Below are positions 1-64,000 of a DNA stretch of 64,000 nucleotides, piece after piece; positions within the stretch are counted from its first letter, which is position 1; every line of letters begins with the position of its first letter. The stretch is taken from assembly GCA_951799425.1 (NCBI GenBank), contig OX637405.1, positions 22,074,589 to 22,138,588 on the forward strand, read 5' to 3'. Position numbers and translations under genes: made by a program. The DNA is from Ilex aquifolium (Eukaryota > Streptophyta > Magnoliopsida > Aquifoliales > Aquifoliaceae). The notes beneath the pieces are model-generated. The model searched no databases and was not told the DNA's origin. It worked only from the letters and a program-made list of their open reading frames with translations.

Positions 1-1230
1 ATTGTTGGACAAGGGTTACATTAGACTGAGTACCTCACCTTGGGGCGCTCCGGTATTATTTGCCAAGAAGAAGGACAAGAACCTTAGACTGTGTATAGAC
101 TACCGACAGTTGAAACGAGTTACCATCAAGAATAGGTACCCATTGTCGCGGATTGATGACTTGTTCGATCAATTAAGAGGGGCACGAGTCTACTCCAAGA
201 TAGATCTGTACACGGGATACCACTAGCTGAGGATTAGGGCGGCAGATATCCCTAAGATGGTGTTTAGGACGCGATACGGGCATTTCGAGTTTACTATGAT
301 GCAATTTAGATTGACGAATGCCCCGGCGACATTCATTGATCTCATGCATTGGGTGTTCCATCCCTATCTTGATCAGTTTGTCGTCGTCTTTGTTGATAAC
401 ATCCCGATCTACTGCAAGTCTGAGGAGGAGTATGATGGTCACTTGAGGATTGTTCTTCTGACCTTGAGGGATCACCAGTTGTATGCTAAGTTCAGCAAGT
501 ATGAATTTTGGCTGATGGAAATGAAATTTCTAGAACACTTAGTGTTAGCTTCGGGTGTGTCAGTAGACATGGAGAAGGTAGAGGTAATTATAAGTGGCGA
601 AAGGCCTAAGTCAGTCTTCGAGATACGTAATTTCTGGGGATTGGCAGGATATTACTGGAGGTTCATTGAGGACTTCTCACGGTTAGCCGCACCAATGACA
701 GGGTTGATTAAAAAAGAGGTCAAATTACAGTGGGATGACTCGTGTGAGAGGGCATTCCAAGAGTTGAAGAGGAGACTAACTTCAACTCCTATTCTTATAG
801 TACAAGAGAGAGGGCAGAGGTACACAGTCTTTTGTGATGCGTTGAAAGACAGACTAGGATGTGTTTTGATGCAGTCCGGAAGGGTGGTAGCTTACGGTTC
901 TCGACAGTTGAAGGCTACGAGAAGAACTACCCTATACACGACATGGATTTGGCGGCTGTTGTCTTTTCCTTGAAGACATAACACCACTATTTGTACGAAG
1001 AACATTTTTAGGTGTTTTCAAACCACGAGAGTTTGAAGTACATCTTCACACAATGGGACCTCAACATGAGGCAGTGCAAGTGGATGGAGTACCTGGAGGA
1101 TTATGACTTCACTTTGCATTACCATCCCAGTAAGGCAAATGTGGTGGCTGATGCACTCAGTTGGAAGTCATGCGGAATCTTGGCTAGTATAGCTTTCTGG
1201 GAGTGGCGGATACTCAAGACTGTGGGATAG
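1..1230 (+). pseudogene. Chromovirus A reverse transcriptase and RNase H remnant
   Basis: This is the middle and C-terminal part of a Ty3/Gypsy RT, then RNase H. The fingers/palm segment (1-226, [12 protein letters not shown] and [17 protein letters not shown]) ends in an in-frame TAG. The next part (233-973) carries the catalytic box as FVDNIPIY, where the family has (Y/F)-x-D-D, so the second catalytic Asp is replaced by Asn. The connection and RNase H part follows ([17 protein letters not shown]). A frameshift near 915 breaks it. The last piece (1012-1230) matches the usual [17 protein letters not shown] block. The copy at 10130-11188 aligns along its length and keeps FVDD. Confidence 0.92.
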
Positions 1231-1239
1231 TCCTGCCAG

Positions 1240-2742
1240 CACTATAGGGGTCAGGCTCATGGCACTTTGGGGAGTTTGGTGGCTACACCTTCCCTATTGA
1301 GCAGCATGATCGAGTCCCAAGGGCAAGATACGGAGATATTGTCCATCAGGGACCGGGTACAGTTAGGTACGAGTGATGTGGGCTAGGCCATTCACGTCGA
1401 TAACAGTCTTCGATACAGGGGAAGGATTGTGGTTCCCTAGTCTGGGGATCTGAGAAAGGAGATCCTCAAGGAGTTTTAATGCTCCAGTTTTGTTGAGCAT
1501 CCAAGTGGCAAAAAGATGTATTATGATCTTCGCCTCCAGTATTATTAGAGCGGGATGAAGAAAAACGTTGGAGACTTTGTTAGTAGATGTCTCACGTGTC
1601 AGCAGGTCAAGACTGAGCAACAGAGACCAGCAGAATTACTCCAACCTTTGGAGGTGGCTGAGTGGAAGTGGGAATACGTCACTATGGATTTTGTGACCCA
1701 CTTGTCACGAACTTCGCATGGGCACGATGCGGTGTGGGAGATAGTGGACTAACTTAGAAAGTCGGCACACTTTTTGGCTATGCGGATGACCTTCACACTA
1801 GAGGAATTCTATAGGTTGTATATACGAAAGATAGTCCAGTTACACGGGGTACCCATATCTATAGTATCAGATTAAGATCCCAGGTTCACGACCCATTTTT
1901 GGGAGAGATTTCAACGGGCTATGAGGACATAATTGATGATGAGCACATCTTTTCATCCCCAGATGGACGGTCAGTCGGAGAGAACCATCCAGATTTTAGA
2001 GGACATGCTATGGGCATGCGTCCTTGACCTCAAGGGTAGCTGGGAAGAGCAATTACCATTAGTGGAATTCGCCTACAACAATAGTTATCAAGCGAGTATA
2101 CAGATGACACCCTATGAGGTACTTTATAGGAGGAAGTGCCATTCTCCGGTTTGTTGGACGAAGGTTGAAAAGAGACCTTCTATGGGTCCATATTTAATCA
2201 GAGAGACCTCGAAGAAGGTGGATTTGATACAGAAGAGCCTTTTCACGGCTCAGAGATGGCAGAAGAGCTACGCTGATAGGCGGCGACGACCTTTGGAGTT
2301 CGAGGTTGGAGATCACGTCTTCTTGAAGGTAATATCTATAAGGGGGGTGGTCAGCTTTGGGAAGCAAGGAAAACTATCTTCGAGGTATATCGAGCCCTTT
2401 GAGGTGCTCGAGAGGGTTAGTACAGTCGCTTACTGGTTGGCATTACTGCCAAATCTATCGGATGTTCAAGCGGTGTTTCATGTCTCCATTCTCAGGAAAT
2501 AAACTCCAGATCCTACACAAGTGGTGGATTGGGGTGAGCTGGTTGTTAATGCGGATGAGACCTTTGAGGAGGGACCGGTGCGTATCATGGATAGCCGAGA
2601 GTAGGTTTTGCTAGGCAAGACCGTTAGGCTAGTGAAGGTGCTGTGGCAGCACCGTGGTGTGGAGGAAGTGACATGGGAGCATGAGGACACTATACGTGCC
2701 AGTTATCCGTTCTTGTTCGAGGATGGAGGTACTTTCTTATAG
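1240..2742 (+). pseudogene. Chromovirus A integrase with chromodomain, broken
   Basis: Pieces of one integrase can be read in order. The zinc-binding end has RCLTCQQVKTEQQRP near 1585. The core has TMDFV near 1683, an SD-stop-DPRF block near 1868 and the Glu in QSERTIQ near 1975. The linker GKLSSRYIEPFEVLERV is followed by FHVSILRK near 2480. The C-terminal chromodomain-like part (about 2578-2740) reads KTVRLVKVLWQHRGVEEVTWE and ends in FLFEDG. In-frame stops at about 1750, 1875, 1933, 2501 and 2604 show it is a pseudogene. The chromodomain is the part that in this family targets integration to methylated-histone chromatin. Confidence 0.92.
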
Positions 2743-2825
2743 TCATAAGGCATTATATGACTTGTTGTATATGAATGTGGTTATATGTGTAGGTGTGTGT
2801 AAATTTCAGTGATAAAATTTCTTTT

Positions 2826-2837
2826 AAGGGGGAAGAA
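2826..2837 (+). other. Polypurine tract of chromovirus A
   Basis: The purine run AAGGGGGAAGAA lies immediately before the LTR start TGTAAAACC. This is the expected plus-strand primer position. Confidence 0.88.
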
Positions 2838-3284
2838 TGTAAAACCTAGAAAATTTTAAAAGTTTTATTGTGAAGGGTAAAATAGTAATTAATCGTGATG
2901 GTACGGGTTGAAAACCCGAATTTTTCTAGAATTCGAATGACGAAATGGACCTCACTGTTGGATTTGTCTCGCGAAATCTAGTAACTCAGTCAATTTTTAT
3001 TGAATTCCGAGACAGTCGGATTTTTTGCGTTTTACTATACGATCGGATGTAGCGCGACTAAAATAAATGCAATCAAATTTTATTTGCGGAACCCAAAAAA
3101 TAATTTAAATTTAGTTCAAATAAAATATATTAAACTTAACATAGAACGAGATTTAATTAATTCCAGATCAAATTGGACCAAACACAAAGGAGGACGTGTG
3201 GCACGTTATGAACCAAGTAATTGGAAAGTATAAAAGGGGCAGAAAATCAAATTTTCTTCCCCAATTTTTAGCTGATGTCTGATA

Positions 3285-3306
3285 TAGAGAGAGAGAGAGA
3301 GAGAGA
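3285..3306 (+). repeat. (GA)n microsatellite
   Basis: About eleven GA units in a row lie inside the LTR, downstream of the sequence GTATAAAAGGGGC at 3228-3240. That sequence could be the LTR TATA box, which would put the GA run in the transcribed leader. Confidence 0.9.
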
Positions 3307-4890
3307 AAATCAAGTTCTCCTTCACTTCTCCTTGCGATCTAGGATAATCTATTCCTCGGATTGTTTTGGGCCAAGAACAAAAAGTGTTCTACTTGAAGAG
3401 AGCTACAAACACGTACCAAAGATTGCGGTTTCTCCAAGATCTCAATATCAGGATTTTCGGGATTGAGGCTTTGAAGCTTGAGTTGGGTGATTTGGGACTC
3501 TTTCTACAAGTATTACACTTCAAGATGTAGGGTTCTTCTCCTATCTAGGTTTATTTTCAACCTAGGGTTGTATATGGAATGGGTATCAAGATTAGAGATG
3601 GAATCTCGTGCCTAAATATACTCCTAGTGTAACTAGAGTATAGGAAATGGTATATGAATGGATAAAATCAATTGTAGCACGAATTAAGTTTGTTGAAATT
3701 GTGGTTTGTAATTTCATAAAGAAATGTGTTAAATAGGCCTTCTATCAATTGGGCATGCTATGCGTTTACATGAATTATGTGCCTTGTAGGTGTTTGATAA
3801 AATGCCTAATATGGATTTAAGTATGTTATTTGAATGAGAATGAGATAACATTTTTGGTAGTATTGTGAATTGTGATTATATGCCTATGATATAATTGACA
3901 ATTTGGGAAATATTAGTTGAGATGGAATATGTTCATAATATACTCATGATATGTTGAACATGCTATGGTAGTTGCAATGGTACATTACATTGTATATGCA
4001 CGGGAAGCATCGCATTCGTGGGCATGTGGCATGATTGTGGGTGTGTGCATGGTTTTGATCAAACACTATTCTTGGTAGATGATACGTAGGCTCGACAAAT
4101 TTGGGCTAAGGTTCGACTGAGTCGCATGGATTACATTGAAAACAAGGGTCGAGGTTAGCAAGAAGGGCTAGATTATCCCTCGGTTGCAAGACCTGGTGAT
4201 TTGGATACGCACTCGGTTGGTATTGAGTCCATAAAGTATGTCGGCGTACGCGGAGCCATTGGTGGAAGTTAATAGATGTCGTGTCGGTTAGGTACCCATT
4301 GGTGAAAGTTCATAAATACCTAACCCAAGAAAGACCCGAGATTTATAAATGGTTATTTGATGTGTAACATCAATGGCGGGGCTTGGAATGCCCGGATGCA
4401 TATGCACAACATTGCACGTGGTATGAGAGTCGGTGGAGGGCTTGGATTGCATTGCATGTGTGAGTCTTACCTCATCACATGGCATGTCATTGTGGCATTC
4501 ATTATTGAATTGTATATTCTTGAATGGATGGTGAATTGTGGAATTGAATGCAAACATCTCATATGCATCTAGGTTGGGGAGTATTCTCTTTTAAATATAC
4601 CCTATTGAGCGTGGCTCACCTTTTATGGGAACAACATTTCATGTGCGAGACGAGCGCTGGTGGATGACCTTCACTTGGGCCCTTGTTGATGAAGAAGCCG
4701 AGTAGTGGCTTTGAATTACATTTTTTAATTAAATTGTGTAATTCATTTTGAACTTGTATAATTGTGCCAAGAGTTTTGAAATAGACTCTTATGGACTAGA
4801 ATATGTGTATATGAATGAATGAATGTGTATGAAATGAGTTTGGTTGGACAAAGGTTGAAGTTTGAAAAGAATTGGGAAAAATTTGGGCCT

Positions 4891-5152
4891 AGGTACCGGT
4901 ACCTAAGTGATTAAGTACCGGTACCACGTTGTTGGATGGCCCAGGTACCGGTACCTTGACACACGGGTACCAATACATGGATTCCAGTAGGCTCAGGAAC
5001 TGGTACCACGACATTTAGGTACCGGTACCTAGCAAACAGTGGGTTCAGGTACCGGTACCTAAGTGATTAAGTACCGGTACCTGGCAAATAGAAGGGACCT
5101 GGCAGACAGAAGGCTCAGGTACTGGCACCATGTGTACGAGGTACTAGTACCT
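4891..5152 (+). repeat. GGTACC/ACCGGT palindrome array
   Basis: About 260 bases carry many copies of GGTACCGGTACC or close variants (AAGTACCGGTACC, GGTACTAGTACC, GGTACTGGCACC), separated by non-repeated spacers of about 10-25 bases. It lies close to the 3' end of the LTR. The same motif recurs in an unrelated Athila-like element at 14624-14882. Confidence 0.9.
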
Positions 5153-5478
5153 CTTCTAAAATTCTTTAAAAAATTTATATATAACTCTGCCAAGCCTTCA
5201 GATCTTAAGCCCTCTTGCTTATATTGTGGAATTTGTCAAACATTAAGTCCTAATTTATGGGCATAGACCTTGAAATGGTCAAGTGGTTGACGTGTGTACA
5301 AGTTATGTGTTTGAGAGTGCTCCGGTACAAGCCTGACTTTGCCCAAACTCCGTGTGGGTTACGATCCTGGTGAAGGAGATGCAACGATGTGGTATCATGT
5401 TATGTTGCGGGTATACTTCCGAGGGTTGATGGGTAATCAACGGGTTGTGAAAGGATCCCTGGATTTTGGGGCGTCACA

Positions 5479-6390
5479 ATAAATATTTAATTCTCAATTC
5501 TAGATCCATACCCTAACTAAAAAATACAAAAGAGATTACTTACAAGACATGGTAGATCCCTAAAGCAAAAATAAATAAAAAATTATGATCTAGGATGTTC
5601 TCTCAACAGGTGAGAGCCTTTATTTATACTAAAGTCTAGATATACATAGGAGGTGTAGGGTTGGCTTGGGAGCAATCTTTTTCCAAAAAAGAATATTTTT
5701 AGGTCAAATCTCATGCATCAAATCTTGGGGGCACGGTTACCATATTTGCTCAAATTTCGAGCTCAATTTTTCCCATAGTTAGAGGACAATTCACAACATT
5801 TTCATGAAATACACTTTTATAGCCCCTTGAGATATTTTTTCAAATGCCACAAAAATCAAGTCAATCGGACATCATAGTAAAATGCTATGACCAAAATACG
5901 AAAAATGTATCAAAACCTTATCATTTAGAATACTTTCTTAATCAAGCTTTAAAGAGTTTTCTACTAATTCGAACTCCCACAAGGATTAAACTGCTTCTTT
6001 ATCTTCAAATCTTCATCTCTGAATATTGACCATTCAATCCTTATCAAATATCCCATTCTTCTTGTGTTTGCTTAACTTGAATTATCCATTATTACTTTAA
6101 ATCAACCAAATTACATACAAAATAAATCAAACAAGTAGAAAAAGTATCAAACTAGAAAATACATGAACCCCAAAAACTAAAAAAAAAACCCTAATAAAAT
6201 AAAACAAAAATCCATTTTCTTAGAAATCATGATTGCATTTAGCATATGCAACAAGCCTTTAAACCCCTATGTTCCCCCTAGTGGACTAGTCTCATGAAGG
6301 TTTCTAGTTAAGATACTTAAAAAAATTTCATTAATTTGTATTGTTATTCAAGCGGTATCACTTAGAATGTTTCCTTTTGTCCTTCTGGCA
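5479..6390. other. AT-rich decayed segment, probable Athila-like 3' UTR remnant (minus)
   Basis: No gene is visible. The stretch around 6237-6312 (GCATATGCAACAAGCC and what follows) matches the 3' untranslated region also seen at 36530-36620. It is the reverse complement of the stretch at 17037-17110, which leads directly into an LTR. A minus-strand TATA-like motif lies near 5612. No LTR boundaries could be fixed. Confidence 0.45.
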
Positions 6391-7067
6391 AGGGTTTGAA
6401 GAGGGGCTTGTTAGCTAGGAAAGTCAAGTCAAGGAGGAAGGCGCTGTACTATTAGGCAAGTAATAGTTGTAGTCTCGGATTTCTTCTAGCTTTGGGGATT
6501 TTTTTAACGAGACTTTAGAATTCTAAAAAAGGCTTCAAGCTCAAGTGCAAGTTGAGGAAACTTGTTCAGCTTTACTGCAAGTCTAAAGAAAGAAAGGGAA
6601 AAGCCATTACGAAAAATTTCTGGGAGTTATGAAGGAAGCTTCAAGCTTATATTGGTCATGGGTTGAGAATGGGAATTCAACTCTATGAGATCTAATCTCC
6701 CATTGTTCCTCAGTAGCTCAATGGTAGAGCGGTCGGCTGTTAACTGACTGGTCATAGGTTTTAATCCTACTTGGGGAGATTTGATCAATTCTAAATTAAA
6801 GAATTCCAAATAAAAGGGCTCGCTTTGACCATTAAGAGTAGGTAACCCATTCTCTGTTTTTGTTTCTATTGCATTCTATATCATTGTATCACATTTAGTT
6901 TTGAGAGATTTGAAAATCACCGTCAATACCTCGGTGTACTAAGTTCATACTAAGTCAATATATAAAATTAAAGACTATACGATAGTATTCACATATTGAA
7001 TTCCCATTGAACCTTGTGTGTGGTGTGTAAATAACTATGCATGATCAGATAATCAGTCAAGAATAAC
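6391..7067. other. Organelle-derived insertion candidate around the tRNA-Asn
   Basis: This non-retroelement stretch lies between the decayed segment and the LTR of chromovirus B. Its core is a plastid-type tRNA gene with flanks (6660-6706 and 6779-6860) that look like plastid intergenic sequence. The outer limits are uncertain. A direct plastid transfer, or a mitochondrial transfer that already carried the plastid tRNA, would both fit. No protein-coding gene is seen. Confidence 0.5.
6707..6778 (+). tRNA. trnN-GUU: tRNA-Asn(GUU), plastid type, probably a nuclear-transferred copy
   Basis: The 72-base cloverleaf starts TCCTCAGTAGCTCAATGG and ends CCTACTTGGGGAG. The acceptor stem pairs TCCTCAG near-perfectly with CTTGGGGA, and the anticodon loop reads CTGTTAAC with GTT. 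The sequence is close to the plastid trnN-GUU. The differences I can see are G to A in the D-loop and CG to CA or TT to the right of the anticodon arm. The T-loop TTTTAAT replaces the usual TTCGAAT. These are the C-to-T type changes expected after methylation in nuclear DNA. The altered T-loop makes a working gene unlikely. Confidence 0.85.
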
Positions 7068-7104
7068 TGTAAAAACCCGAGAAATTTAATAACTAAAGTG
7101 AGGG

Positions 7105-7722
7105 GTAAACGACAATTAAGTCGCTAAGCGCAGGTCAAAAGAGTGAATTTTTATATTACTCGGATGACAAAACATACCTCACTGTTGGATTCGTCTCGTG
7201 AAATCTACCCACCTAATCAATTTTCATCGAATTCCGAGATAGTTGAATTTTCGAGTGTTACGATGCATTCGGGTGTCACGTAGTTAAATTTTGTGATCGG
7301 ATTGAATTACGGAATCCTTAATATAATTTAAAGAAAATATTATAAAATTATATGAAATATCACATGTGTCGGGATAGGATTGGTTGGGATTAAAATCGAA
7401 CCAATCAAAAGATGTAAAATGGTAATTAAGCTCTTAAGCGCGGTAAAAAATGCAAATTTTTATATAACTCAGATGAAAATGCAGACCTCACCTTTGAATT
7501 CATCTCCCGAAATCTAGTTACCCCGTCAATTTTTATCAAATTCCGAGACGATCGGATTTTTGAGTGTTACAATGCATTTGGGCACGCGCAATTAAATTCT
7601 ATGATCGGATTCAATTAAGGAACGCGTAATATAATTTAAAATCAATATTATAAAATTATATGAAATATCACATGTGTCGGAATGGTATTGGTTGGGATTA
7701 AAATCGAATCAATCAAAAGATG
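7105..7722 (+). repeat. Tandem duplication of about 309 bases inside LTR B
   Basis: Two successive copies (about 7105-7414 and 7415-7722) contain the same landmarks at a spacing of 308-310 bases: AATTAAG...TAAGCGC, GATCGGATT, TATAAAATTATATGAAATA and AATCAATCAAAAGATG. The LTR at 2838 has only one copy of this part, so the duplication arose in the B lineage. It lies in U3, where it would repeat any enhancer present. Confidence 0.9.
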
Positions 7723-8274
7723 ACACGTGGCCCATTTTGAGCCAATTATATAAAAGGTGAAATTAAGTGGAAGCCTTCTACTTATTTTGATTTCTTCAAA
7801 CTTTCAACAGTAAGAGAGAAAAGTAAAAGGAAGAAAAAAAAATCTTTTTCTTTAAACTTATCCACTTCTTCCTTTGATCTAGCAAGATCTGAGCGATGAC
7901 TCGCCTTAGAGAAAGAACTAAAGTTGCTCATAACGACGAGGGCTATGTTTGGGTACCATCCACGCTCAATTACAATGCATTTCAAAAATTGGATTTTTGG
8001 CTAGGAAGTGAAGAATGCATCGTTTAGCTTCTTCAAGGGTCTCTCTACAACGTGTACACGCTACAAGAGGTAGAGTTTCCTCATATCTAGGTTTACTTTT
8101 AACCTAGGGTTGCTATATGAAATGGGTAGGGCAATGAGTGTGTATATCACATGTTTTTTCTCTTGATTAGTGTGTGTATGTGAGTTGGGTTAAATGTAGG
8201 ATTTATAGTTAATTCTTTACTTTGTGGGATCCTATTATGATTAATTTTTATGTGTTAGAATTAGTGATTTAAAG

Positions 8275-8409
8275 GATGTTAATTGTAAATTAGCATGGGC
8301 TTGATGAATTTATGACATATCAAGTTTAATTGATTTGTTAGCATGTTAATTGTAAATTAGCATGGCCTTGATGAATTTATGACTTATCAAGTTTAATTGA
8401 TTTTTTAGC
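8275..8409 (+). repeat. Tandem duplication of 67 bases inside LTR B
   Basis: The block AATTGTAAATTAGCATGG through AAGTTTAATTGATTT occurs twice at an offset of 67 bases (8281 and 8348), nearly identical. Confidence 0.88.
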
Positions 8410-9773
8410 ATGTGATATGGGTATGAGTCCAAATGTATGTTAAATAGATTATTTTATGTATGCTATGTGTTTACATTTTATGCCTACTAAGTGTTTGGGT
8501 AAATGCTTAAGTAAAGATAAGTATTTTATTTGGATAGTGATGATATATAGCATGCATGGTGATGTTTATGAAATATTATTATATGCTTTATGATATGATT
8601 AAAATTATGATTAAATGGAGTTGCAATTGTAAATCTCATTTGCATATGCATGGGTTGCGCTACATTCATGGGCATTGACATGGTTGGGAGTGTGTGCATA
8701 GTATGAAATCAGTCACCACATACGTGAGTTGATTATGGGCTAGGAAAATTCGGACTTAGGTCTGGTAGAGTCGCACAGATAATTAAATGGATAAACGTGT
8801 CAGGGGTTAGCAAGAAGGGCTAGACTCTCCCTCGGATGCAAGACCTGGTTACTTGATTTATACACTTTCTGGTGGTGAAATTCCAGAAAATTTTAACAGC
8901 GAAATCAGAGCCACATGTGGAATATCTTAAAGATCTGTTGATGGAGTGGTGTTCCATTGGTGAAATAACATAAATCACAGCCCCACAAAGACAAAAAAAT
9001 GAATTAAATGGTCATTGGGTGTACATAAGGCCAATGACGGGGGACTTGTAATGCCTAGTGTCTTGCATGACATCATATCATGTGTCGTGCATTGGGAACC
9101 CAGGGGAGGATTCAGTGTTGGACATGCATACATGAGACATTATTCATGTTTTGCTTATGTTGTAGCATTGTAAATGTTACTTGTGACGATATGTGACATA
9201 ACATTATACATACATTTCATATGCATTTGGGTTGGGAGATATTCTCCATAGGAGATACCTAATTGAGCATGGCACACCCTTTATGAGAATATATTTCAGG
9301 TATCGGATAGACATCCGCAAGAGGCCCTAACTTGGGCCCGTTTTGATGATAGAGCTGGACTATGGCTCTTATTTTTGATGTTGTAGTTTTTGTTTCTATT
9401 TACATTGGCCTTGTATAAATTTATTAAAAAAAACTTGTGTTTGAATTAAGGCATGTATATGGGACTCTTTTGGACATTTATTCTTTTATGAATGAATTTA
9501 TGCATAGATGATGGTTATGGGTTAGTATTTAATACTATGTGATTGAATAAGGATGAATGGACCCGGTGTGGTCAATATTGTATAAATGCACAACTTGTGT
9601 ATTGGATAGAGCTCCCCGTACAAATGATACTTTGCTCGGATTTTGCTAAGTTAAGGATATCGGTAAATAGGGCATAACGGCGTGGTATCGGGTTATACGG
9701 GAACGAGTATTTTGTAGGTTGATGGGTGATCAACAGGTTAAATGGGACCCCCGGGAATCGGGGCGTCACAACT

Positions 9774-9784
9774 TGGTATCAGAG
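9774..9784 (+). other. Primer binding site, initiator tRNA-Met type
   Basis: TGGTATCAGAG lies three bases after the LTR end at 9770. This is the canonical PBS start for plant elements primed by initiator tRNA-Met. Confidence 0.93.
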
Positions 9785-10129
9785 TTTAGGCTTTAGATCA
9801 TACATGGGTCTCGTGGGAAGTGAGTTCATCATTTTCCGTTACGGGAAGATTGGGTTAGGACATTGCATTCACGAGCATTGCATATTCTTTGTTACGTGCT
9901 ATGTTTGTATGAATATATGTGTGCTTGATAATGAAAAATGTGGAAAACCTAGGTAGAATTATAGCCTTAAGGTTGGAAAAAGAAAGACGCAAAAAAAAAA
10001 AAAAAAAGTAGTAACATGCATCTATAAAAATAGTAAAATTGCATATGCGAGAAAATAGTAACATGCCCTCCATAAAAGTAGTGACGTGGTACATTTCACA
10101 TATTAGGGGCCAAACTAGTAACACACTAA
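9785..10129 (+). other. Leader remnant of chromovirus B
   Basis: About 345 bases lie between the PBS and the RT fragment. They include an A-run at 9992-10007 and imperfect repeats of GTAGTAACATGC (10005-10095). No gag or protease coding is recognisable, so this is a deletion scar plus untranslated leader. Confidence 0.7.
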
Positions 10130-11350
10130 GAACAAGTATCCACTGCCGAGGATCAATGGTCTTTTTGACCAACTGAGAGGGGAACGGGTCTACTCCAAGA
10201 TAGATCTACACACGAGATACCATCAATTGAGAATTAGGGAGGCTAATATCCCTAAGACGGCGTTTAGGACGCGGTACAGGCATTTTAAGTTTGCGGTGAT
10301 GCCTTTTGGGTTAACGAATGCCCTAACGACATTCATGGATCTCATGTGTAGGGTGTTCCAATCCTATTTAGATCAGTTTGTCATAGTCTTTGTTGATGAC
10401 ATTCTAATCTATTCCAAGTCTGAGGAGGAGCATGAGACTCACTTGAGGATTGTTCTTCAGACCTTGAGAGACCATCAATTGTATGCCAAGTTTAGCAAGT
10501 GTGAATTTTGGCTGACGGAGGTGAAGTTTTTGGGTCACGTGGTGTCCGCTTCAGGTGTATCTGTTGACCTGGAGAAGGTAGAGGCAGTGATGAGTTGAGA
10601 GAGTTCGAAGTCAGTCTTCGAGATACACAATTTCTTGGGATTGGCGGGGGTACTATATGAGATTCATCAAGAATTTCTCATGACTAGCAGCACCTATGAC
10701 GAGATTAACCAGGAAATGATTCATGTGAGAGGACATTTCAGGAGTTGAAGAGGAGGCTAACTTCAGCTCCTATTTTGGTTTTGCCAAAGAGATGGCAGAG
10801 GTACATAGTCTTTTGTGATGCCTCGAAAGACAGACTAGGATGTGTTCTGATGCAGTCAGGGAGGGTGGTAGCTTATGGTTCTCGACAGTTGAAGGGCCAC
10901 GAGAAGAACTACCCTATACACAACATGGATTTGGCGGCCGTTGTCTTTACCTTGAAGGCATGACACCACTATTTGTACGGAGAATAGTTTTAGGTGTTTT
11001 CAGACCACGAGAGTTTGAAGTACATCTTCACACAGCGGGACCTCAACATGAGGCAGTGCAAGTGGATGGAGTACCTAGAGGATTACGACTTTACTTTGTA
11101 TTACCACCCTAGTAAGGAAAATGTGTTGGCTGATGCACTCAACCGGAAGTCACAGGGGGTTTTGGCCGGTATAAATTCCCGGGAGTGATAAATGCTCAAG
11201 ATTGTGGGGCAGTTTGGGCTACACTACAGGGGTCAGGTTCAGGGCATTTTGGGCAATCTGGTGGCTACGACTTCCTTACTAACCAGGGTGATCGCGGCCT
11301 AGGGGCAGGACACAGAGATATTGTCCATTAAGGATGGGGTACAATCGGGT
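10130..11350 (+). pseudogene. Chromovirus B RT-RNase H remnant
   Basis: The reading begins inside the RT palm ([26 protein letters not shown]). The catalytic box is [10 protein letters not shown], intact, unlike chromovirus A. The RNase H part has [18 protein letters not shown] and then [17 protein letters not shown]. Breaks include a stop near 10597, frameshifts near 10650 and 10715, and a stop after TLKA at 10961. Sequence similarity to 120-1380 is high throughout. The coding ends at the insertion near 11357, before the integrase. Confidence 0.92.
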
Positions 11351-11356
11351 AACGCT

Positions 11357-12685
11357 TGATCATTTTCCCTAACTTCCCACACGAACCCGACTATGTGTGT
11401 ATATGGCTTATAGAGTATGGTGAGTGTCACTCTCTCTCAAGTTTGATGCAAGAAGTGGGAAAATTGTGTATGGATGAACAAAACTTGTGTGAGTGTGCAA
11501 AATTGCTCCTCAAGCGTAGAGAGACTTACGATGTCGTGCTTTACTTGGAATGAGTATTCCAAGGTCGTCTACTCAGGGAAGGCGAGGTTAAGTGTTCTTC
11601 AAGAGTGATTTGAAAAAAGTGAAAATTGGAAAATCTTGTGATTTGAAATTGGTGGGTTGTGAATTGTGAAAAATGCAAGAAAATAGGGTTGGCTAATCCA
11701 TGGAGTTCATTCCAATGGGAATGCCAAATCAACTCATTTCATTCAACCAATGGTGCCTAGGTGTTTGATTGATTCATAGGAAGTGAGAGACCAATATAGT
11801 TGCGTTGGACAAGAGCATACCCCGTGATAAGTCTATGATGTATCAAAATCCCATAACCACATTCGTCTGCACTCAATCTAGTCAAACAAAACACTTTACT
11901 CTACGAGGACTAATGAAAGAGAGTCGATTTCACATACCCAAGAGGAAATCCCTCTTGGATTAGCCAACTAAAGGTTTAGCTATCCATGGTAAGAGCAAGA
12001 ACAAACATCAAAGAGAAAGACATGGTGATGAAATCAAACATAGACGTGTATTAAGTCAAGAAGAAGTTTAAACTACAAAGGAAAAGGCATTCATACCCAA
12101 AATGTAAAGCTTGAAGGGAACTAAACCCAAATGTAGAAGTCAACCAAAAGAAATCCAACCAAACTTAATTACAACTTCAAGAAGAAGAGATTTAAATGCA
12201 AGAGGAAAAGATTACATGTAAAATGGAACTTGCTACAATGAAAATGGTGAAGAAAAATATAAAACTCAGCTCTCTCTCTCTCTCTAGAACTTCATCTTCT
12301 TTCTTGGACCTTCTCTTCCCAAAAGCTTGATAATCTGAAAATGTATGTAAGAAGTGTGTATTTTCGTCCATCCACCCCTCTCTTTTCATAAGTGGCTAAC
12401 TTGGATTGCTTGGAGAGAGGTTATCCACAAAAACTTTCAAAATCAGTCAAAGCATGGTCCCCTTCCTCTCTCCTCATTGACCCACCCACTCCCTCATGCT
12501 TATTGTTGTGAGCTCCCGAGCCATCCGTGAAGTGCATTATGCCTACCCTTTCCATCCTATCACCTACGATCAAGCCATTGTCCATTAATCATCCATTTGA
12601 ATCCAATTTCCCAAAAATTCATTACAAAAACAAGTTAAAATGGATGCAATGAAGTTGTTAAATGTGCAATGTTCCACACTCATCA
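11357..12685 (-). repeat. Probable 3' LTR of Athila-like element D
   Basis: Read on the minus strand, the segment starts TGATGAGTGTGGAAC just after a purine tract (TTGGGGGTG). This is the usual polypurine tract/LTR junction of Athila-like elements. Its far end abuts interrupted chromovirus B coding at about 11357 and begins TGATCATTTT on the plus strand. The far end lacks the ...CACTTGGGTGTACA... block that ends the other Athila LTRs here, so it may be truncated or of another subfamily. A CT microsatellite lies at 12270-12285. Confidence 0.55.
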
Positions 12686-12695
12686 CACCCCCAAC
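12686..12695 (-). other. Polypurine tract of element D
   Basis: The minus strand reads GTTGGGGGTG directly before the LTR start TGATGAG. A diverged plus-strand counterpart (GGTTGAGGGTG then TGATTAA) lies at 17188-17205. Confidence 0.7.
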
Positions 12696-13328
12696 TTGAG
12701 TTTTGCTAGTCCCTAGCAAATTTTATTCCAAATATAAAGAAAATTCACACATAAAAATTTCATTCATATTAATCATTTCATGGACTGAATCAAAATACTC
12801 AAATCGAATTGCAATTAGGTAAATGAACTCGGGGCAAAATTAAACAAAAAGTGATGTTCTTTCATTCATAATCTTTCACAAGGAGTACAAAAAACCCAAA
12901 AGAAAATGGCCTATCTTCCTAGGGACTCTTCTACCAGGCCGATACTCCTATTCTACTGTTCCATTATATATAATCAACCAAAAAAAAACACAACTTATCT
13001 CTATCTAATCCTCCTACTCCTCCTCCTCCTCATCATCATCATAATCCCCTCATCGTCATCATCCTCAGACTTCGCAACCTCTACAACAGTCAAGCTGGAT
13101 GGCCGGATGGCCGGATGTCAGAACTAGTCCCCAGAGTCAAATTTGGGATATCCAGTGCGGTAGCCGGTGGTGGTGCCATCTCGGGGAGAGGCTTTCCGGG
13201 AATGCACTCTCAAAAATCCTAATAGCCATCAGCTTCAGCAGCTACAGAGTCCACCCAAAATCATCTAACCTCCCCTCAATCATAGCAAGACGCTGAGAAA
13301 CCGTCAGAGGTGGGGCGCCAGTAGATGG
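12696..13328. other. Non-coding 3' region of element D
   Basis: No gene is recognised. It holds a CTC/ATC trinucleotide run (13009-13070) and sequence that reads on the minus strand as the decayed tail of the accessory gene at 13329-14310. Confidence 0.5.
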
Positions 13329-14310
13329 TCAAGCTGTATATGGCTCAGTCGTAGATGACCTAGCCCTCTCCTTTCTTTTTTTGGGCCCACCAGTCATAGT
13401 CGTCCTCTTCTTGATACTTGGGTTGCCTATTGGGCCAAACTCAGGTGGGAGAGTTACATCGCTGGGGTAGGCCTTGATCTTGCTCTGAATGCAAATCTCG
13501 GTGACCAGGTGGGCGTAAGGCAGGTTTGCCCTTGGCTTTGTTGCTTGGGCGTAGTCCTTCATCACCTCCCAAATCATCAAAGCAATGTCCATCTTGGTGT
13601 TGGCCATGAACTCATAGAGGAAGGCCATTTTCTCCTCCCCCGGTTTCTTCTCCGCACCCCGAGGCAAGACATTGTAATAGAGGACCTTATTCATCACTTT
13701 GTAAGCATGCTTAAGTCCCCCGACTTGAAATTTTCCATTGAACTGCATGGGATCCTCATAAATTAGGCACGCATACTCCTAGAGTGACTTCCTCCCTTGG
13801 GTGTTATGGGGAAAAAACACCGGTGTTGGCTAGACGCCTCTGATAATGCAATGCCTCGACGATGACTGTCGGAGTAACCTCAATCACCTTTCCCCGTACA
13901 TTGGTCTTCAATAGTTTCAAATCCTCATCCACCATCCCCAACCTCTGATAAAATTCTCGAAAATAGGGGAGTACGTACCCATTCACCGCCTGAAACCACG
14001 AGTGTAGCCCATGACCCTCAATGGCCCTAACCACGTCATTGTTCGGCCTGAGGGTGGGCCTATCCACTTGTCGCTCACAAGTCACATTCTTAATCCCAAT
14101 GATCTCCATGTGAGGGTCGTTCTTTTTCTTTTTCCTTTGCTCTCCACCACTAGGGGCTGCCTCTTCCACCCTCTTATGAGACCTAGTGCCCATTTTCTTT
14201 TCTTTGGTGCGAGCCAGCACAACCACAAATGCCCCAAGGGTGAAGAACGGGAAAACCCATCCCCAAAACAACTCAAAAAACCCAAAAGATTGAGGAGGTA
14301 AACTTACCAA
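13329..14310 (-). pseudogene. Accessory gene of element D, putative plant transposon protein type, broken
   Basis: The minus-strand gene reads in two parts. The first (14310-13804) has a basic stretch (EQRKKKKNDP) and then HSWFQAVNGYVLPYFREFY and NVRGKVIEVTPTVIVEAL. The second (13748-13329) has LKHAYKVMNKVLYYNVLPRG, LYEFMANTKMDIALMIWEVM and NLPYAHLVTEICIQ. The layout and phrases such as LVTEIC match the gene at 38263-39354. Both resemble the plant-only domain often named 'putative plant transposon protein' (Pfam PF20167 in my recollection). A frameshift at a T-run near 13815 and a TAG near 13783 separate the parts. The true start could be the Met at 14193. Function is unknown. Confidence 0.72.
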
Positions 14311-14623
14311 TTTCTTCCATTGTCAAAGAATCCAAGCTTTGAGTGAGAATCAGGGGATTTTGATGGAGGACCTCGGTTTTGGATGGCTTGGGGGTTTCTT
14401 GTGGAGTGGAAAGAGTGTTTGAGAGGAGAAAAGTGAGATTGATCAGAAGAAATCCAAACCTTCAGTGAAAAAATGAAAGATGATGATGGATGCACAAAGG
14501 TTCTTTAAGAGCTTGGAGGACTTTGATGGAGAGGAAAGGGTTTTTGAGAGGGAGAGGCATGAGAGAAATGAGAGAAATTCCCAAACCTTTTAAAACCCTT
14601 GTTTTTTTTTGATTCTGCACGCG

Positions 14624-14882
14624 AGGTACCGGTAGCTCACAAGTTGTTATCAGTACCTAATAGTTCTGTTTTAGAGGTACCGGTAGCTCGACATCAGGCA
14701 CTAGTACCTACCTATTCTATTCAAAAGGTACTAGTAGCTGGCTGAATAGGTACCGGTAACTACTTGTTCTGTTTAGTTGGTACCGATACCTCTTCAATAA
14801 GATACTGATACCTGTCTGTTCTATTCTTATGGTAGTTCTGCCTCTGAGGCACCGGTAGCTCGCAAGCAGGTACCGGTACCTG
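14624..14882 (+). repeat. GGTACC/ACCGGT palindrome array upstream of the D accessory gene
   Basis: The motif GAGGTACCGGTAGCTCG and variants (GGTACTAGTAGCT, GGTACCGGTAACT, CAGGTACCGGTACC) repeat about every 25-45 bases. The array lies just 5' of the minus-strand accessory gene. In Athila 1 and in the inverted-LTR element the same position carries a CGTTCGAACG array instead. Confidence 0.9.
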
Positions 14883-14889
14883 ACTCAAT

Positions 14890-16590
14890 TTTTGCAAAAA
14901 AAAATTCTTTGTTTCTCATTCTCACTCCCACTCCCCTTTTCCAAGATTATCCAACTCCAACACAGTCTAACAACCTATTTCCTAATCTAACTACCCAAAA
15001 ACATGATCCATGCTACTAAATCACATTGTATGAATTTGCCCAAATCATTGACGAAATTGCGATATGATTTAAGTCTTAATGCCTTCAAAACACATGTCGT
15101 AGAACTCTAAATTAAACAAAATGAACACCCAACAAGTAAAGCACAAAATAAAGTTAAAGGTATTCCAAATTCTTCCCCATATCTAACATTTTAGACATAT
15201 TCCCTTATCTTGCTAGCTCTGGGTTGTTAAAAATGAATTTCTCCAAACACCCGAACTAATCGCACATGAATTTCATCATAGCTTTAAATGCTATTCTAGA
15301 GTATACACCTACACATTTCCTTTCAAAACTCGTGTGTGTGTGAAATGAATATGCAATTTAAACATTTATTAAACAGAATCCACATTCATTTAGCTATCCA
15401 AGTTCAACTTTGATAAATATGCAATTTAAACCTTTACTAAACAGAATTCACATTCATTTAGCTATCCAAGTTTAGTTTTGAAGCAATTCTCCCCAAGGGT
15501 TTCCCGCAAAAAATGAATAATTCAATGATTATCCTGGCATGCTCTCAATGTGTATATGTGGATGAAATCTTGTGCACAAACCGAAATAACACTCACATAT
15601 AATCCAAAAATAACGTCCATACATAACAATTGAAACGACCTTGGCATAATCTCATGAATGGAATGTTAGGACAATAGATAGCAAAACTAACTTTTCTCTT
15701 CATTTGAAGTGTGCTCTCACCATGCTTGCTCCAGATCATTTAGGGCTTTCATGAGTTATAATGAGGCCTTGGAGTGATATTTGGGTTGATAGAAACGAAG
15801 GGTAGAGCGAGAAAAAAAAATTGTTATCAAAAATTTCCTTTTTTTGGGATTTTCAGCTTTACACCTTCATGTCAACTTTTGTCTCTTTTTTCTTCTTTCT
15901 TCAACATTTTTATTTATTTCTTTTTTCATTTATTTTATTTTCTTTTCAACCCCCTTTTCTCTATTTTCTTGGCTTCATCTATTCTTTTTCTTTCAAAATT
16001 TGAATCCAGCATCATTCATCCCCTTTTTTGGGTTTCCTCACCACATTTCCCTTTCGTCATGATTAATCACAATCAGTCTCGCAATAGCCAAGGTGTAGTA
16101 ATCATTTTGCACTGGCTTGGTAAAACCTGTGGCGTGGAAATGAATTTTCAATTAAGGCTCAATCACTGCACTAGGGACAATTTTTTTCACAAGAAAAGGC
16201 TAAGGCACAACACCTGTAAAAGATGGCCTAAGATCATCTCTAGATAAGCATGGGGAGGCATATTGGCATTTTAAGACAAAGTCAATCAACTATCCATATG
16301 CACTCTAATCAAAGCAAGCATAATTAGATTATTGAACGGATTTTGAATTTGACAAATGTTCCTTTGAATAAATGTAAGTTCCCTCCAACAAGGATTGACA
16401 CTAAAGCTCACATGGGAGCGATGTGTGTTGCACTAATCGAAAAGGATAGCTCTTTGAATACCTTTGATGTTGTTTCTATAAACCCAATACCCTTGGCCAC
16501 ATTATAATCCTGATAAAGTCCTTTTTTATTCTAGAAGTCATGCATATGTATTATTTCCACCTATCCATTAAAAAGGAGAATGTTGATAAT
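14890..16590 (-). other. Athila-type 3' untranslated region (minus order)
   Basis: No credible gene is present; the Phe-rich reading frame at 15774-16247 is pyrimidine-rich low-complexity sequence. Landmarks such as GGCATAATCTCATGAA (15644), TTAGGGCTTTCATGAG (15738) and AAAGATGGCCTAAGATCAT (16217) occur in the same order at 37033, 37133 and 37583, and in part at 23645, in known Athila 3' regions. Here they lie on the 5' side of the accessory gene, so the order is rearranged compared with the other copies. Near-repeats with TTTAGCTATCCAAGTT occur at 15390-15400 and 15457-15470. Confidence 0.55.
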
Positions 16591-17187
16591 GTTGTTTGAT
16601 GCAGTGTTAATATTCTTTTATGATATTATGCTAATTTTCAGTTTTATTCGAATAACCTTCTTTTGGAAAATTACATTTGCTAATATCTTGCTTTGTTAAC
16701 AATATTCTTATCACATATAATTTTTGAGTGATAGTCACTAAAACGTGAGTGTATTCTTTGCTAAGTGATTTCCAAGAAAAGATTGACATCGAGGCTAATT
16801 CTTGTACAGTATAATGAAGGATTATGATATTTGTTAAGTGTTTTTGAAATAAACAAATCTTTGCACATACACACGAGTTTTTTTGAAAATATATGGAATA
16901 GTGTTACAATTAATGTGTGTTACTCTTATAGTGATCAGGGAAGGAAAGTATCCTAGTAATAGAATAGAATGGTGATTTAATCTTATCTGTGGAAAATATG
17001 AATTATGTAATCCTAACCTTTAAAGTTTATAGATATCTTCATTGGAAACCTTCACGAGACAAGACTCATCCATTATAGATCACCTAGGGGTTTAACGGCT
17101 TGTTGCATACGCTAAATGCAATCAAGAAATATACGAAATCGATTTTGTTTTATTTGTTTGATTTATTGCCAGGGACTAGTAATGCTT
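16591..17187 (+). other. 3' untranslated region of element E, opposite orientation
   Basis: From here the orientation flips. The stretch 17037-17110 (GGAAACCTTCACGAGACAAG to CGGCTTGTTGCAT) is the reverse complement of 36545-36615 and of 6240-6312. It leads into a polypurine tract and LTR on the plus strand. No gene is seen. Confidence 0.6.
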
Positions 17188-17198
17188 GGTTGAGGGTG
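17188..17198 (+). other. Polypurine tract of element E
   Basis: GGTTGAGGGTG stands directly before the LTR start TGATTAACCC. Confidence 0.65.
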
Positions 17199-18731
17199 TG
17201 ATTAACCCTAAATAGTGCGTAAATGAATTAGGTTTTAAAGTTAATTGTGTGCGTAAACTAGGTTAAAGTGATTAAGTTATAAAGTATTAGGGTTAATGTG
17301 TAGTTTGTATATTTTTCAGGGTTTCAAGAATAATTATGGAAATTTAAGGGGATAAAAGTGTAAAGGCTGAATAAAGATAGGGAGGCAAGTGCAATAAGGA
17401 ATCAACAAGTCAAACAAGGAGGTTGCCAAGACAAAAATCCAGAGAATTTCCACCGTCCGGACTGTGGTGGCGGTGTCCAGATGGTGCTCAAATCGCCTCA
17501 AGTCTCTCTCCTCTCCCATTGGTCCATTTTAGCAACAAGATGATGTGATTGGGCAGCTTGGGTGTCTGTCGCCTTACTCCCTCCTACCGGTGCTCATAAA
17601 TAGCCCTCTTCAGCTATTTTTTTAGGGGATGGCAAGAGAGCTCAATCCAATGCAAGAGAGGAGAGAAAGAAGGAAAGAAAGAGTGAAATGGAGACTTCAG
17701 TGAGTGTTTGAGTCAGCCCTGCCCTAATCACTTCTTATCCAGAATTTTCTCTACTTCTACATTTCTATTTATCCTTTGTAATTGGAGGGTTGAACCTCTC
17801 CCACTTTTGTGTCGTAGTTGGTAATAAGAGTGGCAGTGTTTTAGCTATTCCTCGGGGAAGGACATTTGTGTATTTTATTTTCGGTTGTAGTAATATTATA
17901 TCACTCGTTTTGCTCGTCTATAGTAATGAGGCGTGAGTAGTCCGCTTATACTCTTCGGTGAAGGGTGAATGCATGTATGATACTGTTTAAGTTATGGAAA
18001 TGCCGATGTTTTATTTATTCATTAATGTTTATACCTCCCTTAATTGGTAGATGGTTACTATTATAATATGCTCATGGTTATGAACACCGAGCAGAGCTTA
18101 ATGCTATATACCACACTATCTATAATTATTACGCACTTCATGCATGATACAGTGATGTATGTAGCTGGGCTTTATATAACAGTCGGGAGATTGGTTATAA
18201 ATGAGTTAAATCTCACCATAGTCAATGCTTTTGATTCAATGCATAAACCGGAACTCCGTATTCATTGAATCATCAACCTGCTGATTGAATAGCTAGAGTA
18301 AACCTTTTGAATGGTTCACCTTTAGTTTTACTAGGGTTATTTGATTGTTGCATGGTACATAGACCTTCTGGCTAACCTAATCAGTTGCTATGATATGGTT
18401 CAGTTATACATCAAACCTACCAGTTAGTTTTCTAGTAAAATGGGAGTTAATTGTTGTAAGGTGGCATTTTCATAAATGAATAGTGTAATATTTGTTGGAT
18501 CCCCGCACTGAAGACTACATTTTTATCATTTTTATTCAATTTTTTTGTTAAGTGTTTGTTTGATAATTCTAAGCTCACACCACAAGTTGTTTCGATGCAC
18601 ACTACACACACGAAAATTTTACCATTTTCTGTTTTGAATACCAATAGTTAGCTCCCTGTGGGTTCGACCTCAGACTTAACCGAGAAATATTACAATTTGA
18701 TCACTTATACTTGGGTGTATGAAATAAATCA
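17199..18731 (+). repeat. LTR of Athila-like element E
   Basis: It starts TGATTAACCC after the polypurine tract. It ends near GGGTGTATGAAATAAATCA. The last 90 bases (CTCCCTGTGGGTTCGACCTC ... ACTTGGGTGTAT) align with the U5 end of the Athila LTRs here (CCCTGTGGATTCGACTCCGG ... ACTTGGGTGTACACATTTC). A TATA-like CATAAATA lies near 17593. No PBS or internal sequence follows, so it is either the 3' LTR of a truncated element or one half of an inverted arrangement with 11357-12685. Confidence 0.7.
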
Positions 18732-18742
18732 GGTCAGATTAC

Positions 18743-18985
18743 GAGTTGAAAAGCTCTATAAGCTAAAGAACTGATCTCATGTATGAGCTGAAGAGCTCAA
18801 ATTTAATACAAGTTGAAAAGCTCTATAAGCTGAAGAGCTTATCTTATGTATTAGTTGAAGAGTTCTATAAGCGGAAAAACTTATCTCATGTATGAGCTGA
18901 AGAGCTCTACAAATGAACGAGCTAAAAAGCTCTATAAGCTGAAGAGCTTATCTCATGTATGAGCTGAAGAGCTCATATTTAGTGG
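18743..18985 (+). repeat. Tandem repeats in the Tat 3' UTR
   Basis: About five imperfect units are built from GAGCTGAAGAGCTCTATAAG and CTGAAGAGCTTATCTCATGT-like blocks. The core AGCTCTATAAGCTGAAGAGCT can fold on itself. Tandem repeats between integrase and 3' LTR are common in Tat/Ogre elements. Confidence 0.85.
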
Positions 18986-19138
18986 ACAAGCTTAGAAGTT
19001 TCGTTCGTACTTAGCACTTAGAAAATTGTTGCATACTTAAGAATTTTTGTGTTAAGATTTTGCAAAATTTTCATTAATATCAAATATTCAAAACTATCCT
19101 TTGAAGAGAGGTGTTCATGAATTTTAGAACAAATGGTG

Positions 19139-19849
19139 CCCAACCTATCATTGGTAAAACTTTTTCAGGTGATCTGCACTCCAAGAATGTGCTAGGTCTT
19201 ACCCTTCTTCATTCTGCAACTCGTAATTGCCAGGTCTGAAATTTTTTTTCACTATGTAAGGTTCATCCCAGTTTGGGCCTAGCTTTCCATGACTTGGATC
19301 TTTTCTGGCAAGTACTAGATTCTTTAAAATGAGATCTCCTAACTTGAAGCTTCTGCCTCTGACCCTTTGGTTGAAGTATTGTGTTGTTCTTTTTTGGGAA
19401 GAGGATATCCTTTGCAACACTTCATTCCTTTTTTCATCAAGGAGGTCGAGGTTTACAAACAGAGTTCAATCATTCTAATCTAGATTCAAAAGTTCAGCTT
19501 TGGGAGAGGAAAGCTCGATCTTGACAAGTGCCAAGACCTCTGTTCCAAAGGCCAGACTTAAAGGAGTTTCATTTGTAGCTGTTCGAGCCATCATTCTGTA
19601 TACCCAAAGCACGCTTGGGAGGTGGTCTACACACTGGCTCTTTGATGCATCTAGCCTTGTCTTTAGAGCTTTGATGGTCATTCGTATGGTGACCTCTGCT
19701 TGACCATTAAACTATGGGTGAGTTGAAGCTGAAAAGTAATTCTTTATACCGAGCTCTAAGCAAAATTTTATGAAGGTCGAGTTGTCGAACAGTTTGCTGT
19801 TACCAGACACAATAGCTCTAGGGATTCGAAACTTGCACACAATAGATTT
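19139..19849 (-). pseudogene. Tat-type integrase, C-terminal part
   Basis: Read on the minus strand, the core end (TATNETPLSLAFGTEVLALVKIEL, about 19500-19600) is followed by the C-terminal domain (RVRGRSFKLGDLILKN, KLGPNWDEPYIVKK and PGNYEL, 19199-19380). These are the typical blocks of Tat/Ogre integrases. The reading enters at 19849 through TSD GATTT. Its missing N-terminal part is at 46343-46740, on the far side of the chromovirus C insertion. A stop near 19480 and frame changes show decay. Confidence 0.88.
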
Positions 19850-22056
19850 TGTGATGTCCTAAAATCCGGGGGTCCTTATTATATTGCTAATTCAATTCTC
19901 TTCCGTTAAACCTTATTAATTAACTGAAGGCCTTGATCTTGGAGGACCAATTCCAACGAAATTCTGACAGAGTCTCTTTTGTACAGAGAGCTCCACCCAG
20001 ATAGAACATGTCTCAACTGCGTGACAATAACCATATGAGGTCCAATGTAATTATCTAAGAAAAATCTTGTGCATTAAACATTAAGTCACAAAACTTATGG
20101 CCAACATAGAAAGTCTTCAAATCTAAAGATTACATGTCCCAAAAAAAAATACAAGTCATTACTTGTCAAAAGAATGCATAAAATTGTCCAAATAACCCAT
20201 GTCTTTACAAAAGAATATACAAGTGTTGTATAAACCAAAATACAAGGCTACCCAATTAAATACATGTGGGACTTAGGAGTATCTAAACCATTAAAATGAA
20301 AGCTCCAACTCCTGCTCTATCCTCAAGCTAGGCCCAATTGTGGGTCATCCACATAAGCATTAATTGTACCTGAAATATTTTTCCCATGACAGGGTGAGCC
20401 AATGCCCAATAGGGCATTTGCTATAAGGTAAACCTCCGAACCCAATTATACATATGATGAGAGAGACACATTCATGAACATTAAGTATTCACATATGTAA
20501 CGTGTAACATAAAATAATTCCACCAACTATGCCATGACATGAGGTGATGTTTCATGCATTCATAACCAACTCTGAACCCAACCCAGGCTCCCATAACAAG
20601 TAGAGTGTCATGCTTATGAACTGGGCACTCCTTGCCCACACATTCGAGTTAACTCAATGACTCATCATTTATTATCTTTTTCTTTTGGGGTCGGGTATTT
20701 ATGGAGTTCCACCAGTGGTCTACCAAACCGACACGGATTTCAGGACTCGCACCCCCGATTCTGCATACACTGATACACTTTTATGGGCTCGATACACCAA
20801 TGGCTAAGTGTGTGACCAACATAACCGGGTCTTACACCCAAGGGAGAATCTATCATTTCTTGCTAATACCCCGTCATTTTATTATCGTTGTTCCGTGAGA
20901 CTTCATTGGGCTTTAGCCCAATTTTCAAGCCCCCACACACTCACCTATGTGGTAAGTGACCAACTCATGTACATGCAACATTAAGATGCCAATGCATCTT
21001 GTATATGATGTGAATCCTGTGCACATGCCATGTATGCCAAAATTCAATGAAATGGACTTACAATCTCAATTATCCAAAGAATTGCATATTTCTATCATCC
21101 TAGCATTTCATCAAAAATGTAATGTGTATAAAATTATACACTTAGCATGCTTTTCATCATCAACATAGCAACATGTTCATTAACTCAATGACATACATAT
21201 TAACACATCAACATGTTCATTACCTCAATAAACATAAGCACAATTAACCATGTTAGATATATGCTAATCACCCATTTAACATACATGTAAATTTATACCC
21301 ATATCACTCACATACACTAGATTTGAGTTAGTACCAAATAGAAGGGAACCCTACCTTGAGTTTGGAGGCAAAATGGTGGTGAATACCCCTTTGTAGTCCT
21401 CTAGCAAGCCTTCAATAAACCCAAGCCAAAACCCCGGACGCAAAAAAAAATACCGAATTGAGGTGATCTTGGTGTTGATGGATAGCCCTCAATGCGTAGA
21501 GCAACTTTTGTTCTTGCTCGGTCGAATTTTAACTGTTGCATTGAAAGTTATGATCCAAGGAAGGAGAAGATAAGTTGAAGAAGTTGGGATCCCCTCTCTC
21601 TCTCTCTCTCAAGGTTTTGGCAAGGAAGAATGGAAGACTTCGTCTTCCATGTAGGCTTGTTTTTAATACTTGGTGTAGAAGTTGCAATTTGTCCCATTCT
21701 AAGTGGTTGGAAATCTCAACAAAGCCAATCACCTTTTGACATGTGTTTAGTGTATATAAGGGTGCTTTGACTAGCTATTTTAAATATATTGTGGGTCCCA
21801 CAAATAAAAGCATAGTAGACAGAATTTTAATCGGGTGATGCCCAATCATATATTTTATCTCCAAATACATGGTTTTTTTACTGTCTCAAAATTTAATGTA
21901 ATTTGTACCCCCGACTCATTTTCATGAGACGAATCAAACAATGAGGTCCGTTTTATCATCCGGGCTATTTAAAATTTTAAATTTTTAACTTTGTTTAAAA
22001 AGCCTTAACACCGTATTACCCGTTTAATTAATTTATTAAATTTATCGGGTTTCACT
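19850..22056 (-). repeat. 3' LTR of chromovirus C
   Basis: The plus strand runs from TGTGATGTCCTAAAATCCGG to ATCGGGTTTCACT next to a polypurine tract. It aligns with 44991-46337, but is about 860 bases longer because the 5' copy has lost a central block. The inner terminal base pair is mutated (ACT for ACA). A CT run lies at 21595-21612. Confidence 0.9.
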
Positions 22057-22137
22057 TTCTTCCCCCCTTGAAAATAATTTCGTCCTCGAAATTAAGAGCA
22101 CATGCAATACACAAGTTGAATGCACTTATAAGTCATG
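22057..22137 (-). other. Polypurine tract and 3' leader of chromovirus C, with left TSD of Athila 1
   Basis: The minus strand reads TCGAGGACGAAATT, then CAAGGGGGGAAGAA before the LTR. This is the standard end of chromoviruses and matches 2810-2837. TCATG at 22133-22137 is the left target duplication of Athila 1; its partner is 43328-43332. Confidence 0.9.
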
Positions 22138-23274
22138 TGACTTGATCCGAAATGTGTACACCCAAGTGTAGGCGGTCAAGTTGTAGTAATAATCCAGTTA
22201 AGTCCGGAGTCGAATCCACAGGGAACTAATGTTGGTGTTTCGAAGTAAGAAGTGATAGAGACCGTCGTGACTGGAACCCTTGAGATTTAAAGTTGTGATG
22301 TTTAGGGATTTTTCTGGACAGAATACAATATTCTTTCCAAGAGGATTTTCTAGACAAAATATAATAAGTTCTCAAATGTAACAATCACCCTTTAGTTCGA
22401 GGATCTGGACATGTAATTAACCATCTGGTTTATTATACTTGTGCTTGGGAACTCAATTAACCACCGTGTCAACATGAAGTTAATCGGAAGATAAATATGG
22501 ATTGTGAGAATTAATAACATGGTTCCAATGTCTTTGTAGAAGTTTACAAGAATTGTCTGTGCCGAGACTCAACCCATCGACAAACAAGCAAGTGTTTCTA
22601 CAAGGCATCGAACCATGGCATTAGTATTCCATTCTTTAAGTCAAGTACAATAATGGTGAAGATTGAAATGTAGTCATGAAGATCTAGCCGGGGTACTTGC
22701 CTTGAACCAATGAGTCTTTCTATGTCAAGAGTCATCTATGTCATAGAAAGTACTCACGATTATACAAAGTACCTTTGTTTTGCAAGATGCATTCAATCAT
22801 TCAATAAAAAAGTGAAATATAAAGCATTAAGCATAAAGCATAAACGAAATGCACAAATATAACTTCCAGATGATTATTACATGGCCATCACCTCTTACTA
22901 AAAACTGAATGAGAAACTACTCACTCTTCATAGCTTTTGTAAAGATAGAAAAGTGAGTAATGCTCATCCCTCCAAGTAGAGGAGTTACAAGGTAAAATAC
23001 ACTACACAAGGAGCCGATCTTCAACGAAGAATGAGTGAATCACGTTCCACCCTTCACGGCTTTGGTAAAGCTCTAGAAAAGTGGAAGAGTTTCACTCCTC
23101 TAAGGGAAGAAGAAAGCTCAAACAATGAAAGCAAATGAAACTAATAATGAAAGTAGAAGAAAGCTAGTCACTTTTGGAGGGTTTTCACCTCAACCAAAAG
23201 ATGATCTATATTCCTCTATGCAAGTAAATTTAAATCTAAGTCTAACTCTATAACTAGTTCTACCTTTAGTGTAG
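22138..23274 (-). repeat. 3' LTR of Athila 1, truncated
   Basis: The plus strand starts TGACTTGATCCGAAATGTG and follows the other Athila LTRs to about 23274. It then jumps to GTAGCACGCC, which belongs to the internal 3' region (compare 37226). U3, the TATA box, the polypurine tract and part of the 3' UTR were deleted. Confidence 0.88.
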
Positions 23275-24289
23275 CACGCCTCTTTCTAGTCTTTCGAAAT
23301 TTTGCCTTTATGGTATTTATTTCTTTCATTTTTCTCATTTTTCACTTTCTTTGTCATTTTCTGTTTTTCTATCTCTTTTCTTCTACAGTTGTTCCCACCG
23401 ACTTTTCTTTCATTAAATAGTAGCCACCATCGTCTTTTCTTTTTTCTCTTGCTTTTCTATATCACACTGATTTAAGAGAGGGTGCGAGAAAATTAGATAG
23501 CAAAGGTATGTCAAATATATTTTTTTGTGGTTCGGTTATCATATAGGTTATATGAAAGATAAATCACACTTTTAAAGGCTCAATCCCAGCTAACTAGGGA
23601 TATAATTTTGTAAATGAAATGGCTAAGGCTCAAAATTAAATCAAAGATGGCCTAAGATCCTTTCTCAAGTTTGTGCATACGTATGTGTCGTATGAATAGA
23701 TTCCTTGTGGGATATGTCAATAGATTGCTCTAGTTACGTCAATCAAAACAAGTTTAATGAGATTATTCAATGATAGATAGTGAAAGACCTTACTTGACTA
23801 AATGTAGATTGTCTCTCAAAAACATCGCAATGCTCGAAACTTACCATGGTATTTTTCGTTATCTCCACTGGTTATGTCAAGTTTCTCAACGAATGTCGGC
23901 TATATAGCAATTCCATTTTCAATTCTGGTCATCTTGTACCTTAAGAATAATAAATACCAATGTACATTTGACATTTAAGCATAGAGAAAATACCATTTTT
24001 CAAAGATAATTGGTTTTAAGTCTAGATTGTTAGGTGAGGTGTCAAATCGATCATGTGATTTAGTTACTTTAATAAACAGTCTCAATATTCACATTTGTTC
24101 CATCATTCAATGACAAATAACAATGTACTGCTAAGTATACACATGCATTTAAAAAGATAAAACTGATAAAACTGAATCATTCATTTCATAAAATATCATC
24201 GTTTTTCTCAACAAAGATTCAAATTATCTACCAAAAGAAGTGACACATCCACAAACACTCTCAATTAAAGAAATCTCTCTATTACTCTC
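23275..24289 (-). other. 3' UTR of Athila 1
   Basis: This non-coding region is collinear with 37226-38262 of the inverted-LTR element. Shared landmarks are GTAGCACGCC/GTAGCACACC, AAAGATGGCCTAAGATC, TTGTGGGATATGTCAATAGA and TTATCTCCACTG. No gene is seen. Confidence 0.8.
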
Positions 24290-25399
24290 TCGCTCCACCA
24301 GTTCCACCCCTCAAATAGCTGAGAATCTCCTCCTGCTTTCGGAGAATCTCAACTTGCTTGGTCTTGATGCCAAGCATAATCTCTCTCAGTGATCAACGGG
24401 TTCTGGGGTGCTGGGACCTACCTCATCCTTTGCCTATGAATGTTCTCTCTTAGCCTCTAGCTCTCTCTCCTCCTCCTCATCTAAGGTATCCTGTACCTCA
24501 TCAGTACCTCAGGCAGGTGGCACCTCCTGCCTTGCCTCCAGACCGCCACTGTGACCTTGGCTCCTTCGGAAGGAAGCCTTGTCAAGTGGCCCCATCGGCA
24601 TTTGTACTGCCATCTCCGGCCTCACCCTTACTCTGTGGTTCGTGCACATCTCTGTCACAAGGGTGCCAAAAGGGAGTAAGTTTTTCTTCATGTCACACCC
24701 CTTCATCATCTTTGTCAAGATCAATGAGGGGAGGTCTATGCTTTGGCCCTTCCCGATTGCGTATAGCAATCGAGCCATCTCGGGGAGGATCTCATTCTTA
24801 CATCCGATGGGGGCGAAGTTCGAGACCGCAATTAAGTTGAGCATCTTGTACTTGTTGGTCAACTCTTCTTGTCGAAAGAATCTCCACCCCGCCCAAGAAA
24901 AAGTGGCCAAACCCATCAACTCTGTACCCACAACGTCCATCCCCACTTTCTTCCTTGGGGGGTAGGTTGGTCTTGGTACCCGTGGTACTTCTTGCCTCAT
25001 CTCTCGGATGTACTCCTCATCCACATCAAGATGAGCCCCCCACACATAAGTTTTGATCATCACCCCATTGACGATCTCGGCGTTGGAGTAGAACTCCAGC
25101 ACTAAGTCAATCACGACATCTCCACCGTTCCTCAAATGCAACATCCACACCCTCGCCTCCATGTTCTAAAAATTCCATAAATCCGCAAAATCAGTTAACA
25201 CAGCTGTACGTTCACAGACTACATCATGATTTCGGTAGAATTTCTCATACTTATCCGCTTTGAGGGCATTGGGGAAGCGGGTCTTATCGTATCTTCGGAC
25301 AATGGGCCTCCCCTCTCTTTCCTTAATGAGTTCCTCCACCATATTTGGCTCTTAATTGACTGTGTTGCGCCTAGTAGGGAGCTTCATCCTTGGAGGCAT
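24290..25399 (-). pseudogene. Athila 1 accessory gene, putative plant transposon protein type
   Basis: This is a broken copy of the 363-aa gene at 38263-39354. The start Met is at 25399 (MPPRMKLP), and stops follow at about residues 16 and 77. The longest open part is 25162-24509 (217 aa), with LHLRNGGDVVIDLVLEFYSN, FSWAGWRFFRQEELTNKYKM and FGTLVTEMCTNHRVRVRPEM. The tail is also broken by stops. No catalytic residues can be assigned. Its place after integrase is where some Athila elements carry an env-like gene; I see no signal peptide or transmembrane segment, so nothing supports an envelope role. Confidence 0.8.
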
Positions 25400-25629
25400 G
25401 GTTTCTCAGGTTTGGGGTTATTAGGGCTTGAAAAGTTTGATTTCTTGGTGCAAAATGGTGAGGAATGAGGTGGAATGGGTTTGGGTTGCTTGATTTTGGC
25501 TGAAAAATGGAAATGGATGGAGTTTTGGGGTTTGGGCAATGAAGGGTCACCGAGGGTTTTGAGGGTTTTTTGAGGGTTTTGGGTGATTTTGAAATGAAGA
25601 AGACGAACCAGGTTTTTATAGACTAGGTG

Positions 25630-25995
25630 TCAACGTTCGAACGTTTGTAGAAGGATTTTAAACTGATGGTTCGAACGTGAACCTGGCGTTCGAACGTGGT
25701 GAGTTCTCAGTACTTTTGGGTTCTGTCAGAGGCCAAAGTACTGTGAGCAACTGTCGTTCGAATGTCAAATGGCGTTCGAACGTTTGGTTCTACTTCAAAT
25801 GTTCTCCAGTCGTTCAATCGTGGAGAGCTCCCAGTACTTCTTGGGTCCCTACAAGAGTCAAAGTCCTGCAAGCATCCAACGTTCGAATGTTGGTTGGGGT
25901 TCGAATGTGAAGAGCTCCCAGTACTTTTGGGTTCCTACAGAAGCCAAAGTACTGTAAGCAAGTGACGTTCGAACGTCACTTGGTGTTCGAACGCC
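25630..25995 (+). repeat. CGTTCGAACG palindrome array 5' of the Athila 1 accessory gene
   Basis: Copies of GTTCGAAC with CGT/ACG edges occur in pairs about 19-27 bases apart (for example 25633 with 25668 and 25686, 25754 with 25774, 25968 with 25984). They are interleaved with GAGCTCCCAGTACTTTTGGG-type blocks. Several copies show CG to TG or CA decay. Confidence 0.9.
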
Positions 25996-26289
25996 AAATC
26001 AAAAAAATCACAATTATATGCACATTTATATACACATCAAAAGAAGGCTATATACACAAATTTGAACAAAAAAATTCATGGTATCTCAGGATAAGTCCCT
26101 ACCCCACGCTCAAGGTTGGTATTTAGGACATTCCTTACTCGGCCTATATTTTCATTTCAGTCAAAAGAGTTTGTACATTTTTAAAAAATATTTTTACATT
26201 TTTTTACAAAAAAAAAAAGTTCGGACCATTACCCTTCATCCCAAAAACACAATTTTCCACAGTTTTTTCAAAAAGAAGTCTAATCTGAG

Positions 26290-26683
26290 TCTTCCTCTGT
26301 CCATGCCATTTGAACCATCAGTGACTCTTCTAATTTCCTGTCACACATAACGGGTAAGCAAAGTACCGGAATAGCATGGCGTGTCAGGATAATCCTTACT
26401 CTGCCCATTCACTATCTAGTTTAATCGATCGAGTCGCGACCGAAAATTGGTTCAGAACACTGATTATATTCTTTCATGTGAAAGATCCGGCCACATTGTT
26501 TGCAGGCACCAAGTCTTTTGGCACGACGACGTTTAGCAAGAGTGCTTCTGCCACACAGTGGTTTCCCTTGCTGTTCTCGGATTTCTATTTTTCTTACCAA
26601 TCTTGCCTTTCTCATTATCACAGAATGCACATCAGATGGAAAAGTGCGTAAAAATCCCAGACTAAACCAAATTTACTATCCAT
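26290..26683 (-). pseudogene. Athila 1 small basic Cys-bearing gene, broken
   Basis: This copy matches the intact 136-aa gene at 40161-40571. The open part (26630-26421) holds LCGRSTLAKRRRAKRLGACK followed by QCGRIF and YNQCSEPIFGR. It keeps the complete C-x2-C-x-R pair (CKQCGR) that the intact copy has partly lost. A frameshift near 26640 separates it from the start Met at 26683, and a stop at 26420 cuts the C-terminal half. The basic block plus Cys pattern resembles carlavirus-type nucleic-acid-binding proteins. Confidence 0.6.
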
Positions 26684-27264
26684 GCTTGTTAAGCTTTAAG
26701 ACACTCTATCTAGTTCTTTAACGTATGCCTGTCACAAAGACGATTGAAGCTGACTCAAAGACATGATCATCAATTTATACAAAATACGAGACAGAGTACA
26801 CAATATGATCAAAAGCGTCAACAATAACAACAAAAACAAAAAAAAATTACGGGCACAAAATATGAAAAATATGAACTGTAGTTCTCACCCCCAACCTAAA
26901 CTCAACATTGTCCCCAATGTTTCGAATTTACCAGTGTACTCAAAGTGGAGTTAGGATTGAAAGTAGAGATCTGTTCATCTGCCGACGCCTAAAAAAATTA
27001 ATCATCTTTACGAAGATCTAGGTTTCGGGTAGGATGAAAATCCTTGTGTGTGAGTGCGAACAAGAGCAGGACACCCATGAGCAAATACAAGATTAAAGTG
27101 CAAAACATGACGCAAATGATTGTGTTTGTAGAGTGTGTGGCCATTGATTTGCAAGGGGTGGGTCATTTTTCAGAGAACAGCGAAAACGATGAAGAAGAAG
27201 AATGAGAAGGAGAAGGGGGGGCCAACAGCGGCGGATGGGGAAAAAGGGAAAAGGGTTGGAGACC
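26684..27264 (-). other. Spacer between Athila 1 integrase and its accessory genes
   Basis: Non-coding. It contains the block CCCCCAACCTAAACTCAACA followed by TTGTCCCCAATGTTTCG at 26890-26925. The block recurs at 40763 and is a typical Athila sequence after pol. No gene is seen. Confidence 0.65.
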
Positions 27265-28330
27265 TTATAAAGGCGTCCCCACGGGTTGGTCTGGGTTGGA
27301 TTTTTCCTGACCCGACCCTTTTTTGTGTCGGCAGGCGCGAATCTCGGAGGAATATTCTGGGTCCATTAAAAGAATGGTTTCCACATCTTTAACAAGGTCT
27401 TCCACAAATGGTTTCAAACGCTGACCATTGACAGTAAAAATATTACCATCTGATGGGTTTTTTACTTCCACTGCTCCATGTCCAAACAGTTGTTTGACAA
27501 TATAAGGCCCAGTCCATCTTGATCTTAACTTACCAGGAAAAAGATGGAGTCTTGAATTATATAACTGGACTTTTTGAGAAGGTTCAAAAGACTTCCGCAC
27601 AATATTCTTGTCATGAATAATTTTCATTCTGGACTTAGCAATCTTAGCATTCTCATATGCTTCATTTCTCAATTCTTCTTACTCATTAATCTGAAGTTTT
27701 CTTGAGAGTCCAGCCTTGTTTAGGTCAAATTTCATCATTTTTATGGTCCTGTATGCTCTGTGTTCCAATTCCACAGGTAGGTGATAAGGTTTGCCATAGA
27801 CTAATCGATAAGGAGACATGCCTAAAATTGTTTTAAAAGCATTTTGGTATGCCCAGAGTGCATCAGTTAGTCGTAACGAACAATCTTTGCGGTCTGGGTT
27901 TACCATTTTTTCTAAAATTAGTTTGATATCCTGATTAGCTAATTCAGCCTGTCCACTGGTCTGTGGATGATAAGGGGTTGCAATTTTGTGAAAAATCAAG
28001 TACTTTTTCATCAAGTTCCAGAAAGGACGATTGCAAAAATGAGCACCCCCATAAATTATAATGGATTTAGATATTCCAAATCTTGACAAGATGTTTTCTT
28101 TTAAAAAATTTATCACTGTTCAGTGATCATTAATTTGACATGGAATTGCTTCGACCCATTTGGACACATAATCAACTGTCACTAAAATTGATGCTCCAAC
28201 ATTCAAAATTTTCAATCACCAGAATTGAGTTTAAGGGCATCATGTTTCTTTTAGAAATGTTTCACAACCTTTGGCATCTATCACATGTTAGACAAAAAGC
28301 ATGGACATCTTTAAAAAGTGTGGGCCAATG
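27265..28330 (-). pseudogene. Athila 1 integrase, broken
   Basis: The C-terminal part (27672-27265) reads SQKVQLYNSRLHLFPGKL, RWTGPYIVKQLFGHGAVEV and NGQRLKPF. The core part (28116-27679) has GGAHF and the YHPQTSGQAELANQDIK block with the catalytic Glu, then MSPYRLVYGKPYHLPVELEH. The usual Asp of the SDGGAHF block is Tyr here (IIYGGAHF). Compared with Athila 2, 41 bases are missing near 28184, removing the region just after the first catalytic Asp. The edges share AAAAT. Stops near 28117 and 27675 add to the damage. Confidence 0.9.
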
Positions 28331-28339
28331 AAATCCACA

Positions 28340-30280
28340 CTACAAGATTTTCACAGCGGTTTTCTTTGATGAGAAATGGCCACCACATGCTTTAGAATGA
28401 AAAAATGATATTATCTGTCTGCTCTCATGCTCGAGGATGCAACGCCTTATGATTTGATACTTACAGTACTTAAACACGTATGGATCCTCCCAAAAGAAAT
28501 TACGAACCTCCCTCAGAAATTTCTTCTTATCCATCAATGTAAAGGAAGGAGGAAACGTACCAGTAGCAAGGAAGTTAGTAAGATCAGCGTACCATGGCAT
28601 TTCCATAATTGTGAACAGTTGTTCATCAGGGAAATTTTCATTGATTGGCAGTCCATCTTCATGTAATTCATACGTTAACCTAGATAGATGATCTGCCACC
28701 ACATTCTCAACACCCTTCTTGTCCTTAATGATCAGATCAAACTCTTGGAGTAAGAGTATCCATCTTAAGAGCCTTGGCTTGGCATCCTTTTTTGTGAGCA
28801 ATAATTTTAATGCTACATGGTCAGTGAACACAATAACAGAAGAACCAACAAGATAAGAATGAAATTTCGCCAGAGCAAAAACTACAATAAGCAATTCTTT
28901 TTCAGTCATTAAATAATTCATTTGAGCTTCGTTCAAAGTTTTGCTTGTATAGTAAATCACATATGGTTTTTTATCCTTTCTTTGTCCCAACACAGCTCCT
29001 ACAGCATAATCACTTATATCACACATTAATTCAAACGGCAGAGTCCAGTGAGGAGGTTGCATTATTGGGGCAGAAATTAACATACTTTTAAGCTCATCAA
29101 AAGCTTTCTGGTATGCTTCACTCCACACAAAAGATATATCCTGACTTAGGAGATGACACATGGGTTTAGCTATGGTACTAAATTCTTTTATGAATCTCCT
29201 ATAGAACCTTGCATGTCCTAAAAATGATCAAACATCTTTAACGGTCTTTGGATCAGGCAAATTTTCAATCAGATCTATTTTTGTCTTGTCAACTTTCATG
29301 CCTTCAGACGACACAATGTGACCTAGGACAATGCCTTGTATTACCATAAAATGGCATTTCTCTCAATTGAGCATCAGATTGGCTTCCTTGTATCTTATCA
29401 ACACCTTCTCTAGGTTTGTCAGACATAAATCAAACGAGTCACCATATACAGAGAAGTCATCCATGAAAACTTCCAAGAATTTCTCAACCATGTCACTAAA
29501 CAAACTCAGCATGCACCTTTGGAATGTTGCAGGAGCATTACAAAGTCCAAACGACATCCTTTTGAATGCAAAGGTGCCGAAGGGACATGTGAATATTGTT
29601 TTCTCCAGATCATTTAGTGCTATCTCAATTTGGTTATTCCCAAAATATCCATCCATGAAACAGTAGAATTCATGACCTGAAATTCTCTCTAACACTTGAT
29701 CAAGAAAGGGCAGAGAAAAATGGTTTTTTCTAGTTACCAAATTGAGTTTTCGATAGTCTATATACATCCGCCATCCTGTGATAACTCGAGTTGGTACTAG
29801 TTCGTTGGCATCATTTTTTACCACTGTGACACAAGACTTTTTGGGCACAACTTGGGTTGGGCTAACCCATTTGCTATCAGAGATGGGAAAGATTATTCCT
29901 GCATCTAATAGCATAAGTACCTCAGTTCTCACAACTTCCTTCATGTGAGGGTTCAGTCGTCGCTGCATTTGACGAGAGGGTTTTGAATCCTCTTCAAGAT
30001 ATATAGCATGGTTGCAGATTAACGGGCTTATACCTTTCAAGTCCGCAATGATCCACCCAATGGTGCTTTTATGGCGTTTGAGAACTTCAATCAGCTTAGA
30101 CTCTTGCAAGTCTGTAAGCTTAGATGAAATTACCACTGGGTATGACTCATCCTCCCCTAAAAATACATATTTGAGGTCAAATGGGAGCGATTTTAATTCA
30201 GGGTTTGGTGGCTTGTTGTGCCACTTGGTGAGATTTCTTTGAATTTGGGTGCCCATGTCCCAACAGTGTGAGCAGGGCAA
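28340..30280 (-). pseudogene. Athila 1 reverse transcriptase and RNase H, broken
   Basis: RT is read from 30280 to 29363: a leader ending in the LNPHMKEVVRTEVLMLLDAG primer-grip-side block, then MYIDYRKLNLVTRKN, FTCPFGTFAFKRMSFGLCNA and the catalytic box FMDDFSVYGDS (intact). A Trp-to-stop change at about 29361 and an Arg-to-TGA change near 29230 interrupt it. The RNase H part (29161-28340) has LPFELMCDISDYAVGAVLGQ, MTEKELLIVVFALAKF and FTDHVALKLLL, then [14 protein letters not shown]. It runs on to the integrase zinc region (FFHSKACGGHFSSKKTA). Athila 2 matches along the whole length. Confidence 0.92.
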
Positions 30281-30378
30281 TTCTTTAGGTTTTTTTCATC
30301 ATCTGTTGTCTCAGATGTGACAGACTCCAACAGAGAAGATTCAGTAGAGCTTTCCCAAAATGTGTTATCCAGAGGTTC

Positions 30379-31050
30379 CTATATCAGAGACTCAATGGAA
30401 TTTATTTCTCTCACTTCCTTGTCTTCTTCTGGGTGTTTGGCAATATTAAAAATATTCAGCTCAAGAGTCATATTCCTGAAAGTTAATTTCATGATTCCAT
30501 TCCTGCAATTGATTAGTTCATTTGAAGTTGCTAGGAAGGGTCGACCAAGAATAACGGGAATTTGATTATCTGAATGCATTGTTGGCTGAGTATCTAGAAC
30601 AATGAAGTCAACAGGAAAGACAAAGTTGTCCACTTGGACAAGTACATCTTCAACAATGCCCCTGAGAATTTTGACAGATCTGTCTACCAACTGGAATATG
30701 ACACAAGTGAGTTTGAGTTCACCCAGTCCCAATTGCAGTTAGACAGAGACAGAGAGCAAATTGACACTGGCTCCAAGATCTAACAGTGCTTGTTCAATTC
30801 TGAAGTTTCCAATGACACATGCCACAGTTGGACACCTCGGATCCTTGTATTTTGGAGGGGTTTTGTGTTGAAGTAGGGCACTGGCTTGTTCTGTCAAGAA
30901 GGCTCTTTTTTGGACATTCTGACTTCTTTTGACTATGCACAAGTCTTTCAAAAACTTAGCATAAGAAGGAACTTGCTTGATTGTATCCAGAAGTGGGATG
31001 TTGATCTTTACTTGCTTAAAAAGCTCATAAATTTCTGGCTGGTTATTCAA
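30379..31050 (-). pseudogene. Athila 1 protease region
   Basis: The retropepsin core is IEQALLDLGASVNLL, with the catalytic Asp in DLGAS as usual in Athila. The flap side follows (VDRSVKILRGIVEDVLVQVD and FIVLDTQP). A frameshift or stop near 30739 splits the core from the rest; Athila 2 reads LLPYSVYQQLGLGELKPT through this point. Confidence 0.88.
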
Positions 31051-32757
31051 CTTCTGTACTGTTTTGAGTCTATGAGGAAAAGGAGAAGGAATAGGACATG
31101 AATGTTCTTTTTCTTTTGATGGTTCTGGGTCTTGTTCAATCTAGGTTCAGGTTCTTCTTCAAACACTAGTTCAGGCTCTACTGGTGCAGTGACTGGGATT
31201 GACTAAGGTCTTGGCTTTGAAATTAACTTGTCTCTTTTGGTTTTGTCAATCACTATGCCACTTCTCAGTGTAGTGACGACTTGGGCTTGGCTTGTGGGTT
31301 TTCCATGATTGAAGGATTTCCCACATGGAATTGGCCTTGCGGTTGTTTTGGTTGCGCAGGAAACTTGTCTTTCTCATGGGTGGTCATGGATTGGGCCAGC
31401 TTTTGGATGTGACTTTTAAGATCCTCGAAAGACTGGGTGGTCTGTGCTTTGAAATCAGTAAAAGCCTGGGTGGAACTATTATTGTATTTCATTTGGCTTT
31501 GCATAAACTGATTCAGTGTGTCCTCAAGGCTCCTCTTTTCTGGTGGTTGGTATGGTTGATATACGGGAGGTCCTTAAGGTGGTGGGTTTGAACCTTGTTA
31601 TGGGTTCATTGGAGTTGGTTATGTGTTTCTCCAACTGAAGTTCGGGTGATTCCGCCACTCTAGATTGTATGTTTCAGAATATAGGTTGGAGTAAGGCTTG
31701 TTAAAATTGAAAATTGCATTTGTTTGTTCCAACAAGACCTCTTTGAATGCCGGAATGGTCGGACACTCCCCAGTAGGGTGTCATGTCAGCGCACAAATCC
31801 CACACACTTGTTCTGTGGGAGAGCGAACATCAACTTGATGGACCTTTTTTTATCTCTAAAGCTTCACGCTTTCGAGACAGGGTGGACATTTTTTCTCTTA
31901 GGTCATCATCTTCTTTCAAGACATACTTACTCCCTTGGTAAGTAGACGGTCTGGTTTCAACAGTGGTAGGCGAGGCAGAGTCCCTCATCTGAGAACTATC
32001 AGATATGGTGTCAAAAAAATTGAATGCCTCCTCCGGACTGTTTCCTATGAATTCTCCTTGGGCCATCATTTCGACAAACTATCGTAGTCTAGTGGGCAAG
32101 GAGTCATAGAAAATCCTACCAAAGTCCAATTCTCAAAAAAATGGTGTGGGTAAGACTGGAGAAAATCCTTGAATCTCTCCCAACATTGATAAAAGGTCTC
32201 TCCTTCTTTAACCAAAAAATTCATGATTTGTCTTTTGAGTGCAATAGGGCGGTGAAGAGGAAAAAAAATTCTAAAAAATTCATTCTGTAATGCCTTCCAG
32301 TGAGGTATTTAATGAGCTTTTAAAGAATTTAGCCATTTTTTAGATTTGTCCTTTAAAGAGAAAGGAAAAAGTTTCAACTTGGCCAACTCGGTGTTGTCTT
32401 GAAATGTTTCACATACCTCTCAAAATCTTTTATATGTAGATACGGATTTTCATATTCGAGTCCGTGAAATTGATGTAGTAGTTGAACTGTCCATGCCTTT
32501 ACTTTGAAGATGGGTGCATTTGCAAGAAAGACAAAACAAAAGGGGACACTATTTCGTGTGGGATGTAAGTAATCCCACAAAGTGCGAATGTTATGCACTT
32601 CCCCCTCTCTTACAGGAACTTCTCCTTGTCTCTCATTATTTGTCATACTATTGTCAAAAAAGTCTGCTACTGATCTAGGTGAAGATGGTTCAGATTGATT
32701 TATAGACCCAACAGATTTAGCCGGCAAATTTTGAAAGTGAGGATCGTCCTCAGACAT
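31051..32757 (-). pseudogene. Athila 1 gag, broken
   Basis: The probable start is the Met at 32757 (MSEDDPHFQNLP), downstream of the PBS. The N-terminal part runs to about 32374 (FCFVFLANAPIFKVKAWTVQ, HIKDFERYVKHF). The middle part has MMAQGEFIGNSPEEAFNFFD at 32069 with in-frame damage before it. The zinc-knuckle region around 31770-31830 and the MQSQMKYNNSSTQAFTDFKA part (31504-31265) follow. Gag forms the particle that packages the RNA. Several stops and frameshifts make this copy inactive. Confidence 0.88.
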
Positions 32758-32830
32758 AAAAGAAAAATATAAACAAAAAATATATATACAAATGAAGGTC
32801 TTTTTACCTTTTACTTTAAAACACCTTTTC

Positions 32831-32850
32831 GGTCCCCCACAACGGCGCCA
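32831..32850 (-). other. Athila 1 primer binding site (tRNA-Asp type)
   Basis: The minus strand reads TGGCGCCGTTGTGGGGGACC a few bases after the 5' LTR end. TGGCGCCGTTG followed by G-rich sequence is the Athila PBS, described as complementary to tRNA-Asp. Confidence 0.88.
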
Positions 32851-32855
32851 AAAAC

Positions 32856-34552
32856 TAGACTTGATCCGAAATGTGTACACCCAAGTGCAGGCGGTCAAGT
32901 TGTAGTAATAATCCGGTTAAGTCCGGAGTCGAATCCACAGTGAACTAATGTTGGTGTTTCAAAGGAAGCAGTAATAGAGACCATCGTGACTAGAACCCTT
33001 GAGATTTAAAGTTGTGATGTTTAGGAATTTTTCTGGACAGAATATAAGATTCTTTCCAATGAGATTTTCTAGACAAAATATAATAAGTTCTCAAATGTAA
33101 TAATCACCCATTAGTTCGAGGATCTGGACATGTAATTAACCATCCGGTTTATTATACTTGTGCTTGGGAACTCAATTAACCGTCATGTCAACATGAAGTT
33201 AATTGGAAGATAAAGTTGGATTGTGAGAATTAATAGCATGGTTCCAATGTCTTTGTAGAAGTTTACAAGAATTGTCTGTGCCAAAACTCAACCCGTCGAC
33301 AAACAAACAAGTGTTTCTACAAGGCATCCAACCATGGCATTAGTATTCCATTCTTTAAGTGAAGCACAATAATGGTGAACATTGAAATGTAGTCATGAAG
33401 ATCTAGTCGGGGTTCTTGCCTTGAACCAATGAGTCTTTCTATGTCAAGAGTCATCTGTGTCATAGAAAGTACTCACGATTATACAAAGTACCTTAACTTT
33501 GCTAGATGCATTCAATTATTCAATAAACAAGTGAAATATAAAGCATTAAGCATAAACGAAATGCACAAATATAACTTCCGGATGATTATTACATGGCCAT
33601 CACCTCTTACTAAAGAGTGAATGAGAAACTACTCACTTTTCATAGCTTTTGTAAAGATAGAAAAATGAGTGATGCTCATCCCTCCAAGTAGAGGAGTTAC
33701 AAGGTAAAACACACTACACAAGGAGCCGATTTTCGATGAAGAATGAGTGAATCACGTTCCACCCTTCACGGCTTTGGTAAAGCTCTAGAAAAGTGGAAGA
33801 GTTTCACTCCTCTAAGGAAATAAGGAAGCTCAAACAATGAAAGCAAATGAAACTAATAATGAAAGTAGAAGAAAGCTAGTCACTTTTGAAGGGTTTTCAC
33901 CTCAACCAAAAGTTTATCTATCTTCCTCTATGCAAGTAAATGTAAATCTGAGTCTTACTCTACAAGTAGTTCTATCTTTCTATGTAAATGTAAGTCTCTA
34001 GTCTAAGTCTAAAAGCTCCCCCTTTGAAGCTCCCACAATGGGAGTATTTTTAGGCAAGGAGGAGGGGACAAGGGAGTGTGAATGAATAGTACAAGGTCTT
34101 CAAAGTCCAAGTGAGTGCCCCAAGACCCGGATAGAAAATCAACCACTCTGCAGCCTTTCTGGGGACAACATTCGAACGTTGTTTGACATTCGAATGTTGT
34201 CTCCTGTCTTTGTTTGATGGGCGTTCGAACGCCAGATGGAGTTTGAACCTCCTACTCAAGTGGCCTGTGCTCTTCTGTGAGAGCAACTCCCACACACCAT
34301 GTACCATTGCCCTTGCACTTAGCAGTCTGGTCCTCAATAATTCAGGACAACGTTCGAACATGGATTAGCGTTCGAACGTGGCACTCAAGTGCCTCTGTGT
34401 TTTCCTTCCTAGCTGCAACACACCATGTATCAGCACTTCAGCAGTCTGGTCTTCAAATAACTCAAGAGAACGTTTGAACGTGGATTGGCGTTTGAACGTT
34501 CTTGCCTTATTTCAAGCTTCTCCAATTTTCTTCCAGAACATGCTGGTGTTGC
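32856..34552 (-). repeat. 5' LTR of Athila 1, main part
   Basis: From the U5 end at 32856 to the insertion site at 34552. The remaining 132 bases of U3 are at 43196-43327, after an 8.6-kb insertion. Joining the two sides at one copy of GTTGC restores alignment with the other Athila LTRs (GCTGGTGCTGCATCCAAG at 43048-43065). The TATA box position reads TATTTTTA on the plus strand (34046-34053), so it is mutated here. Confidence 0.93.
34160..34502 (+). repeat. CGTTCGAACG array in the Athila 1 5' LTR
   Basis: Paired palindromes (for example 34170 and 34188, 34352 and 34369, 34469 and 34490) lie in U3, many with one CG decayed to TG or CA. Confidence 0.88.
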
Positions 34553-34736
34553 TGATTAGTACTTAAAATTGACATATTATTATGACATTTTAAGACTAAT
34601 TGTACTTTAATGGAGTTTAAGTGATGTCATTTCAGACCCTAAACTGAACAAGGACCCAAGAACAACAAGTACCACACTTGGATGTAGCACCAGCACATTA
34701 GAGCCCAAAATTGGAGAAGCTTGGAGCACAGCCAGA

Positions 34737-35102
34737 ACGTTCGAATGCCAACTCACGTTCGAACGTCCACATTACACTGTAACAGACTCAACTGCTGAGA
34801 GAAGGCGTGTTGCAGTGAGGAAAGAAGACTGAAGCTCTGAAGCACTTGAGTGTCACGTTCGAACGCCAACTCACGTTCAAACGTGCACTTGAGTTGATGG
34901 AAGACCAGACTACTGCAAAGAGTTGTAACTGAACCTCACAGAAGACCACCAGACTACTCGAGTGACAGGGTCAGAGCAAATCTGGCGTTCGAACTCCCTT
35001 AGTGCAAAAACAGAAGAAACGTTCGAATGGCAGTCAACGTTCGAACGCCCGTAGTGCAAAAACAGAAAGAACGTTCGAACGCCAACTCACATTCGAACGT
35101 TA
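34737..35102 (+). repeat. CGTTCGAACG array in the left LTR
   Basis: The palindromes are paired: 34737/34754, 34856/34873, 35019/35038 and 35069/35090, with CCAACTCA-type spacers, plus a single 34983. The array sits 100-460 bases upstream of the TATA box. Confidence 0.9.
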
Positions 35103-35198
35103 TCCACAGACTGGCAGCAGAGTTGTTGACTGTTCACTTGGACTTGGGCGGCAAACACTATTCCTTCACCCCCCCCCCCCTTGTCTCCTCCTCTTGCC

Positions 35199-35206
35199 TA
35201 TAAATA
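35199..35206 (+). promoter_or_regulatory. TATA box of the left LTR
   Basis: TATAAATA within CTCTTGCCTATAAATACTTC. It is conserved at the same LTR position in three other copies, so it is the likely LTR promoter. It points into the element interior. Confidence 0.8.
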
Positions 35207-36515
35207 CTTCCCTTGTTGGAGAGCTTTGGGAGCCAAGTAGGAAGTAGGAAGTATGAAAGTTGATGGAGGCTTAGACTCCCACTCTAATTGTAGATTTAGC
35301 TCATTTCCCTTGTATGAAGTCTTTATTTTAGAGATTAGTTTGGCTTTAGTCCAACATCTCTTGCTTGTTATAATAGTAGTTTTATGCTTATGCTTATGTT
35401 TATGCTTTCATTTTTCATGCATAGAAGAGATATAGCTCACCTTTTGGTTGAGGAAGCAACCCTCCAATTCTTGGTTGAGGAAGCCACCCTCCAAATGTGA
35501 CTAGCTTTCTTCTACTTTTATTGTTCATACATTTCACTTCCATTGCTTGCGCTTCTTTCTTTTTAGAAGAGTGAAACTCTTCCACTTTTCTAGAGCTTTA
35601 CCAAAGCCGTGAAGGGTGGAATGTGATTCACCCATTCTTTGTTAAAGATTAGCTACGCATTTGTTGTTACTTTATCTTATAAGTTCTCTACTTGGAGGGA
35701 TGAGCATCACTCACTTTTCTAGCTTTACCCAAGCCATGAAGAGTGAGTAGTTTCTCATTCACTCTTTAGTAAGAGGAGAAGGGCATGTATAAGTTATCCG
35801 GGAATCATATTTGTGCAATGTTTTTATGCTTAACGCTTGTTTCTTCTTGTTATTGGATGATTGATTGCATCTAGCAAAGCTAAGGTACTTTGTATAATTG
35901 TGGGCTCTTTCTATGACACGGATGACTCTTGCATAGAAAGACTCATCAGTTCAAGGCAAGTACCCCGGCTAGATTCTCATGACTACCCTTCAATCTTCCC
36001 CCTTATTGCACTTCATTTAAAGAATGGAATATTAATATCATGATTGGATGTCTTGTAGAAACACTTGCTTGTTTGTAGACGAGTTAAGTCTCGGCACAGG
36101 AAATTCTTGTAAACTTCTAGAAAGACATCGGAATCATGTTCTTAATTCTCACAATCCATCTTTATCTTCCGATTAACATACTGTTGACACGGGAGTTAAT
36201 TGAGTTATCAAGCACAATTATGACAAACCGGATAACTAACTACATGTCCAAATCCTTGCACTAAAGAGTGACTTTTTTTTAGCATTGATCTCCTATTTTG
36301 TTATGAAAATCCTCTTGGAAATAATCTTATATTCTGTCCAGGAAAAATCATATCTCACAGCAAATCTCAAGGGTTACAACCAATAGGTCTCTACCACTAC
36401 TTGCCTTAGAAATATCAACAAAAGTTCCCTGTGGATTCGACTCCGGACTCAAACCGGATTATTACTACAGCTTGACCGCCTGCACTTGGGTGTACACATT
36501 TCGGATCAAGCATCA

Positions 36516-38262
36516 AGTTTTTGTGCTCCAAGCTTTTATGCAACAAGCCGTTGAACCACTAGGTTTACCCTAGCAGACGAGTGTTGTCTCGTGAGGGTTT
36601 CCAGTGAAGCTACCCACAAACTTCAGTCGAACAGATGTACATAGGAGAATGCTGATTAAAGTAAATTAGCATCATGGTCGTTGGGACACCAGCTTCTCAA
36701 TTTTGACTTATGTCTCACACGTCCTCATTTCACAGGTATTCATTCTATGCAAAAATTATCATTTGTTACATTGGTATTTGAAATTCTCAATGCAGTAGGA
36801 ATGATCATTCAAGCAACATGAATTGTTATGTAACAAATACTCCCTTTTATCACCTTCCATGGATAGTTTCGATTTCACAAACCTCACGTAGTATACTCTC
36901 AGCAAAAGTTCACTCTGATTATAATGACTTGTTTCTCACAGATCATGTGATCAGAAGATGGCCAATCGAAAAATCACATGCACAATTTAGGAAAGGAGTG
37001 AAATTTTAAAGAAGCAACTACTTATGTTTGGCATAATCTCATGAAATAATATTAACGCAATTAAAAGGAATGCTATTTACCATATCCCAATTTTGATTAA
37101 CAACACATGCATGTAACAGACTTGAGATCAATTAGGGCTTTTCATAGGTTGTAGCGTGGCCAGAGGTCAGTGGCTAACGAAACGACGTCAGGGATTTTCA
37201 AAAGCTATCTTTTGTTTACGTATTGTAGCACACCTTTTTCTAACTTCTTGATATTTTGCCGAGAGATGACATTTCTTTCTTTCATTTTTCTCATTTTTCA
37301 CTTTCTTGGCAAGTTCTTGCCTTTTTGCTTTTGTTTTGTTTCAGTTGTTCCAATCAACTCTTCTTGGATGATAATCTCGAATGCTCCTTTTTCTTTTCCT
37401 TTTTCTGTATCATCTTACAAAGAGGATGTAAGAAAATCAGATAGTCAAGGTATGTCAAGTATGCTTTCTTGTGGATTGGTAATCATATAGGTTTATCAAA
37501 GAAAAATTCATACATTGATGGCTCAAACATGGCTAACGAGGGATAAATTTTGTCAAAGAAAGGTCTAAGGCTCAATATTATATCAAAGATGGCCTAAGAT
37601 CATTTCTCAAGCATGTGCACATGTATGTGTCGTATATGATGGTTCCTTGTGGGATATGTCAATAGATCACTTTTAAGTGCGTCAATCAAAGTAAGGTTAA
37701 TGAGATCATTCAAAAATTGAGAGTGAAAAGAATTTACTTGAGTAAACATTGATTGTCTCTCGAAAGCATCGTTAGGTTCGAAACTCACCCTGGTGTTCTT
37801 TGTTATCTCCACTGTGTATGTCGGGTTTTCCAGGGGGTATTGGTTATATACCAATTCCATTTCCGAGTCAAATCCTCCTGTACCTTTAAAATAAAAAATA
37901 TCGATGTACATATGAAAATTTAAGTATAGAGAGAATACCAATTTTTTTCAAGAAATGTGGTTTTAAGTCTCGGTTGATAAATGGATGTGTCAAACCGATC
38001 ATGTGCATATTTACTCTAGCAAGCATTCTTAATATCCACATTTGTTCCATCACCTTTTAATTTTTATGCTAAGTCTACAAATGCATTAAAACAAATAAAA
38101 GTGATAAATGGAACCATTCATTTCAAAATATCATCTTTTAATATCAACTGTTCGATTCATTCACAATCACAGAAAAACTTACAACTATCAAAGAAGAAAT
38201 TCATAAAAAGAAGCACTTTAAACAAACATAAAAACAAGAACAATAACAGAAATCCCTCTCTC
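36516..38262 (-). other. 3' UTR of the inverted-LTR element
   Basis: This non-coding region is collinear with 23275-24289 for its right half. The part nearest the left LTR (36528-36620) is the pre-polypurine-tract region seen in plus orientation at 17037-17110. The polypurine tract itself and about 80 bases before it are absent. No gene is seen. Confidence 0.8.
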
Positions 38263-39354
38263 TCACTCTCCTCCTTGTGCACCATGTCCACCCCTCATAA
38301 GCCTAAGGATCTCATCCTGCTTAGCTTCAATGCTAAGCATGATGTCCCGTAAAGAGCGTCGGGTGCTGGTGCTGGTGCTAGGGCCTTTATCTGCTGGCTG
38401 ATCTCTCTCTTCCTCCATCTCTCTCTCCTCTTGTGCATCAAGTTCCTCTTGTACTTCATCCACTCCGTGGGTAGGGGGCTCTTCTTGCCTTGCCGCTGGG
38501 CCGCCACTATGACTTTGGCTTCTCAGGAAGGAAGCCTTGTTCAGTGGCCCCATTGGCTTTTGGATTTCCATCTCAGGCCTCACCCTTACCCCATGTTCCG
38601 TGCACATTTCAGTCACCAATGTAGCAAAAGGGAGTGCACTCCTCTTTACATCACACCCCTTCTTCATTTCATTCAGGATGAGAAAGGGGAGGTCGATGCT
38701 ATGTCCTTTGCCAATGGCATACAAAAGTCGGGCCATGTCGAGTAAAATCTCATTCTTTCTTCCTACGGGAGCGAAGTTGAACACCGCAATCAAATTCATC
38801 ATTTTATATTTGTCGGTGAGCTCCCCTTGCCTCAAAAATCTCCTCCCTGCCCATGAAAAGTCAGCTACCCCCGTCAATTCCTTTCCCACTACATTCATTG
38901 ATATATCCTTCTTTGGTGGGTAGGTAGGGTTTTGCACTCGAGGTATTTCCTCCCTTATTTCTACGATGTATGCTTCATCCACGTCAATGTGGGTACCCCT
39001 AACATATGTCCGGATTGCGCCGTTGATGATCTCAGCGTTGGAGTAAAACTCCCGCACCAAGTCAACAACGGCGTCTCCACCATTCCTCAAATACCAGACC
39101 CACTCCCTCCTCTCCATTTCCTGCCTTATTCCAATCTCAGCAAAGTCATCAATCACAACATCTCTCTCACAAACAATTGCATGCTTATGGTAAAAAATTT
39201 CATACATTTCAGCCTTTAAGGCATTGGGAAACCTGGTCCTGTCATATCTCTTTGTCCTTTGCCTTCCTTCCCTTTCTTCTATCACCTCTTCTACAATGTT
39301 TGGATCTTGGTTCACTGGTGGAGCACGCCTGACATGGAGTTTCATCCTTGGCAT
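38263..39354 (-). CDS. Accessory protein, putative plant transposon protein type (363 aa, open)
   Basis: An uninterrupted 363-aa frame starts MPRMKLHVRR at 39354. Residues about 35-60 have RTKRYDRTRFPNALKAEMYE. The central part has WVWYLRNGGDAVVDLVREFY, HIDVDEAYIVEIREEIPRV, FSWAGRRFLRQGELTDKYKM and LPFATLVTEMCTEHGVRV. The last 90 residues are acidic and low-complexity (EEREMEEERDQPADKG), followed by RRSLRDIMLSIEAKQDEILR, a likely helical end. It resembles the plant-only family annotated as 'putative plant transposon protein' (PF20167 in my recollection). That family has no proven activity, and I see no catalytic signature, signal peptide or membrane segment. Related broken genes lie at 24290-25399 and 13329-14310. 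Openness fits the young age of this insertion. Confidence 0.82.
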   Translation of the reverse strand: MPRMKLHVRRAPPVNQDPNIVEEVIEEREGRQRTKRYDRTRFPNALKAEMYEIFYHKHAIVCERDVVIDDFAEIGIRQEMERREWVWYLRNGGDAVVDLVREFYSNAEIINGAIRTYVRGTHIDVDEAYIVEIREEIPRVQNPTYPPKKDISMNVVGKELTGVADFSWAGRRFLRQGELTDKYKMMNLIAVFNFAPVGRKNEILLDMARLLYAIGKGHSIDLPFLILNEMKKGCDVKRSALPFATLVTEMCTEHGVRVRPEMEIQKPMGPLNKASFLRSQSHSGGPAARQEEPPTHGVDEVQEELDAQEEREMEEERDQPADKGPSTSTSTRRSLRDIMLSIEAKQDEILRLMRGGHGAQGGE

Positions 39355-39900
39355 GGCGTTCGAACGTGGGTTTTGGTTTGAGAGGGTGCTGAAAAGTGCT
39401 GGAAACTTAGGGTTCTTGGTCTGGGATTGATGATTTTGATGTGGAGAGGAGTTATGGAGGATCGAATTTGGGTATTCTTGGGGAATGAGGGCGAGTTGAG
39501 GTCTGTGGAGTGAAAATGAGTTCTAGGGTTTTGAAAAATTTGGGGATTTTGGCTGAAAACGACGAACCAGGCTTTTATAGCCTGAGTTGTAACGTTCGAA
39601 TGTTGGTGACGTTCGAACGTGGGTAGAAGGATTTTAAACAGACCGTTCGAACGTGGTATGGCGTTCGAACGTGGTGAGCTCTCAGTACTTTTGTGTTCTG
39701 TCAGAGGCCAAAGTACTGCAAGTTCTCTTCGTTCGAACGTTCTATTGGCGTTCAAACGTTAATCTCGTTCGAACGGTCTATTGGCGTTCGAATGGACTGA
39801 GCTCCTAGTACTTTTAAGTTCCAGCAGAAGCTTCATCAGAGGCTGAGTACTGTAAGCAGTCAACGTTCGAACGTTACCTAGCGTTCGAACGTTGAACCAA
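39355..39900 (+). repeat. CGTTCGAACG array 5' of the 363-aa gene
   Basis: Palindromes occur at 39356, 39593/39610, 39645/39661, 39729/39748, 39766/39784 and 39862/39880. The first overlaps the gene start (GGCATGGCGTTCGAACGTG). The array separates the small basic gene from the 363-aa gene and may act as its promoter region; that role is inference. Confidence 0.9.
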
Positions 39901-40160
39901 AAATTAAAGTTTTTCTCCACTACACTATATACAATCAAAGAAGGCAAAACACACAAATTTAAAAAAAAAAAACTAAGGCGTCTCAGGATGAACCCCTACC
40001 CACGTTTCAGGTTGGTATTTTGGGGCATTCCTTACTCGGCCCATATTTTCATTTTAGTCAAAATAATTTATACAAAAAGATTTTTACACTTTTTACAACA
40101 AATTCGGACCTTTGGCTTTCACTCCCCCAACAAAAGTATATATTTCCTACAGAAAATTAT
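39901..40160. other. Spacer between array and small basic gene
   Basis: Non-coding. It is collinear with 26000-26290 of Athila 1: GTCTCAGGATGAACCCCTAC and GGCATTCCTTACTCGGCCCA match 26083 and 26128. Confidence 0.7.
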
Positions 40161-40571
40161 CTAATCCAAGTCTCCCTCTGTGTCTGTGTAGAATGGACAA
40201 CCAGTAACTCTCCCAAATTCCTCTCTCACAAATCGGTTAAGCACAGTACCGGAATAGCATGGCGTATCAGGGTAATCCTTACTCAGCCCATTCACTATCC
40301 AGTCTAATCGATCAAGTGCGCGACCGGAAATTGGTTCAGAACACTGGTTGTACCTTTTTTCGTGAAAAAATCTGTCACACTGTTTATAGGCACCAAGCCT
40401 TTTGGCACGACGGCGTTTAGCAAAGCTGCTTTTGCCACAGAGGGGTTTCGCTTGTTTTTCTTTGATTTCAGCCTTCCTTACTAATCTTGTTTTTCTCATG
40501 ATCATAGTATGTACATCAGATGGAAAGGTACGTAGAACTCCTAGGCTAAACCAAAAAAGATTTACATCCAT
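40161..40571 (-). CDS. Small basic Cys-bearing protein, carlavirus NABP-like (136 aa, open)
   Basis: The frame is open from the Met at 40571 to 40161. Residues about 24-42 are basic (MRKTRLVRKAEIKEKQAKP). A block AKRRRAKRLGAYKQCDRFF follows at about residues 51-70, then RYNQCSEPI near 75. The second half (LDRLDWIVNGLSKDYPDTPC) is not basic and the end is acidic. The run of Arg/Lys followed by a short Cys cluster resembles the cysteine-rich nucleic-acid-binding proteins of carlaviruses (Carla_C4 family), some of which act as silencing suppressors. The related copy at 26290-26683 has Cys where this one has Tyr (GACKQC against GAYKQC). It could be a nuclear RNA- or DNA-binding accessory factor. 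The viral link rests on motif similarity only. Confidence 0.62.
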   Translation of the reverse strand: MDVNLFWFSLGVLRTFPSDVHTMIMRKTRLVRKAEIKEKQAKPLCGKSSFAKRRRAKRLGAYKQCDRFFHEKRYNQCSEPISGRALDRLDWIVNGLSKDYPDTPCYSGTVLNRFVREEFGRVTGCPFYTDTEGDLD

Positions 40572-40911
40572 GATTGCTAAATTTTAAGACTCACTATCTG
40601 GTTCTTTAACGTCTGCCAGTCACAAAGACGATTGAAGCTGATTCATAAGCATAATCATCAATTTATACAATCAATGTTCAAACATGATCAACAACGACAA
40701 TAAAAATTTTAAAAATTTACGAAAATTATGAACGAAAATGAACTGATGAACTGATCATACCCCCCAACCTAAACTGAACATTGTCCCCAATGTTTCGAAT
40801 TTACCGGTTCATGGAGTGTGGAGACGAGGTTGAATGGTAGAGATCTGTTCACCGCTTAGACCTACAAATAAAAACACAAAAATTACTCATCTGTGCGCAG
40901 CTCTTAGGTGT
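40572..40911 (-). other. Post-integrase spacer of the inverted-LTR element
   Basis: Non-coding. It carries the Athila block CCCCCAACCTAAACTGAACA (from 40761) and TTGTCCCCAATGTTTCG, as in Athila 1 at 26890. Near 40911 it joins abruptly to mid-gag sequence, marking the deletion of pol. Confidence 0.75.
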
Positions 40912-41237
40912 TTCCTGTTGTTGAAGGGTTCCCTACATGGAATTGGCCTTGTGGTTGCTTTGGTTGGGCAGGAAACTTGCCATTTTCGTGTATGACCATG
41001 GATTGAGTCAAATTTTGGATGTGGCTTTTAAGATCCTCAAAAGATTGAGTGGTCTGGGTTTTGAAATCAGTGAAAGCCTGTGTGGAATTATTGTTATAAT
41101 TCATTTGGCTTTGCATGAACTGATTCAGTGTATCCTCAAGGTTCCTCTTTTGTGGTGGTTGGTATGGTTGATATGCAGGAGGTCCTTGAGGTGGTGGGTA
41201 TGGCCCTTGTTGTTGGTTCATCGGTATTGGTTGTGTG
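40912..41237 (-). pseudogene. Athila gag fragment
   Basis: About 325 bases of mid-gag are read on the minus strand: PMNQQQGPYPPPQGPPAYQP, LEDTLNQFMQSQMNYNNNST, then FTDFKTQTTQSFEDLKSHIQ. It matches Athila 2 at 55786-56113 more closely than Athila 1. It is joined directly to the U5 end of the right LTR at 41238, so the PBS and about 1.25 kb of leader and gag start are missing. On its other side it is joined to post-integrase spacer. Confidence 0.9.
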
Positions 41238-42540
41238 TTGATCCGAAATGTGTACACCCAAGTGCAGGCGGTCAAGCTGTAGTAATAATCCGGTTTGAGT
41301 CCGGAGTCGAATCCACAGGGAACTTTTGTTGATATTTCTAAGGCAAGCAGTGGTAGAGACCTATTGGTTGTAACCCTTGAGATTTGCTGTGAGATATGAG
41401 TTTTCCTGGACAGAATATAAGATTCTGTCCAAGAGGATTTTCTTAACAAAATATGAGATAAATGCTAAAAAAAGTCACTCTTTAGTGCAAGGATCTGGAC
41501 ATGTAGTTAGTTATCCGGTTTGTCATAACTGTGCTTGATAACTCAATTAACTCCCGTGTCAACAATAAGTTAATCGGAAGATAAAGATGGATTGTGAGAA
41601 TTAAGAACATGATTCCGATGTCTTTCTAGAAGTTTACAAGAATTGTCTGTGCCTAGACTTAACCCATCTACAAACAAGTAAGTGTTTCTACAAGACATCC
41701 AATCATGATATTAATATTCCATTCTTTAAATGAAGTGCAATAAGGGGGAAGATTGAAGGGTAGTCATGAGGATCTAGCCAGGGTACTTGCCTTGAACTGA
41801 TGAGTCTTTCTATGCAAGAGTCATCCGTGTCATAGAAAGAGCCCACAATTATACAAAGTACCTTAGCTTGCTAGATGCAATCAATCATCCAATAACAAGA
41901 AGAAACAAGCGTTAAGCATAAAAACATTGCACAAAATATGATTCTCGGAGAACTTATACATGCCCTTCTCCTCTTACTAAAGAATGAATGAGAAACTACT
42001 CACTCTTCATGGCTTGGGTAAAGCTAGAAAATTGAGTGATGTTCATCCCTCCAAGTAGAGAACTTATAAGATAAAGTAACAACAAATGCGTAGCCAATCT
42101 TTAACAAAGAATGGGTGAATCACATTCCACCCTTTACGGCTTTGGTAAAGCTCTAGAAAAGTGGAAGAGTTTCACTCTTCTAAGAAAGAAAGAAGCGCAA
42201 GCAATGGAAGTGAAATGTATGAACAATAAAAGTAGAAGAAAGTTAGTCACATTTGGAGGGTGGCTTCCTCAACCAAGAATTGGAGGGTTGCTTCCTCAAC
42301 CAAAAGGTGAGCTATCTCTCTTCTATGCATGAAAAATGAAAGCATAAACATAAGCATAAGCATAAAACTACTGTTATAACAAGCAAGAGATGTTGGACTA
42401 AAGCCAAACTAATCTCTAAAATAAAGACTTCATACAAGGGAAATGAGCTAAATCTACAATGAGAGTGGGAGTCTAAGCCTCCATCAACTTTCCTACTTCC
42501 GACTTCCTACTTGGCTCCCAAAGCTCTCCAACAAGGGGAG

Positions 42541-42548
42541 TATTTATA
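42541..42548 (-). promoter_or_regulatory. TATA box of the right LTR
   Basis: TATTTATA on the plus strand (TATAAATA on the minus), at the conserved LTR position. Confidence 0.8.
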
Positions 42549-42647
42549 GGCAAGAGTAGGAGACAAGAGGGGGGTGAAGGAATAGTGTTTGCCGCCCAAG
42601 TCCAAGTGAACAGTCAACAACTCTGCTGCCAGTCTGTGGATAACATT

Positions 42648-43008
42648 CGAACGTGAGTTGGCGTTCGAACGTTCTTTCTGTTTTTGCACTACGGGCGTTC
42701 GAACGTTGACTGTCGTTCGAACGTTTCTTCTGTTTTTGCACTAAGGGCGTTCGAACACCAGATTTGCTCTGACCCTGTCACTCGAGTAGTCTGGTGTTCT
42801 TCTGTGAGGTTCAGTTACAACACTTTGCAGTAGTTTGGTCTTCCATCAACTCAAGTGCACGTTCGAACGTGAGTTGGCATTCAAACGTGACACTCAAGTG
42901 CTTCAGAGCTTCAGTCTTCTTTCCTCACTGCAACACGCCTTCTCTCAGCAGTTGAGTCTGCTACAGTGTAATGTGGACGTTCGAACGTGAGTTGGCGTTC
43001 GAACGTTC
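42648..43008 (+). repeat. CGTTCGAACG array in the right LTR
   Basis: The pairs mirror those at 34737-35102: 42648/42664, 42698/42715, 42859/42878 and 42978/42995. Confidence 0.9.
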
Positions 43009-43195
43009 TGGCTGTGCTCCAAGCTTCTCCAATTTTGGGCTCTAATGTGCTGGTGCTGCATCCAAGTGTGGTACTTGTTGTTCTTACGTCCTTGTTCAGT
43101 TTAGGGCCTGAAATGATATCACTTAAACTCCATTAAAGTACAATTAGTCTTAAAATGTCATAATAATATGTCAATTTTAAGTACTAATCAGTTGC

Positions 43196-43327
43196 ATGAA
43201 AGTTTGATATTCATTGCCTTTGGGCCCTTGTACAATTTATGTTCTGAAATGTCATCATTTAAACTCCATCAAAGTATAATTAGTCATAAAAAGGGCATAG
43301 TAACATGCTAATTTTAACTACTAATCA
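43196..43327 (-). repeat. 5' LTR of Athila 1, outer U3 part
   Basis: These 132 bases end AACTACTAATCA and continue the LTR interrupted at 34552. TCATG at 43328-43332 is the right TSD of Athila 1. Confidence 0.9.
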
Positions 43328-43332
43328 TCATG

Positions 43333-44290
43333 ATGTGTGCTCCTAACAAAAAATTTAAATTATACCTCCATCATCAAATAAAAATGGATAGAAAACTTGT
43401 ATAGCGTCCTCGTGCTCCCATGTAGCCTCCTCGATACCTTGGTGCTTCCACAACACCTTGACTAGCCTCACAATTTTGTCTCGCAAAACTTGCTCTCGGC
43501 TATCCAAAATATGAACCGGTCCCTCTTCGAAGGTTTCATCCGTGTCTACAACAATTCACCCCAATCCACCACATGAGTAGGGTCGGGAGTGTACTTCCGA
43601 AGCGTGGATACATGAAATACATTGTGTACATTCAACAAATGTGGAGGCAATGCCAACCAATAAGCAATTGTCCTGGCTCTCTCAAGCCCCTCAAAAGGTC
43701 CAATGTACCTCGGTGACAACTTACCTCTCTTACCAAACCAAACCATCCGTCTCTTAGGCATAACTTTCAAGAAGATGTGATTCCCTACCTCAAACTCAAG
43801 AGGCCTCCGCCGCTAGTCAGCATAGCTCTTTTGACGGCTTTGAGCCTTAAGAAGACACCATAGAATAATAGCCACCTTCTCATAGGTGTCTCTAATCATG
43901 TTCGAACTTGTCGAATGTCCTTCCCCAACCTCTGTCCAACAAATCGGAGAACGGCATGGTCTCCTGTACAAAGCTTCGTAAGGCGCCATCTGAATACTTA
44001 CATGATAACTATTATTATAGGCAAAATCAACCAAAGATAAGTGATCCTCCCAACTACCCTTGAGGTCAATGACACTTTCCCTAAGCATATCCTCCAGATT
44101 CTAGATAGTCCTCTCCGACTAATCGTCAATCTAAGGATAGAAAGTAGTACTCAATCAATTTTGTACCTATAGCTCTCTAAAAATTCTCCCAAAATTGAGC
44201 TATAAACAGAGGATCTCGATCAGACACAATAGAAATGGGTACCCCATGCAACCAGACAATCTCATACAGGTGTAAAAAGAACATACAAGC
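43333..44290 (-). pseudogene. Chromovirus C integrase with chromodomain remnant
   Basis: Read on the minus strand, the core end (GSWEDHLSLVDFAYNNSYHV, then PYEALYRRPCRSPICW, 44088-43813) is followed by the linker (GKLSPRYIGPFEGLERA) and FHVSTLRKYTPDPTHVVDWG (43770-43546). A damaged chromodomain reaches 43390. Stops near 43810 and 43545 break it. The DNA is highly similar to chromovirus A at 1990-2690. The polypurine tract that should follow is at 22057, across the Athila 1 insertion. Confidence 0.92.
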
Positions 44291-44990
44291 TTATTTCAAA
44301 TTAAGGTCTTGCCACACCCTCACTCTTTTTGTCATAATTCTTAGGATAGTAAGAATTTAGGGCTGAAGTTTGTTTCATTTGAATGTAGACATATTTCCAT
44401 CAATAGCTATTTTTCTTAATTTTGATTTTGATAGCAAAAGTTATGGCCGTTCAAAGTTAGGTAAAAAAAATAGTGTTTGTACCAGTAAAACTTGTACTTG
44501 TTCATTCTTGAACATCATATCTTTGTACCAGTACAACATCATTCGTATTGGTTCATGCTTAAATATAATGTCTAATACCAGTACAACATCACTTGTACCA
44601 GTTCATCCTTAAATAGAATGTCTTGTACCGGTACAACATTGCTTGTACCAATACAATTTGAGCAAAACGCATTTCAACAGTTAGAACAAAAAATTTAAAA
44701 TCGACCCATGTGGTCAATTCTTAGATCGGGTCCATCATAATTTCATTTGGACCCCAAATCCAACCCATTTCAATTATAATGAACTTAATTATTCTTAGAT
44801 TACATCAAGTACATCTAGGTTTCTAAGTTTGTGAATTCCAAGTATTTCGCACACATCATTACATTATGTGTCATACTCAAACACATACATTCCCAACACT
44901 TAACATATAACACCTAATATGCAATGCACATGGATGCAATGGCTTAACCCAATCTACCCTCGAGTCCTAAGGTAATCGGGAACCTAAGTT
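44291..44990. other. Internal remnant of chromovirus C with palindrome array
   Basis: No coding is recognised where gag, protease and RT should be. The interval 44495-44665 has repeats of TTGTACCAGTACAACAT and TTGTACCGGTACAACATT with spacers like TCATCCTTAAATA. The end next to the LTR (CTAAGT, then TGTGACG) does not show a canonical PBS. Confidence 0.6.
44495..44665 (+). repeat. GTACCAGTAC / GTACCGGTAC array
   Basis: About six imperfect units of roughly 30 bases, each with a palindromic or near-palindromic GTACC(A/G)GTAC core followed by AACATC(A/T). Confidence 0.85.
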
Positions 44991-46337
44991 GTGACGTCTC
45001 AAAATTCAGGGGTCCTTATTATATTGGTAATTCAATTCTCTTCATAAAACCTTATTAATTAACTTAAGGCCTTGATCCTGGAGGATCAATTCCAACGAAA
45101 TTCTGGCAGAATCTCCTTTGAACGGAGAGCTCCACCCAAACACTACGTATCTCAACAGCGACTATCTAAACAAAATCCCATGCATTAAACATTAAGTCAC
45201 AAAACTTATGGCCAACATGGAAAGTCTTCAAATCTAAAGATTACATTTCCAAAAAAAAAAAAAAATACAAGTCGTTAGTTGTCCAAAGAATAGATACAAT
45301 TCTCCAAATAACCCATGCCTTTACAAAAGAATATACAAGTGTTGTATAAGCCAAAATACAAGACTTAGAAACTCAATTTCCAAAAGAAATTGCATATTTC
45401 TATCATCCTAGCATTTCATCAAACATGTAATGTGCATAAAATTCAACCCTTAGCATGCTTGTCATCGTCAATATAGCAACATGTTCATTAACTCAATGAC
45501 ATAGATATTAATACATCAACATGTTTATTACCTCAATAAACACAAGCACAATTAACCATGTTAGATATATGCTAATCACCCATTTAACATACATGTAAAT
45601 TTATACCCATATCACACACAGATACTAGATTGGAGTTAGTACCGAATAGAAGGGAACCCCACCTTATATTTGGAGGCAAAATGGTGATGAAGACCCCTTT
45701 ATAGTGCTCTAGCAAGCCTTCAACAAACTCGAGCCAAAACCCCAGATGCAAAAACATGATGAAATCTAGGCAATATTGGTGTCGATGGATAGCCCTCGAC
45801 ACGTAGAACAACTTTTGTTCTTGCCCGTCGAATTTTAACGGTTGGATCGAAGGTTGTGATCCAAGGAATTAGAAGAGGATTTGAAGAAGTTGGGAGCTTC
45901 TCTCTCTCTATAACAATTTTGGCAAGGAAGACTTGGTCTACCATGTAGGCTTGTCTTTAATAGTTGGTTTATAAGTTGCCAATTTTCCTATTCTAAGTGG
46001 TTGGAAATCTCAACAACGCCAATCACCATTTGACATGTGTGAAGTGTAGATAAGGGTGCTTTGACTAGCTATTTTAAATATATTATGGGTTCCACGAATA
46101 AAATCCTAGTTGCCAAGATTTTATTCGCGTAATGTCCGATTTCGTATTTCATCTCGTAATACGTGATTTTTTATTGTTGTCTCAAAATTTAACGAAATTT
46201 GTACACCCGACTTGTTTTCGCGAGATGAATCCAATGGTGAGGTCCATTTTATCATCTAGGCTATGGCAAATTTTAGATTTAAGCCTTAATATCGTATTAC
46301 CCGTTTAATTAATTTATTAAATTTACTGGGGTTCACA
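44991..46337 (-). repeat. 5' LTR of chromovirus C
   Basis: From TGTGACGTCTCAAAATTC to TACTGGGGTTCACA, followed by TSD GATTT. It aligns with 19850-22056 but lacks about 860 central bases (after 45366, corresponding to about 20245-21050). Confidence 0.9.
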
Positions 46338-46342
46338 GATTT

Positions 46343-46750
46343 CCAAATGAAGTTTCTAATTTTCTGCTCGGTAATTGTTGCTAGTGGCTCAACCTCAGCC
46401 CATTTTGTGAAGTAATTAATTGCCACTATGAAAAACTTGCATTGTCTCACTCTAACGAGAAGATGTCCCACAATGTCAATCCCCTACTGTTGAAAGGATC
46501 GCGGGCTCAATATAGGCGTGAGCTGTTCCGGTTGATAGTGAGGGATGTTTGAGTGCAACTGACATGTCTTACACTTTTTGACCATTTCCTTCGAAGCTTT
46601 CATCATGGTGTGCCAAAAGTAGTCGTACCTCAACGCCTTATAAGCTAGAGTTTGATCTCCTATGTGATTTCCATATCCATAATTGGCTTCTTCTATTGCC
46701 ACACACTTCTAGAGGGGTGTAGAGAATCCTCTATTATAGAGCTTCCCCTA
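46343..46750 (-). pseudogene. Tat-type integrase, N-terminal part
   Basis: The zinc-binding part reads YGYGNHIGDQTLAYKALRYD and then KKCKTCQLHSNIPHYQPEQL (46702-46484). The core reads FFIVAINYFTKWAEVEPLAT (46471-46343), where the family usually has an Asp in VDYFTKW; here it is Asn. The rest of the integrase is at 19139-19849. Confidence 0.9.
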
Positions 46751-46799
46751 GATCATCATAAATCTCTATGATCTACTTCATAACTTGGCTACTTCTTTT

Positions 46800-47600
46800 A
46801 GATCTTAAGGAAGAGCTTCATCTTGTAAGTAGCTGATGATGGGGTCTATCTTGCTCGGTTCGACATCTACGGGTAAGACCTCATCCGCTCATATTGGTCG
46901 ATGTAAATACTTGGTTCTTTGAGGTGCTCCATGGGGATGACTCTATGGAGGGTTCCTTGAGCTGTAGAGGCTAACTTATCCAAGGCCTTTGCTCGAGCGT
47001 TCTTAGCTTGGGGTACTTGGACAATCTCAGTGTGGATGAACTTCCTTAAAAGATCTTGTACCACTTTCAAATATGAAGCCATCCTGTCCTCCCTCACTTC
47101 ATATTCTAATTCAATCTATCTTATAATGAGCTAAGAATCGCTATGGATCAGAAGCTGATATGTTTCCATGGAGAGTGCCAACCTAAGTCCAGCTATCAAA
47201 GCTTCATACTAGGCTTCATTGTTGGAGGATTTGAAGTGGAACCTAATAGAATACTCTAGGTCGATGCCTTCTGGAGAGGTAAGGATGAGGCCCGCTCTGT
47301 TTTCCTATGCATTTGAGGCACCATCAACGAAGATTTTCCATATCGAGAGGTCAGGTACAAAACCCTATTCCTCTACGACCTTTTTTGGCTCAGGAGTTGA
47401 GGTGAACTTGGCTATAAAGTCAGCTAGGACTTTCCCCTTGATGGTCATCCTAGACTTAAACTTTATATCAAACTTCCCTAGCTCAATAGCCCACTTGACT
47501 AATCGACCTGAAGACTCGGGCTTGTGTAAAACCTATTTCATTGGCTGGTCGGTTGGAATCTCAATAGAATGAGCTTGGAAGTAAGGTCTTAACCTTCTTT
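46800..47600 (-). pseudogene. Tat-type RNase H region
   Basis: Broken reading with RMASYLKVVQDLLRKF and QVPQAKNARAKALDKLAS (47097-46867), followed by GTLHRVIPMEHL. Upstream, sequence around 47150-47560 encodes the substrate-strand part on the minus strand (NEAYEALIAGLRLAL-like blocks with stops). The pattern of a second RNase H-like domain is typical of Tat/Ogre. Confidence 0.8.
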
Positions 47601-47699
47601 CCGTTGTCACCAGTGCTAGAATTAACTTCTCAATCTTAGGGTACCTCTCCTCTGATCCTCTTAGAGCTTGACTACAAAAATACACAGGCTACCATATCT

Positions 47700-48600
47700 T
47701 CTCTTACGCCCTTACCAGGGCTTAAAGCCCTGGAAAGGCTCATCGCACTAGTTATTCCATTAAAAAGCTACATAGATCCTTGAAGAAGGCGAAGCATTTA
47801 TTGTTGTATCATGAAATGACACAATTAATAGTTGTTATCCTCCCTGTGAGATGTTGTACCTCTTTGATGCTTGTGAGAGATTTCATGTCGATCACCACTT
47901 TCACCTTCTCAAGATTTGTCTTGATCCCTCTTCTATTGACGATGAAGCCCAAGAACTTTCTAATCGATACACCGAAGGTGCACTTGGTAGGGTTGAGTTT
48001 CATTCCCATATTTCTTGAAGATTTGGAATGATTCATTGATATACTGGATGTGGAACCATGCCTCCAAAGATTTTACCAACATGTCATCGATGTAGACCTC
48101 CATTGTTGTCCCGGGCTTTTCCTTAAACATTCTGTTCACTAGTTGTTGATAAGTGGTTACATCATTTTTTAGCCCGAACGGCATGACCTGGTAGAAAAAT
48201 GTTCCCTGTTTGGTCACGAACGATGTCTTCTTTTAATCATTAGGATCCATCATGATTTTGTTGTAAACTAAGAAGGCGTCCATGAAGCTCAAAAGCTTGT
48301 GACCCACCATTGTTATTAACGATAAGGTCGATTCGAGGTAGAGGAAAACTATATTTTAGATAGGCACAATTGAGGTTAGTGAAGTTGATGCACAAGCATT
48401 ATTTTCCATTGGTTTTTTTCACAAGTACCACATAAGGTAATCCACCTCCCTTATGGCCTTGGCATGGAGGATTTTGGACACCTCCTCATTGATTGTTTTT
48501 TGGCTTTCTGGGGCAAAGCTCCTTCTCTTCTCCGTGATAATTTTATAGATCGGGTCCACACTAAGCTTATGGACGATCACCTAGGGGTCGATCCCTTGTA
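47700..48600 (-). pseudogene. Tat-type reverse transcriptase, broken
   Basis: The minus strand reads TFFYQVMPFGLKNDVTTYQQ, then MEVYIDDMLVKS with the catalytic YIDD intact (48217-47960). It continues with KLNPTKCTFGVSIRKFLGFI (48036-47809). The part before 48230 (fingers) is present only as short blocks with stops. Confidence 0.88.
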
Positions 48601-48819
48601 TATCCTCCCGTTTTCAAGTGAATACATCTGAACTACTTCTCAGAAATGCCACGAACTTCTACTTGACTTCGTTCAATAGTTTGGATCCCACAAAGACTAG
48701 GTGTTCGAGGTCCTCACCCATTCGTACGAGCTTCAGTTCCTTCAAGGGCGTTGGTCTTGTATCCACCTCGTCCCTTAGGTCTAGATCATCCACTTGCACA
48801 GAATCAACCTCCTTCTACT

Positions 48820-49272
48820 TCATGGATGATTCATAGAATTCCCTGGGGCCATTCCTTGATCTCCTCTCACAACCTTTACCCTATTCTTAGTGGGGAACTT
48901 CATCATTAGGTGGTAGGCATAAGGAATGGCATTGATTGAGTTTAGGGACGACTTCCCTAGGATGAAGTTATAAGAAAAAGGTGCATCCACGATGGGGAAT
49001 TTTACAGTAGTAGTGGTTTGACATGGAGGGTCCCTAGAATGAGCACAAGTTGAATTGAGCCTAGGGGGGAAGACTTTCTCACCAGAAAACCCGAGTAGGT
49101 GTATTTTAAATAGCTCAAGCTTTTCCTTGTCAATACCTAACTTCTCAAAAGCTCTTGAGAAGATGATATCATTAGAGCTTCTATTATCCACGTGCATATG
49201 GTGCACAGTCTTATTTGCAATTACTGCCTTCACAACTAGAGGATCGTCATGGGGGAGTTGACACCCCTCCAA
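48820..49272 (-). pseudogene. Tat-type protease region
   Basis: The minus strand reads LPHDDPLVVKAVIANKTVHH, then MHVDNRSSNDIIFSRAFEKL. The family has DNGSS at this active site; here Gly is replaced by Arg, which should abolish function. FSYNFILGKSSLNSINAIPY follows as the C-terminal block. Confidence 0.88.
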
Positions 49273-49661
49273 ATCAGAGTCTAGAAAAGTAATCTCAAGG
49301 CCAAGGCGAGGAGCTTTATGTACTGTTTGAACATCAAGAAGGTGTTTTGTCTTGACCTTCCTCGCATAGGCTTTTCTAACTGAGCTGGATTCTCTGCCTC
49401 TTGCAAAGCCACTAGAAATTACTCTGATTTCACCTATAGCCTGTTGATGTTGTTGATGTTTTTGTTGGGGCTACTCTTGCGCTCGTTCAGCTCAATCTTC
49501 ACCTTCTCGATCAACGAAGCGCCTGAGTTGCCCCCTCTGTATTAGAAACCCAATTTGCTTCTTGAGCTGGATTCAGTCATCAATGTCATAACTATGATCT
49601 CTATGAAAGTTACAATACTTGGCGTGATCCCTCTTGTAGGAATCTAATTTCATCTTAGATG
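49273..49661 (-). pseudogene. Tat-type gag, C-terminal part
   Basis: The minus strand reads KMKLDSYKRDHAKYCNFHRD then HSYDIDD, with a stop in place of a Glu/Cys codon, and QLKKQIGF. This is the conserved gag C-terminal block of Tat elements (K-x-C-x-F-H-R-D-H-G-H-D). It continues without loss into 59318 once Athila 2 is removed. Confidence 0.88.
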
Positions 49662-49666
49662 GCCAC

Positions 49667-51587
49667 TGACTTGATCTGAAATGTGTACACCCAAGTGCAG
49701 GCGGTCAAGCTATAGTAATAATCCGGTTTGAGTCTAGAGTCGAATCCACAGGGAGCTCTTGTTGGTATTTTTGGGGTAAGCAGTGGTGGAGACCTATTGA
49801 TTGTAACCTTTGAGATTTGTTGTGAGGTGTGAGATTTCCTGGACAGAATATAAGATTTTTTCCAAGAGAATTTTCTTAACAAAATATGAGATAAGCTCTA
49901 ATGAAAAAGAGTCACTCTTTAGTTCAAGGATCTGGACATGTAGTTAATTATCCGGTTTGTTATACTTGTGCTTGGTAACTCAATTAACTACAGTGTCAAC
50001 AACAAGTTAATCGGAAGATAAAGATGGACGGTGAGAATTAAGAACATGATTCCGATGTCTTTCTAGAAGTTTACAAGAATTGTCTGTGCCGAGACTTAAC
50101 CCGTCTACAAACAAGCAAGTATTTCTACAAGACATCCAACCATGACATTAATATTCCATTCTTTAAGTGAAGCACAATAATGGGGAGGATTGAAGGGTAG
50201 TCATGAAGATCTAGCTGGGGTACCTGCCTTGAACCGATGAGTCTTTCTACGCAAGAGTCATCTGTGTCATAGAAAGAGCCCACGGTTATACAAAGTACCC
50301 TAGCTTTGCTAGATGCAATCAATCATCCAATAAGTAAGGAGAAATAAACGTTAAGCATAAGAACAATGCACAAATATAATTCCCGGATAATTTATACATG
50401 CCCTTCTCCTCTTACTAAAGAGTGAATGAGAAACTACTCACTCTTTATGGCTTTGGTAAAGCTACAAAAGTGAGTGATGTTCATCCCTCCAAGTATAGGA
50501 CTTACAAAATGAAATAACAATAAACAAGGAGCCAATCTTTAACAAAAAATGAGTGAATCACATCCCACCCTTCACGGCTTTGGTAAAACTCTAGAAAAGT
50601 GGAAGAGTTTCACTCCTCTAAGAAAGAAAGAAGCTCAAGCAATGGAAGTGAAGTACATAAACAATAAAAGTAGAAGAAAGCTAGTCACATTTGGAGGGTG
50701 GTTTCCTCAACCAAGGAATGGAGGGTTGCTTCCTCAACCAAAAGATGAACTAACTCCCTTCTATGCATGTAAGTGAAAGCATAAGCATAAAACTACTTTT
50801 ATAACAAGCTAAGAGATGTTGGACTAAAGCCAAACTAATCTCTAAAATAACTACTTTATGCAAGGAAATGTAAGCTAAATATACAATATGAGTGGGAGTC
50901 TAAGCCTTCATCAACCTCTCTACTTGGTCTCTTATGTTCTCCAACAATGGGAGTATTTATAGGCAAGAGAAGGGGACAAGAGGAGGTGAAGGAATAGTGT
51001 ATGCCGCCCAAGTCCAAGTGAAAAACCAACTACTCTGCAGCCATTCTGTGGAGAACGTTCGAACGTGAGTTGGCGTTCGAACGTTGTCTCTGTTTTTTGC
51101 TTTATGGTCGTTCGAACGTTTCTTCTGTCTGTGCAGTATGGGCGTTCAAACGCCAAATGTGGTCTGACCTTCTCACTCAAGTGGCCTGTGGTCTTCTGTG
51201 AAGTTCATTTCCACACTCTATGCAGTAGTCTGGTCTTCAATCAACTCAAGTGCACGTTCGAACGTGAGTTGGCATTCGAACGTGACACTCAAGTGTCTCA
51301 GAGCTTCAGAGTCTTCTTTCCTAGCTGCAACATGCCTTCTCTCAGCATTCAAGTCTGCTACAGTTCAATGTGGACGTTCGAACGTGAGTTGGCGTTCGAA
51401 CATTCTGGCTGTGCTCCAAGCTTCTCCAATTTTGTGCTCTAATGTGTTGGTATTACATTCAAGTGTGGTACTTGTTGTTCTTGAGTCCTTGTTCAGTTTA
51501 GGGCCTGAAATGACATCACTTAAACTCCATGAAAGTACAATTAGTCTTAAAACGGCATAGTAAAATGCTAATTTTAAGTGCTAATCA
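49667..51587 (-). repeat. 3' LTR of Athila 2
   Basis: From TGACTTGATCTGAAATG to TTTAAGTGCTAATCA, flanked on both sides by GCCAC. Compared with 57362-59312 it shows scattered substitutions and lacks the TTGGACTAAAGCCAA duplication seen there at 58513-58542. A CGTTCGAACG array lies at 51055-51403. Confidence 0.95.
50954..50961 (-). promoter_or_regulatory. TATA box of Athila 2 3' LTR
   Basis: TATTTATA on the plus strand, the conserved LTR promoter position. Confidence 0.78.
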
Positions 51588-51718
51588 GCCACTTGATATA
51601 CCTCTCGTTTTGAACCTGGTGTAATACCTGAGCTACTGAGGTGTTGAGTGAAGTGAATAGCTCAGGTACGTACCGAGTTGAAAGTTAGGCTGTGGGCCTA
51701 TAGGTGTCCTAAACGGTT
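51588..51718 (+). repeat. Duplicated Tat flank inside Athila 2
   Basis: GCCACTTGATATACCTCTCG through GGTGTCCTAAACGG repeats 59313-59443 with few differences. It is Tat gag sequence that belongs outside the element. It is joined at ACGG to the end of the Athila integrase. Confidence 0.93.
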
Positions 51719-52842
51719 GGGTTAGATTTTTCCTGACCCGATCCACTTGATTGTCGACAGGCACGAATCTCGGAGGAGTATTCTGGTTCCATTAAAAGAA
51801 TAGTTTCCACATTTTTAACAAAATTTTCCAAAAATGGTTTCAACCGCTGACCATTAACTGTAAAGATATTACCGTTCGATGGATTCTCCACTTCAACTGC
51901 TCCATGTCCAAACACCTTTTTGACAATGTAAGGCCCAGTCCATCTTGGCTTCAACTTACCAGGAAAGAGGCGGAGTCTTGAATTAAATAACATGACTTTT
52001 TGAGAAGGTTCAAAAGATTTCCGCAAAATGTTTTTGTCATGAAAAATTTTCATCCTAGTTTTAGCAATCTTAGCATTCTCATATGCTTTATTTCTCAATT
52101 CCTCAAATTCATTTATCTGAAGTTTCCTTGCTAGTTCAGCCTTGTCCAGGTTAAAGTTCATTGCTTTAATAGCCCAGTATGCCCTATGTTCCAATTCCAC
52201 AAGTAGGTGACGCGACTTTCCATAGACTAATCGATAAGGAGACATTCCTAAAATTATTTTAAAAGCAGTACGTGCATCGGTTAGTCTTAACGACCAATCT
52301 TTGCGGTCTGCGTTCACCATTTTTTCCAAAATTAATTTGATCTCCCGATTAGCTAGTTCAACTTGCCCACTGATCTGTGGGTGATAAGGGGTTGTAATTT
52401 TGTGAAAGATCAAATATTTTTTCATCAAATTCCAGAAGGGAAGATTGCAAAAATGAGCACCCCCATCACTTATGATTGATTTCAGAATTCCAAACCGAGA
52501 CAAAATATTTTCTTTTAAAAACTTGATCACTGTTTGGTGATCGTTGTTTCGACATGGAATTGCTTCAACCCATTTGGATGCATAGTCTACAGCCACTAAA
52601 ATGTATAGATAACCAAAGGAAGGGGGAAACGGCCTAATAAAATTGATGCCCCAACAGTCAAAAATTTCAATTACCAGAATGGGGTTTAAGGGTATCATGT
52701 TTCTTTTAGAAATGCTTCCCAACCTTTGGCATCTATCGCAATTTAAACAAAAGGCATGGACATCTTTGAAAAGTGTGGGCCAATAAAATCCACACTGCAA
52801 TATTTTGCAGCGGTTTTTCTTGATGAAAAATGGCCACCGCAT
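51709..52842 (-). pseudogene. Athila 2 integrase (377-aa open part)
   Basis: The long open frame holds FCLNCDRCQRLG (C-C half of the zinc site), FDCWGINFIRPFPPSFGYLY, IISDGGAHFCN (second catalytic Asp), QVELANREIKLILEK (catalytic Glu), SPYRLVYGKSRHLLVELEHR and the C-terminal RWTGPYIVKKVFGHGAVEVE. The first catalytic Asp, expected in WGIDF, is Asn (WGINF). The His-His half of the zinc site lies upstream in another frame after a one-base loss near 52805. The last codons run into the duplicated Tat flank. Confidence 0.92.
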
Positions 52843-54330
52843 GCTTCAGAATGACAAAATGTTATTACCTGGCTGCTTTCATGAGCGGGGATGCAACGCC
52901 TTATGATTTGATCCTTACAGTACTTGAATACGTAGGGATCCTCCTAAAAGAAGTTACGAACCTCCCTCAGAAATTTCTTTTTGTCCACCATGGTAAAGGA
53001 TGGAGGAAGTGTACCAGTAGCAAGGAAGTTAGCAATATCCGCGTACCATGGTGTCTTATCAATCATGAACAGTTGTTCATCGGGGAATTTCTCATTGATT
53101 GGCTGTCCATCCTCACGAAATTCATATGTTAGTCTGGACAGATGATCTGCCACCACATTCTCGACATCTTTCTTGTCCTTGATGACAAGATCAAACTCTT
53201 GGAGCAAGAGTATCCATCTCAAGAGTCTTGGCTTGGCGTCCTTCTTTGTGAGAAAGAATTTTAGGGCTGCATGGTCAGTGAATACAGCAACAGAAGAACC
53301 AACAAGATAAGAACGAAATTTTTTCAGAGCAAAAACTACAACAAGAAATTCTTTTTAAGTTGTTGAATAATTCATTCGAGCATCATTCAAAGTTTTTCTT
53401 GCATAGTAAATCACATGGGATTTCTTATCTTTCCTTTGTCCCAATACAACACCTACAGCATAATTACTTGCATCACACATTAGTTCAAAGGGTAGATTCC
53501 AGTCAGGGGGTTGCATTATTGGAGCAGAAATTAACATGCCTTTCAGCTTGTCCAAGGCTTTCTGGCATGCTTCATTCCAATCAAAGATTACGTCCTGACT
53601 TAGAAGATGACACATGGGTTTTGCTATGGTACTGAAATCTTTTATGAATCTCCTGTAGAAACCTGCATGCCCTAGGAATGATCGAACATCCTTTACAGTC
53701 TTAGGGGCAGGCAAATTTCCAATCAGATCTATTTTTGCCTTGTCCACTTTCATGCCCTCAGACGACACAATGTGACCAAGGACAATGCCTTGTGTTACCA
53801 TGAAATAGCATTTTTCCCAATTGAGCACTAGATTGACTTCCTTACATCTGATTAGCACTTTCTCTAGATTGGTCAGACACAAATCAAAGGAATCACCATA
53901 TACAGAGAAATCATCCATGAATAATTCCAAAAAATTTTCAACCATATCACTGAACAAGCTTAGCATACATCTTTGGAATGTTCCAGGAGCGTTACAAAGT
54001 CCAAATGACATCCTTTTGAATGCAAAAGTGCCAAAGGGGCATGTAAATGTTGTTTTCTCCTGATCATCTAGTGCTATCTCAATTTGATTGTATCTAGAAT
54101 ACCCATCTAGGAAACAGTAGAATGCATGGCCTGTAATTCTTTCTAGGACTTGGTCAAGAAATGGAAGAGGAAAGTGATCTTTTCTAGTGACCAAATTGAG
54201 TTTTCGATAGTCAATACACATTCGTCATCCTGTGACGACTCGAGTTGGTACTAGTTCATTTGCATTATTTTTTACCAATGTGACCCCAGACTTTTTGGGC
54301 ACAACTTGGGTTGGAATAACCCACTTGCTG
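52843..54330 (-). pseudogene. Athila 2 reverse transcriptase and RNase H, broken
   Basis: The RT part (54221-53355) has MCIDYRKLNLVTRKDHFPLP, FTCPFGTFAFKRMSFGLCNA and FMDDFSVYGDSF (intact catalytic box), then NVRSFLGHAGFYRRFIKDFS-like sequence. RNase H begins PFELMCDASNYAVGVVLGQR. A stop after NYSTT at 53355 and frame changes near 53330 interrupt it. A later part (53222-52944) has [20 protein letters not shown]. At the N-terminal end TGG became TGA near 54226, and an extra G near 54345 shifts the frame against the upstream gag-protease frame. Confidence 0.92.
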
Positions 54331-56373
54331 TCAGAGATGGGGGACGATTATCCCTGCATCCAAGAGCTTGAGTACCTCAGTTCTCACAACTTCCTTCATG
54401 TGAGGGTTTAGTCGTCGCTGCATTTGACGAGAGGGTTTTAAACCTTCTTCAAGGTATATAGCATGATTGCAGATTAACGGGCTTATACCTTTCAAGTCAG
54501 CGATGGTCCACCCAATGGTGTTTTTATGGCTTTGAAGAACTTCAATCAGTTTAGACTCTTGCAAGTCTGTGAGCTTAGATGAAATTACTACTGGGTATGG
54601 CTCGTTCTCTCCTAAGAATGCATATTTGAGGTCAGATGGGAGAGGTTTCAATTCAGGCTTTGGTGGCCTAACATTTGATGAGATTGGCTTTGTGCCACTT
54701 GGTGAAATCTCTTCGAATTTGGGGGCCCATGTCTTAACAGTATGAGTAGGGAAATTTTGTGGATTTGGATCATCATCTGTTGTTTCGGATGAGATGAACT
54801 CTAGTAGAGAAGATTCAGTAGGGTCTTCAAAAAATGTGTCATTCAGATGTTCCTGTATCAAAGATTCAATGGAGTTTATTTCTCTTTCTTCCTTTTCTTC
54901 TTCTGGATGCTTAGCAATATTGAAAATTTTCAGTTCGAGAGTCATATTCCCAAAAGTTAATTTCATGACTCCATTCCTGCAATTGATTAGTGCATTAGAA
55001 GTTGCTAAGAAAGGTCTATCAAGAATGATGGGAATTTGGTTCTCTGAATATATTGCTGGCTGAGTATCCAGAACAATGAAGTCCACAGAGAAGACAAAGT
55101 TGTCCACTTGGACAAGTACATCTTCAACAATGCCTCTAGGGGTTTTGACAGATCTTTCAGCCAACTGGAGTGTGACACAAGTGGGTTTGAGTTCACCCAG
55201 ACCCAACTGTTGGTAGACAGAGTAAGGTAGCAAATTCACACTGGCTCCAAGGTCTAACAGTGCTTGTTCAATTCTGAAGTTTCCAATGATACAGGACACA
55301 GTTGGACACCCTGGGTCTTTGTATTTTGGAAGGATTTTGTGTTGAAGAAAGGCACTCGTTTGTTCTGTTAGGAAGGCTCTTTTTTGGACATTCTGGCTTC
55401 TCTTGACTGTGCACAAGTCTTTTAGAAACTTGGCATAAGACGGAACTTGTTTGATTGCGTCCAGAAGTGGGATGTTGATATTTACTTGCTTAAAAAGCTC
55501 ATAAATTTTAGGCTGATTTTTCAACTTCTGTTTGGTTTTGAGTCTATGAGGAAAAGGAGCAGGAATGAAACACGAAGGTTCTCTTTCCTCAAAAGGTTCT
55601 GGCTCTTGTTCAATCATGGGCTCAGGTTCTTCCTCAAGTTTAGTCTCAATTGGTTCAGGCTCAAATGATGGGTTGACTGGGATTGACTCAGGTCTTGGCT
55701 TTGGAATGAGTATGTCTCTGATGGTCTTGTCAATCACTTTGCCACTTCTTAGTGTAGTGACAACTGGGGCTTGGTCTTGTGTGTTTCCTGTTGTTGAAGG
55801 GTTCCCCACATGGAATTGGCCTTGTGGTTGCTTTGGTTGGGCAGGGAACTTGCCCTTTTCGTGTGTGGTCATGGATTGGGTCAACTTTTGGATGTGGCTT
55901 TTAAGATCCTCGAAAGATGGAATGGTCTGGGTTTTGAAATCAGTGAAAGTGTGTGTGGAATTATTGTTATAGTTCATTTGGCTTTGCATGAACTGATTCA
56001 GTGTGTCCTCAAGGCTCCTCTTTTGTGGTGGTTGGTATGGTTGATATGCGGGAGGTCCTTGAGGTGGTGGGTATGAACCTTGTTGTTGATTCATGGGCAT
56101 TGGTTGTGTGTTCTTCCAACTGAAGTTAGGGTGGTTCCGCCACCCTGGATTGTATGTTTCAGAGTATGGGTTGGAGTAAGGCTTGTTGAAGTTGGAAACT
56201 GCATGTGTTTGTTCCAACAAGACCTCTTTGAATGCTGGGATGGTAGGACACTCCCCAGTAAGGTGTCCTGTTAGTGCACAGATTCCACACACTTGTTCTG
56301 TGGAAGAGCTAACATCAACTTGATGGACTTTCTTCATCTCTAAAGCTTCAAGCTTTCGAGACAACGTAGACAT
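54331..56373 (-). CDS. Athila 2 gag C-terminal part, protease and start of RT (680-aa open part)
   Basis: This is the longest open frame of the window. Near residue 30 it has a zinc knuckle, CGICALTGHLTGEC (C-x2-C-x4-H-x4-C), for RNA binding. A Pro/Gln-rich part follows (PPPQGPPAYQPYQPPQK). An acidic stretch (KLEEEPEPMIEQEPEPFEER) leads to the protease core IEQALLDLGASVNLLPYSVY with its catalytic Asp. The frame ends in the RT leader LNPHMKEVVRTEVLKLLDAG. The true polyprotein starts further up at 57243; two stops (about 56563 and 56372) separate the parts. The frame is a fragment rather than a working gene. Confidence 0.88.
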   Translation of the reverse strand: MSTLSRKLEALEMKKVHQVDVSSSTEQVCGICALTGHLTGECPTIPAFKEVLLEQTHAVSNFNKPYSNPYSETYNPGWRNHPNFSWKNTQPMPMNQQQGSYPPPQGPPAYQPYQPPQKRSLEDTLNQFMQSQMNYNNNSTHTFTDFKTQTIPSFEDLKSHIQKLTQSMTTHEKGKFPAQPKQPQGQFHVGNPSTTGNTQDQAPVVTTLRSGKVIDKTIRDILIPKPRPESIPVNPSFEPEPIETKLEEEPEPMIEQEPEPFEEREPSCFIPAPFPHRLKTKQKLKNQPKIYELFKQVNINIPLLDAIKQVPSYAKFLKDLCTVKRSQNVQKRAFLTEQTSAFLQHKILPKYKDPGCPTVSCIIGNFRIEQALLDLGASVNLLPYSVYQQLGLGELKPTCVTLQLAERSVKTPRGIVEDVLVQVDNFVFSVDFIVLDTQPAIYSENQIPIILDRPFLATSNALINCRNGVMKLTFGNMTLELKIFNIAKHPEEEKEEREINSIESLIQEHLNDTFFEDPTESSLLEFISSETTDDDPNPQNFPTHTVKTWAPKFEEISPSGTKPISSNVRPPKPELKPLPSDLKYAFLGENEPYPVVISSKLTDLQESKLIEVLQSHKNTIGWTIADLKGISPLICNHAIYLEEGLKPSRQMQRRLNPHMKEVVRTEVLKLLDAGIIVPHL

Positions 56374-56562
56374 TTATGCTCTCAAGTCATCATCCTCTCT
56401 CAAGACATACTCACCTCCTTGGGAAGTAGATGGTCTGGCTTGTACAGTGGTAGGAGAGGCTGAGTCCCACATCTGAGAACTGTCAGATATGGTGTCAAAA
56501 AAATTGAATGCCTCTTCTAGACTTTTTCCCATAAATTCTCCTTGGGCCATCATTTCGACAAA

Positions 56563-57243
56563 CTAACGTAGTCTAGAGGGTAAGGAGTCATAGAAAAATC
56601 CTACCAAAGTCCAATTCTCAAAAGCGTGATGTGGGTAGGATTGGAGTAGATCTTTGAATCTCTCCCAACTTTGGTAAAAAGTTTCTCCTTCTTTAACCCC
56701 AAAATTCATGATTTTCCTTTTTAGTGCATTTGTGCGGTGTAGAGGAAAATTTTTTCTAAAAAATTCATTTTGCAATGTCTGCCAGTTAGGTATTGAAAAA
56801 GCTTTTAAAGAATTTAGCCATTGTTCAGCTCTATCCCTTAAAGAGAAAGAAAACAGTTTCATCTTGGCTAGTTCGGAATTGTCTTGAAATGTTCCACTCA
56901 CTTCCTCAAAATATTTTATATGCAGATATGGATTTTCTACATCCAATCCATGAAACACGAGTAATAACTGCGTTGTCCCCGACTTTACAATAAAGAGGGG
57001 AGCATTTTCAGGAAATATAAAACAGGAGGGGACACTGTTTCTTGTGGGATTTAAGTAATCCCGTAAAGTTCGAATGTTAGGCATTTCCTCCTCTCTCATA
57101 GGGACTTCTCCGTTTCTCTCATTATTTGTCATATTACTCTCACAAGAGTCTGCTACTGATCTAGGTGAATTTGGTTCAGGCTGAGTCACAGACCCACAAG
57201 ATTCTGCCGGCAAATTTTGATAGTGAGGAGTGCCCTCAGTCAT
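56563..57243 (-). pseudogene. Athila 2 gag, N-terminal part
   Basis: 226 residues from MTEGTPHYQNLPAES at 57243, about 95 bases after the PBS. It includes FCFVF-like SCFIFPENAPLFIVKSGTTQ, then LHIKYFEEVSGTFQDNSELA, WLNSLKAFSIPNWQTLQNEF and FYQSWERFKDLLQSYPHHAF, the classic retrotransposon gag core. It ends in a stop at LPSRLR, where Athila 1 reads on. Confidence 0.9.
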
Positions 57244-57335
57244 AAAGAAAATAAAACAAAATTATTCACAGTAAACTAAAGAATATATAAAAAGATGAAG
57301 GTTTTTTTACCTTTTACCTTAAAACACCTTTCATA

Positions 57336-57355
57336 GTTCCCCGACAATGGCGCTA
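57336..57355 (-). other. Athila 2 primer binding site
   Basis: The minus strand reads TAGCGCCATTGTCGGGGAAC, a slightly mutated form of the TGGCGCC...GGGG PBS of Athila 1, six bases from the 5' LTR end. Confidence 0.85.
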
Positions 57356-58672
57356 AAAACTTGACTTGATCCGAAATGTGTACACCCAAGTGCAGGCGGT
57401 CAAGCTGTAGTAATAATCCGGTTTGAGTCCAGAGTCGAATCCACAGGGAGCTCTTGTTGGATTTTTGGGGTAAGTAGTGGTGGAGACCTATTGATTGTAA
57501 CCTTTAAGATTTGTTGTGAGGTGTGACATTTCCTGGACAGAATATAAGATTCTTTCCAAGAGAATTTTCTTAACAAAATATGAGATAAGCTCTAATGAAA
57601 AAGAGTCACTCTTTAGTTCAAGGATCTGGACATGTAGTTAATTATCCGGTTTGTTGTACTTGTACTTGGTTACTCAATTAACTCCCGTGTCAATAGCAAG
57701 TTAATCGGAAGATAAAGATGGACTGTGAGAATTAAGAACATGATTCCGATGTCTTTCTAGAAGTTTACAAGAATTGTATGTGTCAAGACTTAACCCGTCT
57801 ACAAACAAGCAAGTGTTTCTACAAGATATCCAACAATGACATTAATATTCCATTCTTTAAGTGAAGCACAATAATGGGGAGGATTGAAGGGTAGTCATGA
57901 AGATCTAGCTGGGGTACTTGCCTTGAACCGATGAGTCTTTCTATGCAAGAGTCATCCGTGTCATAGAAAGAGCCCACAGTTATACAAAGTACCTTAGCTT
58001 TGTTAGATGCAATCAATCATCCAATAAGCAAGGAGAAATAAACGTTAAGTATAAGAACAATGCACAAATATAATTCCCGGATAATTTATACATGCCCTTC
58101 TCCTCTTACTAAAGAGTGAATGAGAAACTACTCACTCTTCATAGCTTTGGTAAAGTTAGAAAAGTGAGTGATGCTGATCCCTCCAAGTAGAGGACTTACA
58201 AAATGAAATAACAATAAACAAGGAGCCAATCTTTAACAAAGAATGAGTGAATCACATCCCACCATTCACGGCTTTGGTAAAGCTCTAGAAAAGTGGAAGA
58301 GTTTCACTCCTCTAAGAAAGAAAGAAGCTCAAGCAATGGAAGTGAAGTACATAAACAATAAAAGTAGAAGAAAGCTAGTCACATTTGGAGGGTGGCTTCC
58401 TCAACCAAGGAATGGAGGGCTGATTCCTCAACCAAAAGATGAACTAACTCCCTTCTATGCATGTAAGTGAAAGCATTAGCATAAAACTACTTTTATAACA
58501 CGCTAAGAGATGTTGGACTAAAGCCAATTGGACTAAAGCCAAACTAATCTCTAAAATAACTACTTCATACAAGGAAATGTAAGCTAAATCTACAATATGA
58601 GTGGGAGTCTAAGTCTCCATCAACCTCTCTACTTGGTCTCTTATGTTCCCCAACAATTGGAGTATTTATAGG

Positions 58673-58680
58673 CAAGAGGA
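58673..58680 (-). promoter_or_regulatory. TATA box of Athila 2 5' LTR
   Basis: TATTTATA on the plus strand within GGAGTATTTATAGGCAAGAG, directed toward the gag gene. Confidence 0.8.
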
Positions 58681-58760
58681 GGGGACAAGAGGGGGTGAAG
58701 GAATAGTGTATGCCGCCGAAGTCCAAGTGAAAAATCAACTACTCTGCAGCCAGTCTGTGA

Positions 58761-59126
58761 AGAACGTTCGAACGTGAGTTGGCGTTCGAACGTTGTCTAT
58801 ATTTTTGCTTTGTGTTCGTTCGAACGTTGTCGGTCGTTCGAACGTTTCTTCTGTCTGTGCATTATGGGCGTTCAAATGCCAGATGTGGTCTGACCTTCTC
58901 ACTCAAGTGGTATGTGGTCTTCTGTGAAGTTCATTCCATACTTTATGCAGTAGTCTGGTCTTCAATCAACTCAAGTGCACGTTTGAACGTGTGTTGGCGT
59001 TCGAACGTGACACTCAAGTGTCTCAGAGCTTCAGAGTCTTCTTTCCTAGCTGCAACATGCCTTCTCTCAGCAATCAGGTCTGCTACAGTTCAATGTGGAC
59101 GTTCGAACGTGAGTTGGCGTTCGAAC
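58761..59126 (+). repeat. CGTTCGAACG array in Athila 2 5' LTR
   Basis: Pairs at 58764/58783, 58818/58833, 58981/58998 and 59100/59116, mostly joined by the spacer GAGTTGG, with centres about 15-19 bases apart. Confidence 0.9.
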
Positions 59127-59317
59127 GTTCTGGCTGTGCTCCAAGCTTCTCCAATTTTGTGCTCTAATGTGTTGGTGTTACATTCAAGTGTGGTACTTGT
59201 TGTTCTTGAGTCCTTGTTCAGTTTAGGGCCTGAAATGACATCACTTAAACTCCACCAAAGCACAATTAGTCTTAAAACGACATAGTAAAATACTAATTTT
59301 AAGTGCTAATCAGCCAC

Positions 59318-60245
59318 TTGATATACCTCTCATTTTGAACCTGGTGCAATACTTGAGCTATTGAGGTGTTGAGTGAAGTGAATCGCTCAGGTACATACCG
59401 AGGTTGCAAGTTAGGCTGTGGGCCTATAGGTGTCCTAAACGGTCTCTTACGTCTCCCCTCTTCTTGGGGGATCGATCTCTTCCTCTTCTTGGTGAACGAT
59501 CTCGTTCACAACTTTTTTTGGGGCTAGACATCTTCCTCTTTTTTGTCTGAGTGCTGCTCAGGGGTGATTGATGACCCATCCTTTGAAAGGAGAGCTTCAT
59601 CCCCATTGATATACTTCTCAGCCTTCACCAACACCTCGGCCTTGTTAGCGTGAGGATTTTTGAATTAAGAAAAAGAGATCCCTAGATTGGAGACCTAGAC
59701 TAGCTGTGAAGGCTGTTAAGGTGACCTTCTCATCCAGCCGGTCTATTCTAAGAGATTCTTAGTTGAACCTCTTCACATAGCTCCTCAAGGACTCACAAGG
59801 TTCTTGTTTAATAGTTAGTAGATGGTAGGTGGGCTTCATGTATGTCTTCACCCCAATGAAATGAGAGATGAACTGCACTTAAAGCTTTCTAAAGAGCGAG
59901 ATTGAAGCTGGTGTCAATCTGTTGAACCAAGTAAAAGCTAAGCCCTTTAGTGTGATGGTGAATGCTCAACAATGGACAGGGTCTTGGTATGCGTGGAGCT
60001 CCATTTGGTTTTTATACTAATCGAGATGGTCCACGGGATCCTTGGTACCATCGAATATGTACATCTAGGGTATTTTGAATTTAGGTGGAAGAGGAAAGTG
60101 CAAGACCTCCATTGTGAAAAGAAACTCAATTTGTTGAACCAAAGTCTTCGTATTTATTAGAACTCAATTTTTCACGACCTCCTTCACGTTTCCCAACTTG
60201 TACTAGATTTCTCTAAAACGTTCTTCCCAAAATTGATCCATGGTT
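59318..60245 (-). pseudogene. Tat-type gag, N-terminal and central parts
   Basis: Read on the minus strand from the Met near 60243 (MDQFWEERF): FKIPYMYIFDGTKDPVDHLD, then AFTITLKGLAFTWFNRLTPA, SISLFRKL, FISHFIGVKTYMKPTYHLLT and SLRSYVKRFN. This is the Tat/Ogre gag core. Stops near 60220, 60160, 60030 and elsewhere break it. Further on, basic RDRSPRRGRDRSPKK-like sequence (59424-59606) precedes the conserved block that continues at 49661. Confidence 0.9.
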
Positions 60246-60795
60246 TTCTATTGTTGGGGGGGGGGGGTTGTCAATTTCCTCTCCTCTCGCCCGTAGCTCT
60301 ACTCTATGCCTCATCTTCAATTTCTTCCTTTTATAGTTGACATTTGAATTTTTTCCCAAATTGGCTACAACAATCCTCTATAATGTCTTTCAAAGATTTA
60401 GAGGGTTCAAAGGATTTAGGGGGTTCTGAATTGATAGAAGGGGTACCAATGGTACTTTGGTCTAATGGTACTCTATGTCTTATGAAGGCTTTGCCTTTTT
60501 GAGGTCAAGGGTTCAAGTCCCCCTCCCCTTCCAAAAAAAACTTGATGGAGGGGGATTTTCCTGTACTTGTTGATGGTTATGGGCTTGAATGAGGGTGACT
60601 AACTAGGGGGGGATTTTCCTGTACTTGTTTGTTGATAGGTTTCTGCTTCATTATGCGAAGTGGTTTCACTACTGGGGGGATTCAGTGGAGGAGGAAGAGG
60701 AACCCTTTGTTGGTTTTCTAGAATTTGGCTCATACTTTGAGTTAGGACCATCAAGAAAACAGAGAAGAAAGATTTCGAGGGAAATGATAAAAATC
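60246..60795 (-). other. Tat 5' untranslated leader
   Basis: Non-coding, with a G-run at 60257-60269, the SINE-like unit and the paired GGGGGATTTTCCTGTACTTG repeats. No gene is seen. Confidence 0.6.
60450..60541 (+). repeat. tRNA-derived SINE-like unit
   Basis: A-box-like TGGTCTAATGG (60458-60468) and B-box GGTTCAAGTCC (60510-60520) stand about 41 bases apart, the spacing of a Pol III internal promoter. C-rich sequence and an A-run (60533-60540) follow. No tRNA cloverleaf with a sensible anticodon stem was found. GGGGGATTTTCCTGTACTTG occurs twice just downstream (about 60551 and 60605). Confidence 0.4.
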
Positions 60796-60815
60796 GATGC
60801 TCACAAATGGCACTA
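60796..60815 (-). other. Degenerate Tat primer binding site
   Basis: The minus strand reads TTAGTGCCATTTGTGAGCAT next to the LTR end. It resembles the Tat-type TGGCGCCGTCTGTGGGAA PBS at most positions but has lost its first CG-containing part. Confidence 0.55.
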
Positions 60816-60817
60816 AC

Positions 60818-61556
60818 TGATGATGTTAAAACTCAAAACCATGAGACAATCGTTGAACTAAGAAGCAAAAGGCTTAGAAAAATTGGCTTGTGAGTATGAA
60901 TAGTATGTGAGATATCAATGCATGGCTGAGCCTAGAGGCTCTGTAAAATCCTACAGGAAAGGTAGAACAAAGGTAAGATCTAGAGAATGAGAGAGAACAC
61001 ACAGAATATAATGGTTCACCAGCCGAAGAGCTTGACTAATCCACTCTAATAGAGTCTCTTGCTTCTTGTGAGGTTTTCTATTTCTTGGGGAAAAAGATAG
61101 GGATTACAATAGTAGAGATTACAATTGGTTTGTCTGTACATGAGTGATTGCCCTTGTATTTATACCCACATGTGGGATGGTCCTCATGTCATCATCACAT
61201 GGTCCCCAGTTTGTTAGGATTTTGTTAGGAGAATATTTGGCCGTTAGAGGCTACATTCCCTAAGTATGACGTGACCTTCTAGAATATGATTAGGTGGCAT
61301 CAAGACTTCTATCCAAGCTTGAGTACACTATGATCTTCTATGTCTGTGTGAGGTCATAATGCTTGAGATGACATTTTGTATCTTTGGACAGCTCGTATAC
61401 AAAAGAGCTCGATCTATATTCTTAACCCGATCTGGTCTTTCTCATGACATGATATGGACAATCTAGACACCTTGGTCTGAGGTGGTACACACATGACCTA
61501 GATATCTTTTCTTGAAGTCGAGTGTGCAACTTGAGGTCGAGAGACAGACCTCGTCA
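60818..61556 (-). repeat. 5' LTR of the Tat element
   Basis: The plus strand starts TGATGATGTTAAAACTC beside the PBS. The proposed outer end is CCTCGTCA at 61556, chosen only as a TG...CA end. A minus-strand TATA box (GTATAAATACAAGGG, about 61154-61168) supports orientation. There is no second LTR copy in the window to confirm the limits. Confidence 0.6.
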
Positions 61557-61885
61557 TTGGACCTTTATAGAAACAAGATATGAAAATATCCTTATCGGTA
61601 TTATTTCTGGTATCATCATGTTCCAATGCCAAACATTATTCTTTGTTACAAGACCAAAGTTATTGATAATGGTGCTAGAATTTTTAATTTATATTTTTGG
61701 TTTAGGAAATCTCCTAATGGTGCAGTTTTACACTTATTATATGAAGTGGCCATTTATAATGTTAAAATAGTTATGTTTTCTGTTTGAAAAAACTAAAGGG
61801 ACCTGGGAATATCCGGTCTGAAATCTGGATATGAATTTTAGAATTTGATTCTACCTAAGCTTCATTTTTTTCCGTGTAACTGCAG
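61557..61885 (+). other. Flank and intron sequence before the synthetase exon
   Basis: AT-rich, without a gene. It ends in a good 3' splice site (TTTTTTTCCGTGTAACTGCAG) in front of the exon at 61886, so at least the last part is intron. Confidence 0.6.
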
Positions 61886-62119
61886 GTTCTGCCACCTTCA
61901 AATGTGACCGGGGCCTTACATATAGGCCATTACTTATTGCTGCCATCCAAGTCTCATAATTACATATATTTTGCTTTTATTTTTCATTTTCCTTGTAGCT
62001 TCTCATTTATCTCTAATTTGCTATTCATTTTTCTTACGTGCAGGATACAATCATTCGTAACAAAGAATGTCTGGATGCGACAGGTGCCTGGAATGGACCA
62101 TGCTGGGATAGCAACATAG
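61886..62119 (+). pseudogene. Valyl-tRNA synthetase pseudogene fragment, two exons
   Basis: Exon one (61886-61950) reads VLPPSNVTGALHIGH, the class I synthetase nucleotide-binding signature (HIGH). Its end GCTGCCATCCAA is in another frame after a one-base loss. The intron 61951-62043 has GT and TTACGTGCAG ends. Exon two (62044-62119) reads DTIIR in one frame and VPGMDHAGIAT in another, the conserved block that follows in valyl-tRNA synthetases. ACATAG then GT ends the exon. Retained introns show a DNA-level copy or a decayed original gene. The frameshifts show it is dead. The rest of the gene is not in view. Confidence 0.85.
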
Positions 62120-62157
62120 GTTGTATTTGTTATTACCTCTTTAACATGCTACTTCTC
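62120..62157. other. Junction between the synthetase remnant and the small-gene region
   Basis: About 38 bases of probable intron start. The change to the small-gene DNA lies here or just right of it. Confidence 0.5.
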
Positions 62158-62466
62158 TCAATTTATCCTAAGACGGATTGCCATGCGATTATTCTCAGCT
62201 CGAAAACGATACAATGCTCGCTCCAGTTGTTGAGGTGTCTCAACTGGCATATGGATGGCAATTTGTCGAGGCCTTCGTAAATTGCAAGTTTGCATATCTC
62301 CAATAAAATTTTCTCGCTCCGTCATACGATATTGTAATTCGGCCCTCATGGTTCGTATGACCCTGGTAGAATAACGTAAACGAGGATTCATTGGATAGAA
62401 GAACTCATCCTCTAAGGCCCAATGATAACCCATATTTTCATATAGAGTTCTAACACTATAATTCAT
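62158..62466 (-). CDS. Small Arg/Met-rich protein, unknown (102 aa)
   Basis: The open frame starts MNYSVRTLYENMGYH at 62466. It is basic, with RYSTRVIRTMRAELQYRMTE, MQTCNLRRPRQIAIHMP and RALYRFRAENNRMAIRLR near the C-terminus. It has no signal peptide or membrane segment. The last 45 residues resemble the divergent plus-strand gene at 62964-63408 (RFRAENNRMAIRLR against QVRRENNKMLVRRSR). It is separated from that gene by about 500 bases, so the pair may be divergently transcribed or an inverted duplication. I do not recognise the family. It could be a transposon-encoded DNA-binding protein. Confidence 0.5.
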   Translation of the reverse strand: MNYSVRTLYENMGYHWALEDEFFYPMNPRLRYSTRVIRTMRAELQYRMTERENFIGDMQTCNLRRPRQIAIHMPVETPQQLERALYRFRAENNRMAIRLRIN

Positions 62467-62963
62467 ATTGGAAATAACTTTTCTTCACTTACTTGCTAAA
62501 AGACTGTGAATATATAGTGAATACACAAATCTCCCAACAACTGACCATATCAATACAAACACTGTCTTGAAGTGACAACTTTCTGCTCTGTCATAATGCT
62601 AAAGAAGAAAAACTGACTACTCGTGACTACTTAATGTCATGTGTTGAAGTGACTACACTTGAATGAGTTTCAGTAGACCATGTGGTGAAGTGACAAAACC
62701 CTGAATGGGTTTGAAAATACCATGTGCTGAACTAACAAAACCCTGAATGAGTTGCTGCATTTCATGTGTTGAAGTGACAACACACATTTAATAATGGCAA
62801 AGACTGAAATGACCATACACTAGTCTGCTGAATGACTATACCATATATGACCTCTGATCACTACACTGTTTCACTATTGACTGATATGACATGTCTAACA
62901 CAGTAGGCTTGGGACACTGCTATTTAAACACCATTTTGCCGTTGATATGACAAACACAACATT
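62467..62963. other. Region between two divergent small genes, with short repeats
   Basis: No gene. The motif (A/G)TGTTGAAGTGAC, CATGTG(C/G)TGAA and ACCCTGAATGAG repeat loosely between 62560 and 62790, with TGACTA/TAGTCA words throughout. It could be a shared promoter. Confidence 0.5.
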
Positions 62964-63408
62964 ATGTCTACATCAAATTTATCTACGAGCTTTAACAATC
63001 GTAGACGTGAACGAGTGTGGTTGTTACAAGAGCGGAACGATGATTACAAGAATGAGAGATTTTCCGATCCAAAAGAGTATTATGCAGGAGTGCGACGAGA
63101 GTGGGCTTTTTCGTGTTAAAGAATCAGACGAACTATTTACACAAGTAAGACAACTTGGTATACCAGTGCCTCGTAGATGATCACTAACAATGCAACGCCG
63201 GAATAGAGAGGACTACGAATCAGCAGTAAAACAAGTTCGAAGAGAAAATAATAAAATGCTGGTTCGTAGGTCTCGTTATTATATGCTCCAACAAGCAAAA
63301 GATATGATGGGAACTGCACATGGACGAGAGTTGACATTAGTTGAGCAAAACAATATATTGTCTAATGCACAATACATGTCAGATGATTATATGTCTGATG
63401 AACCTTAA
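62964..63408 (+). pseudogene. Small basic protein gene, unknown, apparently broken
   Basis: The first frame, from ATG at 62964 (MSTSNLSTSFNNRRRERVWL), runs 51 codons to 63119 through QERNDDYKNERFSDPKEYYA and GVRREWAF. After a frame change it continues ESDELFTQVRQLGIPVPRR, a stop at 63178, then 63190-63408 (MQRRNREDYESAVKQVRREN and NKMLVRRSRYYMLQQAKDMM), ending MSDDYMSDEP. The pieces are all basic and charged and make sense as one protein of about 145 residues with one frameshift and one stop. Similarity to the minus-strand gene at 62158-62466 supports that. An alternative is two short genes or spliced exons. The family is not recognised. Confidence 0.45.
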
Positions 63409-63861
63409 CAACGTCTGCATTTGTTCAGGTCTGAGATAGCAAGACTTTCTTACCAGTGTAGTGTCAAGTCATGTCAGTCATTTGTATTTGAATTGTTATG
63501 TTTTTACTTTTTCATTCTGAACTAATTTCATTGCTTTGTTAGTGTAGTCAGTCTACTGATTAGTCATGTCAGTCCTGTTTTATCAGTGTAATCAGTTTAG
63601 TGACAATTCATGTCATTAATTTATCAGTGTGTAGTCATATCATTACTTTATCAGTGTGTCGTCAGTCTACAGACAAGTCATGCCAGTCCTTTTGTATTCA
63701 CGAGTTGTGTCATTACTTTATCAGTGTAGAGTCATATCATTATTTAACCTGTGTCAAGTCATGTTACTTGTACCCAGTAATTGTCTTGTCAAATTTATAT
63801 ATATTTGTATTTCGTGTCTATATAAACCATCTTTATTAATTGTGTACATCATAGCCAAAAT
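63409..63861. repeat. AT-rich region with dispersed short repeats
   Basis: Words such as GTCATGTCAGTC, TTTATCAGTGT and AGTCATATCATTA recur between 63460 and 63770 in irregular order. This is the look of subterminal repeats of a DNA transposon, but no terminal inverted repeat was found. No gene is seen. Confidence 0.5.
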
Positions 63862-64000
63862 ATGTCTAGCCGCACCTCTAAGAGGCAATCCAGTCAAACC
63901 ACCCAATGTTCTTCATCACGCAATGATCAACAAAGTTCATCTTCACCCTACGAATGTCAACACTCGACTGGCCGAGCAGCATGTGGTGTAGACGTAGTTC
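63862..64000 (+). CDS. Start of a Ser/Gln-rich reading frame, open at the window edge
   Basis: ATG at 63862 opens a frame without stop to the end of the window (46 codons). It begins MSSRTSKRQSSQTTQCSSSR and continues NDQQSSSSPYECQHSTGRAA. The composition is low-complexity and probably disordered, as in N-termini of plant DNA-transposon or regulatory proteins. It lies downstream of the small basic gene in the same orientation. The product cannot be named. Confidence 0.4.
   Translation, partial: MSSRTSKRQSSQTTQCSSSRNDQQSSSSPYECQHSTGRAACGVDVV

Follow-up and report, generated by a model that had tools for sequence, protein, structure and literature searches.

The closest described systems are the template-switch complex LTR retrotransposons of grasses, which carry three LTRs and two cores and for which a switch between R regions has been proposed (Sabot and Schulman 2007, PMC1950507). 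The element analyzed here, an inverted-LTR retrotransposon insertion at 34553..43190 of the window (the whole stretch of Ilex aquifolium DNA under analysis, 64,000 nucleotides long), resembles these grass elements in being a reverse-transcription aberrant with a 5-bp target-site duplication (TSD), closely related outer LTRs and an extra LTR from strand transfer. It differs from them in that its extra LTR is inverted and its outer ends are both U3 termini, whereas no inverted LTR is stated for the grass elements (PMC1950507); nor is there a third internal LTR between two complete cores, as the extra LTR is terminal and only a 14-nt remnant lies inside. Inverted LTRs also flank DIRS-1, where the DIRS-1 passage of PMC5633606 presents them as the normal state alongside a tyrosine recombinase, whereas ordinary copies of the window family have direct LTRs and a 5-bp TSD. 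Against the DIRS-type combination of a tyrosine recombinase with no TSD, the window element has its 5-bp TSD, and a Pfam scan of four of its open reading frames (ORFs) gave no recombinase family match. For a locust Gypsy family, too, an inverted pair of LTRs has been described as the classic structure, in a passage that gives no junction or TSD (PMC8786324). A non-exhaustive literature search found no title or abstract on an integrase-type element combining inverted LTRs with a TSD.

An insertion with two outward U3 ends

The left LTR (34553..36515, plus strand, 1.96 kb) opens with TGATTAGTAC... at 34553 and ends in CATCA at 36511-36515, an end set by 4/4 canonical 3' LTRs. The right LTR (41238..43190, minus strand) finishes with ...GTACTAATCA at 43190; its U5 breaks off after CGGATCAA and continues into gag across an AA microhomology. 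Both the sequence and the alignment bear out the arrangement described in an earlier note on this DNA, with the left LTR on the plus strand, the right LTR on the minus strand and their U3 ends outermost; the pairwise alignment proposed there, once run, spans the full length in inverted orientation at 96.8% identity. The K2P distance between the two LTRs is 0.028 over 1951 sites, and because of this 2.8% divergence their identity at insertion is not directly demonstrable.

Flanking the insertion is the duplication GTTGC, whose left copy lies at 34548..34552 and whose right copy, read directly from the sequence, lies at 43191..43195. The insertion splits a host LTR of a related family (32861..43327, minus strand; about 32861-34552 plus 43191-43327), as seen by comparison with uninterrupted copies (L001-L008). 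Joined across the insertion, the empty site reads GCTGGTGTTGCATGAAAG, a sequence with 153 occurrences genome-wide; in the eight of these loci that were fetched the host-LTR segment is the same, with GTTGC present once in every unoccupied copy (8/8), so the duplication is real. Canonical copies with direct LTRs (4/4) also have a TSD of 5 bp.

Between the LTRs lies the interior of a pol-less non-autonomous element (36536..41237, minus strand), 92.3% identical to canonical copy L034 (41239-36536 aligned with L034 1372-6072); pol is absent from the aligned interior in both. Canonical, direct-LTR copies L030, L031, L032 and L034 match this interior at 89-96% identity over 36536-40863 or further, and alignment to canonical copies identifies 36536-37220 as normal 3' interior. 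The final 95 bp, including the polypurine tract, are missing at 36536; at 41237 it is the primer-binding site (PBS), together with the 5' portion of gag, that is gone. Encoded on the minus strand are an ORF of 363 aa (38263..39354) matching Transposase_32, a putative plant transposon protein (Pfam PF20167, E 5.9e-23), and an ORF of 136 aa (40161..40571) resembling a carlavirus nucleic-acid-binding protein (PF05515, E 8.9e-7; E 3.2e-10 in canonical copy L031). A further piece on the same strand (40902..41237) matches another window element at 55775-56110 with 92.9% identity and is presumably the C-terminal part of gag, a name given from its position; a Pfam scan of this piece returned no family match.

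We provisionally place the element in the Athila lineage (Ty3/Gypsy). It resembles Athila-type non-autonomous derivatives in its TGAT...ATCA LTRs, its 5-bp TSD and an interior shared with canonical pol-less copies (L030-L032, L034). Unlike canonical Athila-like copies, in which a PBS-like TGGCGCCGTTGCCGGGGA was found, it has inverted rather than direct LTRs and lacks both the PBS after the 5' LTR and the polypurine tract before the 3' LTR, each missing at a private junction.

Inner junctions and a second locus

The left LTR proper stops at 36515, and the left inner break falls at 36521-36523, the PBS border. In between is the 6-nt leader AGTTTT (36516..36521, plus strand), which separates LTR and PBS and follows 5' LTRs. 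It is not found after the 3' LTR in 4/4 canonical copies, which run from ...CATCA directly into host sequence, and it is present at the 5' junctions that were picked independently of it (L063 and two window elements); 20 further loci carry it, the leader having belonged to their search pattern. Such a leader would sit at the unprocessed U5 end of a cDNA. Because the inverted LTR (34553-36515) runs through the leader to the PBS border, it is not a flipped integrated 3' LTR, and a simple post-insertion inversion of the 3' LTR, already thought unlikely in the earlier note, was rejected on these grounds.

Following the leader are 14 nt (36522..36535, minus strand) in the sense of the interior that are identical to U3 nt 165-178 (14/14 match to 34717-34730), and the first 2 nt of this stretch (TG on the plus strand) are common to the start of the PBS, constituting a microhomology. 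As a free-standing match the 14 nt are not significant (E 0.22 to 0.53), and their weight derives from their position at the junction. Where this U3 remnant passes into the interior (CATAA|AAGCTT), no clean microhomology is seen. The right inner break differs in kind from the left one: it stops about 12 nt before the PBS border and reflects a deletion, private to this copy, that took the PBS and the beginning of gag. These positions correct the earlier note, which put both inner breaks at or within about 8 bases of the U5/PBS borders. Searched with as many as 3 mismatches allowed, the 800-Mb genome yields a single occurrence of each inner junction, the left one and the right (U5/gag) one.

A genome search for similar copies, as suggested in the earlier note, returned a second two-U3 insertion (C11:3725830-3735145), again with U3 ends outward and lying between perfect 5-bp repeats of AGGCC. 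The inverted LTR there ends within 9 nt of the U5/PBS border (4 nt short of it under fold-back, 4 to 9 nt without counting a 5-nt match) and is joined, via this 5-nt match about 40 nt upstream, to a U5 piece of about 50 nt in normal orientation. The junction reads CATCAAG|CTGTAG, and the switch that follows has AAAAG microhomology. The join bears the signature of a snap-back. A predicted U5 hairpin pairs a neighbouring GATCAAG copy instead of the terminal TCAAG, and 15/200 shuffles fold equally well. The window and C11 pairs lie on different contigs; C11 is an independent case with the same anatomy. In the LTR tree each inverted pair groups as sisters (bootstrap 98% and 100%); by plain identity, the LTRs of L063 are slightly closer to their nearest matches than to each other. 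Descent of an inverted-LTR family from one ancestor was rejected, as the window junctions were found once and C11 lies in another LTR sublineage. The existence of a second insertion suggests that the two-U3 product is a repeatable error and not a freak.

To survey the genome we used exact 32-base U3 matches (69/69 listed for one variant, 100/157 for the other and 100/153 for the host-family marker), with mixed-variant pairs omitted and three-match runs counted as two pairs. Among the matches listed, adjacent own-family U3 matches at most 15 kb apart formed 46 same-strand pairs, a count of adjacent matches rather than of single elements, vs. 2 opposite-strand pairs, namely the window and C11, both with perfect TSDs. 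Two other opposite-strand pairs fall outside this own-family survey, one in the host LTR family (C7:25731594/25742312, flanks ATGCC / GTGCT) and one 19 kb apart (C2:31920089/31939367, flanks GACAA / GCTAC); neither has a TSD, and we take them to be unrelated insertions. A further candidate, C1:24186003-24189183, was set aside as not clean, being a truncated LTR piece within a 3' LTR.

Proposed strong-stop fold-back and competing routes

From the TSDs, the U3 termini, the junction anatomy and the like second case, all of them observed, we infer a route through a cDNA formed before integration. A two-U3 cDNA intermediate is strongly supported; the enzymology by which it formed we infer. On our preferred reading, to which we give a probability of roughly 60%, integrase inserted in one event an aberrant linear two-U3 cDNA that had formed by plus-strand strong-stop fold-back. 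Plus-strand strong-stop DNA (U3-R-U5-leader), with its 5' end fixed by the polypurine tract and its 3' end lying at the PBS border or close to it, would miss its transfer to the PBS and anneal instead by a few 3' bases to plus-sense LTR sequence (TG/CA in U3 for the window; TCAAG/CTTGA about 40 nt upstream in U5 for C11). The folded 3' end would then be extended over a short stretch (14 nt in the window, about 50 nt in C11) before a template switch upstream into the interior and copying through to the 5' LTR, giving an LTR(inverted)-interior-LTR cDNA with two natural U3 tips, which would insert with the normal 5-bp duplication because integrase accepts U3 tips. Loss of the PBS and of the start of gag from the window copy would go back to another jump or to a deletion that came later.

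That the joined partner keeps a sense LTR remnant speaks for priming by fold-back and a template switch thereafter. The core of the earlier note, that integrase used a two-U3 cDNA including a reversed strong-stop-like LTR, is supported by the leader on the inverted LTR and by the C11 case, and is a better fit after testing than before. Counting against fold-back, the window microhomology is only 2 nt long, the passage from U3 remnant to interior lacks a clean one, the predicted U5 hairpin does not use the terminal TCAAG, and second-strand completion with the polypurine tract missing is not explained by the model. Release and flipping of the cDNA's own 3' LTR alone was disfavoured by the extra 14-nt U3 remnant. 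Retroviral autointegration, which joins a processed ...CA end and gives the cDNA an inverted LTR arrangement, was rejected: unlike its products, the window element keeps the leader AGTTTT at an unprocessed U5 junction and retained two free U3 ends, and the C11 join falls within CATCAAG.

It is less likely, perhaps a one-in-several prospect, that two cDNAs each gave one U3 end to concerted integration, with host microhomology end joining afterwards linking their free distal ends. Such joining would likewise yield two U3 ends, one TSD, the microhomologies (CA and AA; CTTGA and AAAAG) and the short templated pieces. Nor does microhomology with such pieces set fold-back apart, since joining by host DNA polymerase theta leaves them just as typically. 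In both cases, however, a single LTR makes up the inverted partner and ends no more than 9 nt from the U5/PBS border, and random breakage of full cDNAs would seldom place both ends there; the sister grouping of each LTR pair fits one particle, although two co-packaged cDNAs could also produce it.

We regard as improbable a route in which, ahead of integration, a broken cDNA acquired a double-stranded LTR fragment (the 3' LTR end of a cDNA) by ligation in reverse orientation, with no fold-back by reverse transcriptase. The right end of a linear cDNA is an unprocessed U5 end with leader, as this ligation would expect, but the sense LTR remnants (14 nt of U3; about 50 nt of U5) demand a further LTR copy, and the C11 join is shaped like an LTR snapped back on itself. 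Rearrangement of a normal element in the chromosome, by post-insertion inversion or nested insertion, is very improbable: rearranged or nested copies are encountered in the genome, but an inverted integrated 3' LTR would be without leader, and the events would be needed twice with breakpoints at U3 tips and TSDs intact. A left LTR inserted separately, which the earlier note had named as its refutation, would need its own TSD at the U5 end, where AGTTTTTG stands instead of GTTGC; a solo LTR was rejected on that account. Assembly error has an equally slim chance. The region is rich in repeats, but collapsed or mis-joined repeats do not usually leave two loci, on separate contigs, each with a perfect TSD and private junctions showing microhomology.

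Possible consequences for the family and its integrase

The window insertion is a new form of template-switching retrotransposition. That this LTR family repeatedly uses plus-strand strong-stop fold-back as a side pathway whose products can integrate is a closer call, and we propose it tentatively, at a little under even odds. If so, two-U3 elements could be about 2 per cent of the family's full insertions, an estimate from 1/47 adjacent U3 pairs among the matches listed, with the window's own pair left out as the starting point of the analysis. Since annotation software searches for LTRs in direct orientation, such elements would escape notice. In a natural setting they would further demonstrate that a plant Ty3-type integrase is able to finish concerted integration on two U3 ends, without a U5 end. 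Lacking direct R repeats, the product would presumably be a dead end for further retrotransposition, and, with LTR promoters converging on each other across a long inverted repeat, it could be a source of double-stranded RNA and of silencing. Together, the two loci provide genomic evidence that two U3 ends can serve a retrotransposon integrase with normal target duplication. Their junctions mark the points at which plus-strand strong-stop DNA may be misdirected, and the two-U3 class is countable by a simple search in any assembled plant genome.

Inverted LTRs within a genuine target-site duplication

The left, plus-strand LTR of the window insertion starts at 34553 with TGATTAGTAC and the right, minus-strand LTR ends at 43190 with GTACTAATCA, and the window sequence reads GTTGC immediately outside both (34548-34552 and 43191-43195). 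The earlier note had proposed opposite LTR orientations and a host LTR that is continuous once the insertion is removed, and both were borne out: the two LTRs align in inverted orientation from end to end at 96.8% identity (K2P = 0.028; 34 transitions and 20 transversions over 1951 sites), and the insertion lies inside an LTR of a related family, whose flanks, once joined (GCTGGTGTTGCATGAAAG), give 153 matches across this 800-Mb genome. Because the uninterrupted copies carry GTTGC only once (8/8 fetched, all the same host-LTR segment), the 5-bp repeat is a genuine target-site duplication (TSD). Separately, the host element's 3' LTR at 22142-23267 apparently lacks most of its U3 and the adjoining 3' interior, seemingly through a single deletion, and three host-LTR markers spaced exactly 4542 bp apart, with a fourth 14 kb beyond (C10:29230113-29253308), suggest a tandem array.

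Using the 5' junction, we located ordinary copies of the element, which we take to be of the Athila lineage. Four of these (L030, L031, L032 and L034) have direct LTRs and an interior in common with the window element at 89-96% over 36536-40863 or beyond; L034, also without pol, aligns to 36536-41239 at 92.3%. TSDs of canonical copies are 5 bp long (4/4; GGAAG, ACAAG, ACCAT, GAAAT). A further locus (L033) has an additional 4.3 kb where, judging from a gap in the alignment, pol would be expected to lie. The interior of the window element holds, in minus sense, a piece that is presumably gag (no gag model matched in a profile scan of the element's ORFs), a Transposase_32 ORF and an ORF resembling a carlavirus nucleic-acid-binding protein. 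The carlavirus-like ORF recurs in this retrotransposon family (40161-40571 (-), 26424-26669 (-) and L031:423-839; Pfam Viral_NABP E-values 8.9e-7, 3.5e-9 and 3.2e-10, best Carla_C4 3.3e-6), suggesting that an LTR retrotransposon and a plant RNA virus have exchanged a gene.

Inner junctions of the window element

Canonical 3' LTRs end in GATCAAGCATCA followed by host DNA (4/4 copies), and canonical 5' LTRs continue into the leader AGTTTT and then TGGCGCCGTTGCCGGGGA or a near variant, taken as a putative primer-binding site (PBS). This arrangement was seen at 20/20 loci (L009-L028) selected by a pattern containing AGTTTTTG, so that leader presence was part of the selection; the leader also appears at junctions selected independently of AGTTTTTG, in L063 and two other elements of the window. 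Since the left window LTR runs through CATCA-AGTTTT-TG before departing from the canonical sequence, its inner boundary coincides with the U5/PBS border, where the minus strand naturally ends, and not with an integrated 3' LTR end. The 14 nt beyond this border match U3 nt 165-178 (AAGCTTGGAGCACA) in the sense of the interior, with CA in common with the border; the match is non-significant by itself (E 0.22) and takes its weight from its position between two breaks. Normal interior then begins 95 bp short of its end, and the polypurine tract is thereby lost. This junction occurs once in the genome (≤3 mismatches allowed), as does that of the right LTR, which joins gag after CGGATCAA with an AA overlap.

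A second element with two outward U3 ends

We mapped two U3 patterns genome-wide, and among the matches listed (69/69 for one, 100 of 157 for the other) neighbours ≤15 kb apart lay on the same strand in 46 pairs (18 + 28) and on opposite strands in two, one being the window element itself, the starting point of the survey. The other, C11:3725830/3735114 (L063), has outward U3 ends flanked on both sides by AGGCC. Host-family markers (100 of 153 listed) gave 12 same-strand pairs and one opposite pair, whose compared flanks showed no TSD, and neither did the flanks of an opposite pair 19 kb apart.

The left side of L063 is normal, retaining LTR, leader, PBS-like stretch and gag, and its interior breaks off in the Transposase_32 region, followed by a ~50-nt sense-orientation U5 piece and then the inverted LTR. 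With the inverted LTR as starting point, the join reads ...GGATCAAGCATCAAG|CTGTAGTAAT; the tip, TCAAG, is complementary to a CTTGA ~40 nt upstream (nt 1894-1898 of the 1938-nt right LTR), an arrangement resembling a snap-back, and the next switch has AAAAG common to both sides. The 5-nt match blurs the position of the break, which could be 4 to 9 nt before the PBS border. A hairpin can form here from the U5 tip, but the predicted structure uses the neighbouring GATCAAG copy, and 15/200 shuffles fold equally well (z -1.64).

Several other insertions were observed. Nested within the second element at L063:3747-5472 is a further insertion, TGATTCGCAC...TTAATCA, with GCCAC at its flanks. Within the window, a solo LTR between two GCCAC copies and a second LTR (49667-51587 and 57366-59312) share their right-hand flank (94% identity over 131 bp), which suggests local duplication or one site hit repeatedly. 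At L061:1004-4184 (C1:24186003-24189183), an inverted stretch of LTR (nt 1-1283, starting at the U3 tip) splits the 3' LTR of an ordinary copy, with ~53 bp of target absent, possibly a one-ended insertion.

Sister grouping within each LTR pair and a proposed fold-back model

The window LTRs were sisters in a first tree with 24 non-window LTRs (96% support), in a tree with other loci (99%) and in one including L063 (98%; L063 pair 100%), where the two pairs fell in different sublineages. In the first set the two window LTRs have 20 common positions differing from the majority, 8 of these also from the outgroup. Ranked by simple identity, neither L063 LTR has the other as its best match: L051 and L057 come out slightly ahead for both, and L052 does so for the right LTR. 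The sister grouping of the L063 LTRs rests on the tree. Closer relatives may be absent, because the DNA search that provided them scored 40 out of 4552 candidates, and even the right LTR of the window element was not among its results.

Template-switch complexes carrying TSDs were described by Sabot and Schulman (PMC1950507), with the inverted LTR seen here absent from that description, and inverted LTRs are the normal form of DIRS-1 (PMC5633606). In the literature searched, mostly outside subscription journals, we found no integrase-type inverted-LTR case with TSD and junctions.

In both cases the extra LTR extends from the U3 tip to the U5/PBS border or near it. Plus-strand strong-stop DNA in retroviral reverse transcription has about the same extent. 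We infer that such DNA missed its transfer to the PBS and, by way of a short match, primed instead on LTR sequence in plus sense; a short stretch would then be copied before a switch to the interior, along which copying would continue up to the 5' LTR tip. These fold-back steps would account for the first strand, with second-strand completion outside the proposal. The main rival is that two integrated cDNAs were joined by host end joining. Each event calls for two U3 tips, carried either on one linear molecule or by two molecules together.
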